A DNA stretch of 64,000 nucleotides from positions 1-64,000 of the forward strand of contig NZ_RKRG01000003.1 in assembly GCF_003814835.1 (NCBI RefSeq). The letters run 5' to 3'. Every line of letters begins with the position of its first letter. Position 1 is the stretch's first letter. Source of the DNA: Methanobrevibacter gottschalkii DSM 11977 (GTDB taxonomy: Archaea > Methanobacteriota > Methanobacteria > Methanobacteriales > Methanobacteriaceae). Made by a program: the position numbers and the translations under genes. The notes under the pieces were generated by a model. The model ran no database searches. It was given only the letters and a program-made list of their open reading frames with translations, and had not been told where the DNA came from. Below are positions 1 to 64,000 of this stretch, piece by piece.

Positions 1-185
1 GTTGTCTGATAGGGCATTGCCGGGCAGCTACGCGCTAGGTGATAAAGGCTGAAAGCATCTAAGCCTGAGGTATTCCCTGAAAATAGATTGCTTAGAACAT
101 GAGTAGAAGACTTGTTTGATGGGGTAGGGATGTGAGCTTCGAGGTTTTTTTTATCCGAGTTGTTGAGTCCGCTGCTTCCAATTGT
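1..185 (+). rRNA. 23S ribosomal RNA, 3' end (partial)
   Basis: The left edge cuts into the large-subunit rRNA. The segment GATAAAGGCTGAAAGCATCT at 41-60 and the following text match the universally conserved 3' region of 23S rRNA, and the strand is set by its position before a 5S gene. The 3' boundary near 185 is estimated from where the conserved sequence gives way to AT-rich spacer. GC content is far above the surrounding genome, as expected for rRNA in an AT-rich archaeon. Confidence 0.93.
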
Positions 186-351
186 TCGCTTGCATTATTT
201 TAAAGTTTTAGTTACAAATTATATTTTTGAATTAATATTTTTATGATTTGATATAATTTGGTTAGGTGTTAACAGTAAGGGTGAAAGTTGTACGTGTTAA
301 ATTATAAATTTATTATTGATTTATACTCATATGTGATGTAAAGATATTTTT

Positions 352-472
<121 letters not shown>

Positions 473-510
473 TCTTTATATTACAATTATTATACTTACT
501 TTTTTTGACG

Positions 511-522
511 ATTTTTATATAG
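511..522 (+). promoter_or_regulatory. TATA box for the cimA/cgi121 transcript
   Basis: ATTTTTATATAG lies 37-48 bases before the chosen TTG start at 559. Archaeal transcription starts about 25 bases after the TATA centre, which leaves a short leader carrying the GGTGAT ribosome binding site at 549-554. No experimental start is known; this is position and motif only. Confidence 0.5.
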
Positions 523-558
523 CTTAATACATCTATTGCATAATTTTTGGTGATTTTT

Positions 559-2031
559 TTGAATATTAAAGTATTTGATACTACATTACGTGATGGAGAA
601 CAGACTCCGGGTGTTTCTTTAACTCAACAAGAGAAATTAAGAATTGCAACTAAGCTTGATGAGATTGGTATTGATTATATTGAGGCAGGTTCTGCTATTA
701 CTTCAAAAGGAGAAAGAAAATCAATTAAAGGAATTGCACAACAAGGTTTTAATGCAGAAATATTAAGTTTCTCAAGACCTTTATCAGTTGATATTGATTA
801 TTGTTTAGAATGTGATGTTGATGGTGTTAATTTAGTTGTTCCAACTTCTGATTTGCATATTTCTGATAAATTAAAAATTACACGTGATGAATTAATTCAA
901 TTGTCCAATAATGCTGTTGATTATTGTAAGGATCATGGTTTAATTGTTGAATTATCAGCAGAAGATGCATCAAGAAGTGATACTGATTTTTTAAAATCTG
1001 TTTATCTAAGTGCTATAAATCATGGTGCTGATAGAATTTGTGTTTGTGATACTGTAGGTATATTGACACCAGATTCTTCATTTGAATTATTTGATAAATT
1101 AAATGAGGATATTAATGTTCCTATTGCTGCTCATTGTCATAATGATTTTGGTCTTGCTGTTGCTAATACTTTATCCGCCTTGAAAGGTGGTGCAACAGAA
1201 TTCCATTCAACTATTAATGGTATTGGTGAGCGAGCGGGAAATACTTCTTTTGAGGAATGTGTTGTTAGTATTGACAGATTATTGACAAATTTTTCAACTA
1301 ATGTCAATATTCATGAAATTTATGATATTTCTAAATTAGTTGCCAGATCAACTGGTGTGTATATTCAACCTAATAAAGCAATTGTTGGTGAAAATGCATT
1401 TGCTCATGAATCAGGTATACATTCTGATGGCATTATTAAAAATTCTGCAACATATGAACCTATGACTCCTGAACTTGTTGGCCGTAAACGTAAGTTTGTT
1501 ATAGGAAAACACATGGGGACTCATGGTTTGGAGAATAGACTTAAAGAAATTGGTTTATCAGTTAATAAAACTCAACTTCAACAAATTTGTAATGATATTA
1601 AAGAGTTAGCTGATAAAGGAAAAACTGTTACTGATGTTGATTTACATGTAATAGCGGATAATGTTTTAGAGATAAATCATGAGGATAGGATTAAACTTGA
1701 TGAGTTAACTATTGTTTCCGGAAATAAGATAATGCCAACTGCATCGGTTAAAATAACTTTTGATGATGAAGAAATTCTTAATGCTGGAGTCGGTTTAGGT
1801 CCTGTTGATGCCGCCATTAATGCTGTTAAAACAGTTGATGCATTCAGTGATGTTGAATTAATTGAGTATCATGTAGATGCTATTACTGGCGGTACTGATG
1901 CATTCATTGATGTAATCATTAAATTACAAAAAGGGGATAAAGTTGTATCTGCTCGTGGTACGGAACCGGATATCATTAATGCTAGTGTGAAGGCGTATAT
2001 TTCTGGAGTTAATAGATTATTACGCGATTAG
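559..2031 (+). CDS. cimA: (R)-citramalate synthase / 2-isopropylmalate synthase family protein
   Basis: Condenses acetyl-CoA with a 2-oxoacid; as CimA it would make (R)-citramalate from pyruvate, the entry to isoleucine synthesis. Seen: an HMGL-like TIM barrel opening with FDTTLRDGEQTPGVSLT, the metal-binding HCHNDFGLAVANT and the NGIGERAGN motif, followed by a C-terminal LeuA-type allosteric domain (about residues 370-490). The 490-residue length fits archaeal CimA (about 491) and does not separate it cleanly from LeuA. Start: TTG at 559, four bases after the perfect Shine-Dalgarno GGTGAT at 549-554; the in-frame TTG at 547 overlaps that site and is unlikely. It probably shares a transcript with cgi121, 8 bases downstream. 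The substrate (pyruvate or 2-oxoisovalerate) is inferred, so the symbol is tentative. Confidence 0.75.
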   Translation: MNIKVFDTTLRDGEQTPGVSLTQQEKLRIATKLDEIGIDYIEAGSAITSKGERKSIKGIAQQGFNAEILSFSRPLSVDIDYCLECDVDGVNLVVPTSDLHISDKLKITRDELIQLSNNAVDYCKDHGLIVELSAEDASRSDTDFLKSVYLSAINHGADRICVCDTVGILTPDSSFELFDKLNEDINVPIAAHCHNDFGLAVANTLSALKGGATEFHSTINGIGERAGNTSFEECVVSIDRLLTNFSTNVNIHEIYDISKLVARSTGVYIQPNKAIVGENAFAHESGIHSDGIIKNSATYEPMTPELVGRKRKFVIGKHMGTHGLENRLKEIGLSVNKTQLQQICNDIKELADKGKTVTDVDLHVIADNVLEINHEDRIKLDELTIVSGNKIMPTASVKITFDDEEILNAGVGLGPVDAAINAVKTVDAFSDVELIEYHVDAITGGTDAFIDVIIKLQKGDKVVSARGTEPDIINASVKAYISGVNRLLRD

Positions 2032-2039
2032 GTGTTTAC

Positions 2040-2531
2040 ATGTATATGGAAAATATTCAGATTTTAGGTTTAAAGGGTACTATTGATTCAGTTAGTGAAA
2101 CACTTAATTTAATTGATGGTATTAAAGAAGATAGTGAAATAATCCAACTTTTAAATGCAGATTCCATTGCTTCAAGAAATCATATAATTCATGGTGTTAA
2201 TCAAGCGATTCTTGCTTTTGATAGATGTGAAAATTTAGCTAAAGATTTAAGTGTTGAAATTGTTCTTAGATGTTCTGCCCAAAGGCAGATTTCAAAAGCA
2301 TTTGAAATTTTAGGTTTAAAAGAAGGATACATGAATTTATGTGCAATTTTAGTTAATAGTAAAAATCATACTTCTGAATTATCTGAAATATTCTCATTAG
2401 ATGATAATGTTTTTATTCCAGATGATGAGATTTTAATGAAAATCTATAAAATTAGTGATATTGAGATAAAAAACATGTCTCTTGAAGATATTATTATTGA
2501 CAGAATTACAAAACTCACTGTAAATTATTAA
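2040..2531 (+). CDS. cgi121: KEOPS complex subunit Cgi121
   Basis: Cgi121 binds the Bud32 kinase within KEOPS, which makes the t6A modification at position 37 of ANN-decoding tRNAs, and helps recruit tRNA. Seen: 163 residues with the family core, in which a LLNADSIASRNHIIHGVNQA stretch is followed by the hydrophobic EIVLRCSAQRQISKAFEILG segment. The length is normal for archaeal Cgi121. The start at 2040 has AGGTG five bases upstream; an alternative ATG lies two codons later. It follows cimA by 8 bases and its 3' end overlaps the converging downstream gene by 17 bases. No other KEOPS gene is in the window. Confidence 0.8.
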   Translation: MYMENIQILGLKGTIDSVSETLNLIDGIKEDSEIIQLLNADSIASRNHIIHGVNQAILAFDRCENLAKDLSVEIVLRCSAQRQISKAFEILGLKEGYMNLCAILVNSKNHTSELSEIFSLDDNVFIPDDEILMKIYKISDIEIKNMSLEDIIIDRITKLTVNY

Positions 2532-3468
2532 TTTCCATTTCTTCAATTATTTTATCTAAATGCTCTTTTTTAAGGCAATTGTAATCAAGATTTTTAATTT
2601 CAATTGATATTGCTTTTTGTTTCACACGATTATAATTGGGGCAAGTTGTAATAAATCCACTTTTATCGGTAGTTAATTTTTTTTTCAAATTCCAACCAAT
2701 TGCTTTCGCATCATCATGCAGTATAATTACATTAACACCTCTTTTATTTGGATGTAATGCATTATTAATATATTTTTTTAGATAGTTTGTAGCATTTACT
2801 GTAAGATTTAATTTTTCTGCAATATTATCAAGTTCACTATCTATACCACTACATACAATTTCTGATGTTTTGCTTAATTTTTGGGGCATTAAATCTTCTT
2901 TGAAAATTTCACTTTCATTGCTTGCAATAAAACCGCCCTGACCAACATTGATTATTTTAGGTGATCCTGTTGATGCAAGTATTATATCCGAATATTTTCC
3001 AAGTTTTTTTTCACTATCTCCAATTCCGGCTGAAGCATCTTCGATTGTTAGAATATTATTATTTTTACAATACTTTGCAATTGATTTAGTGTCTTGCTCG
3101 GCACAGTATCCGGCAAAACTAGTATAAATTAATGCAGAACCTTCTCTTAAATCCAGTTCATCAATATATTTAGGGTTAATTAAACCTAAATCTGTTTTTA
3201 ATGTAATGATATTCTTATTTAAGAATTTTGCAATCTGTTTAAATCCATGCCAACCTCCTTGATCAGGAATGATAATGTCTCCTTTAATAGCTGAAAGTGC
3301 AATAAAAATACTGTTATTTCCACTTGAAGTAATTTTAACTTCTTCCTTTTCGGTTAACCTTTTTATTTTTTCTGTGCATCTTTCTTCAAAGTTTATATTG
3401 GTTTTACCTAATGCAACTTTAGACATTGTTTGTCTTGTTTTCTCTGAGGGGGTTTTAAATTTAAACAT
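2515..3468 (-). CDS. DegT/DnrJ/EryC1-type PLP-dependent aminotransferase-fold protein
   Basis: A fold-type I pyridoxal-phosphate enzyme of the DegT/AHBA-synthase group, usually sugar aminotransferases. Seen: SSGNNSIFIALSAIKG near residue 48 as the cofactor phosphate-binding start, the EDASAGIGDSEKKLGKY aspartate region, and the candidate Schiff-base lysine in LASTGSPKIINVGQGGFI. At 317 residues it is shorter than typical DegT proteins (370-400), with a reduced C-terminal part. It begins two bases after the end of nreA and shares its direction, so the two are probably co-transcribed. The substrate is unknown; the pairing with a repair gene gives no clear clue. Confidence 0.65.
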   Translation of the reverse strand: MFKFKTPSEKTRQTMSKVALGKTNINFEERCTEKIKRLTEKEEVKITSSGNNSIFIALSAIKGDIIIPDQGGWHGFKQIAKFLNKNIITLKTDLGLINPKYIDELDLREGSALIYTSFAGYCAEQDTKSIAKYCKNNNILTIEDASAGIGDSEKKLGKYSDIILASTGSPKIINVGQGGFIASNESEIFKEDLMPQKLSKTSEIVCSGIDSELDNIAEKLNLTVNATNYLKKYINNALHPNKRGVNVIILHDDAKAIGWNLKKKLTTDKSGFITTCPNYNRVKQKAISIEIKNLDYNCLKKEHLDKIIEEMEINNLQ

Positions 3469-3470
3469 AA

Positions 3471-4643
3471 TTATCCACTTTTAAAGTACATATCAAGTGT
3501 GGTTTGTTTTGTATGGAGCATTTCATTCATTAAAGTTCCCTGTTTTACATATCTATTGATAGGTATTCGAAGTTTAGTTCCTGCGTATTCAAGACATGAT
3601 TCTAGGGTTTCAAATTCTATGTATGGTCTTTGCATTGCTTCTTTTATGTTTTCTCTTACATTGAAAACACCTAAAGGCACATAACCATCATAAGCTTCTC
3701 TTAAAATTAAAAGCCCTGATTGTTTTTTGATTTGCATTAAATAGTCTAAGACTACCATTTTTGCAGTATAATAACATCCACCAACAATTGAATACTCTTT
3801 TTTACCACCATTTGTTTCATAATCTGAAAAGATTAACTCTTCATTTTTCATTAATCTAATAAATGCTTCATACCATTCGTATTGCCATTCTGTAGGTGTT
3901 AAGATAATTACATAATAATTGTTTAGAGCACCAAATTCAAAGACTCTGTATGTATCTAATTTTTCGAATTTTCTTACCTTTTTTAAAAATTCATCTGCAA
4001 GTGTCGAATCACATGCTGTAATGGACCAGCGAGTTGGAACAAGTTTTCTTTTGTTTTTAGTCCCAATAGCACCAACCGAAAATGCTTTCTGCATAGCGGT
4101 AAATGGCACATCTTTATTGTGAAGATTAACAATTGCATCAGTTGATTTTAAATCTGTATCATAAAATGTTTTTTCAAGTTGCCTATCCCATTTAACTGCA
4201 TCAATATCAAATTTTTCAATAACTGCGCTTGGACCATGAGGCATACTGTCTTCTGTAAGCACGGATCCAGTTGGTCTTCTTCCAAAGGTCGCTTCACTAT
4301 CAATTGATTTGGATGCAAGTGATATGTCTTGAAGTTTTTCAATAAACGGATTTTCTAAATCATCAATTTTTATTAATTGCTTTCCACGTACAAGATTCAT
4401 TCTATAATTAATAATTTCATCTTGTGTTTTATTTTGACCAATCCAATCTTCTGGTGTGTCCATGATAGATGTGTCTCCCATTTGTGAACTCATCATTGGT
4501 CCAGCATATACTTTTGGATATGACCATCTTCCAATAAACACTGATGGTGGAGTTGTTCCTTCAAGATTTTTTCCAACTTTAACGGATTTCATTTGGATTT
4601 GTTCCGTTAATTTGGCAAGATAAGCATTTTTAGTAGTTTTCAT
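3471..4643 (-). CDS. nreA: DNA repair protein NreA
   Basis: NreA is an archaeal protein implicated in repair of DNA damage in partnership with the sliding clamp PCNA. Seen: 390 residues with the family's N-terminal [20 protein letters not shown] and a [12 protein letters not shown] region. The extreme C-terminus, [11 protein letters not shown], is a PCNA-interacting PIP box of the form QxxLxxYF, which is diagnostic. It is the first gene of a two-gene unit with the PLP enzyme and is separated from the GMP synthetase genes by about 53 bases of AT-rich DNA. The start has no competing upstream codon in good context. Confidence 0.85.
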
Positions 4644-4696
4644 TTTATCTTAGGTAAAAAAATAAAAAGGAAAATATCATTTGGTTAAAATAGTAT

Positions 4697-5623
4697 TTAA
4701 CAGAATTCAATGGTTGCAGGTGGTTTATCGCTTACAGATAAAGCGACATGGGTAACTTCAGAAATTTCTGAGGTAATTCTTTTTGATATAGTTTGAATAA
4801 CTTCCCAAGGAAGTTCAGCGACAGATGCAGTCATAGCATCAATAGAGTTAACTACTCTAACTACAACTAAGTATCCAAAGTCTCTTTGATCTCCTTTAAC
4901 ACCGGTAACTTTGGTGTTGGTTAATACGGCAAAGTATTGCCATACATCTTTATCGATACCTGCAGCTTCGATTTCATCACAAACAATTTTGTTTGCTTTT
5001 CTGCATACTTCAACATTTTCTTTTGTAAGTGCTCCGACAACACGCACGCCAAGACCAGGTCCCGGAAATGGTTGTCTGTAAACTGTAGATGCAGGTATGT
5101 TGAGTTCGTCACCGATTTCTCTTACTTCATCTTTGTATAAGTCACGGATTGGTTCACATACTTTCAATTTCATTCCACTTGGAAGGGCTAAGTTGTGATG
5201 GGATTTAATTTCACCTTTAGTTTCAATCCAGTCAGGAGCAATAGTTCCTTGTACTAGGAATTTAGCACCAGATTTAATTGCTTCTCTTTCAAATACATCT
5301 ACAAATATTTTTCCGATAATTTTTCTTTTTAATTCCGGATCTTCAATACCATCAAGAGCATCCATAAATTCATCAGAAGCATCAACAAATTTTAAATTCA
5401 ATCTATCTTTAAAAGTATTAGTTACTTGTTCAACTTCCCCTTCTCTTAAAAGACCGTGATCCACAAATACTGCGGTTAAATTATCACCAATAGCTTCTTG
5501 CACGAGGACAGAACATACTGAACTATCTACTCCTCCAGATAATGCAATAATTGCTTTTTCATCACCAATTTGATCCTTAATTTTTTGTATTGAATCTTCA
5601 ATAAACTCTTTTGGGCTTAACAT
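4697..5623 (-). CDS. guaAB: GMP synthase [glutamine-hydrolysing] subunit B (ATP pyrophosphatase)
   Basis: Adenylates XMP and accepts ammonia from subunit A to form GMP. Seen: the PP-loop [14 protein letters not shown] near residue 30, the family segment [28 protein letters not shown] as two parts of the dimerisation domain, and the terminal KPPATIEF motif, close to the usual KPPGTIEWE. Archaea split GMP synthetase into two proteins, as here. Start: ATG at 5623, one base after the stop of the preceding small gene; earlier in-frame ATGs at 5635 and 5632 lie inside that gene and within the Shine-Dalgarno region. Confidence 0.93.
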
Positions 5624-5624
5624 T

Positions 5625-5882
5625 TTATTCATCATCCTCTTCTTCGTAATCCTCGATGAACTGTTTGATTATAGTTTCAAGACCATTGTCATTTCCTGAT
5701 TCAATAGCTTCAAATATTTCATCAAATTTAACATATTTTTCTAATTTTACAGATTTTTGTCCAATTCCAGAAATTCTAAAACTGTATTCTTCGTCTCCAA
5801 TTTGAACGTTTATGGATTGTTTTTTTAATCCGATTTTAAATTCATTTGCTTTATCTCTTAAATCATCAGCATTATCAATCAT
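5625..5882 (-). CDS. conserved-looking small acidic protein between the GMP synthetase subunits
   Basis: Not recognised. It is 85 residues long, without membrane segments or cysteines. It starts [14 protein letters not shown], has a central beta-like [12 protein letters not shown], and ends in a very acidic EDYEEEDDE tail. It lies between the two subunits of one enzyme, 8 bases after guaAA and one base before guaAB, so it must be co-translated with both. Position suggests a role in assembling or regulating the split synthetase, but that is inference. Codon use matches its neighbours, which supports a real gene. Confidence 0.7.
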
Positions 5883-5890
5883 TGTTACAC

Positions 5891-6448
5891 CTATTTTTTA
5901 CAGATTTTATAAAAATTATTAAATATTGCTTCTCCTTTTGGAGTGTGATGTACTTCTGGGTGGAATTGAATTCCATATACATCTTTATCTTTATGTTTAA
6001 ATGATTCAACATTGCATAAGTTAGAACTAGCCAAGATTTCGAATTCATCGGGAATTGTTTTCACTTCATCTTTATGGGATGACCAAACATCGATTTCAGG
6101 AGCTAGGCCTTCGAATAAGTTTTCATCATTCTTAATATCAATTTTAACTTGAGCATAACTTTCAGTATCTGAAGTAGTAACTTCTCCTCCGTAAACTTTA
6201 GCAATTAACTGATGACCAAGGCATATTCCTAAAATAGGTATGTCAAAATATTTAATGTATTCTTCACTTAAACCAGCATCTTCTATTGATGGTCCACCAC
6301 CTAAAATTAATCCAATAGGATTTTCAGCTTCAATTTCTTCAATAGATAAATTGTTTGAAACTAATTTTGAGGGAATCTTTAAATATTGTAAACTTCTAGC
6401 GATTCTATGGTTATATTGGCCTTTGTTATTAATTACTAAAATTGTCAT
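5891..6448 (-). CDS. guaAA: GMP synthase subunit A (class I glutamine amidotransferase)
   Basis: Hydrolyses glutamine and passes ammonia to GuaAB. Seen: the oxyanion-region [13 protein letters not shown], the nucleophile elbow [15 protein letters not shown] with its catalytic cysteine, and the [11 protein letters not shown] segment with the catalytic His-x-Glu pair. The length (185 residues) is normal for the archaeal free-standing subunit. Start: ATG at 6448 with GGAG seven to ten bases upstream; an in-frame ATG four codons earlier overlaps this site. It heads a three-gene unit with the 85-residue protein and guaAB. Confidence 0.92.
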
Positions 6449-6520
6449 ATTATACTCCATGAAAATATAATAATATTATTTTTAGTTTTTTTATTTATTA
6501 TAGTTTATTGAAAAATGGCA

Positions 6521-6631
6521 CTTTCAAAAACTTGTCTGATAACTAATTTTTTTCGATTAATATTTCATTAAAAAAGAAGAAGCTTTTTGTAAAAAACTTG
6601 CAGGTATTTAAATCACCTAAGTTTTTGAAAG
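6521..6631. repeat. 111-bp element bounded by a perfect 13-bp inverted repeat
   Basis: CTTTCAAAAACTT at 6521-6533 is exactly mirrored by AAGTTTTTGAAAG at 6619-6631, with a second nested, slightly bulged hairpin at about 6593-6626 (AAAAACTT..AGGT / ACCT AAGTTTTT). The same 13-mer occurs again at 8593-8605, just outside the decayed IS. It sits upstream of guaAA and before the promoter of a small gene. No target duplication is visible. It could be a miniature inverted-repeat element or a structured transcript end. Confidence 0.45.
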
Positions 6632-6650
6632 AGTCAAAAGTTCCTTAAAA

Positions 6651-6662
6651 GTTTATATATTA
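6651..6662 (+). promoter_or_regulatory. TATA box for the 48-residue membrane protein
   Basis: GTTTATATATTA lies 22-33 bases before the ATG at 6684, the right distance for transcription to begin at or just before the start codon. No Shine-Dalgarno sequence stands before that ATG, so the mRNA would be nearly leaderless. Confidence 0.45.
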
Positions 6663-6683
6663 TATGAAATAAACCAATGTTAC

Positions 6684-6830
6684 ATGGAACTTAAAGATTT
6701 AATATTTGTTATTGCTGCAATTTTAATAGCAGTAGTTTTACTTAAAATATTTTTCTGGTTATTGCCAGTGATTGTAGTATTAATAATTGCATTCTTTATT
6801 TATGTATACTTGCAAGATCGTTATAACTAA
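6684..6830 (+). CDS. small membrane protein, 48 residues
   Basis: A short reading frame beginning MELKDLIFVIAAILIA. It has two hydrophobic stretches separated by KIFFW and a short polar tail ending QDRYN. The product would be almost wholly membrane-embedded. It is supported by a well-placed TATA box 22-33 bases upstream and by the fact that its stop overlaps the converging trxB stop by 4 bases, a tight packing typical of real genes here. No family is recognised and no Shine-Dalgarno is seen. Confidence 0.5.
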   Translation: MELKDLIFVIAAILIAVVLLKIFFWLLPVIVVLIIAFFIYVYLQDRYN

Positions 6831-7741
6831 TTTTGAATGTCTTCAAATGCGGAAGTTGCAGCAACTGCACCTTCTCCGCAAGCTACAACCCACTGTTTTA
6901 AACCAATGCAAACATCACCTATTGCATATACATAGTCAATATTAGTTTTTTGAGATTTGTCAATTATGACATGTCCAGATTCATCTAATGTGACTCCTAA
7001 TTGATATGCAAGCTTTGTGTGAGGCATATAACCGACACTAATGAAAACACCATTAGTTGGAACTTCTTTCATTTCGTTAGTTTCATTGTCTTTTAATAAG
7101 ACAGATTCAACAAGCATATCACCTTTTATTTCTTCAACGGTTGCATTTAAAATTGTTTTAATGCCTTCTTTTTTAATCATATCCTGTAAGTGTTTTTGGG
7201 CTCTAAATTCACCTCTTCTATGAATTAATGTAACATTAGCTCCAAGATTATTCAAGTATAACGCTTCTTGAAGAGCGCTGTTTCCTCCACCCACCATTAC
7301 AATGTCACGACCAGCAAAGAAAAATCCATCACAAGTTGCACAGTAACTAACTCCTTTTCCTCTAAATTCTTCCTCACCTTTCACATTTAATTGCCTATGT
7401 GAACTTCCAGTTGCAAGAATAATAATTTTTGATTGATAAGCGTCTTTATCTGTTTTAACAGTGAATCTGTATTCATCATCTGTTCTTATGATTTCTTCCA
7501 CATTTTCCATTTCATGCAAATCACAGTTTTTAATTGCTTGTTCTTTCATTTTCTCTACTAATTCAAGTCCTGAAATTTTATCAAAACCAGGATAATTTTC
7601 CATTTCAGGAACTTCACGGCCAAGTCCGCCTGCCAGGTCTTTATCAATTATTAAATTTTTAGTTCCTTGACGGCCGGCATATATTCCTGCAGTCAACCCA
7701 CCAGGTCCTGCTCCGATAATGATGATATCATATTGATTCAT
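6827..7741 (-). CDS. trxB: thioredoxin reductase (FAD-dependent)
   Basis: Transfers electrons through FAD and a redox disulfide to thioredoxin. Seen: the N-terminal FAD-binding IIGAGPGGLTAGIYAGRQG, the redox CATC motif within YCATCDGFFFAGRD, the second dinucleotide fold VMVGGGNSALQEALYLNNLG, and the C-terminal YAIGDVC FAD site. The length of 304 residues is typical. In methanogens related enzymes may use reduced F420 instead of NADPH; the sequence alone does not settle the donor, though HRRGEFRA after the second fold resembles NADPH-type enzymes. It is monocistronic, with RBS AGAGG before the ATG. Confidence 0.92.
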   Translation of the reverse strand: MNQYDIIIIGAGPGGLTAGIYAGRQGTKNLIIDKDLAGGLGREVPEMENYPGFDKISGLELVEKMKEQAIKNCDLHEMENVEEIIRTDDEYRFTVKTDKDAYQSKIIILATGSSHRQLNVKGEEEFRGKGVSYCATCDGFFFAGRDIVMVGGGNSALQEALYLNNLGANVTLIHRRGEFRAQKHLQDMIKKEGIKTILNATVEEIKGDMLVESVLLKDNETNEMKEVPTNGVFISVGYMPHTKLAYQLGVTLDESGHVIIDKSQKTNIDYVYAIGDVCIGLKQWVVACGEGAVAATSAFEDIQN

Positions 7742-8107
7742 TTTAAAACCTCTAGTTTTATTTATTGAACTAAATATTAATTAAAATTATGCATTGCTTA
7801 TTAAAGTTATAATCGTGATTTTTTATGAAAAGAGTATATGATTATATGTATTTGATAGGTATCCAATTGGTTGAGTTTTTAATGATGTTGTAAGTCACTA
7901 ATGTTCTTTTTCCATTATTCACTTGTTGCAATAACTGTTTAAAATGACATATAGGCATATAATGAATGTAGGAAGCGCAATATATGTAATAAAAAGAAAA
8001 TTTAACGGAAGAAATCATAGTAAAAATACAAAATTCCAATAAGGAAACAAAAGATATATTTTATAACATTTACAGAATAATACAAATATTTTAAAGGGGA
8101 GGGGTTT
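7742..8107. other. intergenic region with a possible gene fragment
   Basis: 366 bases without a convincing gene. It holds the minus-strand promoter region and ribosome binding site of trxB at the left. On the minus strand a 65-codon open stretch (7842-8039) contains HYMPICHFKQLLQQVNNGKR. It has no ribosome binding site and no recognised domain, and may be a fragment of a lost gene. Confidence 0.4.
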
Positions 8108-8539
8108 CTACAATTTGCTTATTAAAAAATAAGATACTGCAAATAATAATGCTATTGCGATTATATGAACAAAATGTTTAGAAGTGGTGAAATTGTTTAT
8201 ATCTTCAAGTAAATTTGGATTTTCCTCACCATTTGCTCTTTTGACATCTATGTATGTTTCATATATTGCATATATCCAGAGTATTATTGCAATTATAATG
8301 AATATTTGAAATTTTCTCATACGGTTGGATATTAATATGAAAATAAAAAGTATAATTCCTTTTTTCTTATTTCCTGCATAATATATTCCTAAACCCATCA
8401 AAAAAATTGAAAGGAATAATGCAAGATACATATTCTTCTCTTCAGTTATTTTGTTGTTTGGTTTTTTAATTTGGTTTCCACAATTACTACAAAATCGTGT
8501 ATTATCTGGAATTTCTTTACCACATTTTTCACAAAACAT
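8108..8539 (-). CDS. zinc-ribbon membrane protein
   Basis: 143 residues. The N-terminus is a rubredoxin-knuckle zinc ribbon, FCEKCGKEIPDNTRFCSNCG, with four cysteines in two CxxC pairs. After a polar linker come three to four hydrophobic helices (about residues 38-58, 62-92 and 122-140). Small zinc-ribbon/membrane proteins of this kind are common in Methanobrevibacter and their function is unknown. A TATA-like AATATATAAAAAG precedes the start by about 20 bases on the minus strand, giving a nearly leaderless mRNA. It belongs with the three zinc-ribbon genes after 10283, from which a decayed IS now separates it. Confidence 0.7.
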   Translation of the reverse strand: MFCEKCGKEIPDNTRFCSNCGNQIKKPNNKITEEKNMYLALFLSIFLMGLGIYYAGNKKKGIILFIFILISNRMRKFQIFIIIAIILWIYAIYETYIDVKRANGEENPNLLEDINNFTTSKHFVHIIAIALLFAVSYFLISKL

Positions 8540-8620
8540 ATTAACTAATTTATTAGACTTTTTATATATTATTTAATAAATTTTTTCAGATTCTTTCAAA
8601 AACTTTGTTGATTTTCAACT

Positions 8621-10083
8621 TTCCTAGAAACTTAAGCTTTTTTTTGATTTTTTTATTTTATACATTATTTTCCTCTTGTTTTATTTGATTCTTTAGTTAT
8701 TTATTTTAATAGTTTATTGAATAGTTTTAATTTATTTATGCATTGTTTTAATAATCATTTGTAGTTTATTTTAAATTTTTAGTTGTTATTAATATTTATA
8801 TGTGCTTGAAGTTTTTTTTGTCACGATTTTTAATAATTATGGGGTCGAATTCATGTATTCCTTTGATAAATTTGTTAAAGAATTTAGATTATTTGAGTAT
8901 TTTATATCAAAAAAATAAAATTACAGAAGAGAATAGATTCATTAGATATAAAAATGACTCAAAAAGAATATAGGGCATATATTCTTTCTCAAATAAGCTG
9001 TACTGGCTATAATTGAAACTATTAGATTTTTAACGTTAATGATGGATAAAGATTTTTAAACGATTTCAAACCGGGTAATTGGAAAACAACGAATGTTCAT
9101 TGACTCAAAAGTATTTATTGATATGTATGAATGTTTTATTGACAAATTATATGGTAAATTTTCGGAATTTTCCAAATATAAAGGATATATCATTGTATTT
9201 GTGAATTGGAGCATTGTTGATCTTCTCAATGTTACTTTAACCAGAAAAGGATTCTTTTTGGATGATAAAAACTTGTTTAAAGAAAAAAATTCGAGAAAGA
9301 GGCTCATGCTTTCTAGACATACATTCAAAACATATTTTAACAGCTAAAATAGTTGAAACAACAATAAATGAAGTAAATTTAATAATCGAACATTTAAAGA
9401 ATCTAAATGAAAGATTTGACATAAAAAAATTAATTACAATCTATAATCGAGGATATCATTCCATTGAGCTGATGGTGAAAACAATCGATTTAGGCTCTAA
9501 ATTTTTAATAAGGCTGCCAAAAAATGTATTTAAACACCAAAATCAAACAAATGATGAAATAATAAAATAAACCTAACAATCACATAGCATTAGTAGATAT
9601 TAGAAAAATAAATAAAGAATACTTGCAATAAATTTAATACCAGAATAAATCACAACTGATGATTTAAAAGAAGTATGTAGTAAAAATATTGACAGTTGAA
9701 ACAGGATTCGACAGATTAAAAAAATCTAATTGAAATTGAAGATTTCAGCGGGATCCGAAGAGAAAATAATCGAACAAGATTTTCCGCTCACATATTTGTT
9801 TATAATATTGCAATAACAATAAAAAATCATGCAGAAAACAATATAACAAAAACACTAAGAAAAAAGAATTTATCAGTCGAATTTCGCAAAAATAATGGGA
9901 AACATATATTCTTCGACTTAATATTTGAAACACAGATGAAAAAAAGAGAAATAATCAATTTATTGTTAATGAACCCTCTAAATAATTAACGCAATACAAA
10001 GAAAATCAATAGAAATATAACACGTTATTAAACAAGTAGAGTTAATAAAAAGCTTCACCTAAAAAATCTTAAGTTTCTAGGAA
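8621..10083. mobile_element. decayed IS4-type insertion sequence with intact terminal inverted repeats
   Basis: TTCCTAGAAACTTAAG at 8621-8636 is repeated exactly in inverted orientation at 10068-10083, defining an element of about 1463 bp. Inside is a single broken transposase gene on the plus strand. The ends are better preserved than the coding part. No clear target duplication can be read next to the repeats. Confidence 0.75.
8853..9989 (+). pseudogene. IS4-family transposase, multiply frameshifted
   Basis: Fragments of one DDE transposase appear in different frames. MYSFDKFVKEFRLFEYF opens at 8853. A middle piece reads TIYNRGYHSIELMVKTIDLG followed by FLIRLPKNVFKH at about 9430-9540, the Asp/RGY block of IS4 enzymes, here with the usual Asp replaced by Asn. 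A C-terminal piece at about 9730-9985 includes RTRFSAHIFVYNIAITIKNHA, the region of the catalytic glutamate. Stops and shifts between the pieces rule out an active enzyme. Confidence 0.75.
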
Positions 10084-10282
10084 TGCAAAATGTCCACAAA
10101 TTATAAATATCTTTCATTATAAACAAACTCCTATAGATGATGTTGTGTAAATAAAATACTTAACATGTGTTTTTTTATGCTTTAAATTTGGAATATTCGC
10201 ATTATGCAAGTACTACAACAGGTAATATACTTTGATGTTACACTTCTGAAAATTTAAACAATCTAATTGTGGGGCAGACAAT

Positions 10283-11032
10283 ATGAAAATGTGCAATCGT
10301 TGCGGTGCAGAAAATAAAGATAAAAGTAATTTTTGTTCAAACTGTGGTGCTATATTAAATAATCCTAAACCTACTCATAGCTATGATAAAAAATTAATAG
10401 AACGATTTATGGATGCTAATATAATTCTTAAATTAATCATAATCATTGTTGCAGTTTTTGTATTTTTTGTTGCTTCAGCATGGATAGGGCATATTTTTTT
10501 TGGAATGCCTTTGGAATTTTATACTGAGGGAGATGCAACTTATCATTTATCTCAATTTAATAAATTGGACCTTGATGGTGATGGCAATCTTACTTTTTAT
10601 GAAGTAAAAGGTTTAGCATCAGATATTTCGCAGGATAATCTTTCAGGGATATTTGATGCCGCCGATAAAAATAACAATGGTGTTTTAAAAGGATCTGAAT
10701 TTGATGGCTATCTTCAGTTTATTGATAAATATTATAAAGAATTAGGAAAGCAGCAAAAAGCTGAAAGAAAAAATTCAGCACAACAAAAAAGTAGTTCTTC
10801 TTCATCAAGTTCTAATCCATCATTTCAAGATGAGGGACATGAAATCTGCCCAGTGTGTGGTGGAAATCAATTTACTGAATTTTACAATTCACAATATGGT
10901 GAAATGAATTGGCAATGTGATTACTGTGGTGAAATATTTCGCAGTGATGATGAGTTTTATATAGATTATTGGGAATCAAATGGCATTAAGTGTATATTGC
11001 CTGCACTGGAGAATAATTTAGATATAATCTAG
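10283..11032 (+). CDS. zinc ribbon - transmembrane - EF-hand - zinc ribbon protein
   Basis: 249 residues with an unusual domain order. An N-terminal zinc ribbon (MCNRCGAENKDKSNFCSNCG) is followed by one membrane helix at about residues 52-74. Next come two calcium-binding EF-hand loops, LDLDGDGNLTFYE at about 96-108 and AADKNNNGVLKGSE at about 130-143. After them come a coiled Lys/Gln/Ser-rich linker with a serine run and a C-terminal zinc ribbon (CPVCGG.. CDYCGE). The EF-hands carry Asp at positions 1, 3 and 5 and an acidic residue at 12, so calcium binding is plausible. Which side of the membrane each ribbon faces is unclear. It is the first of three plus-strand zinc-ribbon genes and no characterised homologue is recognised. 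Confidence 0.72.
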   Translation: MKMCNRCGAENKDKSNFCSNCGAILNNPKPTHSYDKKLIERFMDANIILKLIIIIVAVFVFFVASAWIGHIFFGMPLEFYTEGDATYHLSQFNKLDLDGDGNLTFYEVKGLASDISQDNLSGIFDAADKNNNGVLKGSEFDGYLQFIDKYYKELGKQQKAERKNSAQQKSSSSSSSSNPSFQDEGHEICPVCGGNQFTEFYNSQYGEMNWQCDYCGEIFRSDDEFYIDYWESNGIKCILPALENNLDII

Positions 11033-11046
11033 TATTGGATGATATT

Positions 11047-12087
11047 ATGGAAGATGAAATTGTTTGTCCTAAATGTCATAAAAGAAATGATCTTCATAAA
11101 TTCTGCATTTATTGTGGTCATAAACTGTTGGATGATGATCAGATTGGATTAATTCTTGATAATCCTGAACAGTATTGTCTTAACTGTGGAAGACTTGTTA
11201 AGAAAGGCCAAAAGAAATGTGAATGCGGATATGAATTTAGTGATATAAACTGTCCAGAATGCAATTCAAAAAATTCATATACAAACAGATTCTGCACAAC
11301 ATGTGGAAAGAAACTTTGGACATCTAATGTGTATAATTATAAATATTCTAAACATCTTTTTGAAAAGCATATTCTGAAGGAAGTGTTACCATATTCATTA
11401 CGTAATACATCATTATACCAACGTCCCAAAATGGATTTTACACTTAATCATTTATTGTATTGCAATGAGTATCTTAATGGATTAAAAAGCGCTAAATCTA
11501 AAATAGATGAGTATTTATGTGAAATAGGTTCAAGATGGAAAGTTGTTTCTCCTAATTATTGTATAAATTGTATTAATATAATAAAGCCGGATGAATGCTC
11601 CTGTACAAAATGTGGATCGATTTTATTTGCGGATAAAAAAAGAGTTGATTGTCTTCAAACTAAAAATAAATATGTTAAACCTAAATTTGATAATGTGGAA
11701 TTGAAATGGACTTCAAAATTTTCTAATGATTATTTAGATTCTTTAGCTCCTGCAATCGGCGAATCACAGTTTGAATATAGGGAGAGACTTAAATGGGAAT
11801 TTGCTGAAAATAATTATCATAAAATAAGCATAATTGGCGCAATTGACCGTAAACGGAAAGATGAAGGCCGTAAAAGACAGATAGAAGAGCGTAAAAGACT
11901 GGAAGAAGAATATATAAGGCAATTTGGAGGAGGTTATTGTAGTTCAAGTTGCAGATATCACTACGAAGAAATTATAACTCCTCGCGGGATAAGTGCTGAT
12001 TATACTGATGATATGTATGGTGTTGACTATTGTTGTAGGTTAGGACATTTTGTATCTCATGGAAGTTTTTGTAAAGATTATGAATAG
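11047..12087 (+). CDS. multi-zinc-ribbon soluble protein
   Basis: 346 residues with at least four treble CxxC units: CPKCHKRND..FCIYCG, CLNCGRLVKKGQKKCECG, CPECNSKNSYTNRFCTTCG, and CINCINIIKPDECSCTKCG. No membrane helix is present. The C-terminal part has a highly charged RKRKDEGRKRQIEERKRLEE coiled segment and a final His/Cys-rich tail. Start: ATG at 11047 after GGATGAT; a TTG four codons earlier is less likely. It begins 14 bases after the preceding zinc-ribbon gene, so the two probably form one transcript. Function is unknown. Confidence 0.65.
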   Translation: MEDEIVCPKCHKRNDLHKFCIYCGHKLLDDDQIGLILDNPEQYCLNCGRLVKKGQKKCECGYEFSDINCPECNSKNSYTNRFCTTCGKKLWTSNVYNYKYSKHLFEKHILKEVLPYSLRNTSLYQRPKMDFTLNHLLYCNEYLNGLKSAKSKIDEYLCEIGSRWKVVSPNYCINCINIIKPDECSCTKCGSILFADKKRVDCLQTKNKYVKPKFDNVELKWTSKFSNDYLDSLAPAIGESQFEYRERLKWEFAENNYHKISIIGAIDRKRKDEGRKRQIEERKRLEEEYIRQFGGGYCSSSCRYHYEEIITPRGISADYTDDMYGVDYCCRLGHFVSHGSFCKDYE

Positions 12088-12151
12088 TAACATGAAAAAA
12101 TTAATTGTTAATTATTTAAAACAAAATAAATAAGTTATGGAGGGTTAAAAA

Positions 12152-12904
12152 ATGACAAATAAGATATGTTTTGAATGTGGAATTGAACAAGATGATGCAT
12201 TCAATTACTGCATAAATTGTGGGGCATTACTTTCTAATGAAAATGATGATTCATTATCAAACAGTAATGAATATAGATTGCCAGAAGATATTGAAAATCA
12301 AAATGATGAATATGATAATCTCAATGATGTAAAAACTTGTCCTAAATGCGGGATTGAACAGGAAATTTTTGCTAAGTTCTGCAGAAATTGTGGGGCTTCA
12401 TTTTCCAGTGAAAATAAGGATGAAATCACAATTAGATGTGAGTATTGTGGTGCTGAGTTAAATGATGAGGCATTCTGTCCTGATTGCGGAAAAGCCACTG
12501 GCATAACAATATGTACAAACTGCAGGCAAAAAATAGTGAATGAAGACTTTTGTTCTATTTGTGGATATCAAATTAATCATAAAATTAAAATATGTGCTAA
12601 TTGTGGAAGTAAAATCGATGCAATGGCTAAAGTCTGCGCACATTGCGGTGCAAAAATAATTAAAAAAAATCCTCTTATAGCATTAGGTTTTTCATTTGTT
12701 TTCCCAGGATTAGGCCAATTATATAATAATCAAAACCATAAAGGGTTTATTCTTATTATTGCTAATATAATTTCTTTTATATTGTGTTTTATTTTTATTG
12801 GAATAATATTAGTCATTTTAATATGGATATATGCAATGTATGATGCGGCCACTTCTGCAATAGCTATAAATAAGGGAGAAATTCTCGAGGACAAACTCTT
12901 TTAA
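12152..12904 (+). CDS. zinc-ribbon membrane protein with four to five ribbons and a TM2-like C-terminus
   Basis: 250 residues. The N-terminal 170 residues hold successive ribbons (CFECGIEQDDAFNYCINCG, CPKCGIEQEIFAKFCRNCG, CEYCGAELNDEAFCPDCG, CTNCRQKIVNEDFCSICG, CANCGSKIDAMAKVCAHCG). The C-terminus has two membrane helices separated by a short turn, with FPGLGQLYNNQNHKGFIL before them, which resembles the TM2/TM2D3-type module. A GGAGGG ribosome binding site precedes the ATG. It is 64 bases after the previous zinc-ribbon gene. Function is unknown. Confidence 0.72.
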   Translation: MTNKICFECGIEQDDAFNYCINCGALLSNENDDSLSNSNEYRLPEDIENQNDEYDNLNDVKTCPKCGIEQEIFAKFCRNCGASFSSENKDEITIRCEYCGAELNDEAFCPDCGKATGITICTNCRQKIVNEDFCSICGYQINHKIKICANCGSKIDAMAKVCAHCGAKIIKKNPLIALGFSFVFPGLGQLYNNQNHKGFILIIANIISFILCFIFIGIILVILIWIYAMYDAATSAIAINKGEILEDKLF

Positions 12905-13189
12905 ATTTAAATATATAATTTGTTAAGAAGTCGTATACTCTGATTATTTCATAAATTAAAGCATAGCTATTGATTATTTTGAAATTATATTACTATGAAA
13001 TTTATGAAGAATGCGTGTTATATTAGCTGAAGATTTTCTGGTGAATATTTACATTTTGAATTCATGTAATTTTCATATTGATTCAGAAATTGATAAATGG
13101 AATCATCAATACTGAAGTAGTATATGAAAAAATAGCTGTGGAAATAACTAATCAAATAGGTTGTAGTTTATATGTTAATTTTTTAGAAA
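12905..13189. other. intergenic DNA without an identified gene
   Basis: AT-rich stretch after the zinc-ribbon genes. A 69-codon open frame on the plus strand (13078-13287) has a TTG start, no ribosome binding site and no recognisable domain, and overlaps the palindrome cluster to its right. I do not treat it as a gene. Confidence 0.4.
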
Positions 13190-13400
13190 AGAGAGATAAT
13201 AGGTGTTTAACTGATGCATTAAACACCTCGTGTTTTGAGGAAAATTATGTATTTTGGCAGATTTTTAATTTTCCAACGACTTGTTGAATTAGAGAAATTG
13301 TGTAAAATCTAATTCAACGCATTCTGTTAAATATGGAGATTGTATTATTATTTGACTAATAATATAAGAGAATAATTTAGGTATTCCTAAATTTCATCTC
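13190..13400 (-). ncRNA. candidate structured small RNA, minus strand
   Basis: Between two candidate operators and a terminal hairpin lies about 200 bases with no usable reading frame but four stacked inverted repeats. These are GTTGAATTAGA/TCTAATTCAAC (13283-13318), GGAAAATTA/TAATTTTCC (13239-13274), AAACAC/GTGTTT (13221-13235) and AGGTGTTTAA/TTAAACACCT (13201-13228). The last two share bases and cannot form together. Read on the minus strand, the last hairpin is followed by a pyrimidine-rich stretch, like a terminator. A minus-strand TATA box at 13423-13430 would start transcription near 13400. This is a structural inference with no homologue known to me. Confidence 0.4.
13374..13393. promoter_or_regulatory. 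palindromic operator candidate, downstream site
   Basis: AATTTAGG TATT CCTAAATT, a perfect 8-bp inverted repeat lying just after the predicted minus-strand transcription start near 13400. It shares the TTTAGG/CCTAAA half-sites with the palindrome at 13443-13460. Confidence 0.45.
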
Positions 13401-13421
13401 TACTACTTAGTTGGTTGTCAT

Positions 13422-13431
13422 AGTATATAAA
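13422..13431 (-). promoter_or_regulatory. TATA box of the minus-strand small transcript
   Basis: Read on the minus strand this is ATTTATATAC. It lies between the two palindromes at 13443-13460 and 13374-13393 and downstream of the gatE terminator. The same bases read TATATAAA on the plus strand, but transcription that way would run antisense into gatE. Confidence 0.4.
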
Positions 13432-13442
13432 TGTATCTATTT

Positions 13443-13460
13443 TTTTAGGTTAACCTAAAA
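13443..13460. promoter_or_regulatory. palindromic operator candidate, DtxR/IdeR-box-like
   Basis: TTTTAGGTTAACCTAAAA, a perfect 18-bp palindrome 13 bases upstream of a minus-strand TATA box. The half-site TTAGGTTA matches the left half of the consensus bound by DtxR/IdeR-type metal-dependent repressors, a family also found in archaea. That this factor binds here is inference. Confidence 0.5.
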
Positions 13461-13467
13461 ATTTTTA

Positions 13468-13501
13468 AAAAAGAAGAAAATTTAGGAATGTTTCCTAAAT
13501 T
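13468..13501 (-). terminator. terminator of gatE
   Basis: On the minus strand, the perfect 10-bp stem AATTTAGGAA/TTCCTAAATT (13479-13501, loop of 3) overlaps the gatE stop codon and is followed by TTTTCTTCTTTTTT. This stem plus U-tract is the form of an intrinsic terminator. It shares the TTTAGG half-site with the neighbouring operators, so a regulatory role cannot be excluded. Confidence 0.6.
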
Positions 13502-15360
13502 AATTTTTGAATTTCTGAACGCACAGTTTTGTTAACCATGCCACCGTCAGCTTTTCCTTTAAGTTGTTTCATGCACATTCCCATTAAAGGACCCATAGCT
13601 CCCATTTGACGTTCTTTTACCATTCCTTCATTTTTAGCAACAATTTCAGAAATGATTTTTACAACATCATCTTCGCTAAGCATAGTTAAGTTGTTTATCT
13701 CTGCAATTTCAGCCACATCGCTTTCAGGTGCTTTAATTGTTTCAATTGCAAGTTTACGCACACTATCTTTTGCAATTTTGCCTTCTGCGAGTAAAGTGAA
13801 TATTTCTTTAAAGTGATCAAGACCTAACGCGGTAATGTCATGACCTTCTCTTTTGATCTCACGTAGATCATATGCAAGAAGTGATGCTACAGGTGTTGCA
13901 TCTATGCTAACATCAGCAATAATAGCTTCAAACATGTCTGCCTCTTGTCTTTTAACAAGCTGTGTTGCTAAATCTTCACTTAAATTATATTCTTTAATAA
14001 TTCTTGCTTGTTTAACGTCAGGCAATTCAGGTAGATTATTTGAAATAGGTTCAATTCTATCAGCAGTAATTTTAAACAACGGAATGTCAGTTTCAAGATA
14101 CATCCTATTTGCAGTTGGAAGGGGTCTCATATATTCAGTATTGCCATCTTCTAATGCTTTACGGGTTTCTTCAACCACACCATCTAGGCCAAGTGAAGCT
14201 CTTCTTTTAACTTCTTCAAGTGCTGATATTGCAATATCTTCATCGTGAGCTACAATAATAAACGCATCATCCTCACCAATGTTTAAGTAATCAGTCACGT
14301 TATCTACTTCTTCTTGGGTAATTCCGTATGCCGGTAACTCATCAGAGTGGAAAATACCAGATACTCCACGTTTTTTAGCATAGCTTGCAATTTCACTACC
14401 AAATCTTCTTCCAGGTTGCACTTCCCGACCAATTAAACCATCATAACCTTTTAAAACCACTGCTTTAATAGTTTCGGCCGATTTTAATATTTTGGATTCA
14501 GTGTCTTTGAATAATTCATCTAAATCATGGATTTCATCTAATACTTCTGCATTTCTAGCTACAAGTTCTTTTTTAATGTCAATTAAAACTAATTGCCTTT
14601 GGATTTCACGGTTTACAATTTCTGCCATTAAATCCAAGTCCTGCACACCTTTAATCTCTACACGTGCGCCTTCGGCAATGGAAATATTTAAATCTTGTCT
14701 GATAGTTCCAAGACCTCTTTTAACATTGGTGCTTCGCAATATTTGCCCAAGCATGTATGCAACTTCACGTACTTGATCAGGATGGTGCATTGAAGGGTCT
14801 GTTGTAACTTCAGCAAGAGGTATGCCTAATCTGTCTAATCTAAATTCAGTAAATCCATCTTTGGTTTCAATTCTTCTTGCCGCATCTTCTTCAAGACCAA
14901 GACTTTCGATTACAACTTTTCCGTATGGTGTTTCCAAGTATCCATCAGTTGCAACCATACCTGTCCTCTGGAACCCACCAGTGTTACTTCCATCAATAAC
15001 CTGTTTTCTCATTGTATGGAATTCATCAACAATGTGCATGTTCATTAAACAAGCTATTGTAATGCAAATGTCAAGCGCTTCTTCATTTAAACTGTGAGGT
15101 GGTTCATCGTCATTTTCAACAAGGCAGGTATGTTTTGCGAAGTTTTCGTATTTGAAATTTAAACCTCTTAAAGATTCTTGAAGTGCGGCTCTATCGATTT
15201 CTCCAAGTTCTGATTGGGTTGGTCTTAACTTTCTTTGAACTATTCCGTCAAAATCATCATCAACAAGTTCTGTTTTACAAGGACAGAATAATTTATGTTC
15301 ACTGTTTAGTTGTTGGTGAATTTCAAGTCCCATTTTCAATCCTAATTTTTCATAATCCAT
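13495..15360 (-). CDS. gatE: Glu-tRNA(Gln) amidotransferase subunit E
   Basis: With GatD it converts Glu-tRNA(Gln) to Gln-tRNA(Gln), the archaeal route to glutaminyl-tRNA. Seen: [12 protein letters not shown] at the start (GatB/E cradle domain), the [20 protein letters not shown] and [15 protein letters not shown] blocks, a central AspRS-like insertion (about residues 280-410, with [20 protein letters not shown]) that distinguishes GatE from GatB, and the C-terminal YqeY-like tRNA-binding tail ending [12 protein letters not shown]-like. It has 621 residues, normal for GatE. Start: ATG at 15360 four bases after the perfect Shine-Dalgarno AGGTGAT; the GTG at 15369 lies inside that site. It is immediately downstream of gatD. 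Confidence 0.95.
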
Positions 15361-15369
15361 CCTAATCAC

Positions 15370-16680
15370 CTAGTTTAAGAAATCTTTAATGGAAGATTTT
15401 TCACTAAATTCACCTGCAATATCTTCATGCATAATTTCTTTTACTTCATTGTAACTGTCACTTTGACCTAATGCCCAACATAATTTTACATAAGTAGTTT
15501 CAGGTGTCATGTCTACTCCGGAAATTACGCCAGAATCAATAATATTGCGTCCAGTTGAATAAACATTCATATTCACTCTTCCATATAGGCATTGTGAAGT
15601 CATAATGACCGGAATATTTTCATCTCTTGCTCTTTTAAATGAGTCAATTAAGTCATTGGGAACATGTCCAAGACCAGTTCCTTCAACAACAAGGCCTTTA
15701 TATCCATTATCAATGTGATATTCAATGTAATCAGAAGAAATTCCCGGGAAACTTTTAATAAATCCAACCTTTTCTTCAATATTTGCATTTAATTCTAACC
15801 CATTTACACCACGTTTGGTGTATGCATAATCCGGGTTAATGTTAATTTTTTTGTTTTCAATTTTAGCTATTGGTTGGGCATTAATACTTCTAAAAGTATC
15901 TCTTCTTGAGGTATGCATTTTTCTGACCTTAGTTCCCTTGTGCAAGTAAGTGTATTTGTCATTTAAGCTTCCATGCATGCATACACATACTTCTGCAATG
16001 TCAGATTTTGCAGCAACAACAGAATCAATCAGGTTAATGTTGGCATCGCTTGAAGGCCTATCTGAACTTCTTTGTGCACCAGTTAATATAATTGGCACTG
16101 GGGTTTTTAACATAAAACTTAATGCAGCTGCCGTATAATGCATTGTATCAGTACCATGGGCTATTACAACACCATCACTTCCATTTGAAATGTCATTAGC
16201 TATTTCACGAGCTGCTTTTACCCAGTATTCTGGTTTCATATCCTCACTTAATATATTATATAATGCTTTAACATTGTAGTTGGCATAATCCAATAATTCA
16301 GGATTTGCTTTTACAAGGTCTGAAGCTGTAAATGCCGGATGCACCGCTCCAGTCCTATAATCAATAACGGAGGACACTGTACCTCCAGTTGAAACAATTG
16401 AAATATTCTGTTTTTTTGGATCTGCTGGAATTTCACTTTTTCCAAATCCGATTTTAGGTTTTTCACCTTTTTCAATTAACTCAGCAGCAGTATTCTCAAT
16501 AGCTACTCCAATGTTGTATCCGCTGGATAATTTCAAGACTAAATATCCATCATCAGCATCCTCGGGCCTATCAAGTAAGATACCAGTATAGGTGATATCT
16601 TCCTTGTTTACTTGGATTTTATCCCCTATGCTTAAACCATAGGTTTCAATAAATTTCTCAGCATTTTCTTTGTAAGTCAT
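15370..16680 (-). CDS. gatD: Glu-tRNA(Gln) amidotransferase subunit D
   Basis: The asparaginase-like subunit that releases ammonia from glutamine or asparagine for GatE. Seen: an N-terminal barrel domain (residues 1-80), then the asparaginase fold with [21 protein letters not shown] carrying the first catalytic threonine, [20 protein letters not shown] carrying the Thr-Asp pair, and [16 protein letters not shown]. The length of 436 residues is normal. The stop codon lies within the gatE Shine-Dalgarno region, so the two are translationally linked; it begins 9 bases after vorA, so it may be read from the vor transcript. Confidence 0.95.
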
Positions 16681-16689
16681 TAAATCACA

Positions 16690-18135
16690 CTATGAATTGT
16701 TTTTCAACCATTCTGCTCCTGCTTTTAAAACATCAATGTTCACATCAATTACTTTTGGTTTTGAAGCAAACATATCACGAATAGCATTTTCATAAGATTC
16801 ACGTTTTAAAGCATCAGTTAATTCAGTCAATCCACCGAGTAATGCGGTATTTGCAGTTCTTGCATTTCCATGTTCTTCTGCAATGTCCACACAAGGCATT
16901 GCAATTACATTGACATCTCTATCAGTTTCAAATTCACCAATTTTTGAATCGTAAAGTATTGTTCCTCCAGTTTTTACATCTTGTGAGAATTGTTCTAGGG
17001 AAGGTTTATTTAATGCAATAAGAATATCCATTTCATCAACAACGGGAGTCCCAATGGTTTCATTTGAAATTACAACTGAACAATTGGATTTTCCTCCTCT
17101 TTGTTCTGGTCCATAACTAGGATACCATGAAACATGTTTTCCTTCATCACAAGCAGCATGAGCAATAGTAAGCCCTGCACTTAATACTCCTTGACCGCCA
17201 AATCCGGATACTTTAATACTGGTTGAACTGATGCTTGCATCATCAACATAACCGGAGTTTCCATCTCTATTTACATTGAATACTTTGTCTAATGTTTCAG
17301 TGGAAAAATCACTAACTGGTCTTTGGATAGATTCTCTTTTGTATAAATCATTTCTGAAATTTTTAACGGGGAACTCTTTTTCCATTTGTTCCTCAATAAA
17401 TTTTTGAGCACTTTTCACATCTTGTTTTAAGTTAGTAGGACAGGGGGATAAGATTTCAACAAATGAATATCCTTTCCCTTCTTTTTGAACAGTTAATGCT
17501 TGCTTAATGGCATATTTTGCAAGTCTGATTTTCAATGGATTTGCAAGAGAAACTCTTTCAATGTATACTGGAGCTTTTAAAGTGTTAATTAGCTCACACA
17601 TATGGGTAGGGTGTCCTGTATAATTAGGATCTCTTCCGGTTTGGCAAGTGACAGTTTTTTCTCCAACTAATGTTGTTGGAGCCATTTGTCCACCGGTCAT
17701 TCCGTATACAGTATTGTTTACAAAGAATACTGCAATTTTTTCCCCTCTGTTAGCCGCTTGCAAGGTTTCATTTAAACCGATGGATGCGAGGTCTCCATCT
17801 CCTTGGTAGCTCATAACAATTGAGTTATCTTCTGCTCTTGAAATACCAGTAGCTACTGCAGGTGCTCTTCCATGAGCAGTTTGAAAGTTTCCACAGTTAA
17901 AATAGAAGTATGCGTATACTGAACATCCGACAGGAGAAATCATAACGCATCGATCTTGTATTCCAAGTTCATCCATACATTCTGCGATTAATTTATGTAT
18001 AATTCCGTGTCCACAACCAGCACAATAGTGAGTTGATTGGATGTTGTTTCCTTTTCTTGGATATTCTTCTAAAAGGGATTGTGGATTTCTACGTACTTTT
18101 AATTCATAATCTTTACCAATTTCTTTATCACTCAT
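16690..18135 (-). CDS. vorA: 2-oxoisovalerate ferredoxin oxidoreductase, fused beta-gamma subunit
   Basis: The thiamine-diphosphate subunit of a 2-oxoacid:ferredoxin oxidoreductase fused to the gamma subunit. Seen: THYCAGCGHGIIHKLI and GDGDLASIGLNETLQAANRG followed by NNTVYGMTGGQMAPTT (thiamine and magnesium binding) in the N-terminal 300 residues, then KVSGFGGQGVLSAGLTIAHA with WYPSYGPEQRGGKSNC as the gamma domain. This beta-gamma fusion is known for the three-subunit VOR of Methanothermobacter, whereas KOR and POR use separate subunits, so VOR is preferred. Start: ATG at 18135 after GAGG; a TTG seven codons earlier overlaps the vorB stop. The enzyme probably runs in the CO2-fixing direction. 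Confidence 0.85.
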   Translation of the reverse strand: MSDKEIGKDYELKVRRNPQSLLEEYPRKGNNIQSTHYCAGCGHGIIHKLIAECMDELGIQDRCVMISPVGCSVYAYFYFNCGNFQTAHGRAPAVATGISRAEDNSIVMSYQGDGDLASIGLNETLQAANRGEKIAVFFVNNTVYGMTGGQMAPTTLVGEKTVTCQTGRDPNYTGHPTHMCELINTLKAPVYIERVSLANPLKIRLAKYAIKQALTVQKEGKGYSFVEILSPCPTNLKQDVKSAQKFIEEQMEKEFPVKNFRNDLYKRESIQRPVSDFSTETLDKVFNVNRDGNSGYVDDASISSTSIKVSGFGGQGVLSAGLTIAHAACDEGKHVSWYPSYGPEQRGGKSNCSVVISNETIGTPVVDEMDILIALNKPSLEQFSQDVKTGGTILYDSKIGEFETDRDVNVIAMPCVDIAEEHGNARTANTALLGGLTELTDALKRESYENAIRDMFASKPKVIDVNIDVLKAGAEWLKNNS

Positions 18136-18148
18136 TTTTTCCACATCC

Positions 18149-19264
18149 TCAGTCAATAATATTTGGACTAGCCTTTTCAGCGCTTCTTTTAGATAAATCT
18201 AAATCATGATCTTCAAATCCGGCTATTTCATAGATTTTAGCAAGAATTTGTTTTAATTCAATTAGGTTTCCACCCATTCTGTTTACAAGGTGAGTTTTTT
18301 CTCTTCTAAGAGCTGCAAATTGCACGTCAGCTAGTAATTGACCATTACTCATTTCAACAGAAATAAATTCAACACCTTTATCAGCTAATTCTTTAATTCT
18401 TTCAGTTGGAAAAGGAGATAAGGTGATAGGTCTTAAAAGTCCAACTTTTATACCACTTTCACGGCTTTTGTCAACAGCAGATCTTGCGATTCTACTGCTA
18501 ATGCCATATGATACCAAAACAATATCTGCATCTTCAACTTGATATTCATCAACAATAACTTCTTCAGCATCAATTTTCGCATATTTTTCTTGAAGTTTGT
18601 AGTTGAAGTCTTCTAATTCATCAAAGTCATTGAAAATTGAGGTAATAAGATTTCCCATTGTGTTTTCAGTTCCCCTAACTGCCCAAGATTCATCAATTTC
18701 AGGTTTAACAGCTTCAGCTGGAAATTCTAACGGTTCTGCCATCTGGCCTAAAGTACCATCGGCTAAAACAACAACAGGGTTTCTCCATTTATCGGCAAGT
18801 TCAAATGCTTTCATGGTTAAGTCACACATTTCCTGAACACTGTTTGGTGCTAAGACTATATTTCTATAGTTTCCATGTCCTCCGCCTTTAACAATTTGAT
18901 TGTAATCTCCTTGTTCAGGTCCAATGTTTCCAAGTCCAGGTCCTGCTCTCATAATATCAACGATAACTGCAGGTAATTCTGCACCAGCAAGGTAGGTAAA
19001 TCCTTCTTGCATTAAACTGATACCGGGTCCTGATGAAGCAGTCATAACTCTATGACCGGTTCCAGATGCACCATAAACCATGTTAATAGATGCTTCTTCA
19101 CTTTCAGCTTGAACAAAATTTCTTCCAACCATTGGGAAGTATTTGGATGCTTCATGTAAAATTTCACTTGCAGGTGTAATTGGATATCCAAAGAAACAAT
19201 CACAACCTGCATACATTGCACCAATAATAACTGCGGTATTTCCTTTTACCATTTGATTGCTCAT
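18149..19264 (-). CDS. vorB: 2-oxoisovalerate ferredoxin oxidoreductase, alpha subunit
   Basis: Seen: [28 protein letters not shown] at the start (shown here in two overlapping parts: [20 protein letters not shown] and YPITPASEI), [34 protein letters not shown] and the C-terminal transketolase-like domain with [17 protein letters not shown]. These are the alpha-subunit blocks of OFORs. It has 371 residues. It overlaps the vorC stop by four bases (ATGA) and reads into vorA. It acts with VorA and VorC in interconverting branched 2-oxoacids with acyl-CoAs, ferredoxin and CO2. Confidence 0.87.
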
Positions 19265-19551
19265 TTAATTCCCCCTTTGCTAGCCACTTTAGCTTTAATC
19301 ATTTTTGCAATTGAATTATTAGTAATATTTTTTATTTGATGTACTTCTAATCCTAATGGCTCCGGACAAGTAAAGTAACAGTCTTTACATCCAGTACAAC
19401 CATTTCCACTATAATAAGCAAATTGATATCCTGCGTTATTCATGTCTTCACTGAGTAGTATTGCATTTTGAGGACATCCGACTATACATCTCATACAGCC
19501 TTTGCAAATCTCTTTATTAATAACTGGGTAAGATATCTCTTCTTCAATCAT
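19261..19551 (-). CDS. vorC: 2-oxoisovalerate ferredoxin oxidoreductase, delta (2[4Fe-4S] ferredoxin) subunit
   Basis: 96 residues with two cluster motifs, [16 protein letters not shown] and [16 protein letters not shown], giving two [4Fe-4S] sites that relay electrons from the thiamine site to ferredoxin. The size and order before alpha and fused beta-gamma match the VOR operon. It starts 8 bases after the acyl-CoA synthetase gene and overlaps vorB by four bases. Confidence 0.87.
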
Positions 19552-19559
19552 TATATCAT

Positions 19560-21233
19560 CTAATTAAATTTTTTCTGATCGTTTTCTCTGATTTCAACTC
19601 TTCTAGTTTTACCGCTTATGGTTTCTGGTATATCATCTACATATTCAACCATTCTTGGGTATTTATATGGAGCTGTAACATTTTTAACATGATTTTGAAT
19701 GTCTTTTGTAAGTTTATTTGATGGTTCATATCCTGGTTGTAAAACAATGCTTGCTTTTACAATTTGACCTCTTACTTCATCAGGATATGCAGTAATTGCA
19801 CAATGCAATACTGCTTCATGGGATAAAACTGCACTTTCTACTTCGAATGGTCCAATACGGTAACCTGAAGATTTAATGATGTCATCGTTTCTTCCAACGA
19901 AGTGAACATATCCATCTTCATCTACCCATGCAGTATCTCCACAGTAGTAAAAACCGTCATGACACTGTTCCGCTTGTTTTACAGGGTCTTTATAATATTC
20001 TTTGAACAGTCCTGGAGTTGGTCCATTGGATATGTCGAAACAGAGTTCTCCTTTCTCACCAATGTCAACTTCGTTATTGCTTTCATCTAATAATTTTAAA
20101 TTGTAAAGTGGAGAAGGTTTACCTAAGCATCCAACTTTTGCATCTAACCAAATGAATGTTGCAATAGATAAAGTTGTTTCAGTTTGTCCAAATCCTTCTT
20201 TAATTCTTAAACCTGAAATTTCATAGAATTTTTCAGACACTTCTGGTGGAAGTGGTTCTCCTGCAGTTGTTACATAAGTTAAATTAGAAAAGTCGTATCC
20301 TTCAATATTTTCTTTAATTAAGAATCTGTAAACGGTTGGGGGTGCACAGAAAGTGTTCACTTTATGTTCAATAATTTTTTCAAGTAATTTGATTCCGTTA
20401 AATCTTTCGTAATCATAAATAAATACTGAAGTTCCGGCAATCCATTGGCCGTAAAGGTTTCCCCATACAGCTTTTCCCCATCCAGTATCTGCTGCACTGT
20501 GATGAACACCATCTTCTATTACATTATGCCAGTATTTAGCAGTTGGAATGTGGCCTAAACCATAAGTGTGTGCATGTGAAACCATTTTTGGGTTTCCACT
20601 TGTTCCTGAAGTAAAGTAAATTAAGAATACCTCATCAGCCATTGGGTTTTCATCACCAGTTGGTCTTTCATAAACGGAACTTTCTTTTTCAATCGCTTCA
20701 TTGAAGTTAATCCATCCATCTCTATCGGTTTCAATTACAAGTTTTATTAAATCCCAATCTAATCCTTTTTCAGCTTCTTCAAAATCAGGAAGCAACGAAT
20801 CTTCTTCAACACTGATAACTGCTTTCACTTCTGCTTGTTTTAATCTGAAATCGATATCGTGAAGTTTTAACATGTGAGTTGCAGGAATTACAATTGCACC
20901 AATTTTATGTAATGCAACCATACAGAACCACCATTCGTATCTGTTTTTTAAAGTGAGCATTACTTTATCGCCTTTCTTAATTCCTAATTTTCTAAGTAAG
21001 TTAACAGTTTTGTTAGAGTACTCTTTCATATCCTTGAATGTGAAAGTGTGGTTTTCGTCATTGTCGTTAGTCCAGATTAAAGCAACTTTATCCGGATCTA
21101 TTTCTGCATATTTGTCGACTACATCAAATCCAAAGTTGTAGTCGGGTTCATATTTGAGCTTGAAATTTTTCATAAAGTCTTCATAAGAGTTAAAATCAAC
21201 TCTTTCTACGAAATTTCCTATTAATGATGTCAT
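19560..21233 (-). CDS. AMP-forming acyl-CoA synthetase (medium/branched-chain type)
   Basis: Activates a carboxylic acid with ATP and CoA. Seen: the P-loop YFTSGTSGNPKMVSHAHTYG at about residues 208-227, the GFGQTE motif, the GDTAWVDEDGYVHFVGRNDD hinge block and the terminal catalytic lysine region ISGKTRRVE. It has 557 residues. The N-terminus and the lack of acetyl-CoA synthetase hallmarks place it with the medium-chain group, one archaeal member of which prefers 2-methylbutyrate. It sits directly upstream of vorCBA, so the likely substrates are isobutyrate, isovalerate or 2-methylbutyrate, whose CoA esters VOR could carboxylate. The substrate is an inference from context. Confidence 0.83.
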   Translation of the reverse strand: MTSLIGNFVERVDFNSYEDFMKNFKLKYEPDYNFGFDVVDKYAEIDPDKVALIWTNDNDENHTFTFKDMKEYSNKTVNLLRKLGIKKGDKVMLTLKNRYEWWFCMVALHKIGAIVIPATHMLKLHDIDFRLKQAEVKAVISVEEDSLLPDFEEAEKGLDWDLIKLVIETDRDGWINFNEAIEKESSVYERPTGDENPMADEVFLIYFTSGTSGNPKMVSHAHTYGLGHIPTAKYWHNVIEDGVHHSAADTGWGKAVWGNLYGQWIAGTSVFIYDYERFNGIKLLEKIIEHKVNTFCAPPTVYRFLIKENIEGYDFSNLTYVTTAGEPLPPEVSEKFYEISGLRIKEGFGQTETTLSIATFIWLDAKVGCLGKPSPLYNLKLLDESNNEVDIGEKGELCFDISNGPTPGLFKEYYKDPVKQAEQCHDGFYYCGDTAWVDEDGYVHFVGRNDDIIKSSGYRIGPFEVESAVLSHEAVLHCAITAYPDEVRGQIVKASIVLQPGYEPSNKLTKDIQNHVKNVTAPYKYPRMVEYVDDIPETISGKTRRVEIRENDQKKFN

Positions 21234-21256
21234 TAAAATAACCTCTTAGTGAATAA

Positions 21257-21808
21257 TTATATGATTACTGCTAAGAATTTAGCTGGTTTATCGTTAAGTG
21301 CTACCATAGCATGTCTGTGGGCGGAGTCAAAGAATATTGAGTCTCCTTCATTAAGTATTATTTCATTATTGTGGATGTATATTTTTAAAGAACCTTCAAG
21401 GACATAGTTGAATTCTTGTCCGGGGTGTGAATTGAGTGAAGGAACAGGGTTTTTTTCAGGATCCACAACAACAAGGAATGTTTCTGCTTTTTTATGGATG
21501 AATTTTGAACATAAGTTTTCATGCAAATATTCTTTTCTTCTATCTACTGCAACACCTTTATTTGCACGGGTCACGTCAAAAATGCTCATTCTGCTTTCTT
21601 CACCGGTTAATAATAATCCTAAATCAACTTTAAAAATATGTGCAAGTTCATACAAGAAGCTTGCTGGGATGTCTACTTCTCCATTTTCATATTGAATGTA
21701 TGTTTCTTCTTTAATGTTTAAGTCAGATGCAATTTCACTAATGGTAATATCTGACAATTCTCTTAATTCTCTAATTCTGTTTCCAATATCTTTGTTGTAT
21801 TCATTCAA
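21257..21808 (-). CDS. XRE-cupin transcriptional regulator
   Basis: 183 residues: an N-terminal Cro/C1-type helix-turn-helix ([20 protein letters not shown] and the recognition region [12 protein letters not shown]) and a C-terminal cupin barrel with [18 protein letters not shown] and [17 protein letters not shown]. Such proteins often bind a small ligand in the cupin and control the adjacent operon. Start: TTG at 21808, six bases after AGGTG; the upstream in-frame ATG at 21919 would read back through the promoter and is rejected. It is first in the acyl-CoA synthetase/vor cluster. A palindrome at the predicted transcription start suggests autoregulation. Confidence 0.83.
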
Positions 21809-21844
21809 AATAAACACCTGTTTTTTATAATTGATTTTAATAAT

Positions 21845-21864
21845 TATGTTAATAGTATAACATA
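21845..21864. promoter_or_regulatory. operator candidate at the regulator-acs-vor promoter
   Basis: TATGTTA, six spacer bases, TAACATA: a perfect 7-bp inverted repeat. On the minus strand a TATA box lies at 21885-21893, so transcription should start at about 21863, inside this palindrome. That is the standard position for a repressor site. The adjacent XRE-cupin regulator is the obvious candidate ligand. Confidence 0.5.
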
Positions 21865-21884
21865 TAGAAAGTTTGAATTTATCA

Positions 21885-21893
21885 TTATATAAA
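21885..21893 (-). promoter_or_regulatory. TATA box of the regulator-acs-vor operon
   Basis: TTTATATAA on the minus strand, 77-85 bases before the TTG start of the regulator. It leaves a leader of about 55 bases that contains the AGGTG ribosome binding site. Confidence 0.5.
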
Positions 21894-21977
21894 GGTTTTT
21901 CAAAATCATGATAATTCATTATAATTTTTATTGAACAAAATTTTTTATTTATGTTGAAAAAATATTACTTTTTACAT

Positions 21978-21993
21978 AAGTATTTAAATACTT
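21978..21993 (+). promoter_or_regulatory. TATA box within a 16-bp palindrome
   Basis: AAGTATTTAAATACTT, perfectly symmetrical, contains the TATA-like TTTAAATA and lies 44-59 bases before the ATG at 22037. The Shine-Dalgarno AAAGGAG follows at 22020-22026. Confidence 0.5.
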
Positions 21994-22036
21994 TAAAAGA
22001 ATAAGTTTAATTTATTAATGAAAGGAGATTATTAAT

Positions 22037-22408
22037 ATGTCAACTAATGAGATTGGTACTAAAGTACTTTTCAAAAAACAATTAGGTTTGAATTATGAGA
22101 TAGACCAGAAATATGTTGGTTTAAAGATGAAGGAAAATAATATTTTGTCTTTCAATTTCAGAGTTCCTGGTGATTTAAAAGATGAAGTTGAAGCATATTT
22201 TAAAAGATTTAAATTAGGTGAACCCATTTTAGTTGATATTGGTGGAACTGGAGATATCAAATGTGATTTTAAAGGTATTTCACCTGTTTTAAAAAATAAA
22301 GATGAATTTGATCAATATTTCATTTCAGCTACTCTTCAGGAAGATAAAACTTATGATCCGATGGAAGAGGAAAAATGTGAAACTTGTAGTGGATGCGGAT
22401 TCCACTGA
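22037..22408 (+). CDS. unknown 123-residue protein with a Cys-rich C-terminal tail
   Basis: Not recognised. It is soluble, with alternating beta-like segments (NILSFNFRVPGDLKDEVEAY, EPILVDIGGTGDIKCDF) and a terminal EKCETCSGCGFH tail. That tail (CETCSGCGFH) offers a CxxCxxC motif and a final His for metal binding. It has a strong promoter and AAAGGAG ribosome binding site and is followed by a T-rich stretch. It is monocistronic, between the divergent VOR operon and the eha operon. A role linked to either is speculation. Confidence 0.7.
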   Translation: MSTNEIGTKVLFKKQLGLNYEIDQKYVGLKMKENNILSFNFRVPGDLKDEVEAYFKRFKLGEPILVDIGGTGDIKCDFKGISPVLKNKDEFDQYFISATLQEDKTYDPMEEEKCETCSGCGFH

Positions 22409-22440
22409 TATTATTTTTTTTAATCGTTTTCTTATAAAAT

Positions 22441-22467
22441 TATTGACATTCTAAAATCATGTCAATA
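22441..22467. promoter_or_regulatory. 9-bp inverted repeat upstream of the eha promoter
   Basis: TATTGACAT at 22441-22449 and ATGTCAATA at 22459-22467 form a perfect stem with a 9-base loop, about 30 bases after the upstream gene and 72 bases before the eha TATA box. It could be an operator or an element of the upstream transcript's 3' end. Confidence 0.4.
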
Positions 22468-22537
22468 ACCACTAAAATTGCTTTATTTTTTGATTTAAGT
22501 GCTAAAAATTAATTTAAATTATATTTTTAAGTAACAA

Positions 22538-22549
22538 TATTTATATAGT
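22538..22549 (+). promoter_or_regulatory. TATA box of the eha operon
   Basis: TATTTATATAGT lies about 42-53 bases before the ehaA ATG. With a start about 25 bases downstream the leader would hold the GAGGAG ribosome binding site at 22576-22581. All of ehaA-ehaR and four further genes follow without another evident promoter. Confidence 0.55.
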
Positions 22550-22590
22550 TTTTATAGGCATATCTATTATTTAAGAGGAGTCTTAATAAT

Positions 22591-22980
22591 ATGTTTAATT
22601 TAATAGATAGTACCCTATTTTTTGCTTCTTATGGCAACATTTTTGGGCTTGCTAATATAGCAGTTAGTCCGATTGATATCATTTTAGCTTATGTTGTGGC
22701 TATTGTTATCTCAATTATTATGGCTTTTGTTTTAAAAGTTCCATTATTGCCAAGCAAACCATATAGGTATTCTTTTGATGTTTGTGCGGTATATCCAACT
22801 CCAATTATTGCCATTGGTATTTTTTCAATATTTTTAGTATTGAATTATACTTTTATATATAATGGTTTAGTTTTAGCTATTATAATTGGTATTTTATCTG
22901 CATTATTTGTGAAATATTTATTTAATTTTGTATTTCCAAAACCTCTAAATGAAGATGAAGGGGATGAAATTAATGAATGA
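22591..22980 (+). CDS. ehaA: energy-converting hydrogenase A subunit A
   Basis: 129-residue membrane protein with four hydrophobic segments, starting [15 protein letters not shown]. It is the first gene of an 18-gene operon whose order and lengths match ehaA-ehaR of Methanothermobacter. Eha is a membrane [NiFe] hydrogenase that uses the ion gradient to reduce ferredoxin with H2 and replenishes methanogenesis intermediates. EhaA is one of the small non-conserved integral membrane subunits with no assigned chemistry. Identification rests on position as much as on sequence. It overlaps ehaB by 8 bases. Confidence 0.8.
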
Positions 22981-23470
22981 GGTAATTGGAATAATAATTG
23001 CCGCAGTTCTATGCTGGTTGAATTTTGTTATTGTAGATACATATTTTGGACTTCCCGAGCAACCTGGTGTTAGAGGGGCTGGGATAATTGGTCAAGATGT
23101 CGAAAAAAGAGGGGGAGACATTGCTGGTGGATTTTTCCAAGGAAACATTACATGTTCTCCGGATGCATCTGCTGGCACATTATTAGCTTCTATTGGATAT
23201 TTAGTTTTAGGAATTCCCGGTGGAATAATTGCTGCATTTTTTGTATTTATTGGAAATAGATTATGTGCAGATCCTGGGTATGCAGGGACCTGTGGAAGCC
23301 TAACAGCAACTTGCATTATATTCATATGTTCATTTTTAGGTATGACTCCAGAAATGTTCATTGTGGGGATGGTTATTGCAATATTGACTGTTATGGGCAT
23401 AAGTCAGACCAAAGCTTCAGTCATATTAGGTAAAGTTGCAAAAAAATTCAATAGGCATGCTAGAGAGTGA
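22973..23470 (+). CDS. ehaB: energy-converting hydrogenase A subunit B
   Basis: 165-residue membrane protein with about four helices and a conserved-looking loop, [20 protein letters not shown]. Start: ATG at 22973 overlapping the end of ehaA, with GGGGATG upstream. Two further in-frame ATGs (22949, 22964) lie deeper inside ehaA and are less likely. It is one of the small integral membrane subunits of Eha with no homologue outside this hydrogenase group. Confidence 0.8.
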
Positions 23471-23476
23471 TTAGAT

Positions 23477-23725
23477 ATGTATGGAGAAATTATTGGTGTC
23501 ATAGTCATATTCGTAGCATTAAGGGCTTTAGTAACAAGAAATAGGGCAGAACGGCTATTGTACTTAAATGTCATAGGATTTGGGGTATCAGCTATTGTAG
23601 CTTTTGTAATTAATACTCCATTTGCTCTCATTGTTGCTGCAGCATTCTTTATATGTTCTACAATTAGTGCTAATGCGATTGCTTATACCTTAAAAAGGTT
23701 AGATGACGAAATTCTTTTGGAGTAG
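23477..23725 (+). CDS. ehaC: energy-converting hydrogenase A subunit C
   Basis: 82 residues, three membrane helices with a charged loop (RALVTRNRAERLLYLN). Its size and position match EhaC (DUF2109-type). It probably corresponds to the small antiporter-like subunits that surround the ion channel; the exact role is unassigned. It starts 6 bases after ehaB. Confidence 0.78.
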   Translation: MYGEIIGVIVIFVALRALVTRNRAERLLYLNVIGFGVSAIVAFVINTPFALIVAAAFFICSTISANAIAYTLKRLDDEILLE

Positions 23726-23732
23726 GATAAAA

Positions 23733-24002
23733 ATGGAGTTTTTCGTATCAATTATTGCAATTGCTTTAATGATTATCGGTGCATTTGGCATCATATTCAT
23801 GAAAAAACCATTGGACAAAGTCATAATGTTTTCAGTGCTGGATGCGGGTTTTGTATTGGTAATTGTTTTATTTAAATATTTGGATGTTGCAATGTTTGCA
23901 GCATTAGCAGATCCATTGTCTACTTTAGTATTCATTTTAGCTATTGTTAAAATAAATGAGGTTAGAAAAAAGAAAATTATAAGTGGTGGTACAGATGATT
24001 AG
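23733..24002 (+). CDS. ehaD: energy-converting hydrogenase A subunit D
   Basis: 89 residues with three helices and a polar C-terminus, resembling DUF2108-type Eha subunits and, in layout, MnhC/NuoK-like small proteins. Start: ATG at 23733, 7 bases after the ehaC stop; an in-frame ATG at 23703 inside ehaC is rejected. It overlaps ehaE by 8 bases. Confidence 0.78.
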   Translation: MEFFVSIIAIALMIIGAFGIIFMKKPLDKVIMFSVLDAGFVLVIVLFKYLDVAMFAALADPLSTLVFILAIVKINEVRKKKIISGGTDD

Positions 24003-24255
24003 TGTTCCATTATTCTTTTACTTTGGAATTTTCCTTGCAATTGTAGGAAGTATTGCTACTGCATGGGGTCCTGGTGTTAAAGATCCGATTATAAGAACAT
24101 TCAATACTGAAGTAGCTTCAATTGGGGTCTGTCTGGTGTTATTATGTTACAACCATGTTTTGGCATTATTGACATTACTTGCAACAACTGTTATTATTAG
24201 TCTAATTTTATTTAGAGCTATTATTCGTTTGGAAGAGATGGGGGCAAACATATGA
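23995..24255 (+). CDS. ehaE: energy-converting hydrogenase A subunit E
   Basis: 86 residues with three helices, including the soluble-loop motif WGPGVKDPIIRTFNTEVASI shared by DUF2107-type and MnhG/MrpG-like small subunits. Start: ATG at 23995 with GGTGGT upstream. It overlaps ehaD and ehaF by 8 and 4 bases, which implies coupled translation. Confidence 0.78.
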   Translation: MISVPLFFYFGIFLAIVGSIATAWGPGVKDPIIRTFNTEVASIGVCLVLLCYNHVLALLTLLATTVIISLILFRAIIRLEEMGANI

Positions 24256-24845
24256 GAATTGGAGTTTTATGGAATAAACTTGCTGAGCCTAAAAATATTC
24301 CACGTTTGTTTGCATTTAGTTTAGGAATAATTTTAATTTTAGGGCTTATTGTCCCAATGGCTTTAAATCCTGATCAGTTATATGTAAGACCTGCTCCACA
24401 AGAGCAAATTGGTGATGGTCTATCTATTGCACCTTATGATAGGGGTGGAGAAGTATTAACTCAACCTGGACAGATTAATCCCCAATATCCAGATAATTCC
24501 AGAGAACTGGGAATGATAACAGCTTATATGTCTCCAATATCACAATGGGTATCTTCAATTTCCCCATACTTTGGAACATCAATTTATTCATCTCCTGGTG
24601 GGCTCATAGATGAAATATTATATTATACAAGAGGTTTTGATACTATCTTGGAATCTTCAATCTTGATGATGTCATTCATTATTGCTTCATGGTTGTCTAT
24701 TAATTATACAATGAATAGAAAAAATGATGAATCTGAAATCAAAAAAGATGTTAAAAAAGCTATTAAAGATTCAACAAAAGTAGCTAATGAAATTAGTGTT
24801 AGCGATGCTAAAGCCAGAGCAAAACAGTTAAGGAGGGATAATTAA
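24252..24845 (+). CDS. ehaF: energy-converting hydrogenase A subunit F
   Basis: 197 residues (DUF2106-type) with an N-terminal helix at about residues 18-36, a long polar extracytoplasmic segment (about 45-130) and a second helix at about 132-152, then a Lys-rich cytoplasmic tail. The YTRGFDTILESSILMMSF stretch resembles the C-terminal part of MrpB-like subunits, in which TRGFDT is typical. Its start overlaps ehaE and its stop overlaps the ehaG start by one base. Confidence 0.78.
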   Translation: MRIGVLWNKLAEPKNIPRLFAFSLGIILILGLIVPMALNPDQLYVRPAPQEQIGDGLSIAPYDRGGEVLTQPGQINPQYPDNSRELGMITAYMSPISQWVSSISPYFGTSIYSSPGGLIDEILYYTRGFDTILESSILMMSFIIASWLSINYTMNRKNDESEIKKDVKKAIKDSTKVANEISVSDAKARAKQLRRDN

Positions 24846-25540
24846 TGGTATTTATACCACAGTTCGTTCCCGCTGCATTCTTAAATATGTATTTGCCTGC
24901 AATTTATGCAGGTTTAATTGTTGGTTTTATTGGATCAATGGCAATAGCATTAAAAAGAGAGGAAATTCATATTCTTATCTTAACTGATATTGTAGGTCTT
25001 GCTATGATATTTATTGTATCTGCTGTTGGAACTGACCTTGCAGAAGCACTGATCTTGCCGGGTTTAGTAGTGGAACTTGCAGAAACCTTAGCGATTTCAG
25101 AAATTTTGATTACAAGAGAAATGCGCATAATTGAGAATAATCCGAGAAAAAACTTATCTAATTCATCTTCCCTATTCCCGCAACTATTTGCATTAAATAT
25201 GGAGATATTGAATACAGCACCTAATTTCATTGCATTAGTATTGATTGCTTATGGTATATTTTTAACCGGTTTTACTGGAGGGGCAGTAGCTGGTGGAGGA
25301 ATTGTATTATATGCATTGTCTAAAAAGGCAAGAGGACTTCCAGTACTTGTCTTGGATGGTATTGCTGGAGTCTCAGGTATTGCATGGTGTTTATGGATAA
25401 TCGGATTTTTATTTTTCTTTGTAACTCCACAATATTGGTTATTAAGTTTATTCTTAGCAGCATGCGGATTATTATTAAAAGTAGCTTCAAAAGTTGGTTT
25501 AATTGGACTACTTATGAGAGAGGACATAGACAAGGAGTAA
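24845..25540 (+). CDS. ehaG: energy-converting hydrogenase A subunit G
   Basis: 231 residues, six or seven helices. The N-terminal half has the DIVGLAMIFIVSAVGTDLAE stretch that recalls NuoK/MrpC-type proteins with a buried acidic residue. A strong AAGGAGG precedes the ATG, which shares a base with the ehaF stop. DUF2105/EhaG family by length and position. Confidence 0.78.
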   Translation: MVFIPQFVPAAFLNMYLPAIYAGLIVGFIGSMAIALKREEIHILILTDIVGLAMIFIVSAVGTDLAEALILPGLVVELAETLAISEILITREMRIIENNPRKNLSNSSSLFPQLFALNMEILNTAPNFIALVLIAYGIFLTGFTGGAVAGGGIVLYALSKKARGLPVLVLDGIAGVSGIAWCLWIIGFLFFFVTPQYWLLSLFLAACGLLLKVASKVGLIGLLMREDIDKE

Positions 25541-25549
25541 GTGATAAGT

Positions 25550-26221
25550 ATGGATTTTGTTACACTCGGTGGAAATTTACTTGGAACAATTCCCCTTGGA
25601 GATATTGTATTATATTTGACTCCGTTTAATTTGTTCTTATTTGCAGTCTTACTTGGATTCACAGTAATGATAGGATTAAGTAAACCTGAAACTCAGATTG
25701 AAGCTACAATGCACTATTTAAGTAATACGGAAGTTAAAGTTGGAGAAAAAGAATTCAAGCAAAGAAGATTTTTATCTGTACTTTGCGGTATTGCATCTGC
25801 AGGTGCAATGATTACGGGGGATTTATTTAACTTCACATTATTCATGGCATTGGTTGGAATGTTGAATATTGGTATAGTGTCAGCTGTAAGACAAACTAGT
25901 GTATTGAACTCCGCATTTAATTATGGTTTAATCGCTATGATGTGTAGTTTACCATTGTTTGGTGGTGCATCAATCATTCTTGCATCAACTGGAACTTTGT
26001 CCCTTGCAGTGTTATCTCAGATGCCTGTAAGTCCGATGGTTGTCTTTGGTGCAACATTGATGTTACTGGGTATTTTAGGTGAAAGTGGAGTAGCTCCGTT
26101 CTTTGCAAGTAAAGCAGAGATGTTTAGGACTGCTGGATCTCCATTTATTGTTATTATTCATTTAAGTTCATTATTTATAATTGTAAGGGCAGTCGAAATT
26201 TTATTATTGGTATTATGGTAA
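25550..26221 (+). CDS. ehaH: energy-converting hydrogenase A subunit H (antiporter-like)
   Basis: 223 residues, a shortened NuoL/M/N-like proton-translocating subunit. Seen: [20 protein letters not shown] followed by [19 protein letters not shown], and a helix with a buried lysine in [18 protein letters not shown]. It is one of the two membrane subunits conserved between Eha and the Ech/complex I group. Start: ATG at 25550 after GTGAT; the GTG at 25541 is part of that site. Confidence 0.8.
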
Positions 26222-26229
26222 GTGATAGT

Positions 26230-26445
26230 ATGGATAGTCAAAAAAGTTTATGTATTATTTTATTGGTATTATCAACAATAGCTATTATAGCTTGTTTAGT
26301 TGTAAACTTCGAGGCATGGATTGTTTATACTATAGCTATCTTTGGTATACCGGTATGGGTATTATCTTTAGGTTTGCTCACTATGGCTAAACCAAGACCT
26401 GAAGATGCAGAAGAAAGGGTGAAAGAACCATTTACTGGATATTAG
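26230..26445 (+). CDS. ehaI: energy-converting hydrogenase A subunit I
   Basis: 71 residues, two helices and a polar C-terminus (AKPRPEDAEERVKEPFTGY). Start: ATG at 26230 preceded by GTGAT; the upstream ATG at 26215 lies within ehaH. Small accessory membrane subunit with no assigned chemistry. Confidence 0.75.
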   Translation: MDSQKSLCIILLVLSTIAIIACLVVNFEAWIVYTIAIFGIPVWVLSLGLLTMAKPRPEDAEERVKEPFTGY

Positions 26446-26454
26446 TGTGATATT

Positions 26455-27327
26455 ATGAATTTAATGGCAGATATTTTAATTCAAGTTATTATTGCATTCA
26501 TTGCAGGAAGTTTGCTTCTTGGTCTGCATAGGAAAATCATGGCCCGTGTTCAAAAGCGTCCAGGACCACCTATAGTTCAACATTTGTTGCACTCTTTGAA
26601 ATTTTTCTTTAAAGAAACTGCATTCCCAAAAACTGTTTCAAAATTATTTTACATAGGTATTGTATTTATATTGGCTTTAATATGGATTGTTGGTGTTATT
26701 GCAGGTCCTGTAGCTCATGATTCTTTATTAATCCTATTTGGTGTGTATGCTGTTTACAAAATTGTTGAACATAACTCCGGATCAAGTTCAGGTTCACCAT
26801 ATGGTAAATTAAGTTGTGTAAGGGCAGTATTGTCTGCAGCAACTGAACTTCCATTGTTTGCAGCAATTATATTTGTTTATTTGGTAACCGGTTCAATGAA
26901 CATTGGGGAAATTATTACTTATCAGTCTGTTAATGGTCCTTTAGTATTTACTATTCCACTTGCAGCTTTAATGTTCTTTATGCTGATTATTACAAAATCA
27001 CCATATTCTCCATTTGCAATAACAAAAGATAAAGCATTAATTTCAGGTTTTGAAACAGAACATTTTGGATTTTTAAGGGGATTCATGTTATTTTCAGAAT
27101 CTATTGCATGGTATGTGATGTTGTGGGTATTCTTAACTATATTCTTCGGTCCTCTAAATGCTGTTGGATATGTGATTGGAATGATTGTAATTACATTTAT
27201 TACAGGATTTATTAATGCTACAACTCCAATACTCTCTCCAAATCATTCAGTTATGACTCAAATCACTATTGGTGCAATCTGCTTCTTTGGAACAATAATC
27301 ATGTTATTTGGTGGGGTGGTGTTATGA
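26455..27327 (+). CDS. ehaJ: energy-converting hydrogenase A subunit J (NuoH-like)
   Basis: 290 residues and about seven to eight helices; the counterpart of NuoH/EchB, the membrane subunit that joins the hydrogenase arm to the ion pump. Seen: the amphipathic [20 protein letters not shown] loop near the N-terminus, equivalent to the NuoH 'GRVQxRxGP' motif, and later acidic residues in [14 protein letters not shown]. Start at 26455 after GTGAT. It overlaps ehaK by four bases. Confidence 0.88.
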
Positions 27328-27578
27328 ATAGTGAGGATGTAATAGTTTATTTCACAGCATTAGTTGCTATTGGTATAGTTGTTGTAGGTTTGTTAACAAC
27401 CGTATTCCATTCATCGGTTATTGCTCCGATAGTAATTATTGGAATTATTTTAAGCATTTTTGTATTGTGCACTCGAAGTAATTTTTCACATAAGATAGAA
27501 AGTATTGAAAAGATATGTTTTGTAATAACATTAATTGCAATTATTTGTTCATTTATATTGCTTTATAGACCAATGTAG
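27324..27578 (+). CDS. ehaK: energy-converting hydrogenase A subunit K
   Basis: 84 residues, three hydrophobic segments, beginning [16 protein letters not shown]. Small integral membrane Eha subunit identified by position; its role is unassigned. It starts within the ehaJ stop (ATGA). Confidence 0.75.
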
Positions 27579-27586
27579 GAGATATT

Positions 27587-27892
27587 ATGTTAGATTATAT
27601 GATTTATATTCTTGTATTTGCTGTAGGTTCCATTCTTGGTTTACTTTACAGTTACAAATTACATGGTGAACCTTATGTTGTAGACACTGAGTTTAATGTA
27701 TTATTGGCTGTTGTTTCAGTTGCAGGTTGGTGTTTGGGTTTCTTATCAGGTAACATAATTTTATCAGCTATTGGTTTCCTCTTGGCAGGTTTTGTGATGG
27801 GGGGAAGACCAGGATATGGTAGGAGAGAAACTGCTGTTGGTTTAATAGTTGCAATTGTTGCATATTTATTATTGAAGTGTGGGATGTTGTGA
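27587..27892 (+). CDS. ehaL: energy-converting hydrogenase A subunit L
   Basis: 101 residues, three to four helices, with a glycine-rich loop (AGFVMGGRPGYGRRETAVG). GGAGATATT precedes the ATG. EhaL by position and size (DUF2104-like); its role is unassigned. Confidence 0.75.
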   Translation: MLDYMIYILVFAVGSILGLLYSYKLHGEPYVVDTEFNVLLAVVSVAGWCLGFLSGNIILSAIGFLLAGFVMGGRPGYGRRETAVGLIVAIVAYLLLKCGML

Positions 27893-27897
27893 TTTAA

Positions 27898-28290
27898 ATG
27901 GATGAAAATGCTAAATTAAAAGTAATGCAAGAAAGAATAATTAAAAGTTATGCTTGGCAAAGAGATATTATAATTCCACTTTCTAATGAATTTAATTGCA
28001 CTAATGAAGAGTTGGAAGAATTATTCTTCGATTTATTGGATATGAATTCACTTGAATCTTTACACGGCACATTTGATTCAGCTAGGGATATTTGTTTATA
28101 TCAAAAATTCAATGCTGATTTAAGACTATGTTGGTTTATCGATTCTTTAGAAGTGATATCTCAAGAGGAAGGTAAAAAACTAAAAATGAGATTAGTTGAA
28201 GAAGTTAAAAAAGGCAGATCTTATGATGATGTTTTAAAAGAAGGAAGATTGGAATTATTTGAATTATTAAAAAAAGAAACTAATTATTGA
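27898..28290 (+). CDS. ehaM: energy-converting hydrogenase A subunit M
   Basis: 130 residues, hydrophilic and mostly helical, the DUF1959 type found only beside Eha. It is probably cytoplasmic and attached to the hydrogenase module; no cofactor motif is present. It is followed by a 39-base gap before ehaN, the longest gap up to that point in the operon. Confidence 0.78.
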   Translation: MDENAKLKVMQERIIKSYAWQRDIIIPLSNEFNCTNEELEELFFDLLDMNSLESLHGTFDSARDICLYQKFNADLRLCWFIDSLEVISQEEGKKLKMRLVEEVKKGRSYDDVLKEGRLELFELLKKETNY

Positions 28291-28329
28291 TGTTTATTTA
28301 TTCATTTATAAAATAAAAAGAGGGAATAC

Positions 28330-28779
28330 ATGTTAGACGCTGTTAAAGATGCTGTGAGGAAAAGCTCAATTCATGTCTGTATTGTGAATTGTGGGGGATG
28401 TAATGGCTGTGATGTGGAAGTTGTTGCATTATTATCTCCAAGATATGATTTGGAACAATATGGTATTTATGTTCAGAATAATCCTCGTGAAGCTGATGTC
28501 TTATTGTTAACTGGTGCTGTAACCGAACAATGGATTCATAATCTAAAAAGAGTTTATGATAAAGCTCCAGAACCAAAAATTGTAGTAGCTGTTGGAAATT
28601 GCCCCCAATCCGGAGATGTATTTGCCCAAGAAGGAGGCCATGTTCATGCACCTGCATCTAATTTTATCCCAGTTGATGCGGCTATTCCTGGATGTCCACC
28701 TAGACCTAGTGAAATTTTAGAAGCTATTCTGTCTGTGGGTCCACAAGCTATTGCAGATCGTGGGAGGGAAGAGAAATGA
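28330..28779 (+). CDS. ehaN: energy-converting hydrogenase A small subunit (NuoB-like)
   Basis: 149 residues carrying the proximal [4Fe-4S] cluster. Seen: [20 protein letters not shown] with the first cysteines, [12 protein letters not shown] and the [11 protein letters not shown] motif with the later ligands. It is short, as in Ech and NuoB-type small subunits, which lack the distal clusters of ordinary hydrogenases. It overlaps ehaO by four bases. Confidence 0.92.
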
Positions 28780-29900
28780 TTGTACCGATTGGTCCTATTC
28801 ATCCAGCTTTAAAAGAACCTATAAGGCTTAAACTTCAAACTGAGGGTGAAAGAGTTGTTAAAGCAGAAATTGAATATGGGTATGTTCACAGAGGAATCGA
28901 AAAAATAATTGAAGGACAAACATGGCAGAAAGGAATTTATCTTTCTGAAAGAGTATGCGGTATTTGTTCATATGAACATACTCAAACATTTGCAGAAACA
29001 ATTGAAAAGATTTCTAATGTTGATGTTCCACTAAGGGCTCAATTTTTAAGGGTAATTACAAATGAACTAGATAGAATTCAAAGCCATTTGCTTGCTAATT
29101 CAACATTTTTCAAATCAATGGATCATGAAACATTATTTATGCATGTTTTGGAATTAAGGGAATATGCAATGGATTCTATTGAATTATTAACTGGAAATAG
29201 AGTTAATATGGGTTGGAATGTTGTTGGTGGAGTCAGGATGGATGCTGATGAACGTCACTTCAAACCTATATTGGAAAACCTTAAAAAAATTGAAGAAGGT
29301 TTTGACACTACAAGGGCATTGTTTGCCGAAGGTCCTGCTTTAGCATTAAGGTGTAAAGGAATTGGTCACATGAGTAAAAAGGAAGCTATTAAAGGACGTG
29401 CTGTCGGTCCTATTGGAAGAGCTTCGGATATTAAAGAAGATTATAGGATTGGCCATTACACTTATGATGATTACTTTGATTTTAAGGTAATTAGAAGAAA
29501 AGAGGGAGATAACTACGCAAGAACATTAACTAGATTTGATGAAATTCCAGAATCTATAAGTTTGATCAGACAAGCAATTGAAAACATGCCTAAGGGTGAG
29601 ATTCGTACTCCTGCTGATTTGAAATCTGGTTATGCAATGAATAAAAATGAAGCTCCCCGTGGTGAAGTTACATACATGATTGAAACTAATGGTAATTTAA
29701 TTAAGCATATTTCTATTAGAACTCCAAGTATTGCAAATATGGATTCATGTGCAAAATACATGATTCGGGATGTTCCAACTGTTGCAGATGCGGTTTCAAC
29801 TTATGCATCATGTGATCCTTGTGTTGCTTGTGCTGAAAGAGTAGCTATTACTAATGAACATGGAAAAACAGAACTTAAAAATATTTATGAGGTGATATAG
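28776..29900 (+). CDS. ehaO: energy-converting hydrogenase A large [NiFe] subunit
   Basis: 374 residues. Nickel-iron ligands are visible as the N-terminal [10 protein letters not shown] motif (CxxC) and the C-terminal DPCVACAER motif (CxxC). The rest resembles complex I NuoD/Ech large subunits, including [15 protein letters not shown] at the start. A 20-residue tail follows the last ligand. The catalytic site oxidises H2 and feeds electrons through EhaN to the polyferredoxins and ferredoxin. Confidence 0.94.
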
Positions 29901-30926
29901 GTGTCATCTCTAATGTGGTATATCTTTGATTTTGCAAGAAAAGCATGGGCTGATGCATTCACTAATGCAAAAACTAATCCTGAGATTGCAGAAAAACCAG
30001 AAAGATTTAGAGATTTTCCTAAAGTAAATAAGGAATATTGTATAGGTTGTGGAGCATGTACTGTTTCATGCCCTTCTCCAAACGCAATTAAAATTGTAAG
30101 GGAAAAAGATGATGAAACAGGTGAAGGTTCAACATATCCAGTTATTACTCCGGGTGCATGTATCCGTTGTGGTTTTTGTGCAGAAGTATGTCCAACAGAA
30201 CCGAAAACATTGGAATGTGGTTTAAATCATTTGATTTTACCTGAATTTAATCTTATTCCGTCAAAAAGACAATTCATTGTTGATGATTATTTATGCATTA
30301 AATGTAAAAAGTGTATTAAAAAATGTCCTGTTGAAGCAATAAGTCTTATTGATGGTAATGTTGTAGTTGATCAACTTAAGTGTATTTCTTGCGGGGAATG
30401 TCTAGAGGTATGTCCGGTTAATGGTGCAATGAAGGGTGTTTTTGTTGATAACTTACAAGATCAGAAAGAATTAATTTTATTGACTGTAAATTATCTTGAA
30501 GAGTTTATTAATAGTAAAGAAGAGGATTTAAGATCATTAGATCATAATGGTCTTTTACAATATGATGTGCCGCTTTCCAACATTTGGGATGAAGCATTGA
30601 AAATAATTCCTGATGAAGAAATATCACTTGAAATCATTACTAATGCTGTTAACAGACTTAAAGTTAGAATTATTGATTGGGATAAATCAAAATGTAAAAA
30701 ATGCCAGTTATGCATACCTGATTGTCCAACTGGTTGTATTTCATTTGATGAAATTAATGATACAATTGTAAGGGATAAAGATAGATGTTTAAGATGTAGT
30801 ATCTGTTATCAGACCTGTCCATTTTCAGTTATTAAATATTTCATAGCTAAATTCGCCTTTGATGATGGTGAAAATATTCATGTTACTGTTAAAGCATCTA
30901 ATTTAAATGAGGATATTGTGGAGTGA
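29901..30926 (+). CDS. ehaP: 6[4Fe-4S] polyferredoxin subunit of Eha
   Basis: 341 residues with six CxxCxxCxxxC(P) motifs: CIGCGACTVSCPS, CIRCGFCAEVCPT, CIKCKKCIKKCPV, CISCGECLEVCPV, CKKCQLCIPDCPT and CLRCSICYQTCPF. That count equals the published 6[4Fe-4S] EhaP. An insert without cysteines (about residues 185-258) separates clusters four and five. Start GTG at 29901, immediately after the ehaO stop, with GGTGAT overlapping it. It carries electrons between the hydrogenase and soluble ferredoxin or partner enzymes. Confidence 0.92.
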   Translation: MSSLMWYIFDFARKAWADAFTNAKTNPEIAEKPERFRDFPKVNKEYCIGCGACTVSCPSPNAIKIVREKDDETGEGSTYPVITPGACIRCGFCAEVCPTEPKTLECGLNHLILPEFNLIPSKRQFIVDDYLCIKCKKCIKKCPVEAISLIDGNVVVDQLKCISCGECLEVCPVNGAMKGVFVDNLQDQKELILLTVNYLEEFINSKEEDLRSLDHNGLLQYDVPLSNIWDEALKIIPDEEISLEIITNAVNRLKVRIIDWDKSKCKKCQLCIPDCPTGCISFDEINDTIVRDKDRCLRCSICYQTCPFSVIKYFIAKFAFDDGENIHVTVKASNLNEDIVE

Positions 30927-30931
30927 GCGTT

Positions 30932-32290
30932 ATGATTGATAGTTATACTAAAACACCAAGACCATTAAGACATGTTGATGTTGAGTATTTAATAGATCAA
31001 ACAAAATGTGCTAATTGTAAAGATAAACCTTGTCTTGAATCCTGTCCTATTGATGCTATCTATTTGGATAATGAAGAAGGTCTTATTAAAATAAAAAGTA
31101 CTTGTTTTGGTTGTGTATTGTGCCGTAATGCTTGTCCATATGATGCTATTTCACTTGAAGTACATATGGATTCACCTATAAAAGAAAATGTTCCAAATAT
31201 TAATGTAAAATTATGTAAAGCATGTGGGGCCTGTGTTCAAGCATGTAAAAAAGGTTCAATTCATATTGTTTCAGATGGAAAACAACCTCCTCATAGTGAA
31301 ATTGATAAAGATACTTGTGTGCGTTGCGGATACTGTTTTAGAGTGTGTCCGACTGATGCGATTAAATATGGTCAATTACTTCCTAAAACAGTTAAAGGAG
31401 GTAAGGCAGTTGTTGTTAACCAGGATAATTGTATTGGTTGCATGACTTGTATAAGAGTTTGTCCATCAATGGGAGCTCTTAATGTTGCTAGAACTAACAA
31501 ATTGCCTTATATTAATCCGGGATATTGTGCAAGGTGTGAGGAATGTATGCATTCTTGCCCATCAGGAGCTATTAAATATTCTTCACGTAAAAAAGCTTAT
31601 AAGATGTACAGTGAGATAAAATCTTTTGATATTGTATCTGAAATTGTTGATCATGATATTAAAATACTTTCACTTGATTTGATCAGTTTAAATAAAGTTT
31701 TACAAAAAGTAGGCAAATCAATAGCTTTAGAATTTAATGACCAAAACTTTGAAAATTTCATTGAGTATAAAGTAAATGATTTAATGGAGAGGGAATTGAG
31801 TATTAGTCTTAATTCCAATATTGAAGTTGGAGAATTTACAAAACTTGTCGGATCTTATTTAATGGATAGGAATATTGAAATTTATAATAATAAATGTATT
31901 GCTTGTGGAGATTGTTATAATGTATGTCCGGTTGGTGCAATTGAGCTAAATGGTCCAAATCCAATCTCCATTTCAGATAATTGTATTTATTGCGGAAAAT
32001 GTGTTGAACAATGTAAATTTGATGCGATAGGTGCTTATGATGATTATTTCTATAGTAAAGATACTGATTTGTATTATGCCAGATCTTATTTACGTGGTCA
32101 AAGATTAGGGGATTTTACACTTTCGAATTCAAAATGTCAGGCATGTGCAATTTGTGTGAATAATTGCCCAACTGGTGCATTAACATTAGGTGATGATATT
32201 ATTGAGTTTGATGATGAAAAATGTATTTATTGTAGAAATTGTGAGGCAATATGTCCTCTTGACGCAATTAGGATAGTTAACTTTAGGTGA
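30932..32290 (+). CDS. ehaQ: 10[4Fe-4S] polyferredoxin subunit of Eha
   Basis: 452 residues. I count ten cluster motifs, from CANCKDKPCLESCPI near the start to CIYCRNCEAICPL at the end, equal to the 10[4Fe-4S] EhaQ. Two end in CK instead of CP (CKACGACVQACKKG and CIYCGKCVEQCKFD). A cysteine-free segment of about 90 residues separates clusters six and seven. Start: ATG at 30932; a GTG three codons earlier overlaps the ehaP stop and is possible. Confidence 0.92.
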   Translation: MIDSYTKTPRPLRHVDVEYLIDQTKCANCKDKPCLESCPIDAIYLDNEEGLIKIKSTCFGCVLCRNACPYDAISLEVHMDSPIKENVPNINVKLCKACGACVQACKKGSIHIVSDGKQPPHSEIDKDTCVRCGYCFRVCPTDAIKYGQLLPKTVKGGKAVVVNQDNCIGCMTCIRVCPSMGALNVARTNKLPYINPGYCARCEECMHSCPSGAIKYSSRKKAYKMYSEIKSFDIVSEIVDHDIKILSLDLISLNKVLQKVGKSIALEFNDQNFENFIEYKVNDLMERELSISLNSNIEVGEFTKLVGSYLMDRNIEIYNNKCIACGDCYNVCPVGAIELNGPNPISISDNCIYCGKCVEQCKFDAIGAYDDYFYSKDTDLYYARSYLRGQRLGDFTLSNSKCQACAICVNNCPTGALTLGDDIIEFDDEKCIYCRNCEAICPLDAIRIVNFR

Positions 32291-32294
32291 TTTG

Positions 32295-33341
32295 ATGTTT
32301 GAAAAATCATTTATCACGGATTGCGAAGGCCCACTGACTTTAAATGATAATGCATTTGAATTGGCAGCCAATTTTATTGAAAATGGTGGGAAATTATTTA
32401 AAATACTTAGTTTATATGATGATTATTTGGTAGATATTGTTAAAAAAGAAAATTATAAGGCAGGTAATACTTTAAAATTAATTTTACCATTTTTTATTGC
32501 TGAAAATTTGAAAAATGATGATTTAATTGATTTTTCACAAAAACATATTTATTCAGTTGAGGATTCAAAATTCCTTTTAACTTATTTGCAAAAAGTAATG
32601 AATACATATATAGTTAGTACTAGTTATGGTCAATATATTGAAGCAATATCTAATTATATGAATTTACCTTTTAAGAATACATTTTACACAAAGGTAAATC
32701 TAGATAACATTACACCAACTGTCCAGGAAATCAATAAAATTAATGAATTCAAACAGTTGATTTTAGAAAATCCAAAAGATTATGATCTATTTGATGATAT
32801 TTTCTTCTCACGAATTACAAAAATGGACATCTATGAAAAAATCAAAAATGTGGAAGTAGTCGGTGGGCAAGGAAAAAAATTAGCTATTGACCAAATCATT
32901 GAAAGAGATAATATCGATAAGGATGAAATTTTCTATATTGGGGACAGTATCACAGACGTGGAACCTTTAGATTTTGCTTGTATAAACAATGGAATCAGTG
33001 TATCATTTAATGGTAATGAATATCCCCTCAAGGTTGCTGAAATAGCTATTGTATCTCCAAGTGCAGTTGCAACAGCAGTAATAGCTAATATATATGTAAA
33101 TTATGATAAAAATAAAGTAATGGAATTTATTAAAGGTTACAATAATTTAAATGATTATGAAAAATTATTTGATGATTACAATGTCGATGGAGAAATTAAG
33201 AATAGGTTTTTCTCATTTTTCAATAGTGGAAAATATCCTTTAATCGAAATTATCAATGAAAGTAACTTTGATGAAATTTTAAAAGCAAGTAAGGAAATGA
33301 GAAACAATATTCGTGGTAAAGATATAGGCGGATTAGGTTAA
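32295..33341 (+). CDS. ehaR: energy-converting hydrogenase A subunit R (HAD-superfamily-like)
   Basis: 348 residues, soluble. Seen: TDCEGPLTLNDNAFELAANF at the N-terminus, a modified HAD motif I (DxxGPL with Cys before Glu), and FYIGDSITDVEPLDFA near residue 215, a clear HAD motif IV. It may hydrolyse a phosphate ester or have lost catalysis; the role in Eha is unknown. Start: ATG at 32295, right after AGGTGAT. Confidence 0.82.
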   Translation: MFEKSFITDCEGPLTLNDNAFELAANFIENGGKLFKILSLYDDYLVDIVKKENYKAGNTLKLILPFFIAENLKNDDLIDFSQKHIYSVEDSKFLLTYLQKVMNTYIVSTSYGQYIEAISNYMNLPFKNTFYTKVNLDNITPTVQEINKINEFKQLILENPKDYDLFDDIFFSRITKMDIYEKIKNVEVVGGQGKKLAIDQIIERDNIDKDEIFYIGDSITDVEPLDFACINNGISVSFNGNEYPLKVAEIAIVSPSAVATAVIANIYVNYDKNKVMEFIKGYNNLNDYEKLFDDYNVDGEIKNRFFSFFNSGKYPLIEIINESNFDEILKASKEMRNNIRGKDIGGLG

Positions 33342-33356
33342 AATAGGTGTATTAAA

Positions 33357-34247
33357 ATGAGTTATGAAAAAGTAAAAGACACATTCTTCGAGGCTTTTGA
33401 AGGAAAATATGTAAGAGCTTTAATTACAGGACCTAGTGAAAAAATTGTAAAATGGGCGGCTTATGATTCCACTTCAACTCCCAGTGCAGTTATCGGAAGA
33501 GTGGAAGGTGGTGTTGAAGGATTTTTAGATGAATCCCAGACTCCAGATGGAAGATTCGGTGCTGTTGTCCAATATTGGTTAGGGGGAGATGATGTTGGCA
33601 AGTTCGCTTTTGAATTGTCCTACAGATTAAGACAAGATGTTTTAGTAAAACCATTTACACGTATTTTTGATTATTCTGCATCCAACAGTGATGAATGCAT
33701 TGAAATGATGGATATTGTAGGCCACTGTGGTGATGGATATGAATGGATTGTTGAAGAATATGGTAGAAAAATGATTAATGTTCCGATTGCAGTTCCTGAT
33801 TTTCAAATTGAAGAAAAATTCAAAATTAACAATGGGATTATGGGAGGAAACTTCTGGTATTTGTGCACTACAGCTCAAGCAGTAATAGAAGCAGGTGAAG
33901 CAGTAATTGATGCAATAATGAATGTTGAAGGAGCTACCACACCATTTGATATTTGTTCTGCAGCTTCAAAACCAGAAACAAACTATCCTGAAATTGGGCC
34001 AACCACAAATCATGTTTATTGCCCTTCTTTAAAAGAATCTTTAGGAGATATTTCTAAAGTTCCGGAAGGCATTAATTATATTCCTGAAATTGTAATAAAT
34101 GCAGTGGATGAAAAGTCAATGAATAAAGCAGTTAAGGCAGGTATTGATGCTGCTTTGGAATTTGAAGGAGTAGTTGGAATATCAGCAGGCAATTTTGACG
34201 GTAAGCTTGGAGATAAAAATATAAATTTATTAGATATTTTGAAGTAA
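33357..34247 (+). CDS. ftr: formylmethanofuran:tetrahydromethanopterin formyltransferase paralogue
   Basis: Full-length Ftr family (296 residues). Seen: the [20 protein letters not shown] and [20 protein letters not shown]-like blocks (here [20 protein letters not shown]) and [11 protein letters not shown]. Ftr moves the formyl group from formylmethanofuran to H4MPT, the second step of CO2 reduction to methane. Copies beside eha are usually secondary paralogues (FtrII); the main ftr normally sits elsewhere. The link suggests coupling between Eha-fed ferredoxin and the formyl step, or a modified substrate. It starts 15 bases after ehaR. Confidence 0.87.
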
Positions 34248-34257
34248 GGTTTTTAAA

Positions 34258-35205
34258 ATGGAAATTCTAGACGATGATATTAATGCAGAAGTAGTGGGAT
34301 TTGGAGCACTGAATGTTGATAAACTTTATTCTGTTGCAAATATTGCAGGTAAAGATGAAGAAAGTTTTATAAAAAGTGAAACTGACACTCCAGGTGGCTC
34401 TGCAGCAAACACTATTGTGGGACTATCAAGATTAGGTTGTTCCACATCTATTATTGGAAAGATAGCTGAAGATAATGATGGTGATTTAATAGAATACAAT
34501 TTAGCCATTAATGGTGTTTACTCAAATAACTTAATTTATTCCGAAACAGGTTCAACTGGAAAATGTTTGGGATTTGTTGATGATGAGGGTGAGAGGTGCC
34601 TATATATCAATCCTGGAGTTAATGATGAAATTCAGCTTGGTGAAATAAATCCATTAAACATAATGAGATGTAAAATAATGCATTACACCTCTTTTGTTGG
34701 AGATTCTTTTAAAACACAAATTGAATTATTGGATTTATTAAATGAAAATACTGTATTAAGTTTTGATCCTGGAATGTTATATGTTCAAAAAGGATTTGAT
34801 GAGTTAAAACCTATTCTTGATAGGACAGGCATATTGCTCATTAATGAATCTGAATTAAGATTATTATGCAATAATTATAAATCTTCCTTAAAAGAATTGG
34901 CTATTGGATTTTTAGATTTGGGAATTGAAACCGTCGTTGTAAAACAGGGAGCTAAAGGAGTGTTTGCAATTAATAACTCAACAGATTGTTTCGTCGAATC
35001 TTATGAATGTGATGTTGTAGACACTACTGGTGCCGGAGACAGTTTTAACAGCGGATTTTTATATTCTTTCTTAAAAGGATATGATTTGGAAAAATCTTGC
35101 CGAATCGGAAATTGGGTTGCTAGTAAATCTATTGAAGGATTTGGAATGGATAAATTTCCTTCCGCTAAAGATTTAGAGGACTTCTTAAGTGAATTTAATT
35201 ATTAA
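34258..35205 (+). CDS. PfkB/ribokinase-family carbohydrate kinase
   Basis: 315 residues. Seen: the substrate-binding TPGGSAANTIVGLSRLG at about residue 44 and the ATP/anion-hole signature DTTGAGDSFNSGFLYS near residue 260, with the catalytic aspartate. The fold is complete, so activity is likely. The substrate could be a sugar, nucleoside or phosphosugar. It lies within the eha transcript, 10 bases after the ftr paralogue; a kinase also follows eha in other Methanobacteriales. Confidence 0.82.
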   Translation: MEILDDDINAEVVGFGALNVDKLYSVANIAGKDEESFIKSETDTPGGSAANTIVGLSRLGCSTSIIGKIAEDNDGDLIEYNLAINGVYSNNLIYSETGSTGKCLGFVDDEGERCLYINPGVNDEIQLGEINPLNIMRCKIMHYTSFVGDSFKTQIELLDLLNENTVLSFDPGMLYVQKGFDELKPILDRTGILLINESELRLLCNNYKSSLKELAIGFLDLGIETVVVKQGAKGVFAINNSTDCFVESYECDVVDTTGAGDSFNSGFLYSFLKGYDLEKSCRIGNWVASKSIEGFGMDKFPSAKDLEDFLSEFNY

Positions 35206-35250
35206 GACAATATAAATATTAAATTAAAAAATTGATTAGTTGGTATTAAA

Positions 35251-36078
35251 ATGAATGTATCTTTTATAAAGCAGATGAAGGATTTAGAACGTGAAGTCCT
35301 TTTAAAATCTGTTGAATTAGATGATGATAGTGATGATTTCCAATTTGAACTAGATGATTTTAGTGCAAATGATGAAATCATTGCAGTTGCACCTAAATGT
35401 GTAAGGTGCAATACATGTGTTGGGGAATGTCCGGTTAATGCAATTGAACCAGCTAATATTTTTAGAATAGCTAAAATAACTGACAAGTGTGTTAAATGTG
35501 AAATTTGTGTTCAATCATGTCCAGTTTCTGCAATTAAATTGATTGATAACTCAATCGTTTATGATGGGGAGAATGAAGAAAATATAATTGAATATAAATT
35601 ATCCAATATCAGTTCCCGTCATAGGGTAGTCCGTATGAATAATATTTCAATCGATTACTCATGTGATAATAATTGGGATGACTGTTCAAAATTATGTCCA
35701 ACAAATGCGTTCACTCTTGAATTTAAAGAGTTTTTTGATGATTTGGATATGGATTTAGGTATTGAACTCATAGATGATGAGTTATATCCATATGTTAATG
35801 AAAAAATGTGTATAGGATGCGGAGCTTGTGCTGAAATATCACTTAATGACAATGCAATAGAATTGGACCGTTATATTGGGCCGATTATTCACAGTCGTTT
35901 CATTGATGTTAATCATGATTTGTGTGTGAATTGTTATTTATGTGAAGAAAATTGTCCGACCGGAGCTATTGAGTTAGTTGATGGTAAAGTTGTTTTAGAT
36001 GATGATAAATGTATTAGATGTATTGAATGCACTCGTCATTGTCCGGTAGTAGCTTTAAAAAGAGTTGAGATTGAATAA
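35251..36078 (+). CDS. polyferredoxin with four intact and two degenerate cluster motifs
   Basis: 275 residues, acidic N-terminus (residues 15-45 rich in Asp). Intact motifs: CVRCNTCVGECPVNA, CVKCEICVQSCPVSA, CVNCYLCEENCPTGA and CIRCIECTRHCPVVA. Two further units are damaged: CDNNWDDCSKLCPTNA, and CIGCGACAEISLND, which has lost its last cysteine. It probably relays electrons in the same system as EhaP and EhaQ. It starts 45 bases after the kinase. Confidence 0.82.
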   Translation: MNVSFIKQMKDLEREVLLKSVELDDDSDDFQFELDDFSANDEIIAVAPKCVRCNTCVGECPVNAIEPANIFRIAKITDKCVKCEICVQSCPVSAIKLIDNSIVYDGENEENIIEYKLSNISSRHRVVRMNNISIDYSCDNNWDDCSKLCPTNAFTLEFKEFFDDLDMDLGIELIDDELYPYVNEKMCIGCGACAEISLNDNAIELDRYIGPIIHSRFIDVNHDLCVNCYLCEENCPTGAIELVDGKVVLDDDKCIRCIECTRHCPVVALKRVEIE

Positions 36079-36093
36079 AAATGGGGTCTGTTT

Positions 36094-36729
36094 ATGAGAG
36101 CTAAAGAGTTAATGGATAAAAATTTTGTATATTTAAATGCAAATGATAGTGTAATTGAAGTTTCAAAAGTCATGGAAGAAATTAGACGTTTTACTTGTCC
36201 TGTTGTAAATGATAATAAACAATTAATCGGATGGGTAACTTCTTTTGATATTACTAAAGGTTTAAGGGAAGGTAATGAAAAAATTTCAGATATAATGAGC
36301 GGTTATGAAGAAATTGGGACTGTTCATGCAGATGATCCTGCAAGAAAAGCAGTAATTTTAACCGCAAACAATAAATTCGTAACTGTACCTGTTGTAAACG
36401 ATGATAAACAAATCATTGGTATGGTTCGTGCTTGCGATATTGTTGAATTGTTATCTGAATTATACGATATTAAAGTTTCAAAATTATATGAAGCAATGCA
36501 AAATCAACTTAAAGGAGTTACTTGGGAAGAATTAATGGCTGCATCTGCTCTTGTTTCTCAAAAAACTACTGGTGTTAAGATTTCTCCTGAAGCATATGAA
36601 GAAAATATTATGAATTCCACTTTTGGAGAGGCTATCTGGTCTACTGGTGGTTTGGAAAAATTCTTTGCTGGTTTAATCTCTGTTGGGGAATTGGTAATTG
36701 CTCGTAGAGTTGGAAAAGCAAGAAGATAA
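36094..36729 (+). CDS. tandem CBS-domain protein
   Basis: 211 residues: two CBS units (about 1-60, with CPVVNDNKQLIGWVTSFDIT, and 65-125, with VPVVNDDKQIIGMVRACDIV) and a C-terminal helical region of about 85 residues. CBS pairs bind adenosyl ligands such as AMP, ATP or SAM, so this is probably an energy-state sensor or regulator for the upstream genes. It is the last gene of the eha direction; an imperfect inverted repeat (about 36811-36853) followed by T-rich DNA may end the transcript. Confidence 0.82.
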   Translation: MRAKELMDKNFVYLNANDSVIEVSKVMEEIRRFTCPVVNDNKQLIGWVTSFDITKGLREGNEKISDIMSGYEEIGTVHADDPARKAVILTANNKFVTVPVVNDDKQIIGMVRACDIVELLSELYDIKVSKLYEAMQNQLKGVTWEELMAASALVSQKTTGVKISPEAYEENIMNSTFGEAIWSTGGLEKFFAGLISVGELVIARRVGKARR

Positions 36730-36972
36730 TAATATACTCTCATATAAACAACTCTTTAAATCCGAAATGAGATTATTAAATCCCGTAATATTATCTGATA
36801 TATTCTGAAGTTCCAATTCAGGTTAGCATTGGATCTTTGGAATAACTTCATCAATTTTTAGGTTTATTTTTTTAAATTTTATTTATCGCATTATAATTGT
36901 TATTTTTTATTAAACAGTAGCTCAATTTTGTTCTGTTAAATTTAAATACTTTTAAAATCAATATTACTTTGT

Positions 36973-37614
36973 ATGAATTTGAATTTTGACTTTACTGAAA
37001 AAAGAGTAATTATTACTGCATTTTTCTGTATGGCTTTCACAATTGCAAATTTAATCACTGTTAAAGTTATCAATATTGGATTTTTAGGTATGGAAACTCC
37101 TGCCGGGGTTTTAATCTATCCTTTGGTATATATTTTAACAAACGTAATCGCAGATGTTTATGGTGAAAAAATAGCGCAAAGAACAATTATTTTAGGTCTT
37201 TGTGTTGATATTTTATTTGTCTTCATGACAACTTTAATATTGTTCTTACCGTCTCCAGCGTACTATACTGGAGATTCAAGCCTTGCATTTGTATTTACCC
37301 AAACTCCAAGAATTCTTGTTGCATCTTACATTAGTTACTTAATCGGTAACTTCGTAAATGCAAGAATCACTGCTAAAGTAAACGAAGGTAAAGAATATTC
37401 ATCTACCAAAAACTTAGGTATTCTTGCTTTCAGTGAGCTAATTGATAATTTTGTATTTATCGGTCTTGCATTCGTTGGCGTATTCGCAGTTACTGATATT
37501 TTAATAATGATTGTTTCTCACTGGATTTTAAGTTTGATTTGGAGTGCAATTGCTCAACCATTTACAAAAATGACTGTAAAATGGGCTGAAAAAGGAAAAC
37601 CTGCAGAAGCTTAA
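36973..37614 (+). CDS. VUT-family (YhhQ-like) transporter, probable queuine/archaeosine precursor uptake
   Basis: 213 residues with six membrane helices. Seen: FTIANLITVKVINIGFLGME and GVLIYPLVYILTNVIADVYG, the family signature of VUT/DUF165 proteins, and a second signature, FSELIDNFVFIGLAFVGVF. Bacterial YhhQ imports 7-cyano- or 7-aminomethyl-7-deazaguanine. In archaea the same compounds are archaeosine precursors, so salvage is the likely role. The start codon lies just after a TATA-like stretch, giving a nearly leaderless mRNA. Confidence 0.82.
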   Translation: MNLNFDFTEKRVIITAFFCMAFTIANLITVKVINIGFLGMETPAGVLIYPLVYILTNVIADVYGEKIAQRTIILGLCVDILFVFMTTLILFLPSPAYYTGDSSLAFVFTQTPRILVASYISYLIGNFVNARITAKVNEGKEYSSTKNLGILAFSELIDNFVFIGLAFVGVFAVTDILIMIVSHWILSLIWSAIAQPFTKMTVKWAEKGKPAEA

Positions 37615-37726
37615 ATTATTTAGGGAATTATTTTTCCCACTTTTTTTATATTGGACTCATTATATTTTTCGCATTAACTATTTAATGGAATTAAAATATA
37701 TAATAGTATTATTTGATGGTGAATTT

Positions 37727-39621
37727 ATGAAATTCAAATCTAAATTTTTTATTTCATTGTTGATTATTTTTGTTTTGAGTATTGTGGCTGTACCTGCTAG
37801 TGATGTTAATTCTACAGATTTTTCTCAATTAAATGATACTGTTCTAGATTCAAGTTTTAATGATAATTTAAGTACTGTTGAAACTTCAAACAACTCGAAA
37901 ACAGTAAATAATACAAATAATGGTGATATGGTTCAAATTATTAAAACCAATCCTAAAATCACTGTTAAATCAACATATTTAAAAAGTAAAGATAAATTAG
38001 AATTTAATTTCAAAAATGCTTCTGGAAACCCACTGAAATCTAAAAGCTGATGGTCTTCATCGGTAATAAAAAATATTCGGTTTACACTAATTCTAAAGGT
38101 GTTGCTAATTTAAACATTAACTTGGTTGCTAAAACTTATAAATTAACTATTTCTTTTGAAGGTGATGATAATTATAATGCTGTTAATAAAATAATGTATT
38201 TACGCATCTCTAAATTATCAACTAGAATCACTTGTTATAAAAACTTTGTAGTTAAAGGAAATAATTTGTATTTCTATTTATTTGATTCTTATTATAATCC
38301 AGTCTCATGTAAAAAATTGATTGTAAAGTACAAAGGAAAAACAGTTACTAAAACATCAAATAAAAATGGCAGAATTTCTTATAAAATCAAATCATCAGGA
38401 TCTAAACATTCCCTTCATGTTAAATTTAAAGGTGATGGTCAGTTTAAGTCATCTTCAAAGTATCATAAATTTTATATAACAACTTTTTCACCATTGAAAA
38501 TAGGCAACTCTAAACTTTTAACTAATGGATATTTAAGAATTTATTTAAATGGTTTAACTAAATCTTCAATTTCTAAAAAAACAATTGTAATTAAAGTTGC
38601 GAGCAAAAAATTTTCTAAAAAATCCTCTTCTGAGGGGATTGTTGTTTTAAAACCAAATGTATGTGCTAAGGCATATACTGTTAGTGCGAAATTTGGCAAA
38701 TATGTTGTTTATAAAAAAATGAAATGTATTGAAGGCAATGTGAAAGATCCATTGAAATATAATATTCCAACAAAAAGTGGTGTTCCAGATATTGATGTAA
38801 TGCCTGGAAATTATGTTATGGGAGACAATAATGCAAGATACACATTAACAAAAATACAATATAATGAAGTTATAAAAAGAGACAGTTATTGTTTGTTTTT
38901 AAATAATAAATTATCCAAATATACTTTTTTTAAAACAAAAAATAATCCCAATACTAATCATATTATTCAGCGAGAAAAATGGAATGTTATTGAAAGGGCA
39001 ATAAATCTTAAGATTGTTGGGAAAAATAAAGCTAATTATTGGCTAAGTGAAATTTCAGTTTTACTTAAGGGTAAATCATATAAATATCCTGAAGTAAGGA
39101 AGACTCAATCTACAAACTATTATTGTGGTCCCAATTCAGCTAGTGTTTGTACTCAGGTTTTGAAAAATTATTATTGTGAAAAATATCTCGCAAAGTTAAT
39201 GGGTACAAATCGTAGGGAGGGTACAAAATGTCAATGGATTATTGATGGTTTAAATAAATTAGGTTTTAATGCAACTTACTTCTACAAAGCATCTTTTGAT
39301 AATGCATTAAATGAGCTTAAAAAAGGCGGTGCTGCATTAGTATTCCATGCACCTCGCCATTATGTTTCTATTTTGGATATCAGTTCTGATGGTAAAAAAG
39401 TTTTAGTGAGCAATTCTTATGGAAGTTATGATAATATTCCAACTAAATGGACTAAAATAAGTTATATGAAAACTAAGTTTTCTAAATGGGAGGAGAGTGT
39501 GATTGTAAGAAGTAATTACAAGCTTTCTGATTCTGTAAATGATAGTGTAAATTGTTTCTATAACAGTATGGGTACAAATTGGTATCGCCATAGTACTAGT
39601 CAAAAAATGGGTTTAGTTTAA
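37727..39621 (+). pseudogene. secreted pseudomurein-associated cysteine protease/adhesin, one frameshift
   Basis: A signal peptide (KFKSKFFISLLIIFVLSIVA) is followed by Ig-like (Big) repeats. After these come a pseudomurein-binding-like segment (YVMGDNNARYTLTKIQYNEV) and a C-terminal cysteine-peptidase domain with YYCGPNSASVC and FHAPRHYVSILDI as probable Cys and His sites. The frame breaks at 38048: a TGA ends the first 107 residues, and the rest continues one frame over from 38050. Adding one A to the AAAA run at 38042-38045 restores an uninterrupted protein of about 631 residues whose Ig domain reads through normally. It may be a real mutation, a phase-variable site or a sequencing error. 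The function would be wall remodelling or adhesion. Confidence 0.8.
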
Positions 39622-39964
39622 CTTAATATTGGGGAAATTTTCCTGATTCTTTTTTTAATAAATGATATCCGTCAAAATTAAATTTGTCAATGTAAAATTT
39701 TCTTTATTTAATAATTGAAGCATTATTTACATTTATTAAAGATTAATTTTCTGAGTTTTTGAGGATAATCTGACAATTTTTAAAACAAAAAATATTTTAT
39801 TAATTTATTCAGATATATAATTAGTCAAAAATTGTTATAGCAATATCTAAAAGTTTATTTTACAAATTTTAGATATTTTAACGATTATTTTTAAATTATT
39901 CAATAATATTTTTTAAAATAATTAATCAATTTATGATATAATATAGGAAAATTTTGTGATATAT
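39622..39964 (+). promoter_or_regulatory. uraA upstream region with an 11-bp inverted repeat
   Basis: 343 bases without a gene. AATATCTAAAA at 39842-39852 and TTTTAGATATT at 39867-39877 form a perfect inverted repeat with a 14-base gap. A TATA-like TATGATATAATATAG follows at about 39932-39946, close to the uraA start at 39965, so the transcript would be almost leaderless. The repeat lies about 55 bases above the TATA box and is a possible regulator site. Confidence 0.4.
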
Positions 39965-41254
39965 ATGGTTGAAGAAAATAGTAATATGCTACTTGGGGTT
40001 CGTGATAAGCCTCCTGCGCTTAGGTGGGTTTTACTTGCTATACAGCATGTATGTGCAATGTTCGGAGCTACAATTTTAGTTCCGATAGTTGTTAACACCA
40101 CTGCAGGTGCAGATGTTTTATCAATTCCTGTAGCATTAGTCACATCTGGTATAGGTACATTAATCTATCTTGTTTGCACTCGTGGAAGAAGTCCGGTATA
40201 CTTGGGAAGCTCTTTTGCATTCATTGCTCCTATGGTTGCAGGGTATGCATTAGCTGGTAAATCTAGTGTATTTTCAGCTTTGATGCTTGTTGGTTTGGTA
40301 TATGTTGCTGTATCATGCATTATTAGAATTTCTGGTAAAGCATGGATTAATAAATTATTGCCTCCGGTAATTGTTGGTCCCATGATTATGGTCATCGGAT
40401 TGTCTCTTGCTCCAACTGCTATTAGTGAAATCGGTTTAGATTTAGCAGTAGTACCATGGAAAAACCTGGTCGTTGCATTGATTGCATTTTTAACTACTGC
40501 ATTTTTGGCAGTTCGTGGAAAAGGAATTTTACGCGTAATCCCTTTTTTGATTGGTATTATTGTAGGATATATTGCAGCGGCGGCTCTTGGTATGGTTGAT
40601 TTTACTCAAGCATTAACTGCAAATGTGGTTGAAATTCCTAAATTTTACTTGCCATTTATGAATTATAATTTAAACTTTGCTGCAGTCCTTACAATTGTTC
40701 CAATTGCTTTAGTAACAATGGTGGAGCATATTGGAGACCATAAAGTATTGAGTGAAATCATTGGTCGTGATCTAATTGAAGATCCTGGTCTTGACAGAAC
40801 TTTGCTTGGGGATGGTCTTGCAACATTCCTTGCAGCATTATTGGGAGGTCCTGCAAACACTACTTATGGTGAAAACACTTCTGTTGTAGGCATGACACGA
40901 GTTGCATCTGTTTATGTTATTGCTCTTGCAGCTATTATAGCAATTATATTTGCATTCTCAGGACATTTGACTTCACTTTTAACAGCAATTCCCGCTCCCG
41001 TTTTAGGCGGTATTTCTGTATTATTATACGGGTTTATTTGTGTAAATGGTCTTAAAATTTTAATTCACAACCAAGTTGACTTTAACAACACTAAAAATGT
41101 TGTTGTAGCTGCAACCATGCTTGTTTTAGGTTTAGGTGGAGCAACATTATCCGTTGTTTATGGCAATTTGTCTCTTGCTATGTCAGGAATGTCTCTTGCA
41201 GCAGTCATCGGTGTAATTTTAAATCTTGTAATACCGGAGGAAAAACATGAATGA
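39965..41254 (+). CDS. uraA: uracil/xanthine permease
   Basis: 429-residue nucleobase:cation symporter of the NCS2 family with about 12-14 helices. Seen: IQHVCAMFGATILVPIVVNT at the N-terminus, the GRSPVYLGSSFAFIAPMVAG substrate-site loop, and LLGGPANTTYGENTSVVGMT, the NCS2 signature. Pairing with upp points to uracil. Start: ATG at 39965 with GTGAT upstream; the GTG at 39956 is part of that site. It overlaps upp by 8 bases. Confidence 0.92.
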   Translation: MVEENSNMLLGVRDKPPALRWVLLAIQHVCAMFGATILVPIVVNTTAGADVLSIPVALVTSGIGTLIYLVCTRGRSPVYLGSSFAFIAPMVAGYALAGKSSVFSALMLVGLVYVAVSCIIRISGKAWINKLLPPVIVGPMIMVIGLSLAPTAISEIGLDLAVVPWKNLVVALIAFLTTAFLAVRGKGILRVIPFLIGIIVGYIAAAALGMVDFTQALTANVVEIPKFYLPFMNYNLNFAAVLTIVPIALVTMVEHIGDHKVLSEIIGRDLIEDPGLDRTLLGDGLATFLAALLGGPANTTYGENTSVVGMTRVASVYVIALAAIIAIIFAFSGHLTSLLTAIPAPVLGGISVLLYGFICVNGLKILIHNQVDFNNTKNVVVAATMLVLGLGGATLSVVYGNLSLAMSGMSLAAVIGVILNLVIPEEKHE

Positions 41255-41873
41255 ATTTGTTTTAAATCACCCATTGATAACTCATAAACTTGCATTTTTA
41301 AGAGATATCAATACTGGAACTAAAGAATTCAGAGAACTTGTAACTGAAATTTCAACAATTCTTGTTTATGAAGCAATGAGGGATGCACAACTTGAAAAAA
41401 CAACTATTGAAACTCCCCTTGAGAAAATGGAAACAGGAACCCTTAATGAAAATAACTATGCAATTGTTCCAATATTGAGAGCTGGAATGGGCATGATTGA
41501 TGGAGTGTTAAATGTAATTCCAAATGCAAAAATTGGTCATATTGGTCTTTACAGAAATGAAGAAACATTCGAACCTGTTGAATATTATTATAAAATGCCT
41601 GAAGGGATTAAAAATAGGGAAGTTCTAGTAGTTGATCCTATGCTTGCAACAGGTGGAAGTGCATCAGCAACAATTTCCCGGCTTAAACAAGATGGTGTAA
41701 CTAAAATCAAGTTGTTATGTATTGTAGCTGCTCCACAAGGTATTGAAACAATCGAAAACGACCATCCTGATGTTAAAATATTTTGTGCAACTGTTGACAG
41801 GGAATTAAACGAAAATGCATATATCCTTCCAGGTCTTGGAGATGCTGGAGATAGGGTATATGGAACTAAATAA
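41247..41873 (+). CDS. upp: uracil phosphoribosyltransferase
   Basis: Makes UMP from uracil and PRPP (pyrimidine salvage). Seen: PILRAGMGMIDGVLNVIP, the PRPP-binding VVDPMLATGGSASATISRL, and the C-terminal YILPGLGDAGDRVYGTK uracil-binding motif. 208 residues, normal length. It is translationally coupled to uraA and followed by a T-rich terminator-like tract at 41880-41902. Confidence 0.95.
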   Translation: MNEFVLNHPLITHKLAFLRDINTGTKEFRELVTEISTILVYEAMRDAQLEKTTIETPLEKMETGTLNENNYAIVPILRAGMGMIDGVLNVIPNAKIGHIGLYRNEETFEPVEYYYKMPEGIKNREVLVVDPMLATGGSASATISRLKQDGVTKIKLLCIVAAPQGIETIENDHPDVKIFCATVDRELNENAYILPGLGDAGDRVYGTK

Positions 41874-42004
41874 TTAAGTTTAATTTTCTTTTTTCTTTTT
41901 TTTGGATGACTCATGAATATTAAATTAAAAATCATAAAATTTTATTTTGGTATTGATTAAATGAGTATAATAATAGATATAGGGATTTTGTTTCTTTATT
42001 TTGA

Positions 42005-42438
42005 ATGGACAGCACGACAAATGAAGCTAAATCTACAGTTGCATATTTAATTGATAAAACAAAAGGTAGTTTAATTTCTAAAAATATTTATTCATCTTAT
42101 AAAGCCACGACTAATTGATTGAAGGTTCTCTAAAGAAAATTGTTAAATCTATTTATTAAGTAAAACATAAGTTAGTTTCTAGTTATTCATATGTGAAGAA
42201 AAAAGTTTACTCTGCCGTTAATTTTGGCATGAAAAAATGTTATTCAATTTATAAGTATTCCAAAAAGAAATTTTATTCTACGGGTCATTATATTAAGAAA
42301 AAAGTGCATTCAACTTATAATTATGCAAAAAAGAAAGTTTATTCAACTTATAATCATTATAAAAAGAGTACATATAATTATGTTAAAAATTCATTTAAAT
42401 ATTTAAAATCTTATGTGAAAAAATTTAGATTATGGTAG
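42005..42438 (+). pseudogene. broken gene for a Lys/Tyr-rich repeat peptide ending in FRLW
   Basis: Not recognised. A first piece (42005-42118, MDSTTNEAKSTVAYLIDKTK onward) ends in a stop. After a frame change, the sequence continues with one more stop into an open stretch of 81 codons (42193-42438). That stretch is a series of KKKVYSTYNYA-like units about 10-13 residues long, very basic and Tyr-rich, ending VKKFRLW. It lies 6 bases before the first gene of the 330-residue family. The same arrangement, a cationic peptide ending in Trp, recurs before the second family member. Confidence 0.5.
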
Positions 42439-42444
42439 TGTACA

Positions 42445-43437
42445 ATGGTTTCAAAAGAATTCATTGAAAAAGAATGGATTAAAGCATATAATGCCCTTAA
42501 TCCTTTTTTAGATGTTAATGGAGCATATGAACTCCGTAAATTATTATGTGATTTAAGAAATAATGAAAAATTCATATTTATTTCAGATAATGTTGATTAT
42601 ACCTGTATTATTGAACTTGATGAATTAAAAGATGATATTCCAATTTTTAAATATGCATCAGATTGTTTTAAAATTTTTGGAATTTTTAGTAAATCTCAAT
42701 TGAGCAAACTTCATTTTGCATCTGTTTATGATATAATTGTTTATAGTTGTGTTAGTGAACTTAAAAGAGATTTATCATATAATGAGAGAAAAAAAATTTA
42801 TTACTGTAATTTAATTCATAAATTGACTTTGAATCAGGATATTTCATCTAATTTCAATCAAAATTTTAAATATAATAATGAACTATTTAATCAAATGAAA
42901 AAAATAAGGTGGAATTCTTCTGCAAATAAGTTAAAAAATATTATATACAGAGATTTGATGGGTACACTCACTTTAGAATTAAATACTGATTCAGGAGTTA
43001 CTTCTTCATTTGGTGAATGTGCAGAGTATTTAGCATGTTGTAATGTATTTAATGATAATCGTTTAGAAGTAATGCCTGATGATGTGGTTAAATCTTGGTT
43101 ATTAACATTGAATTTATTTTTAATGGATTTACGTCCCTATATTAAAGATTTTAATTCAGCTAGTGATATGATTGCTGATACTGGAAGTGAATTTAAACCT
43201 ATTAATATTTCGGAAGGTCAATCTAACAATAAATCATCATCTATAATTCGAAAAGTCTTAGCGGGAGTTTTAAGCATAATTATTGTCTTTCTGTTGCTTA
43301 TTGTAATGTCAACGATATTAATATTGATTTTTGGAGATGCTTTGGATAATTTCATTGGTTTACTTAGGCCAGTTGGTATAATAGGTTTGGCTTTGGCTGC
43401 AGCTTTGGGTAAAAAAATATACGATAAACTTGTTTGA
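42445..43437 (+). CDS. unknown tail-anchored protein, family member 1
   Basis: 330 residues, no recognised domain. The N-terminal 235 residues are soluble, with NEKFIFISDNVDY, SVYDIIVYSCVSEL, a CAEYLACC motif and WLLTLNLFLMDLRPYI. After a Ser/Asn-rich linker come two membrane helices (about 270-292 and 303-322) and a short basic tail. There is no signal peptide, so the soluble domain should be cytoplasmic. Its last 115 residues are nearly identical to member 4. Three paralogues follow. Function is unknown. Confidence 0.75.
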   Translation: MVSKEFIEKEWIKAYNALNPFLDVNGAYELRKLLCDLRNNEKFIFISDNVDYTCIIELDELKDDIPIFKYASDCFKIFGIFSKSQLSKLHFASVYDIIVYSCVSELKRDLSYNERKKIYYCNLIHKLTLNQDISSNFNQNFKYNNELFNQMKKIRWNSSANKLKNIIYRDLMGTLTLELNTDSGVTSSFGECAEYLACCNVFNDNRLEVMPDDVVKSWLLTLNLFLMDLRPYIKDFNSASDMIADTGSEFKPINISEGQSNNKSSSIIRKVLAGVLSIIIVFLLLIVMSTILILIFGDALDNFIGLLRPVGIIGLALAAALGKKIYDKLV

Positions 43438-43442
43438 ACATT

Positions 43443-43462
43443 GAAGCATTTTCAAATGCTTC
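43443..43462 (+). terminator. hairpin after family member 1
   Basis: GAAGCATTT and AAATGCTTC form a perfect 9-bp stem with a 2-base loop six bases after the stop, followed by a T-rich run. A closely related hairpin follows member 2 and a mutated one follows member 4. Confidence 0.55.
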
Positions 43463-43825
43463 ACTTATTTTTTCATGTGATAATATTCAATTTTCAATGT
43501 TTCAGAACTCAAAAAATGTTTTTAATCAAGTAATTGGGAATCAAGTTAAATGTTTTTTTTTAATTTTTGGAATATGTAAAATTTTATAGGGTTCTGATTT
43601 TTTAGGTGTTTTTTCCTGTCCATTTTTCCATTTGTAGTCTAAATGTTGAGTTCTGTTTTTAATTATTTATAATTGGAGTATCATCTTTTGATAATTGTTG
43701 GTTAATTTTATATATTTTTAAAATTAGATATTAATATAGTTAATTTAAGTTAATTGTCATTATTTTGATGGTTATTTTTATTTTAATTGTTTTGATTTGT
43801 TTAATTTATTTTTTTGGAGGTATTT

Positions 43826-44150
43826 ATAACATATAAACATATTGATAAATTATTTTCAATTGTAATATTTTTTTGTCTTTTGATGATTATTGGTTCAGTT
43901 TCTGTTGCTAACAATGTGGATAATAATTTGTCTATTAATTCGTCTGATAATATGACTGTACTTAAGGAGGATTAGTTATCAAAATGATAATATGGAAATT
44001 AATGATGAATGTAATGTTTCGGATAATTTCCATTATCAGAAATTTAATGATAAATTATCATTAAATCATGAAAATAAGGGCAATTTGTCAAGTTACAAAA
44101 GTATTTTTAAGGGATTGTCTCACTGTATTAAAAAATATAAATTTTGGTAA
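43826..44150 (+). pseudogene. broken gene for a small secreted cationic protein ending in YKFW
   Basis: GGAGG at 43816-43820 is followed at the correct spacing by ATA instead of ATG. From there the frame encodes a clear signal peptide (KLFSIVIFFCLLMIIGSVSVA) and an Asn/Ser-rich segment, then a TAG at 43973. One frame over, the sequence continues from about 43970, with YQNDNMEINDECN onward, to a basic end, HCIKKYKFW, with TAA at 44148. Read together it would be a secreted protein of about 108 residues. It lies 12 bases before family member 2. The loss of the start codon and the frameshift suggest recent decay. Confidence 0.5.
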
Positions 44151-44162
44151 GGAGGTTTATTC

Positions 44163-45155
44163 ATGTTTGAATTTTATTATGAAAAGGATATTCAAAAAAA
44201 TTTTGGAGATTTGGATAAATTTGATGATGTTTTAAATTTATTTGAACTTAAAAATTTAATCAATGATTTCATTAATAATGAAAAATATGTTTTCATTATT
44301 GAAAATATTGATTTTGAAATGTTTGAAACTATGGAAAAATCTAGAAAATATTCAACATTTATTAATAATGCTTTTAATGGTTTAAAATCATTTAAATATT
44401 GGATTCAACCATCAATAATGAATTTTAATTCATTTACTAGTGTTTATTCAATAATTGTTTATAGTTGTATTATTGCATATGGTAGAATGTTAAGTAATGA
44501 TGAATTAGAATCAATAATCTTTTCAGATTTTCCAATTAAATTAACTTTGGTCATGGATGATTTTTACAACATAAATAATGTTCCATTATTGGATAAAGAT
44601 TTCTTCAGGACAATTCGTGATGTTAAATTAGATAAATCAGCAAAAAAATTAGATAAATTTATTTATCATGGATTTTTACTTAATTTAGCAGAACCTGGAA
44701 ATCATTATGTAGCTGTTGTTGTTGAATTTTCATATTGTGCAAGTTATTTTTCCAGATGTTATGCATATTCAAGAAAAAATAAATTTGTTACAATTAATGA
44801 CATTGCTGATGGATGGATTTTAACTTTTAAATTATTTTTAAATGATATAAGAGGTTATATTGATGGTTTGGAGTCAAATAGTCCTTGTGCTATTGTCCCT
44901 TCTCTAAAATCACATAAAAAGATTAAAGTTGAAGAAGAAAATAATGGAAGTTTTAATATTAAAAAGATAATTGCAATATTCTTATCCATATTGTTTTTTT
45001 GTTTTTTAATATTAGTTGTTGAAGATATTTCATATATTCTAACTGGAAGTTATTATTATTCTGGTGCACCAACTACTCGTTATGCAATATTTGGATTTAT
45101 TTTATTTTTAACTAGTATGTTTTATTCTTTGGTTAAAAATATTCTCAAATTTTAA
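44163..45155 (+). CDS. unknown tail-anchored protein, family member 2
   Basis: 330 residues, paralogous to the three neighbours and closest to member 3. Seen: NEKYVFIIENIDF, SVYSIIVYSCIIAYGR, FFRTIRDVKLDKSA, CASYFSRCYA and GWILTFKLFLNDIRGYIDGL. A polar linker and two C-terminal helices (about 268-287 and 305-325) follow. A strong AAGGAGG precedes the ATG. No enzymatic motif is evident; the shared Cys-x-x-Tyr-type motif CAxYxxxC is the most conserved block. Codon use is as AT-rich as the surroundings. Confidence 0.75.
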   Translation: MFEFYYEKDIQKNFGDLDKFDDVLNLFELKNLINDFINNEKYVFIIENIDFEMFETMEKSRKYSTFINNAFNGLKSFKYWIQPSIMNFNSFTSVYSIIVYSCIIAYGRMLSNDELESIIFSDFPIKLTLVMDDFYNINNVPLLDKDFFRTIRDVKLDKSAKKLDKFIYHGFLLNLAEPGNHYVAVVVEFSYCASYFSRCYAYSRKNKFVTINDIADGWILTFKLFLNDIRGYIDGLESNSPCAIVPSLKSHKKIKVEEENNGSFNIKKIIAIFLSILFFCFLILVVEDISYILTGSYYYSGAPTTRYAIFGFILFLTSMFYSLVKNILKF

Positions 45156-45161
45156 ATTTAG

Positions 45162-45179
45162 AAGCATTTTTAAATGCTT
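45162..45179 (+). terminator. hairpin after family member 2
   Basis: AAGCATTT and AAATGCTT with a 2-base loop, seven bases after the stop, followed by TATTTATTTCTTTTT. Same core sequence as the hairpin after member 1. Confidence 0.5.
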
Positions 45180-45230
45180 TATTTATTTCTTTTTATTATA
45201 TGAAAATTAAAATTTTGGCAGGTTGATTTA

Positions 45231-46220
45231 ATGTTTGATTATAATTTCAAAAAGAGTATTGAAAAAAACTTTAATGAATTAGAAAAATTCAATTATTTGA
45301 AAAATTTTAATGAACTTAAAAATTTATTGTTAACTATATCTGAAAATGAAAGATATATTTTCATATCGAAAAACATTGATTTTAATGCGCAACCGTTAAT
45401 GGATAAACCTAAAAATCATTCAAAATTTATAATTAATGCATATAATGGTTTGGAATCTTTTAAATATTGGATTAAACTTTCAATTATGAATTATAATTTT
45501 TTTGTTGGAGTTTATTCTATTATCATGTATAGTTGTTCATGTTCTTATGGAAGACCTATGGATATTATTGAATTTGAACATGTTCTAAATTCGAATCTTC
45601 CTTATAAATTAACTGTATATTTGGATGATTTCGATAAATATGATGATTTTTCTAGTCTTAGTGAAGAATTTTTTAGAACAATTAGAGATATGAAACTAGA
45701 TAAAAAGGCTAATGAAATTGAAAAGATTATTTACAGAAAGTTTTGGTCAAATTTGACTATTAATTATGGCACTGAAAATAGGGTGGATGTACAGTTTGCA
45801 TATTGTGCAAATTATTTATCTAGGTGTTATGCATTTAATAGGGGGAGAAATGTTGTCTCTGTTGAAGATATTGCTGATGCATGGATTTTAACTTTAAAAT
45901 TATTTTTAAATGATTTACGTCCATATATTAGAGGTTTAGAATCAAATAGTCCTTGTGCTAGTTTACCTTCTGTAAATTCTTACAAGAATATTGAAGTTGA
46001 CAATGATAATGGTTCGGTTAATGTAAAAAAGATATTTGCAATATTGTTGTCAATATTGTTTTTTTCATTAATAATTATGGTTTTTCAGTATACCGCCAAT
46101 TTGTTAACTGGAGATTATTATTATCCTAATTCTCCTCAAGACAGATATGTTTTAGCAGGCATTTTTTTATTCCCCACTAGTATGTTTTATGGAATAATTA
46201 AAAAGATTCTTAAAATTTAA
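45231..46220 (+). CDS. unknown tail-anchored protein, family member 3
   Basis: 329 residues, the closest relative of member 2. Seen: NERYIFISKNIDF, GVYSIIMYSCSCSYGR, FFRTIRDMKLDKKA, CANYLSRCYAF and AWILTLKLFLNDLRPYIRGL. A linker, GLESNSPCA, matches member 2. Two C-terminal helices occupy about residues 265-287 and 304-324. It starts 75 bases after member 2, downstream of the element AAAATTTTGGCAGG. Function is unknown. Confidence 0.75.
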   Translation: MFDYNFKKSIEKNFNELEKFNYLKNFNELKNLLLTISENERYIFISKNIDFNAQPLMDKPKNHSKFIINAYNGLESFKYWIKLSIMNYNFFVGVYSIIMYSCSCSYGRPMDIIEFEHVLNSNLPYKLTVYLDDFDKYDDFSSLSEEFFRTIRDMKLDKKANEIEKIIYRKFWSNLTINYGTENRVDVQFAYCANYLSRCYAFNRGRNVVSVEDIADAWILTLKLFLNDLRPYIRGLESNSPCASLPSVNSYKNIEVDNDNGSVNVKKIFAILLSILFFSLIIMVFQYTANLLTGDYYYPNSPQDRYVLAGIFLFPTSMFYGIIKKILKI

Positions 46221-46242
46221 ATTTTGGTAGGAGTGAGTAATT

Positions 46243-47235
46243 ATGGTTCAGTTTCCTCAAAAGACTATTGATGAATGGATTAATGAAGATTATGAAAAAC
46301 TTGATGTATTTATGGATGCTGATTCTATGGAGGATCTCCGTGAATTGATTTTAAGTTTTAAATATGATGATAAATTTGCTTTTCTTTCAGAAAATATTCA
46401 TTATCAGACAGATATTAATAACTATTCAGATAATAATAATTTATATTTGGATGCAAATGATGTTTTGGGAGATTTTGGTTTTATTTTTAGTAATTCTCAC
46501 TTATCATCTGTTTGTATTGATTCATTATTTTTTGTGATTGAATGCAGTTGCATTGGTGAACTTCGTAGGGAATTGTCAAATATTGAGAAAGAAAAAGTTT
46601 ATTATAGTGATTTGGGTTATAAATTAACTTTAGGTCAAGAAAATTTTTTAAAAATAAAGAACTATGAAGTAATCAATAAAACATTTTTCAAAAAACTTAG
46701 CAAAATTAAATGGAGTAGTAATTCCAAAAATTTGGATAAATATATTAAGAACTTTTGGGATACTATTACATTACAATATGATACATATTATCATATTGTT
46801 AGTTCATTTAGTGTTTGTGCAAATTATTTTGCTTGTTGTAGAGCATTGACTTCTGGTAGGTTGGAGGTGTCGAATGAAGGGGTAATTCAATCTTGGTTAT
46901 TAACATTAAATTTATTTTTAATGGATTTACGTCCATATATTAAAGATTTTAATTCAGCTAGTGCTATGATTTCTGATACTGGAAGTGAATTTAAACCTAT
47001 TAATATTTCGGAAGGTCAATCTAACAATAAATCTTCATCTATAATTCGAAAAGTTTTAGCGGGAGTTTTAAGCATAATCATTGTCTTTCTGTTGCTTTTT
47101 GCTATGTCTGCAATATTAATATTGATTTTTGGAGATGCTGTGGATAATTATGTTGATTCACTTAGGCCAGTTGGTATAATAGGTTTGGCTTTGGCTGCAG
47201 CTTTGGGTAAAAAAATATACGATAAACTTGTTTGA
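46243..47235 (+). CDS. unknown tail-anchored protein, family member 4
   Basis: 330 residues. The N-terminal half diverges from member 1 (DKFAFLSENIHY, FFVIECSCIGELRREL, CANYFACCRAL), while the last 115 residues and 130 bases of 3' flank are nearly identical to it. Two C-terminal helices end in GKKIYDKLV. It starts 22 bases after member 3 with GGTAGGAG upstream, so it is probably co-transcribed. An IS5-type element is inserted 125 bases downstream. Function is unknown. Confidence 0.75.
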   Translation: MVQFPQKTIDEWINEDYEKLDVFMDADSMEDLRELILSFKYDDKFAFLSENIHYQTDINNYSDNNNLYLDANDVLGDFGFIFSNSHLSSVCIDSLFFVIECSCIGELRRELSNIEKEKVYYSDLGYKLTLGQENFLKIKNYEVINKTFFKKLSKIKWSSNSKNLDKYIKNFWDTITLQYDTYYHIVSSFSVCANYFACCRALTSGRLEVSNEGVIQSWLLTLNLFLMDLRPYIKDFNSASAMISDTGSEFKPINISEGQSNNKSSSIIRKVLAGVLSIIIVFLLLFAMSAILILIFGDAVDNYVDSLRPVGIIGLALAAALGKKIYDKLV

Positions 47236-47360
47236 ACATTGAATCATTTTCAAATGCTTCACTTATTTTTTTCATGTTATAGTGTTACATTTTGCAACAT
47301 TTCAGAACTCAAGAAATGTTTTTAATCAATTAATTGGCATATCAAGTTAATTGTTTTTTT

Positions 47361-48532
47361 GGCTTTGTAGAAATCCTCATTTTTATTGAATTTGAGTTGA
47401 TCTGTAAATATTATAAATTGTATTTTTGAGTTTTGTTTCTTTATTTGACAGTTGTAAGCTTCTGCTTCTATTTGTTCCATTAAATATTCTTTTAATTACG
47501 CTGAATATTGATTCTACATTGTTTCTTCTGGAATATATTTCTTGTTTGAATTGTTTTTTACTTTTTAATCGGTAATGTCCGTTTTTTGCTCTGGTTTTTA
47601 ATGGTATTTGATCTTCTGCTTTTGCTTCTTCGTTAATGCATTTTCTGATGGGTTCTGTGTCGTATGCTCGGTCTGCTAGTATGTATTTTGGGTTATATTT
47701 CTTTATATTTCTTATTGCAGGGATTGCAAATCGTGTGTCAAATCTTGGGCCTCTTTGAGCTGCGAAATGGAGTATTAATCTTGTATCTACATCGATTGAA
47801 ATATGGTTTTTTATGTAGCTTTTTCTTTCTTTTCGCCTCATTATTGCGTAATATTTGTCTGCGTAGTCATTAGTGAAGCCGCTTCCATCTAAAGCAATTA
47901 TTTTACCAGTTATTTGATGATTTTGTAATATTAATTTGTTTAATTCTTGTAATATTGATGTTGGAAGTCTTTGAAAGAATTTCTGGAGTGTTGTGTAGTG
48001 TGGGACCTTTTTTAAGTGTAAATGTTCCTGTATTTTGTCAGAAAGTTCTAATAAATCTGTTATTTGTCTGTATGTACTTCTTGTGTAGATTTTCACAGCT
48101 AAAAGTGTGAATAATGCAGGTTGTGTGAAGTCATGCTTCGAAAAATGACTTGAATACTTATTTAACACAATTTTTGAGTATTTAAATGTATATTTGATGA
48201 ATTTTAAGAGTTTATTGGGTTTTATCTCTTTGTTAATTTCTTTAATTTTTTTGAGTGCGGGTTTTTCAAAACCAAAATCCGAAAGATTTAATTGCTTTGA
48301 AAACAAACTACTAACTGGAGAATAGGTATTTTCTTGCTTCATAATAATATTTATTCTCCGTTTTACTATATATAACTATATATTGCTTATTTTTTCAATC
48401 TATGTGAAATTTCAAGTGTAAAATAAAAATACTAATGTTAAGATAATTTTTATAAAAATTAAAGTAAAAATAGCAAAGAAAAATATTTTTGAAAAGTTTT
48501 TTGTAAGAATCAAATAGGATTTCTACAAAGCC
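47361..48532. mobile_element. intact IS5-family insertion sequence
   Basis: 17-bp perfect terminal inverted repeats, GGCTTTGTAGAAATCCT at 47361-47377 and its complement at 48516-48532, enclose one transposase gene on the minus strand. Total length 1172 bp. The bases next to the ends (TTTT and ATTA) give no obvious target duplication. The left end abuts the duplicated 3' flank of family member 4. Confidence 0.88.
47383..48342 (-). CDS. IS5-family DDE transposase
   Basis: 319 residues. Catalytic blocks seen: IIALDGSGFTNDYA (first Asp), YILADRAYDTEPIRKCI (second Asp) and YSRRNNVESIFSVIKRIF (Glu in the Y-x-x-R-x-x-x-E motif). The N-terminal TRSTYRQITDLLELSD is the usual helix-turn-helix region. 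The gene appears intact and nearly fills the element, so it may be active. Confidence 0.9.
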   Translation of the reverse strand: MKQENTYSPVSSLFSKQLNLSDFGFEKPALKKIKEINKEIKPNKLLKFIKYTFKYSKIVLNKYSSHFSKHDFTQPALFTLLAVKIYTRSTYRQITDLLELSDKIQEHLHLKKVPHYTTLQKFFQRLPTSILQELNKLILQNHQITGKIIALDGSGFTNDYADKYYAIMRRKERKSYIKNHISIDVDTRLILHFAAQRGPRFDTRFAIPAIRNIKKYNPKYILADRAYDTEPIRKCINEEAKAEDQIPLKTRAKNGHYRLKSKKQFKQEIYSRRNNVESIFSVIKRIFNGTNRSRSLQLSNKETKLKNTIYNIYRSTQIQ

Positions 48533-48635
48533 ATTATTTTTAGAAAAATTATATATGCTCCCAGAATTATAATTATGACTATAATTATAATTGCATTTTT
48601 TAATTTTTTAGGTTTTATTTTTTTGAGGTGTAAAT

Positions 48636-49412
48636 GTGGAAAAAGGAATTCGTTTTGATGAAAATTTTATTAGTGAAGTTATTTTCAGAATTGAATTTCC
48701 AACTATTAAAAAGTTAACTGGTAATGATGAAGAAGTAGTTAAAGATTTTGCTAATAAAATTTCAGGCACTTTCCCTATTTCAGAAGTTATTCCTCATAAT
48801 AAAATTAATTTAGATATTGATATTAATTCAGGGCAACTTCCAAAAATTACTCGAGAAGGAGATTTAGTTTGGATATTTAAAAGCCATAATAACAAAAAGA
48901 TTGTTACATTGACAGCTAATGATTTAGTTTTAGAATATCGAGATAGGGTATATTCTGGTTTTACTAATTTTTTAGATGAAATTTTATTACTGATGGACGC
49001 TTTTAATCAGTTTGATTACCAAAAATTAAACTTTTTAGGATTAAGATATATTAATCAAATTACTGATAAAAATGTTAATAATAATGTTTCTGAATTTTTT
49101 AGTCTGGATTTAACAAATATGGCGATTATTAATAATCTTGAGAAAAATAATGAAAATTTGGTACAGATATTTACTAAGGTAAATTTTAAAAAAGATGATT
49201 ATTTAATGACTATGCAATATGGATTATTTAATCCACGTTTCCCTAATGTGGATGCAGATAAGATGTTCATATTGGATTATGACTGTGTGCTTCATAATAT
49301 TAGTCATGTTGGGGAAATTAAAGATAATTTAATTGATATGAATCATTTAATTTTTGATAAGTTTGATTATTCAATAACCGCTAAGTTTGAAAAAATTATT
49401 AAAGGAGAATGA
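48636..49412 (+). CDS. TIGR04255-like protein
   Basis: 258 residues, soluble. Features typical of the sporadic TIGR04255 group are ISEVIFRIEFPTIKKL near the start and FLGLRYINQITDKN in the middle, with a SGQLPKITREGDLVWIFKS beta segment. The function of that family is unknown; scattered distribution suggests an accessory or conflict role. Start: GTG at 48636 with GAGGTG upstream. It overlaps the next gene, whose start is within its last codons. Confidence 0.6.
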   Translation: MEKGIRFDENFISEVIFRIEFPTIKKLTGNDEEVVKDFANKISGTFPISEVIPHNKINLDIDINSGQLPKITREGDLVWIFKSHNNKKIVTLTANDLVLEYRDRVYSGFTNFLDEILLLMDAFNQFDYQKLNFLGLRYINQITDKNVNNNVSEFFSLDLTNMAIINNLEKNNENLVQIFTKVNFKKDDYLMTMQYGLFNPRFPNVDADKMFILDYDCVLHNISHVGEIKDNLIDMNHLIFDKFDYSITAKFEKIIKGE

Positions 49413-49414
49413 AT

Positions 49415-49861
49415 ATGAGTCCTCCAGAAGTTATTCGTGATGATGATACATATATTACATTGCCTGCTAGTTTAAAGGATGAATATTTTGAATCAAAACC
49501 TATATCTTACTCTAAATATTTTGAGTCATTTGAATTCAAATTTAATGAGTTATCTAATGATTTTAATCTTATTAATATTATGGAGATTCAAGATTTTATT
49601 TTACTTCATGATGATTTATTTGATTATTTGAGTCAAATTAAATTATTATTGCAAAAATATTTCTCAGAATATGATTATTGTTTAGAATTTTATTCAGATC
49701 CAGAAATACAATCATTAAATCAATTAGTAATCTATATTAATGGAGATGAATCTTCTTTTGATGAGGATTGGAGTTCATTAAAAAGAATGAATAGTGAAAT
49801 TAATGATTTATGTAATTTCCCAAATAGTGTTAAACATTTAATTTCTGTGGACTTGTGGTGA
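49415..49861 (+). CDS. small acidic partner protein of the TIGR04255-like gene
   Basis: 148 residues, soluble, acidic, no domain recognised (IQDFILLHDDLFDYLSQIKL is a helical core). Start: ATG at 49415, seven bases after GGAG; an ATG at 49409 is too close to that site. Its position inside a tight three-gene unit, upstream gene overlapping and HEPN-like remnant two bases downstream, suggests a functional module. Confidence 0.6.
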   Translation: MSPPEVIRDDDTYITLPASLKDEYFESKPISYSKYFESFEFKFNELSNDFNLINIMEIQDFILLHDDLFDYLSQIKLLLQKYFSEYDYCLEFYSDPEIQSLNQLVIYINGDESSFDEDWSSLKRMNSEINDLCNFPNSVKHLISVDLW

Positions 49862-49863
49862 TT

Positions 49864-50224
49864 ATGAGTTTTATGTGGAAAGATTTCCATGATGTTGGAA
49901 TTCATTTAGATACTTTTTCTGAAGAAGCATATAAACGTTCACTATTGGTAGATATTATTATGCTTGTTTTAATCTAACAAAAATTTATTTTGAGAAAGAA
50001 CATTTATTATTGGTCATAATCAAAATCCACATGAAATTATTATTAAGTATTTAGAATATTACGAAATTGAAAAAGAAGTGGAACTTTCAAAATTATTAAA
50101 TAACTTAAGAAAATATCGTAATAATGCTGATTATGATTTTAACTTTAGAAAAAATAATATTAAAAAAGCTAAGAAAACTGTTGAAGAAATTTTCTTATTA
50201 CTTGATGAGTTAAATAATGCCTAG
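49864..50224 (+). pseudogene. HEPN-domain-like protein, two frameshifts
   Basis: Begins MSFMWKDFHDVGIHLDTFSE and reads to a stop near 49975. In the next frame it continues SRYYYACFNLTKIYFEKEHL, and after a second shift it ends with KYLEYYEIEKEVELSKLLNN and LRKYRNNADYDFNF to TAG at 50222. Joined, this is a small helical protein like HEPN/DUF86-type proteins, in which RYYYA and an RN..ADYD motif are typical. HEPN proteins are often RNases or toxins paired with an antitoxin. Confidence 0.5.
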
Positions 50225-50715
50225 TTTTTTTTCATTTTTGTAGATTTTTAATTATAATTAACTTATTTTTCTATTTTTCCACCTTTAATTATTGAAGAGG
50301 AAAAAAATAATTATTTAACTTTTATTATATCACTTCGTATTTTTATTACATTTTAAATGTTTTTTTTTTAATTTTTTTCCTCCTCTAATATTTTATCTTT
50401 TAAAAAGAAAATTAAACCTCAATTTATAAGGGAGGATTAAGTAATGATTGTTAAAGGTCCAGTACTAATACCAGAATACCTCATTAAATTATACCTAGAT
50501 TAAAGTTTAAAGACATAGGGGAATGGACTCCATCCAGTATTAGTATTGTTGATGAACCTTCTGGTATTGTACTTATATCTTATTGTTCAACAATCTGGTT
50601 TTAATAATATAAATATAATTTTGGTGAAAAATTAATTATGAAAAATTGTAAAGTATATTAATGAAAAAATGTAAATTAAAATATAGAAAAATTGTAAAAT
50701 CAAGGGGAGGAGATC
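50225..50715. other. decayed DNA with a gene fragment
   Basis: 491 bases without an intact gene. A GGAGG-preceded ATG at about 50443 opens MIVKGPVLIPEYLIKLYL and stops. After a frame change the text continues FKDIGEWTPSSISIVDEPSG to about 50605. The rest is AT-rich and carries the ribosome binding site of the ATPase gene. The fragment SIVDEPS recurs after that gene. Confidence 0.4.
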
Positions 50716-51990
50716 ATGGTTGTTAAATATTTGCCAAGAATATTGGATGATGATTTGGAAAAATGTCTTACAATGATTGGTGCAATTCTTATTGTTGGAC
50801 CAAAGTGGTGCGGCAAGACAACTACTGCAGAACAGCATGCAAACAGTGTATTAAAACTACAAGATAAAGACAATTACAAATCAAACATGATGTGGGCAGA
50901 CATAGAACCTTCACGATTATTGAAAGGGGACAAACCACGATTAATCGACGAATGGCAGGTGGCTCCAGTATTATGGGATTCAGTTAGAACAAGCGTTGAT
51001 GAAAGCGAAGATTATGGATTGTATATTTTAACCGGTTCGACAGTAGTTGATGAAGATAGTATAATGCATTCTGGAACCGGAAGAATCCATAGGATGTTGA
51101 TGAGGCCTATGAGCTTGTATGAAAGCGGCGAATCCAATGGGCAAATTTCAATTATGGATTTATTCAACAATCCTGACATCAACATTAATGAATGTGAATC
51201 CGATTTAACAATTGATGATTTGATATTTGCAGCATGTCGTGGCGGATGGCCTGATTCACTGAACCAAAAAACCCGAGAGGGCAAACTGTTTGTTGCATAT
51301 AATTATTTGGAAAATATCTGTAATACTGATGTTTCTGCCGTTGATGGGGTTAAAAGAGATCCTGATAGAGTAAGATTATTATTGCGTTCACTTGCAAGAA
51401 ACAATTCTACATTGGCTAAGGACCAGACTATCATTGATGATATGAATGCTAATTTCATGGATATAAGTAGGCCAACATACTATTCATATGTTGATGCATT
51501 AAAAAGATTATTCGTAATTGAAGACAATAGGGGATGGTCACCTAACATCAAATCCAAATCAGCAATCCGATCAGGAAATAAGAAAGTGTTCATAGACCCT
51601 TCAATCGCAGTAGCTGCACTAAATGCAAACCCTGAATCCATGATTAATGATTTGAATACATTCGGTTTCATTTTTGAAAACTTATGCATTCGTGATTTAA
51701 GCATCTATACCAATTCTCATGGTGGAAAAGTTTCATATTACCATGACAAGTCAGGTTTGGAAATCGACTGTGTTGTTCACTTAAGAGATGGAAGATATGC
51801 ATTAATAGAATGCAAACTTGGAAATGATGGAATAGAAGAAGGCTCTCAAAATCTACTTAAAATCAATGGTTTAATTGAAAAGAATGACAAATTGGACAAT
51901 CCTACATTTCTTGCAGTATTGACCGGTGGAAAATATGCATACACTCGTCCAGACGGGGTTAAAGTTTTTCCAATTGGCTGTTTAAGATAG
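50716..51990 (+). CDS. AAA-family ATPase with C-terminal DUF4143 domain
   Basis: 424 residues. Seen: the Walker A IVGPKWCGKTTTAEQHAN at about residue 27, PRLIDEWQVAPVLWDSVRTS as the Walker B region, ILTGSTV as sensor 1, then a winged-helix part, and a C-terminal nuclease-fold segment with KSGLEIDCVVHL and YALIECKLG, a PD-(D/E)xK-like arrangement. Such genes are widespread in anaerobes, with unknown function. GC content is visibly higher than its neighbours, suggesting transfer. Strong GGGGAGGAG precedes the ATG. It is flanked by direct repeats of about 22 bases. Confidence 0.85.
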   Translation: MVVKYLPRILDDDLEKCLTMIGAILIVGPKWCGKTTTAEQHANSVLKLQDKDNYKSNMMWADIEPSRLLKGDKPRLIDEWQVAPVLWDSVRTSVDESEDYGLYILTGSTVVDEDSIMHSGTGRIHRMLMRPMSLYESGESNGQISIMDLFNNPDININECESDLTIDDLIFAACRGGWPDSLNQKTREGKLFVAYNYLENICNTDVSAVDGVKRDPDRVRLLLRSLARNNSTLAKDQTIIDDMNANFMDISRPTYYSYVDALKRLFVIEDNRGWSPNIKSKSAIRSGNKKVFIDPSIAVAALNANPESMINDLNTFGFIFENLCIRDLSIYTNSHGGKVSYYHDKSGLEIDCVVHLRDGRYALIECKLGNDGIEEGSQNLLKINGLIEKNDKLDNPTFLAVLTGGKYAYTRPDGVKVFPIGCLR

Positions 51991-51991
51991 T

Positions 51992-52314
51992 TTAGTATTG
52001 TTGATGAATCTTCACATCCACTATGCCATTTTGAAGAATATGGGAGTATGTGATAAAATCAATTGATATAACTGGAAGTGGAATCATGGTTGAAAAACAA
52101 AATCTAAGTACAACTGAAGAAGGTAGGGCTTCTATTAGTGAAAGATTTTTGGAAAAACTTTTAGGAAAAATCCATTCTTAAATCAACAGAATCCCAGCAC
52201 AACCACCAAAACCAAATGATAATGAATCATGGAAAAATCAGGTTGTTTTAAATATTTGTATTGAAAACATTCATTTCAAACTAATTTTACCAAAAAAAGC
52301 AGAAAACAACTGAA
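51992..52314 (+). pseudogene. gene remnant after the ATPase
   Basis: Coding-like text in broken frames: SIVDESSHPLCHFEEYG, then from 52086 MVEKQNLSTTEEGRASISER to a TAA. In the same frame it continues PPKPNDNESWKNQVVLN, then NICIENIHFKLILPKK, to TGA. The family is not recognised. The opening repeats the last part of the fragment before the ATPase gene, as if one gene had been split by its insertion. Confidence 0.4.
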
Positions 52315-52315
52315 A

Positions 52316-52757
52316 GAACAATTCAGGATATCATAATATCCAGACCAGCAATAGATGAGGATGACAAGAAGAATAAGAACAATAATTTTGCTCATTTAAA
52401 CAAGACTTGCAGTCCTATTTTTGTAGACATTTACGGTGAAAGTTTCTTATGGAATATGGTGCATAAGATGATGAGAGTTTCCTGGATGTAAATTATGGAA
52501 AGCTAACTCTTGATGATGTAAGAAGATTGCTGGATCCTGAAGAAAATGAGCCAAGAGCATATATCAAGGTTGTAGAGCCTGAAAATCTTATCCTTATGGA
52601 CATAGAATATGATTGAATAAGATTGCGATATGATGATTATGCCTGTGAAAGATTCAGAAGATATATGGTTGACAATCTCTTTGATTTGCAAAAGATTTAT
52701 TCAGTTAGCGAATCTATGCTAAACAGTTTTGAAAGTTTAACTGATAGTGAAAAATAG
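52316..52757 (+). pseudogene. truA: tRNA pseudouridine synthase A remnant (C-terminal part)
   Basis: The C-terminal region of TruA is readable: VDIYGESFLWNMVHKMMRV, the family's conserved block, then in another frame LTLDDVRRLLDPEENEPRAY and YDDYACERFRRYMVDNLFDL to TAG at 52755. A frameshift after MMRV and an internal TGA near 52616 inactivate it, and the N-terminal catalytic half is missing. TruA modifies positions 38-40 of tRNA, so a functional copy probably exists elsewhere. Confidence 0.72.
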
Positions 52758-52867
52758 GTTTTTATTTTATTTTTTAATATATTAAAAAGATTATAAAAAT
52801 AGAAAATTCTTATTAATTAAGGAGATTAATTAATATGAAAATATTGAAAAAAATTTTTAAGTTTAAA

Positions 52868-53089
52868 TTAAAAACCGTCTAATCCAACATTGAGCATTCC
52901 CACAAATATGGCGCTTAAAGCCCATACGACTATTGAAACGATTATAATATATTTTGCATGTTTTTGGTAGAATGGATCTTCTTTTTTTACAAAGTATAAT
53001 ACTATTCCTGCAATTAAACCTAATATAGGTATAAATATAGCAAGAAGATATCCTACAATTACAATAACTTTGTCTGTAGTTTCAGCCAT
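52868..53089 (-). CDS. small membrane protein, 73 residues
   Basis: Two helices (about residues 7-33 and 45-65) separated by the basic loop KKEDPFYQKHAKY, similar in layout to DUF4870/DUF4190-type small membrane proteins of unknown function. GGAGGG precedes the ATG on the minus strand. It lies alone between remnants and repeats. Confidence 0.6.
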   Translation of the reverse strand: MAETTDKVIVIVGYLLAIFIPILGLIAGIVLYFVKKEDPFYQKHAKYIIIVSIVVWALSAIFVGMLNVGLDGF

Positions 53090-53638
53090 TTTTTACCCTC
53101 CATAATTTTTAAAGAATAATAGACATTATTCATTGTTAATAATATTTTTTTAGAAAGTAATATATGTTTTAAATATTTGTATTGAAAACATTCATTTTAA
53201 ACACTATCTATTTCTTATTTTACTGCTTTAATGTTTTATATTTTTTTATTTTAAAAAATGTTGTGTGGACTTCATTTCCTGCTCTTTATTGGTAGGTTTT
53301 CCTCAAAAATTATATTTTTTATTAATTTGTCCGCCAAAGTAAATAGTTTTTGGGAACCTCAATTTTTAGAATTGAAACTATTATAAATTTCATCATAAAA
53401 TCATGATATTAATGTATTTTATAAATAATTTTTAATTGAAGCTTTTTTAAATTAACCATTTTAAATCTTTTTTTTAGACTTATTTTATTATATATGTTAT
53501 AAATTATTCATTGCAAGTATCGTTTTTAATTTTTTCTTATTTTCTTCTAATTTTACTTTATTTTACTAAAATTTTTTAATAAATTATTTAAACGATTTTT
53601 AACAAATCTGATATTGTATTATCTTTGGAGGATTAGTA
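53090..53638. other. intergenic DNA, AT-rich
   Basis: 549 bases without a gene. It holds one copy of the 32-bp repeat (53166-53197), several T-rich tracts, and, at its end, the promoter and TTTGGAGG ribosome binding site of the following gene. No other structure stands out. Confidence 0.5.
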
Positions 53639-54754
53639 ATGAATAAAAGTGATTTGAAAAGAGATTTTTATATGCTCAAAGGGCCACTTGCCAAGAAAGG
53701 TTATGACTGGTGGTGGCATTCCTTAACCGCATATGATAAAGAAACTGGTGAAGAAAAACCTTTCTTCATTGAGTACTTTGTATGTAATCCAGAATTAGCT
53801 GAAGAGGAACCTACTCTTGGACAATTGCCTGAAAATCAAAAAGCCGGTAAAAAACCATCTTATTGTATGATCAAAGCAGGCACCTGGGGTAAAAATGCAA
53901 AGCAAATTCATAATTTTTACTCAATGAAATATTTTGAATGTCCGGATGATGAATTAAATATCAAAGTAGGGGATTGCAGCTTAACAGAAACTCATATGAG
54001 CGGATTTGCAAGAGTTAGTGAAGAAGAATCTCGTGATCATCCAGAATATATGAGTGATGCTGGAGATATGATGTGGGATTTAGACATTGATAAACAAATC
54101 GCTTTTAATGTTGGTTATGGTGCTAATGGTCTTTTCAGGAAATTAAATTCATTTGAAATGTTTTGGCATGCTGAAGGAATTAAAACTCAATATAGTGGAA
54201 CAATCTGGCTTGATGGTAGGGAATATGAAGTGATTCCTGAAAAATCTTATGGTTATGCAGATAAAAACTGGGGAGGAGACTTCACATCACCTTGGCTTTG
54301 GATTTCCTCATGTAACTTAACTAGTCTTAAAACCGGTAAAAAATTAAATAATTCTGCTTTTGAAGCAGGTGGGGGAAGACCAAAAGCATTCGGAATTTCC
54401 ATTCCTCGCAAATTATTAATCGGTTTTTACTACGAAGGTAAAATGTATGAATATAACTTTGCTAGATTCTGGAATATGGTTAAGATTGATTTTGACTTTG
54501 AAGAAGGTGAAGACGTACATACATGGCATGTAAATGCAAGTAACAAAGACTCTAAAATGGAATTGGTGCTTTATTGCAAACGTGAAGATATGTTGTTAAT
54601 CAACTATGAGGCTCCAACAGGTAAAAAATTACACAATAGGTTATGGAATGGAGGAAATGGATGGGGTGAAATCAAATTATACAAAAAAGATGGAACTCTC
54701 ATTGACCATGTAAAAATGGAAAATACCGGCTGTGAATACGGAGAGTATTGCTAA
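53639..54754 (+). CDS. tocopherol-cyclase-like protein
   Basis: 371 residues, soluble. Family-like features: DFYMLKGPLAKKGYDWWWHS at the start, the NVGYGANGLFRKLNSFEMFWHAEG stretch (here as NVGYGANGLFRKLNSFEMFW then HAEG), YGYADKNWGGDFTSPWLWIS and EAGGGRPKAFGISIPRKLLI. This is the lipocalin-like fold of tocopherol cyclase and related bacterial proteins. A methanogen has no tocopherol, so the substrate is unknown; an isoprenoid or lipid is likely. The stop overlaps the next gene's start, which encodes a polyprenol-kinase-like protein, and the pair mirrors plant vitamin E genes. Confidence 0.7.
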   Translation: MNKSDLKRDFYMLKGPLAKKGYDWWWHSLTAYDKETGEEKPFFIEYFVCNPELAEEEPTLGQLPENQKAGKKPSYCMIKAGTWGKNAKQIHNFYSMKYFECPDDELNIKVGDCSLTETHMSGFARVSEEESRDHPEYMSDAGDMMWDLDIDKQIAFNVGYGANGLFRKLNSFEMFWHAEGIKTQYSGTIWLDGREYEVIPEKSYGYADKNWGGDFTSPWLWISSCNLTSLKTGKKLNNSAFEAGGGRPKAFGISIPRKLLIGFYYEGKMYEYNFARFWNMVKIDFDFEEGEDVHTWHVNASNKDSKMELVLYCKREDMLLINYEAPTGKKLHNRLWNGGNGWGEIKLYKKDGTLIDHVKMENTGCEYGEYC

Positions 54755-55452
54755 TGGTATTCACAGACATCATTGCATTAATTGTGGTTTATATTTATGT
54801 AGCTATTATTTTTGTAGTGGCTGAAATGGTTTTAAAAACAAGACCTGAAATTTCACGTAAATTTTTGCATATCATGGTTGGTAACATGATATTTGCAATG
54901 CCATTTTTTGCAAATCCGTGGAACATGGTTTGGTTTTTAACACTGCCCATTACAATTGCATTATTCTTCTTAACTGACTACTCGCCAATTAAAATAGAAA
55001 ACAGTGTAACTGAGTCTGGCCATGCATTGGGATTGTTTTTCTATGCTGGAATTTGGACAATATTAATTGCAATATTTACAATAATTGCTCCTGCTAGTGA
55101 CTCTAAGTTATTCCTTTGGATTGTAGCATTAGCTATTGTCCCTATGGTATATGGTGATGGATTTGCAGCATTAATTGGTCAAAAATTCGGTAAAATTAAA
55201 TATACAGTATTTGGAGGAACCAAATCTCTTGAAGGATCACTTACAATGTTCGTTGTTACCTCTGTAATGGGTGTATTTGTGTGGATGGTATTCTATTCAA
55301 TCGGTTGTACAATGCCTGAATTTAATATTGTTAGTATCTTGGCAATTTCTGCAGTTGCAACAGCATGTGAAGCATTCAGTTACGGTGGAATTGATAATTT
55401 AACAGTTCCTGTAATCACTTCTATTTTATATTTCTTAGTGGCTATTTTATAG
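54754..55452 (+). CDS. phytol/dolichol-kinase-like integral membrane protein
   Basis: 232 residues, six to seven helices. Seen: the RKFLHIMVGN motif near the start and YGDGFAALIGQKFGKIKY with GGTKSLEGSLTMF, the signature of the CTP-dependent polyprenol kinases (dolichol kinase, phytol kinase VTE5) related to phosphatidate cytidylyltransferase. It would phosphorylate an isoprenoid alcohol. Start: ATG at 54754, sharing a base with the stop of the cyclase-like gene; an in-frame TTG at 54748 is less likely. Confidence 0.78.
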   Translation: MVFTDIIALIVVYIYVAIIFVVAEMVLKTRPEISRKFLHIMVGNMIFAMPFFANPWNMVWFLTLPITIALFFLTDYSPIKIENSVTESGHALGLFFYAGIWTILIAIFTIIAPASDSKLFLWIVALAIVPMVYGDGFAALIGQKFGKIKYTVFGGTKSLEGSLTMFVVTSVMGVFVWMVFYSIGCTMPEFNIVSILAISAVATACEAFSYGGIDNLTVPVITSILYFLVAIL

Positions 55453-55756
55453 CTGCTTTAAATTTTATTTTTATTTGCTATTTTTTGCATCTTGGTTTCA
55501 ATATTTTGCATCTTGAAGTGATTGTTAAATAATCATTTATACCGTCTTTTATTAAGATATATTATCAAATGGCAATATGGGAAATTTAAAAGAAAGATCG
55601 GAGAGATGATATGAACTCAAATTTCAAGAAAACTTTTCTTGGTAGTGCATGGTATTTGACTTTGTAAAACCTTTTGTATTTGATATTAAATTTGACACAG
55701 GGATATGCAGAGAACAGAAAATTCAATAAAAGATGAAAAAATTAAGGAAATAAAGT
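55453..55756. other. intergenic DNA before the LytTR remnant
   Basis: 304 bases. It contains a T-rich transcript end after the kinase-like gene, a short ATG-initiated frame at 55610 (MNSNFKKTFLGSAWYLTL) with GGAGAGATGAT upstream, which stops after 18 codons, and fragments out of frame after it. Probably a decayed gene. Confidence 0.4.
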
Positions 55757-56197
55757 ATGAAGGTAAATTTATTTGTTTCAAGAGATATTGAAGAGCCATA
55801 TGCAGATATTCACACTGATAAACTAACTGATAATATTACAAAAGCAATGTTAATTTTGGAAAATGAGGATTCAAATGAAATATTGGCTGTTAAAAATGAT
55901 TCAAACATTGCACTTTTAGAATTTAGTGAAATTTTCATGTTTAAAGTTGTAAATAAGCAGGTTACTGTTTATACCCAAGATCATGAGTATGTAATTAAAA
56001 AGCCTTTATATCAAATTGAAGATGTATTAACAACTGATTTTCTCCGCATTTCCAAAACAACAATTGTAAATTTAAGAAAGATAAAGAAAGTAGCTCCTTC
56101 ACTTAAAGGAATGATGTTTTATTGAACTTAAAAATGGTTTGAAGGACAATACTCAAGGAAATATTTGCCTAACTTTAAACAGGCTTTGGATTGGTAG
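55757..56197 (+). pseudogene. LytTR-family DNA-binding regulator, two frameshifts near the C-terminus
   Basis: The first 122 codons encode most of a LytTR regulator: EEPYADIHTDKLTD at the N-terminus and IEDVLTTDFLRISKTTIVNL in the LytTR domain. After GMMFY the frame breaks: IELKNGLKDNTQ follows in another frame and RKYLPNFKQALDW in a third, ending at TAG 56195. A single intact frame would give the usual length of about 145. LytTR regulators paired with DUF3021 are typical of Firmicutes, so transfer is likely. Confidence 0.75.
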
Positions 56198-56205
56198 GTG
56201 ATTTT

Positions 56206-56625
56206 ATGAAAGTAAAATTAATTGAAAAATTTGCATTAGGTGCTTTTGTAGGTTGTTTTATTGTAATGTGTGTCATGGTTTTAATATCTCTTTATCAGGG
56301 TCCTCAGAATATTCGATTTAGCGGCATTGACATAATAAATTCATTTTTCGGGTCAATCGTTGCAGGTTGGGGATTTACTTTTTCAGGATTTATTTATGAT
56401 AAAGAAGATTTGCCTTTAACATTTCAAGTTATCATTCAGATGGGTGTCGGCATGACAATATTGCTATTAATTGCAATTTATCTTAAATGGATGCCGATTA
56501 ATTTGGGTATCGGTCCAATAGTAACTTGGATTGCAATAGCTTGTATATTTGCCATTATTTTCTGGTTTGGTTTTTATATTTATTATTATTTAGTTGCACG
56601 TGACTTGAATAATAAATTGAAATAA
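56206..56625 (+). CDS. DUF3021-type membrane protein, LytTR partner
   Basis: 139 residues with four helices, followed by a basic end (RDLNNKLK). The first helix, FALGAFVGCFIVMCVMV, is followed by a loop containing FSGIDIINSFFGSIVAGWGF. This is the membrane partner encoded beside LytTR regulators in Firmicutes, where it restrains the regulator. Start: ATG at 56206 after AGGTGAT, 8 bases after the LytTR stop. The gene is intact although its partner is broken. Confidence 0.75.
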   Translation: MKVKLIEKFALGAFVGCFIVMCVMVLISLYQGPQNIRFSGIDIINSFFGSIVAGWGFTFSGFIYDKEDLPLTFQVIIQMGVGMTILLLIAIYLKWMPINLGIGPIVTWIAIACIFAIIFWFGFYIYYYLVARDLNNKLK

Positions 56626-57146
56626 TCATGAATTATATTATAAATCATATCGATATAATATAATGTTGTTGATAATCTAAATTATTATATAAATTAAATG
56701 ATATTTATTTGAATTCTAATTAATTAAAGATAATTTAAACTTTATTTCTTTTTTTTATTGTTTAATTTGTTAATTTATTGTTAAATAACATTTATAATTT
56801 AATAAAATATTTATTCGTTGTGAATTATATTTAATATTATTTTTAATTTAATTTAATATATTTTTTTTAATATTAAATAAATATTTATGATTAAATTAAT
56901 TAATATAAATTAAATATGTCTTTATTTATTATTATAGTTAATTTTTAATCTTTTAATATTGATTAAACATTTTATAGTTATTTTTTAATAATGTATATAA
57001 ACGATAATATTTATATTGCAGTTCGATATTATATATTCATGTACTTATATTCAAAATAATTATTTAGTAAAGTTTATTTTACTATTTTTGGTTATTTTAT
57101 TTTTAATATTAGTATATTTTTTTAAGGATATTTGGAGGAAAAAAAT
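56626..57146. promoter_or_regulatory. long AT-rich leader region of the adhesin-like gene
   Basis: 521 bases, over 80 percent A+T by eye, no gene. The last part holds TATA-like TTTATATTGCAG at about 57009-57020 and other AT boxes, and the TTTGGAGG ribosome binding site at about 57131-57138. Such long AT-rich leaders are common before surface-protein genes. Confidence 0.4.
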
Positions 57147-58925
57147 ATGGATAATAAAAAGATATTTCTGTCTTTCATATTGTTTATTCTCATTGCAATT
57201 TCTGTAAGTGCAGTTTCTGCAGTGGATGCTGATAATGCTACTTTGGCTGAAGATGCAATTCCGACTGATGCGGATGTTGTTCAAACTAAAGTTAATAATG
57301 CAAATTCAGGAGATACTATTACATTGGAAGACAAAACATATGATTTTGCTAATCAAACTGTAACAATTGATGGTAGGGATAAAATCACCATTAGAGGTAC
57401 TGGTAACACTATTATTAAAGGGCATGGTGGCCAAAATTCAAAAACAGGTGCTTTATTTATAGTATCTGAAAGTATTGGTGTAACTTTTAAGGATATTACT
57501 TTCATTGACACCAACCCAAATAATAATTTCACTTATGATGGTAATGTGGAAGGATATGGTATTACTTTTGATGGATCAGGTGCTGAAAATGGTGTTGTAG
57601 ATAATTGTAGTTTTGCAGATTTTAATACTGCTGTTAATGTGAAATCTTGTAATTATGTAACTGTTAAAAACAGTAAATTCAGTGGTGGTTATGCTACTAA
57701 ACTTATTAATGATCCAACTGTAAACAAAGAAAAGGGTTCTAAAGTTGTAAGTGCTGGTGGATCTTTATTCCTCAGTGTTTTAAATTGTACTTTTGATGGA
57801 CCAATGCTCGATGCAGTATCTATCTATGGTGGTAGTGGAGATGCTAAAATAATTGGAAATACTTTCAAAGATAATGTATATGCTATTTTCTTTGGTGGTG
57901 CATCTACTGAAGGTACTTTCATTAATGATAATACTTTCATTGAATGTGGTCAATTTGTTAAAGATGCAAATACTACTTGGGGAGGATACCCTGTAATCAG
58001 TATAGAAAAAGCTTCTGATAGTGTTTACATGAATAATAATACTTTCTATGCAGTTAATAATAATAAATTAATTGCAGCTGAATCTGCTAATACTGCTCAT
58101 GGCGCTCCAAGTACTTTAGGCGATATTAACATCACTAACTCTAATGTAAATCTTGCTAATGATAATGTTGTTGCTGGTTCTGTAACTTTCTTACATATTT
58201 TAAGTAGAACTGGAGACATCAATCCTAAAGCTCCTATTACTTTAACTGGAAATAAATATGCTAAAGGTGTTAAAGCTGTTGTTGTATGGTACAATGACTG
58301 GGGTGTTGAAGATTCAGAAAATATTGTGATTCCACAAGCTCCTGAACCAACTCCTGCTCCTGTTGCTGTTTCAACTTCTATTTCTTCTGCTAATTTAGCT
58401 ATTTATGCTGGTAACTCCGGTAAGATTAAACTCACTTTAAAAGATGCAAATGGTGTTGCTGTTGCTAATAAAACTGTAAATATTGTAATTGATGGTGTTG
58501 CTAAAACTGTAACTACTGATGATAATGGTATTGCAATTTTATCTGTTAAATATTCTAATTCTGGAACTCATTATGCTACTTTAGCTTTCACTGGTGATAA
58601 TGATTACACTGGATCTATTAAAACAGTTAAAATTAGCGTACTTAAAAAAGTCACTGCTTTAACCATTACTAAAAAAACATTTAAAGTTAAAACTAAAAAT
58701 AAAAAAGTAACTACTGTTCTTAAATCTGGTAAAACAGTTCTTAAATACAAAAAGGTTACTTTAAAAGTTAAAGGTAAAACTTACACTGCAAAAACTAATT
58801 CCAAAGGTATTGCTACTTTTAATATTAAAATAGCTAAAAAAGGTACCTTTAAAGCATTAACTAAATTTGCTGGTGATGGTGCTTACAAAGCAGCAAGTAA
58901 ATATAGTTATGTTTATGTAAGATAG
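57147..58925 (+). CDS. adhesin-like surface protein with beta-helix and Ig-like domains
   Basis: 592 residues, secreted. A signal peptide (KKIFLSFILFILIAISVSAV) is followed by a parallel beta-helix of pectate-lyase type (about residues 35-380, with NNTF and FKDN repeats typical of right-handed helices), a Pro-rich hinge (PEPTPAPVAV), one Ig-like Big domain (about 410-500) and a second, Lys-rich Ig-like repeat (KVTLKVKGKTYTAKTNSKG) that may attach to the pseudomurein wall. It probably mediates adhesion or binds host or bacterial glycans. Start: ATG at 57147 after GGAGG; an ATG five codons earlier overlaps that site. It is monocistronic. Confidence 0.83.
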   Translation: MDNKKIFLSFILFILIAISVSAVSAVDADNATLAEDAIPTDADVVQTKVNNANSGDTITLEDKTYDFANQTVTIDGRDKITIRGTGNTIIKGHGGQNSKTGALFIVSESIGVTFKDITFIDTNPNNNFTYDGNVEGYGITFDGSGAENGVVDNCSFADFNTAVNVKSCNYVTVKNSKFSGGYATKLINDPTVNKEKGSKVVSAGGSLFLSVLNCTFDGPMLDAVSIYGGSGDAKIIGNTFKDNVYAIFFGGASTEGTFINDNTFIECGQFVKDANTTWGGYPVISIEKASDSVYMNNNTFYAVNNNKLIAAESANTAHGAPSTLGDINITNSNVNLANDNVVAGSVTFLHILSRTGDINPKAPITLTGNKYAKGVKAVVVWYNDWGVEDSENIVIPQAPEPTPAPVAVSTSISSANLAIYAGNSGKIKLTLKDANGVAVANKTVNIVIDGVAKTVTTDDNGIAILSVKYSNSGTHYATLAFTGDNDYTGSIKTVKISVLKKVTALTITKKTFKVKTKNKKVTTVLKSGKTVLKYKKVTLKVKGKTYTAKTNSKGIATFNIKIAKKGTFKALTKFAGDGAYKAASKYSYVYVR

Positions 58926-59202
58926 ATATTATTTCTATCTTCTTTTTTCTTTTTAAACTTAAAATATTATTAATATGTTTTATTGATCATTTCATTAATT
59001 TAATGTCTAATTAATTATTCTTTATTTTTTATTAATTTTTGAATATATTCCTTATTTTAACATTAATCTATTAAATTTTCTATTTAAATTATTATATTTG
59101 CTTTTAATTTAATAATTTGTATTTTAATATCTAATCTCGATATATTTATATATTCATATTGATAAACATTAAATTAATAAAAGAATATAATGGGTATGGA
59201 AT
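58926..59202. other. intergenic region before the channel operon
   Basis: 277 bases, AT-rich. It holds the transcript end of the adhesin-like gene (an imperfect hairpin GATAGATATTATTTCTATC at about 58922-58940, then T-rich) and a TATA-like CGATATATTTATATATTC at about 59138-59155 before the next gene. Confidence 0.45.
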
Positions 59203-59853
59203 ATGGATTTGATTGGGGGGTATTTATTAGTAATTTTACTATTATTTACTGCAAATATTGCTTTAATATTAGGCGATTATAAACTTGATAATATTAAATT
59301 AGTTGCTTTATCTTCAATTTGTTTCATTGTTTCATTTATATTGATGTATGCTTCAAGTTTTTTAAATGTTTCATTGTCTTTTTTAATTGATACTTTTAGT
59401 TATGTCTTTTTTATTATTTTTCTTGCACTTGTTGTTGTAATAATTAAGTATATAAAAAATAATAATTTTAAACATGCATTATATCTAACTTTAGTTACAT
59501 TTTTAATTACAATATTTCTGTTTGCTTCTCAGTCAAATCTGAATGTTTTTAACATAATTGTGTACTCTTTATTTATTTTTATTATTTTATTTGTTGTTTA
59601 TCAACTTTCAAAATTATTGCATCATGCAAAAATGCAATATAATGTAATAACAAGTGAATATATGTTTTTATTTTCAATAGTTATTTTTATTTTTGCTTTA
59701 ACTTATGATTCCACTAAATCTCTCAACTATACTTCATTTAAGGCTTTTTTAATTTTAACTCCTACTTATCAGTTAATTTATGTGATTATTGCATTTGTTG
59801 TTATTTTGATTATTGGTGTATTTATAAATGAGATTAAAGGAGGAAATTCATGA
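59203..59853 (+). CDS. integral membrane protein (DUF2162-like)
   Basis: 216 residues, about seven helices, almost no polar loops, starting DLIGGYLLVILLLFTANIAL. Its position as the first gene of a unit with an ExbB/MotA-type channel and a DUF2149 protein matches DUF2162-type putative transporters of methanogens, but sequence alone does not prove the family. It overlaps the channel gene by four bases. Confidence 0.65.
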   Translation: MDLIGGYLLVILLLFTANIALILGDYKLDNIKLVALSSICFIVSFILMYASSFLNVSLSFLIDTFSYVFFIIFLALVVVIIKYIKNNNFKHALYLTLVTFLITIFLFASQSNLNVFNIIVYSLFIFIILFVVYQLSKLLHHAKMQYNVITSEYMFLFSIVIFIFALTYDSTKSLNYTSFKAFLILTPTYQLIYVIIAFVVILIIGVFINEIKGGNS

Positions 59854-60491
59854 TTATTCAAGGAACTGAGACATTAACTTCGATTATTCATATATTTTCC
59901 GAAAGCTTATTAACACCTGTTGTTGTGTTACTTGTTGTTTCAGGAGTAATTATCATTCTTGCTTTGGGTGGTTTGATTAATGAGTATATTTCAAGAAAAC
60001 CTATTAGTTCAAATGATTTAGAAAATTTAGTTAGGAGAATTTCATTTTCAAATAATGTGGATCAAATGAAAAGTGAAATCACTAATAGTAATTTATTTAA
60101 TTATCAAAAAGAAATTTTAATTAGAATTGCTAATAATTATGATATTGGTTGTGATGCAAGAAAAGCATTTGCTAGTGAACTAATATCTGCAGAAGAAACA
60201 ATATTAATAAAAAAAACGAATAAAACTGATATTTTAGTCCGTGTTGGTCCTAGTTTAGGTCTTTTAGGTACTTTAATTCCATTAGGCCCAGGTCTTGCAG
60301 CACTTGGAACGGGAGATATTGCAACTCTTGCTCAATCATTAACTATTGCTTTTGATACAACTGTAACTGGTTTAACTATTGGCGCATTAGCATTTGTAGT
60401 TTCAAAATATAAAAAGCAATGGTATGAGGCAGAATTAATAGATGTTGAAACTCTTGCAGAAACTGAATTAGAAGTTATCAATAATTGGTGA
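59850..60491 (+). CDS. MotA/TolQ/ExbB-type proton-channel protein
   Basis: 213 residues with three helices. Seen: VRVGPSLGLLGTLIPLGPGL in the second helix region, with ALGTGDIATLAQSLTIAFDT and TVTGLTIGALAFVVSKYK following: the conserved GP..GLLGT..G...A and FDTT..GL blocks of the family. ExbB-type channels with a partner use the ion gradient to drive a mechanical or transport step. The partner is probably the DUF2149 protein 4 bases downstream. Confidence 0.83.
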   Translation: MIIQGTETLTSIIHIFSESLLTPVVVLLVVSGVIIILALGGLINEYISRKPISSNDLENLVRRISFSNNVDQMKSEITNSNLFNYQKEILIRIANNYDIGCDARKAFASELISAEETILIKKTNKTDILVRVGPSLGLLGTLIPLGPGLAALGTGDIATLAQSLTIAFDTTVTGLTIGALAFVVSKYKKQWYEAELIDVETLAETELEVINNW

Positions 60492-60495
60492 GAAT

Positions 60496-60795
60496 ATGCT
60501 TAGAAAAAAAAGAAGGATTTCAGAATCTGTTGATGATGATCCAATGGGTGGTTTAAATAATCTTTCAGATGCTATGCTTGTTTTAGCTTTAGGTTTTTTA
60601 ATATTTGCAATCATGGCATTATCTGTTAATCCAGACATGATTACTGAGCAAACCCAAACAAAAGAAGTTTCAACAGCAAATACATTTACTCAAAATTATA
60701 CTGATGCTGGTGGACTGGAAGATAGTGGATATAGTGAAGTTGGTAAAGTTTATGAGGATCCAAGTACTGGTAAACTGGTAATGGTATCAGGTTAA
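60496..60795 (+). CDS. DUF2149-type small membrane protein, ExbD/TolR-like partner
   Basis: 99 residues: a basic N-terminus (LRKKRRISES), a polar stretch DDDPMGGLNNLSDAMLVLAL with acidic residues at the start of the single helix, and an extracytoplasmic domain ending GKLVMVSG. The acidic residue at the membrane edge is the counterpart of ExbD Asp25. It completes a three-gene channel unit. In other methanogens this unit occurs near CobN-type chelatases; none is present here. Confidence 0.78.
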   Translation: MLRKKRRISESVDDDPMGGLNNLSDAMLVLALGFLIFAIMALSVNPDMITEQTQTKEVSTANTFTQNYTDAGGLEDSGYSEVGKVYEDPSTGKLVMVSG

Positions 60796-60817
60796 CAGTT
60801 TGGAAGTTTAAAACTTC

Positions 60818-61219
60818 CTATTCTTTTTTAATGCCACATTCACTACATTTTTTAGTTTGAAATTTAATAACACCGCCGCACTCCGGACATAACCATTCAT
60901 CATGATCCTGACTCATCATGCGTCCAATACCGGTGGTTTTTATTCTTTTAGCACTTTCAAGAGTGTTTAAATCATGCCTTTTAACATATTTCTTTGAGTG
61001 TTTTTTCATTAGAGGACATGGAAATTCACTGCATCGTCCGCAATAACTAAAACTTTTGGAATCAAAACAAGTTTTAATTTTGCACTTCAAACTAGCTTTG
61101 CTCTTCCCATCATTACTTATTAAGCATCCGGAACATGGATTTTGGTATTTTTCACAGCTAATGCAATTAATTCCGCAGGGTGCTAGTAATTTCGAATCTA
61201 AAGTTTCTGGCATTTTCAT
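60818..61219 (-). CDS. DUF3795 cysteine-rich protein
   Basis: 133 residues with 16 cysteines: LLAPCGINCISCEKYQNPCS typical of DUF3795, then YCGRCSEFPCPL, and a C-terminal zinc ribbon CPECGG..KCSECG. It is soluble and probably binds zinc or an iron-sulfur cluster. DUF3795 proteins are common in anaerobes and methanogens; the function is unknown. It converges with the channel operon, ending 22 bases after its stop. Confidence 0.78.
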   Translation of the reverse strand: MKMPETLDSKLLAPCGINCISCEKYQNPCSGCLISNDGKSKASLKCKIKTCFDSKSFSYCGRCSEFPCPLMKKHSKKYVKRHDLNTLESAKRIKTTGIGRMMSQDHDEWLCPECGGVIKFQTKKCSECGIKKE

Positions 61220-61297
61220 AATATCAAACTCAATAAGAAAGTTATATATTTATTTACTTCCATATTTAATCCTATAGTTATCATATGTTGTGCTATC

Positions 61298-62038
61298 ATG
61301 TCAATTATTATTTCTCCTGAATTTAAGAAATTAAAAAACAGATTATCTGATTTAATATTGATACATCATGAACTTTTATTGCAGATTTGTCCAAATATTG
61401 AAAGAGAGTATCTTCTTAAGTTTGGTTCTCTTGAATATGAGCTTTATAAGAAAGACGTTAAATTATCAATGCTTAAGCGAAAACTTCAATTGATACAAAT
61501 TCAAATTAGCACTGAAGAAGAAATTGATATTGAACTTATTGATGAAATATTGGAAGAGGAATTCTTTAAGTATAAGGAGAATATTAAAAAACACATGGAT
61601 GAATTAAATGGTGCAATGGAAGAGCAACACATTTGTTTATTATCAAAAAAAGATACTAAAAGGCTTAAATTAATATATAAACAATGTGTTTTGAAACTGC
61701 ATCCTGATTTAAATCCTAATTTATCTAATCGTGAAAAAGATTTATTTATTCAAATTACAGAAGCATTTAAAAATGGCAACTTGAATGCATTGGAATCTTT
61801 ATATTACTTTGTTCCAAATAAAAAAGTAGAATTTGAATCTGAAATAGAACGTTTGCAGGAATTAATCGAATGTGAGGAAAAGGAGATAGCTGAGATTAAA
61901 GAAAAATATCCATATAATAAAAAAGAGTTGTTATTAGATGATAATGAAATTTATGAGTATGAAGTCATGCTTAATAATTTAATCACTCAATTTGATGATG
62001 ATATTCAAAGATGTATGGATGAAATTGATTTGATTTAA
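61298..62038 (+). CDS. coiled-coil protein with a J-domain-like HPD motif
   Basis: 246 residues. Two long coiled-coil regions (about 30-110 and 180-246) flank a short J-domain-like centre, LKLIYKQCVLKLHPDLNPNL followed by EKDLFIQITEAFKNGNL. It has the HPD tripeptide and the helix III pattern but lacks a canonical helix I. HPD is what stimulates DnaK ATPase in DnaJ proteins, so a co-chaperone role is possible. It is probably monocistronic and directly followed by a 23-codon frame. Confidence 0.6.
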   Translation: MSIIISPEFKKLKNRLSDLILIHHELLLQICPNIEREYLLKFGSLEYELYKKDVKLSMLKRKLQLIQIQISTEEEIDIELIDEILEEEFFKYKENIKKHMDELNGAMEEQHICLLSKKDTKRLKLIYKQCVLKLHPDLNPNLSNREKDLFIQITEAFKNGNLNALESLYYFVPNKKVEFESEIERLQELIECEEKEIAEIKEKYPYNKKELLLDDNEIYEYEVMLNNLITQFDDDIQRCMDEIDLI

Positions 62039-62110
62039 ATGTCTAATGTGTACGGTATGGTAGCACATCTGTTGGAAAAGTTTAGGGGAAGATGCATTAG
62101 GGATAATTAA
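62039..62110 (+). CDS. possible 23-residue peptide
   Basis: ATG at 62039, immediately after the stop of the J-domain-like gene, encodes MSNVYGMVAHLLEKFRGRCI and ends at TAA 62108. There is no independent ribosome binding site; translation would depend on the upstream gene. It may be only the 3' untranslated region. Confidence 0.25.
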   Translation: MSNVYGMVAHLLEKFRGRCIRDN

Positions 62111-62155
62111 ATTCAAAATATTTTTAAGGGAATGATTTTCACTTATTTTACGATA

Positions 62156-62278
62156 CATTTATAAACATATAAAACAAATATTTTAATACTGTTATTTTTA
62201 ACAGTAATTTAATTACTTTTTTCGGGACAAGTTCCCAAATGGATGTGGCCCCTGTGGCTGAACAAAAAGGTGTTATTT
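62156..62278 (+). promoter_or_regulatory. rpl15e promoter and structured leader
   Basis: A TATA-like ATTTATAAAC at about 62158 precedes a perfect hairpin, TACTGTTA/TAACAGTA with a TTTT loop, at 62187-62206. A GGGA/TCCC stem follows at 62224-62236, with an unusually GC-rich stretch, GGATGTGGCCCCTGTGGCTG, at 62241-62260. The ribosome binding site AAGGTG follows at 62268-62273. The leader is structured and richer in GC than its surroundings, as in some autoregulated ribosomal-protein mRNAs. Confidence 0.4.
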
Positions 62279-62836
62279 ATGTATAAATATATTAGAGATG
62301 CATGGAAAAATCCGGATGAGTCTTACGTACGTGAACTCATGTGGCAAAGAGCTCCTAAATGGAGAAGACAAAAAGTAGTTCAAAGAATTGATAGGCCTAC
62401 TAGACTCGACAGAGCTAGAAGCTTAGGTTACAGAGCTAAAAAAGGTTTCGTTTTAGTAAGAACCAGAGTAAGACGTGGTGGAAGAAGAAAAACTCGTCGT
62501 TTCAACGGTCGTAAACCTAAAAGAATGGGTGTAAACAAAATTACCCAAGCAAAATCTCTTCAAAGAATTGCTGAAGAACGTGTAGCTAAAAAATACCCTA
62601 ACTTAGAAGTATTAAACTCTTACTGGGTATGGGCTGACGGAAAATATAAATATTTCGAAGTTATTTTAGTAGATCCACAAAGTCCTTCTATTGTCAACGA
62701 TAAAAAAATCAATTGGATTTGTTCTAAAAAACACACTAATAGAGCTCTCAGAGGTTTAACTAGTGCTGGTAACAAAGGACGTGGAATTAAATCTAAAGGA
62801 AAAGGCTCAGAACAAGCTAGAAGAAGAAAATTATAA
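62279..62836 (+). CDS. rpl15e: 50S ribosomal protein L15e
   Basis: 185 residues, very basic. Seen: [20 protein letters not shown] at the start, [38 protein letters not shown] and the C-terminal [20 protein letters not shown]. The archaeal/eukaryotic L15e is full length. Start: ATG at 62279 after GGTG; in-frame ATGs at 62243 and earlier lie in the structured leader. The gene precedes the COG1325-type RNA-binding protein, as in many archaea. Confidence 0.96.
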
Positions 62837-62863
62837 TATTTTCTTCATTCCTTTTTGATTAAA

Positions 62864-63286
62864 ATGATTCATAATATCAAATTTAGAGCTTTCGTTTATG
62901 AAAATGAAAGTGTTGATGAAATTTCTCAAGCTATTTTAAATTTACTTCCTGAAGCTGAAATTAATGTGGAGGAAGCTGAAGGGTTGCTGGAAGATAGGAT
63001 TCTTATTTTAACTGGTGTCGTATCTAAAAAAAGATACACAAAGACTTTTTTTAACAAACTTTTAGAATCTGCTGATTTGGATAAGTTAAACAATGATTTA
63101 GAGTGTAAAATGGATGAAAAAGGAAATTGGTTTTTAAGATTTGATAAAACTGATGCTCTAGATGAAAAATTAACCATTTTAGATAAAGGCGATTCGATTC
63201 ACTTAAAAATTAAAATTGCTGCTTTTCCAGCTAAAAAACAAATCGCAGTTGATAAAGTACGCAAAGCTATTTCAGGTTGTGTTTAA
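62864..63286 (+). CDS. predicted exosome-associated RNA-binding protein (COG1325-like)
   Basis: 140 residues, starting MIHNIKFRAFVYENESVDEI. It has an alternating alpha-beta fold, RNA-binding-like (DRILILTGVVSKKRYTKTFF, IHLKIKIAAFPAKKQIAVDK). Members of this group are encoded beside L15e and the archaeal exosome. Start: ATG at 62864; a TTG three codons earlier is possible. It ends one base before the next gene starts. Confidence 0.75.
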   Translation: MIHNIKFRAFVYENESVDEISQAILNLLPEAEINVEEAEGLLEDRILILTGVVSKKRYTKTFFNKLLESADLDKLNNDLECKMDEKGNWFLRFDKTDALDEKLTILDKGDSIHLKIKIAAFPAKKQIAVDKVRKAISGCV

Positions 63287-63664
63287 ATGGAAAAACAAAG
63301 TAAAATTCTTATTGTTTTATTAATCGTTTTTTTAATATGTGTTGGTGTATTCTGGTTTCAGTTTAACAATAATGTTTCAACATTCATGATTGTCAATGAA
63401 ACTCATGTAACTGAAAACAGTTCGTTTTCTGGGATGTTAGTCGATTCTTATGGCAATGGCGTAGCGAATCAAACAATTGCCTATCACGAACCTGGAGGGA
63501 ATGTGGGAACTCTAACTACTGATGAAAATGGTGAGTTTACTGTTGAACTTGCCAAATATTTATCCAATTCAACAAGTGACAATTATTATGGTGATTTCAA
63601 ATTCTCTGGAAATGGCAAATATCAGGGATGCGCATATGAAGGTAATGTTACTGTAGGAATTTAA
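63287..63664 (+). CDS. membrane-anchored Ig-like (carboxypeptidase-regulatory-type) protein
   Basis: 125 residues: an N-terminal helix (SKILIVLLIVFLICVGVFWF) that anchors it or acts as a signal peptide, and an extracellular beta-sandwich with GMLVDSYGNGVANQTIAYHE and TTDENGEFTVELAKY, the pattern of CarboxypepD_reg/Big domains. It probably belongs to the surface-protein repertoire. It starts directly after the stop of the previous gene. Confidence 0.65.
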   Translation: MEKQSKILIVLLIVFLICVGVFWFQFNNNVSTFMIVNETHVTENSSFSGMLVDSYGNGVANQTIAYHEPGGNVGTLTTDENGEFTVELAKYLSNSTSDNYYGDFKFSGNGKYQGCAYEGNVTVGI

Positions 63665-64000
63665 CTGATTTATATTTTTTATTTTTTGAATAAATTTTAT
63701 CTGAATTTTATATAAGTCGGAATTAAACTATTCTTTGATTTCGATAAAACAGTTACTATTATGTAAATTCAAATTCAATAATTGTTAAAGGGATTTCAAG
63801 CTTTAAAATCTGATTTTGCATTATTAATCAAAAATATTGAAGATAAGGATGTTTTAAAGGGAATTATGGGGCTTAGTTATATTGAAGTTCAACAGAAGTT
63901 AATTTCACATGTACTAAATTTTTTAGTACATTTAAAATATACTATAATTTATAATACATGCTAAAATTTATATTATACTTGGAACATACTATATTTTATA
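63665..64000. other. intergenic DNA at the right edge with a 9-bp palindrome
   Basis: 336 bases without a supported gene. An open stretch of 60 codons from a TTG at 63782 (LKGFQALKSDFALLIKNIED) has no ribosome binding site and may be a fragment. TGTACTAAA at 63910-63918 and TTTAGTACA at 63922-63930 form a perfect palindrome with a 3-base centre, followed by TATA-like tracts, as expected for an operator of a gene beyond the window. Confidence 0.4.

Follow-up and report, generated by a model that had tools for sequence, protein, structure and literature searches.

The intergenic element beside gatE in the analysed window (the whole 64,000-nt stretch of Methanobrevibacter gottschalkii DSM 11977) is, to judge from its homology and fold, a copy of a structured RNA gene that occurs in gut methane-producing archaea and had not been described before, and we propose that it probably encodes a trans-acting, DtxR-repressed, multicopy iron-sparing small RNA of ~215 nt. 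The data obtained here comprise a gene family, its structure, its operators together with the regulon that they mark, and a conserved complementarity between seed and target. The gene has its own promoter with predicted iron-repressor boxes, and it is noncoding, structured and closed by a terminator. It comprises the following features in the window, listed together with a neighbouring repeat:

13187-13405, minus strand: predicted small RNA gene of ~215 nt (homology to the feoB-side and genus copies; fold z -7.3)
13444-13459, strand-neutral: upstream operator TTTAGGTTAACCTAAA, a perfect DtxR/IdeR box
13424-13431, minus strand: TATA box TTTATATA, which sits between both boxes in nearly all copies
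13376-13391, strand-neutral: downstream operator TTTAGGTATTCCTAAA, a perfect box ~10-15 bp past the predicted start
13340-13367, minus strand: hairpin H2 (TTATATTATTA / TAATAATACAA), a covarying helix in the family
13333-13345, minus strand: single-stranded seed AUACAAUCUCCAU, complementary to the Shine-Dalgarno (SD) sequence GGAGAUUG, with CUCC invariant in 32/32 full copies
13283-13318, minus strand: hairpin H3 (GUUGAAUUAGA / UCUAAUUCAAC) with a conserved loop around CACAAUUU; 11-bp perfect arms, covarying
13239-13274, minus strand: hairpin H4 (GGAAAAUUA / UAAUUUUCC) with the conserved loop UCUGCCA; 9-bp arms
13186-13228, minus strand: hairpin H5 (AGGUGUUUAA / UUAAACACCU) and pyrimidine-rich tail, forming the terminator (terminator-like scan match)
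13479-13501, minus strand: inverted repeat AATTTAGGAA/TTCCTAAATT, overlapping the gatE stop codon (13495)

The inverted repeats, the TATA box and the operator boxes lie at the positions where a sequence-only reading of this DNA had placed them. The perfect palindrome TTTTTAGGTTAACCTAAAAA around the upstream operator spans 13442-13461, further inverted repeats occupy 13374-13393, 13201-13228, 13239-13274 and 13283-13318, and the segment 13340-13367 is 91% complementary. That reading had counted seven inverted repeats; they are present, but the one at 13479-13501 is probably the terminator of gatE and lies outside the RNA, since it extends over the gatE stop codon and a T-rich run comes after it on the minus strand. 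From the TATA spacing and the terminator, we place the predicted RNA start at ~13405-13401 and its end in the T-rich run at ~13193-13186; the downstream operator is also inside the region predicted to be transcribed, as part of hairpin H1 of the predicted RNA. The region had rightly been described as holding no gene: no gene-sized ORF spans the minus strand of 13190-13501, and the sole ORF that reaches into this stretch is a 69-aa plus-strand TTG ORF (13078-13287). The minus-strand RNA from 13401 to 13178 has a folding free energy of -50.2 kcal/mol against a mean of -24.7 for dinucleotide shuffles (z -7.3), and the stem 13228-13201 followed by ATTATCTCTCTTTTCT is terminator-like; counting both strands, the region has two sites of this type compared with 0.0 expected. 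Within one mismatch, the 64 kb contains no box other than the two operators (0.31 expected by chance), and two or more such boxes arose in 5/100 shuffles. Just past the RNA gene, on the other strand, lie three adjacent genes for zinc-ribbon (CxxC) proteins (10283-12904), at least two of which have hydrophobic segments.

Beyond the view of the earlier reading, the gene is one of three family members in its genome, two of which lie next to feoB, and the family is conserved almost genus-wide. The other two copies of the host genome, which were reached via an operator search of the window's own genome, are arranged in tandem and divergent from feoB (L005:12236-12530 and 12566-12845, on the strand opposite to feoB), and they fold with z-scores of -6.9 and -10.3. 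Common to all three copies are the upstream operator, the TATA box, the downstream operator, the hairpins, the CAATCTCC linker and the T-rich end. A first covariance model, covering only the H2-linker-H3 core and built from these three copies, recovered 53 of 60 genus genomes at E <= 0.001, often with several matches in each, and none of 36 genomes from other genera of the family. A second model, rebuilt from 37 matches and run with laxer filters, added weaker matches in four of the seven remaining genomes (best E 5.7e-5 to 1.1e-2), giving a total of 57/60; the three genus genomes without a match are all incomplete, and none of the 19 genomes among those 36 that were searched with this model gave a match. 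A degenerate-pattern scan of one genome per species (84,980 species) returned 20 stretches, all in records named Methanobrevibacter, while the plasmid collection held no match to the RNA and the viral contigs none to the exact pattern. The Rfam search yielded rRNA and chance matches only, with no match in the element at the gathering score and none above chance at a relaxed threshold.

The compensatory base changes on which the sequence-only reading had staked its RNA do occur in relatives. In the 37-member alignment, H2 and H3 covary, with compensatory changes at 11 of 20 pairs (39 compensatory cells) and 96.6% of all cells paired (98.6% in H3); this compensatory-cell count was reached in 0/500 shuffles, and the signal is lost when the partner positions are slid. 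H2 and H4 were missed by RNAalifold on the full MAFFT alignment, where gaps displace the arms, and H1, H4 and H5 were therefore checked one sequence at a time. The complementary arms of H4 and H5 are kept in nearly all copies, with 22 different stem sequences each among 32 copies, while the loops that they enclose are conserved; the GGTGTT/AACACC stem of H5 is conserved in 32/32 copies, and the H4 loop has a mean unpaired probability of 0.94. The outer stem of H1 is only modestly above shuffles in this check, and its arms were not found in the window copy.

Two TTTAGG-N4-CCTAAA boxes (with at most one mismatch) bracket the TATA box in 33 of the 37 copies, so that the operator-TATA-operator arrangement first recognised in the window is kept in the family; the boxes are 68-72 bp apart in the family and 68 bp apart in the window copy. 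The box contains the 14-bp TTAGGNNNNCCTAA, a consensus proposed for IdeR/DtxR (PMC8464063), and both boxes of the window match it perfectly, in agreement with the earlier assignment of the half-site to this regulator type. There are 14 genomic occurrences of the perfect 16-mer compared with 0.24 expected, whereas boxes with up to one mismatch number 27 compared with 22 for a reversed-pattern control; only the perfect sites are clearly in excess. Six of the 14 perfect sites belong to the three RNA loci, and the other eight are found at the feoB promoter, between feoB and feoA, at an SBF-type transporter, at two ABC transporter genes, at an LCM-type methyltransferase and at L008:2477 and L005:4135, described below. 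The occurrence of the box before iron-uptake genes, which had been suggested from the window, is seen at feoB, which is preceded by a perfect and a one-mismatch box, with another box between feoB and feoA. An operon for a DUF6110 protein and a heavy-metal P-type ATPase (L015:2441-4958; G000:C3:66940) stands behind two one-mismatch boxes located 61 bp apart around a TATA box, the two-box layout also seen at the RNA genes.

Such operators also stand at several other loci. A perfect operator with a TATA box at L008:2477 (G000:C3:146976) has no gene-sized ORF downstream on that strand, and the site is a candidate for a further small RNA or small peptide gene. Another, at L005:4135 (G000:C1:686134), precedes an ORF of 34 codons that ends in FFFGCNCH and is located upstream of the gene for a DUF4012 protein; this ORF possibly encodes an iron-responsive small peptide. 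A second RNA type (L028:1804-1891(+) and L035:1162-1248(-)) combines an operator-TATA-operator promoter with a different body that contains a CACTCCGATT linker and an AACTCTC loop; by its promoter, it probably represents another DtxR-controlled small RNA family.

The genome encodes one DtxR-family protein above both Pfam cut-offs (PF01325, PF02742), which has a C-terminal FeoA domain and in which the metal-site motif reads CEMEH. We take the Cys of this motif to stand where DtxR has Cys102, in what may be an Fe-type arrangement. In NCBIfam, the protein falls below the cut-offs of the MntR and DtxR models, with an MntR model scoring highest, and these scores do not separate Fe from Mn sensing. 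The RNA gene is apparently switched off by iron via a DtxR-type repressor, where we infer both the binding of the repressor and the identity of the metal.

The small RNA also carries a predicted SD-complementary seed with plausible iron-protein targets, another feature that had escaped the earlier reading. The linker CAAUCUCC is nearly invariant and complements GGAGAUUG, a form of the SD sequence, and the mean unpaired probability of the seed across 32 copies is 0.84, with 0.89 for the window copy and 0.98 for each of the feo copies. GGAGATT precedes 28 ORFs of the host genome, only ~5 of which encode clear iron or Fe-S proteins. The strongest credible duplexes among these ORFs include those with the formate dehydrogenase alpha subunit gene fdhA (TIGR01591), the polyferredoxin of formylmethanofuran dehydrogenase FwdF (NF042909), and Mmp3 (TIGR03268), while the set also contains rubredoxin and a ferredoxin as weaker candidates. 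At the fdhA leader, pairing reaches 15 nt across the genus compared with 8 nt in sister genera without the RNA. Past the SD sequence, the match in 32 genus genomes extends by 3-8 nt (mean 6.2), compared with 1.0 in shuffled contexts (maximum 1.97 in 2000 trials), figures that are not probabilities because the genus genomes are related; six sister-genus fdhA sequences with the same SD show an extension of 1. Within the fdhA leader of the genus genomes, TTTGGAGATT is invariant while the rest varies, and an uninterrupted 20-bp duplex is possible between the second feo copy and the fdhA leader of its own genome (-24 kcal/mol vs -12.5 for shuffled contexts). At fwdF, ATTTTGGAGAT is kept in 22 of the 23 genus sequences read, a stretch that doubles as the coding end of the upstream gene. 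Outside the RNA genes, TTTTGGAGATT is found at 15 genomic sites, only three of them directly before an ATG, namely those of fdhA, fwdF and a 6-codon frame.

An accessible, conserved seed complementary to iron-protein mRNAs is thus found for the family at fdhA and, with the coding overlap just mentioned, at fwdF, but not at fdhA for the window copy, which reads CAATCTCCATATTT and differs from the family next to the seed. With fdhA, this copy pairs over the SD core only, at -10.8 kcal/mol, a value that does not surpass shuffled contexts, and therefore its own targets are uncertain; its best duplex in the host genome is with mmp3 (GGAGATTGTAT, -17.9). The RNA paralogs may have split their target sets, with the gatE copy perhaps aimed at mmp3. 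One could also envisage that the small RNA, though under DtxR control, leaves iron-protein mRNAs alone and serves instead as a protein binder, a decoy, or a regulator of other genes, for instance those of transporters and surface proteins, a role that would suit the best duplexes of the window copy, formed with mmp3 and non-iron genes, and the capacity of C-rich motifs to pair with many SD sequences, as in the GGAGATT set with its minor share of iron proteins. We consider this unlikely in view of the genus-specific extension of complementarity at fdhA and the 20-bp duplex formed by copy 2.

Copies of the gene are found within 1.5 kb of feoB at no fewer than 17 loci and linked to gatE in two further genomes. 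A structured RNA with a terminator-like end near genes could be a leader (riboswitch or attenuator) that acts in cis on a neighbouring gene; however, this is very improbable, since no downstream gene is consistent, the RNA pointing away from feoB, following gatE or facing unrelated genes, and since the RNA ends in a terminator and the tandem copies each have their own promoter and terminator. There is equally little to recommend a mobile, MITE-like repeat in place of a functional RNA gene: the occurrence of several copies per genome, some in tandem, the partial virus copy and the promoterless copies beside integrases would fit such a repeat, but the compensatory changes in the stems, the retention of the promoter and operators, and the conserved positions beside feoB and gatE speak against it. 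Least probable of all is a small protein gene: short ORFs are present, as chance would provide, but the longest ORFs of the copies are unrelated in sequence (median 18 codons) and 6/32 copies have no ATG. The leader, MITE and peptide-gene readings were rejected on these grounds (no consistent downstream gene, compensatory stems, and no shared ORF).

Copies of the RNA gene are also found in connection with mobile elements. Its promoterless 3' parts lie directly beside genes for phage-type integrases (PF00589) in two loci (L040:267-1448(-) with the RNA part at 1501-1589(+), and L047:279-1388(-) with the RNA part at 1501-1593(+)), and in a third case (L051, near 1501-1591(-)) the RNA gene is split in H2. 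The homology of the promoterless copies starts in H2, and this hairpin of the RNA gene is probably where integrating elements attach. A virus of Methanobacteriales (Caudoviricetes sp. vir323) carries a diverged partial RNA (L055:2983-3194; BK063679.1 3358-3551) that extends from the downstream operator on and includes an altered seed ACTCTCCAAAA and all later hairpins; this copy is unannotated, is without a clear promoter, and has no adjacent annotated integrase.

Iron-sparing small RNAs are known from several bacteria. RyhB and PrrF1/PrrF2 are metal-repressed RNAs of this kind that are Fur-controlled, Hfq-dependent and bacterial, and the PrrF genes form a tandem pair; the archaeal feo copies are tandem as well, while the archaeal RNA has no homology to RyhB or PrrF. 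By analogy, IsrR is the nearest functional counterpart, and MrsI is the nearest with respect to a DtxR-family regulator. IsrR of Staphylococcus is encoded by a single gene, is ~174 nt long with stem-loops and a terminator, and is Fur-repressed at a bacterial promoter, with one repressor box inside this promoter and a second immediately downstream of the start; its conserved single-stranded C-rich regions cover SD sequences, and the fdhA mRNA is a demonstrated target (PMC9410917). The archaeal RNA is similar in its two repressor boxes (in the promoter and just past the start), stem-loops, terminator and C-rich single-stranded regions, but it has DtxR instead of Fur, ~215 instead of ~174 nt, and multiple copies instead of a single gene, and its covering of SD sequences and its fdhA target are predicted. 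No sequence homology between the two RNAs was found, and the two repressor boxes, the C-rich loops and the fdhA target appear to be common to both by convergence. MrsI of Mycobacterium is an iron-sparing small RNA of ~100 nt with a 6-nt seed, a DtxR-family (IdeR) box in the promoter, one gene, and the targets hypF and bfrA (PMC8628891); the archaeal RNA shares the DtxR-family box in the promoter, but it is ~215 nt long, present in several copies, and archaeal rather than bacterial. MrsI under IdeR (PMC8628891) thus constitutes an iron-sparing small RNA of the DtxR-family kind despite a 2022 review that lists none for Fe-sensing DtxR (PMC9294342). In methanogens, the trans-acting small RNAs sRNA154 and sRNA162 of Methanosarcina mazei, the latter of which masks a ribosome-binding site (PMC3600222, PMC3510493), are tied to nitrogen and methylamine metabolism, not to iron, and differ from the RNA described here in lineage and sequence. 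The open literature that we searched, with subscription papers largely outside its scope, contained no archaeal iron-responsive small RNA; the RNA is homologous to no Rfam family and would be, to our knowledge, the first archaeal iron-sparing small RNA.

In the proposed mechanism, when iron is plentiful, the single DtxR/IdeR-type repressor would occupy both operators around the TATA box and the start, keeping transcription off, and when iron is short, the RNA would be produced, with several loci contributing at the same time in many species. The exposed CAAUCUCC seed of the RNA would then cover the SD sequences of mRNAs for iron-rich or dispensable proteins, with formate dehydrogenase FdhA and the FwdF polyferredoxin as the main proposed targets, and the C-rich loops UCUGCC and CUCUCC would perhaps also cover SD sequences. 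We infer that target repression would take the form of a translational block, in the manner of bacterial iron-sparing RNAs, which would spare iron while FeoAB, under the same operators, imports it. In our estimate, the chances are about even that the genus-wide family forms the first iron-sparing small RNA system of archaea, which would lower formate dehydrogenase and FwdF under iron limitation, so that iron would control the entry of formate and CO2 into methanogenesis, with paralogs that differ in seed context, use by integrating elements, carriage by a virus, and convergence with IsrR. If true, methane formation by methanogens of the gut and rumen would be coupled to iron supply through a DtxR-controlled RNA that covers the formate dehydrogenase ribosome-binding site, archaeal RNA biology would gain a conserved family whose seed and target can be tested directly as a pair, and the convergence with IsrR would be striking.
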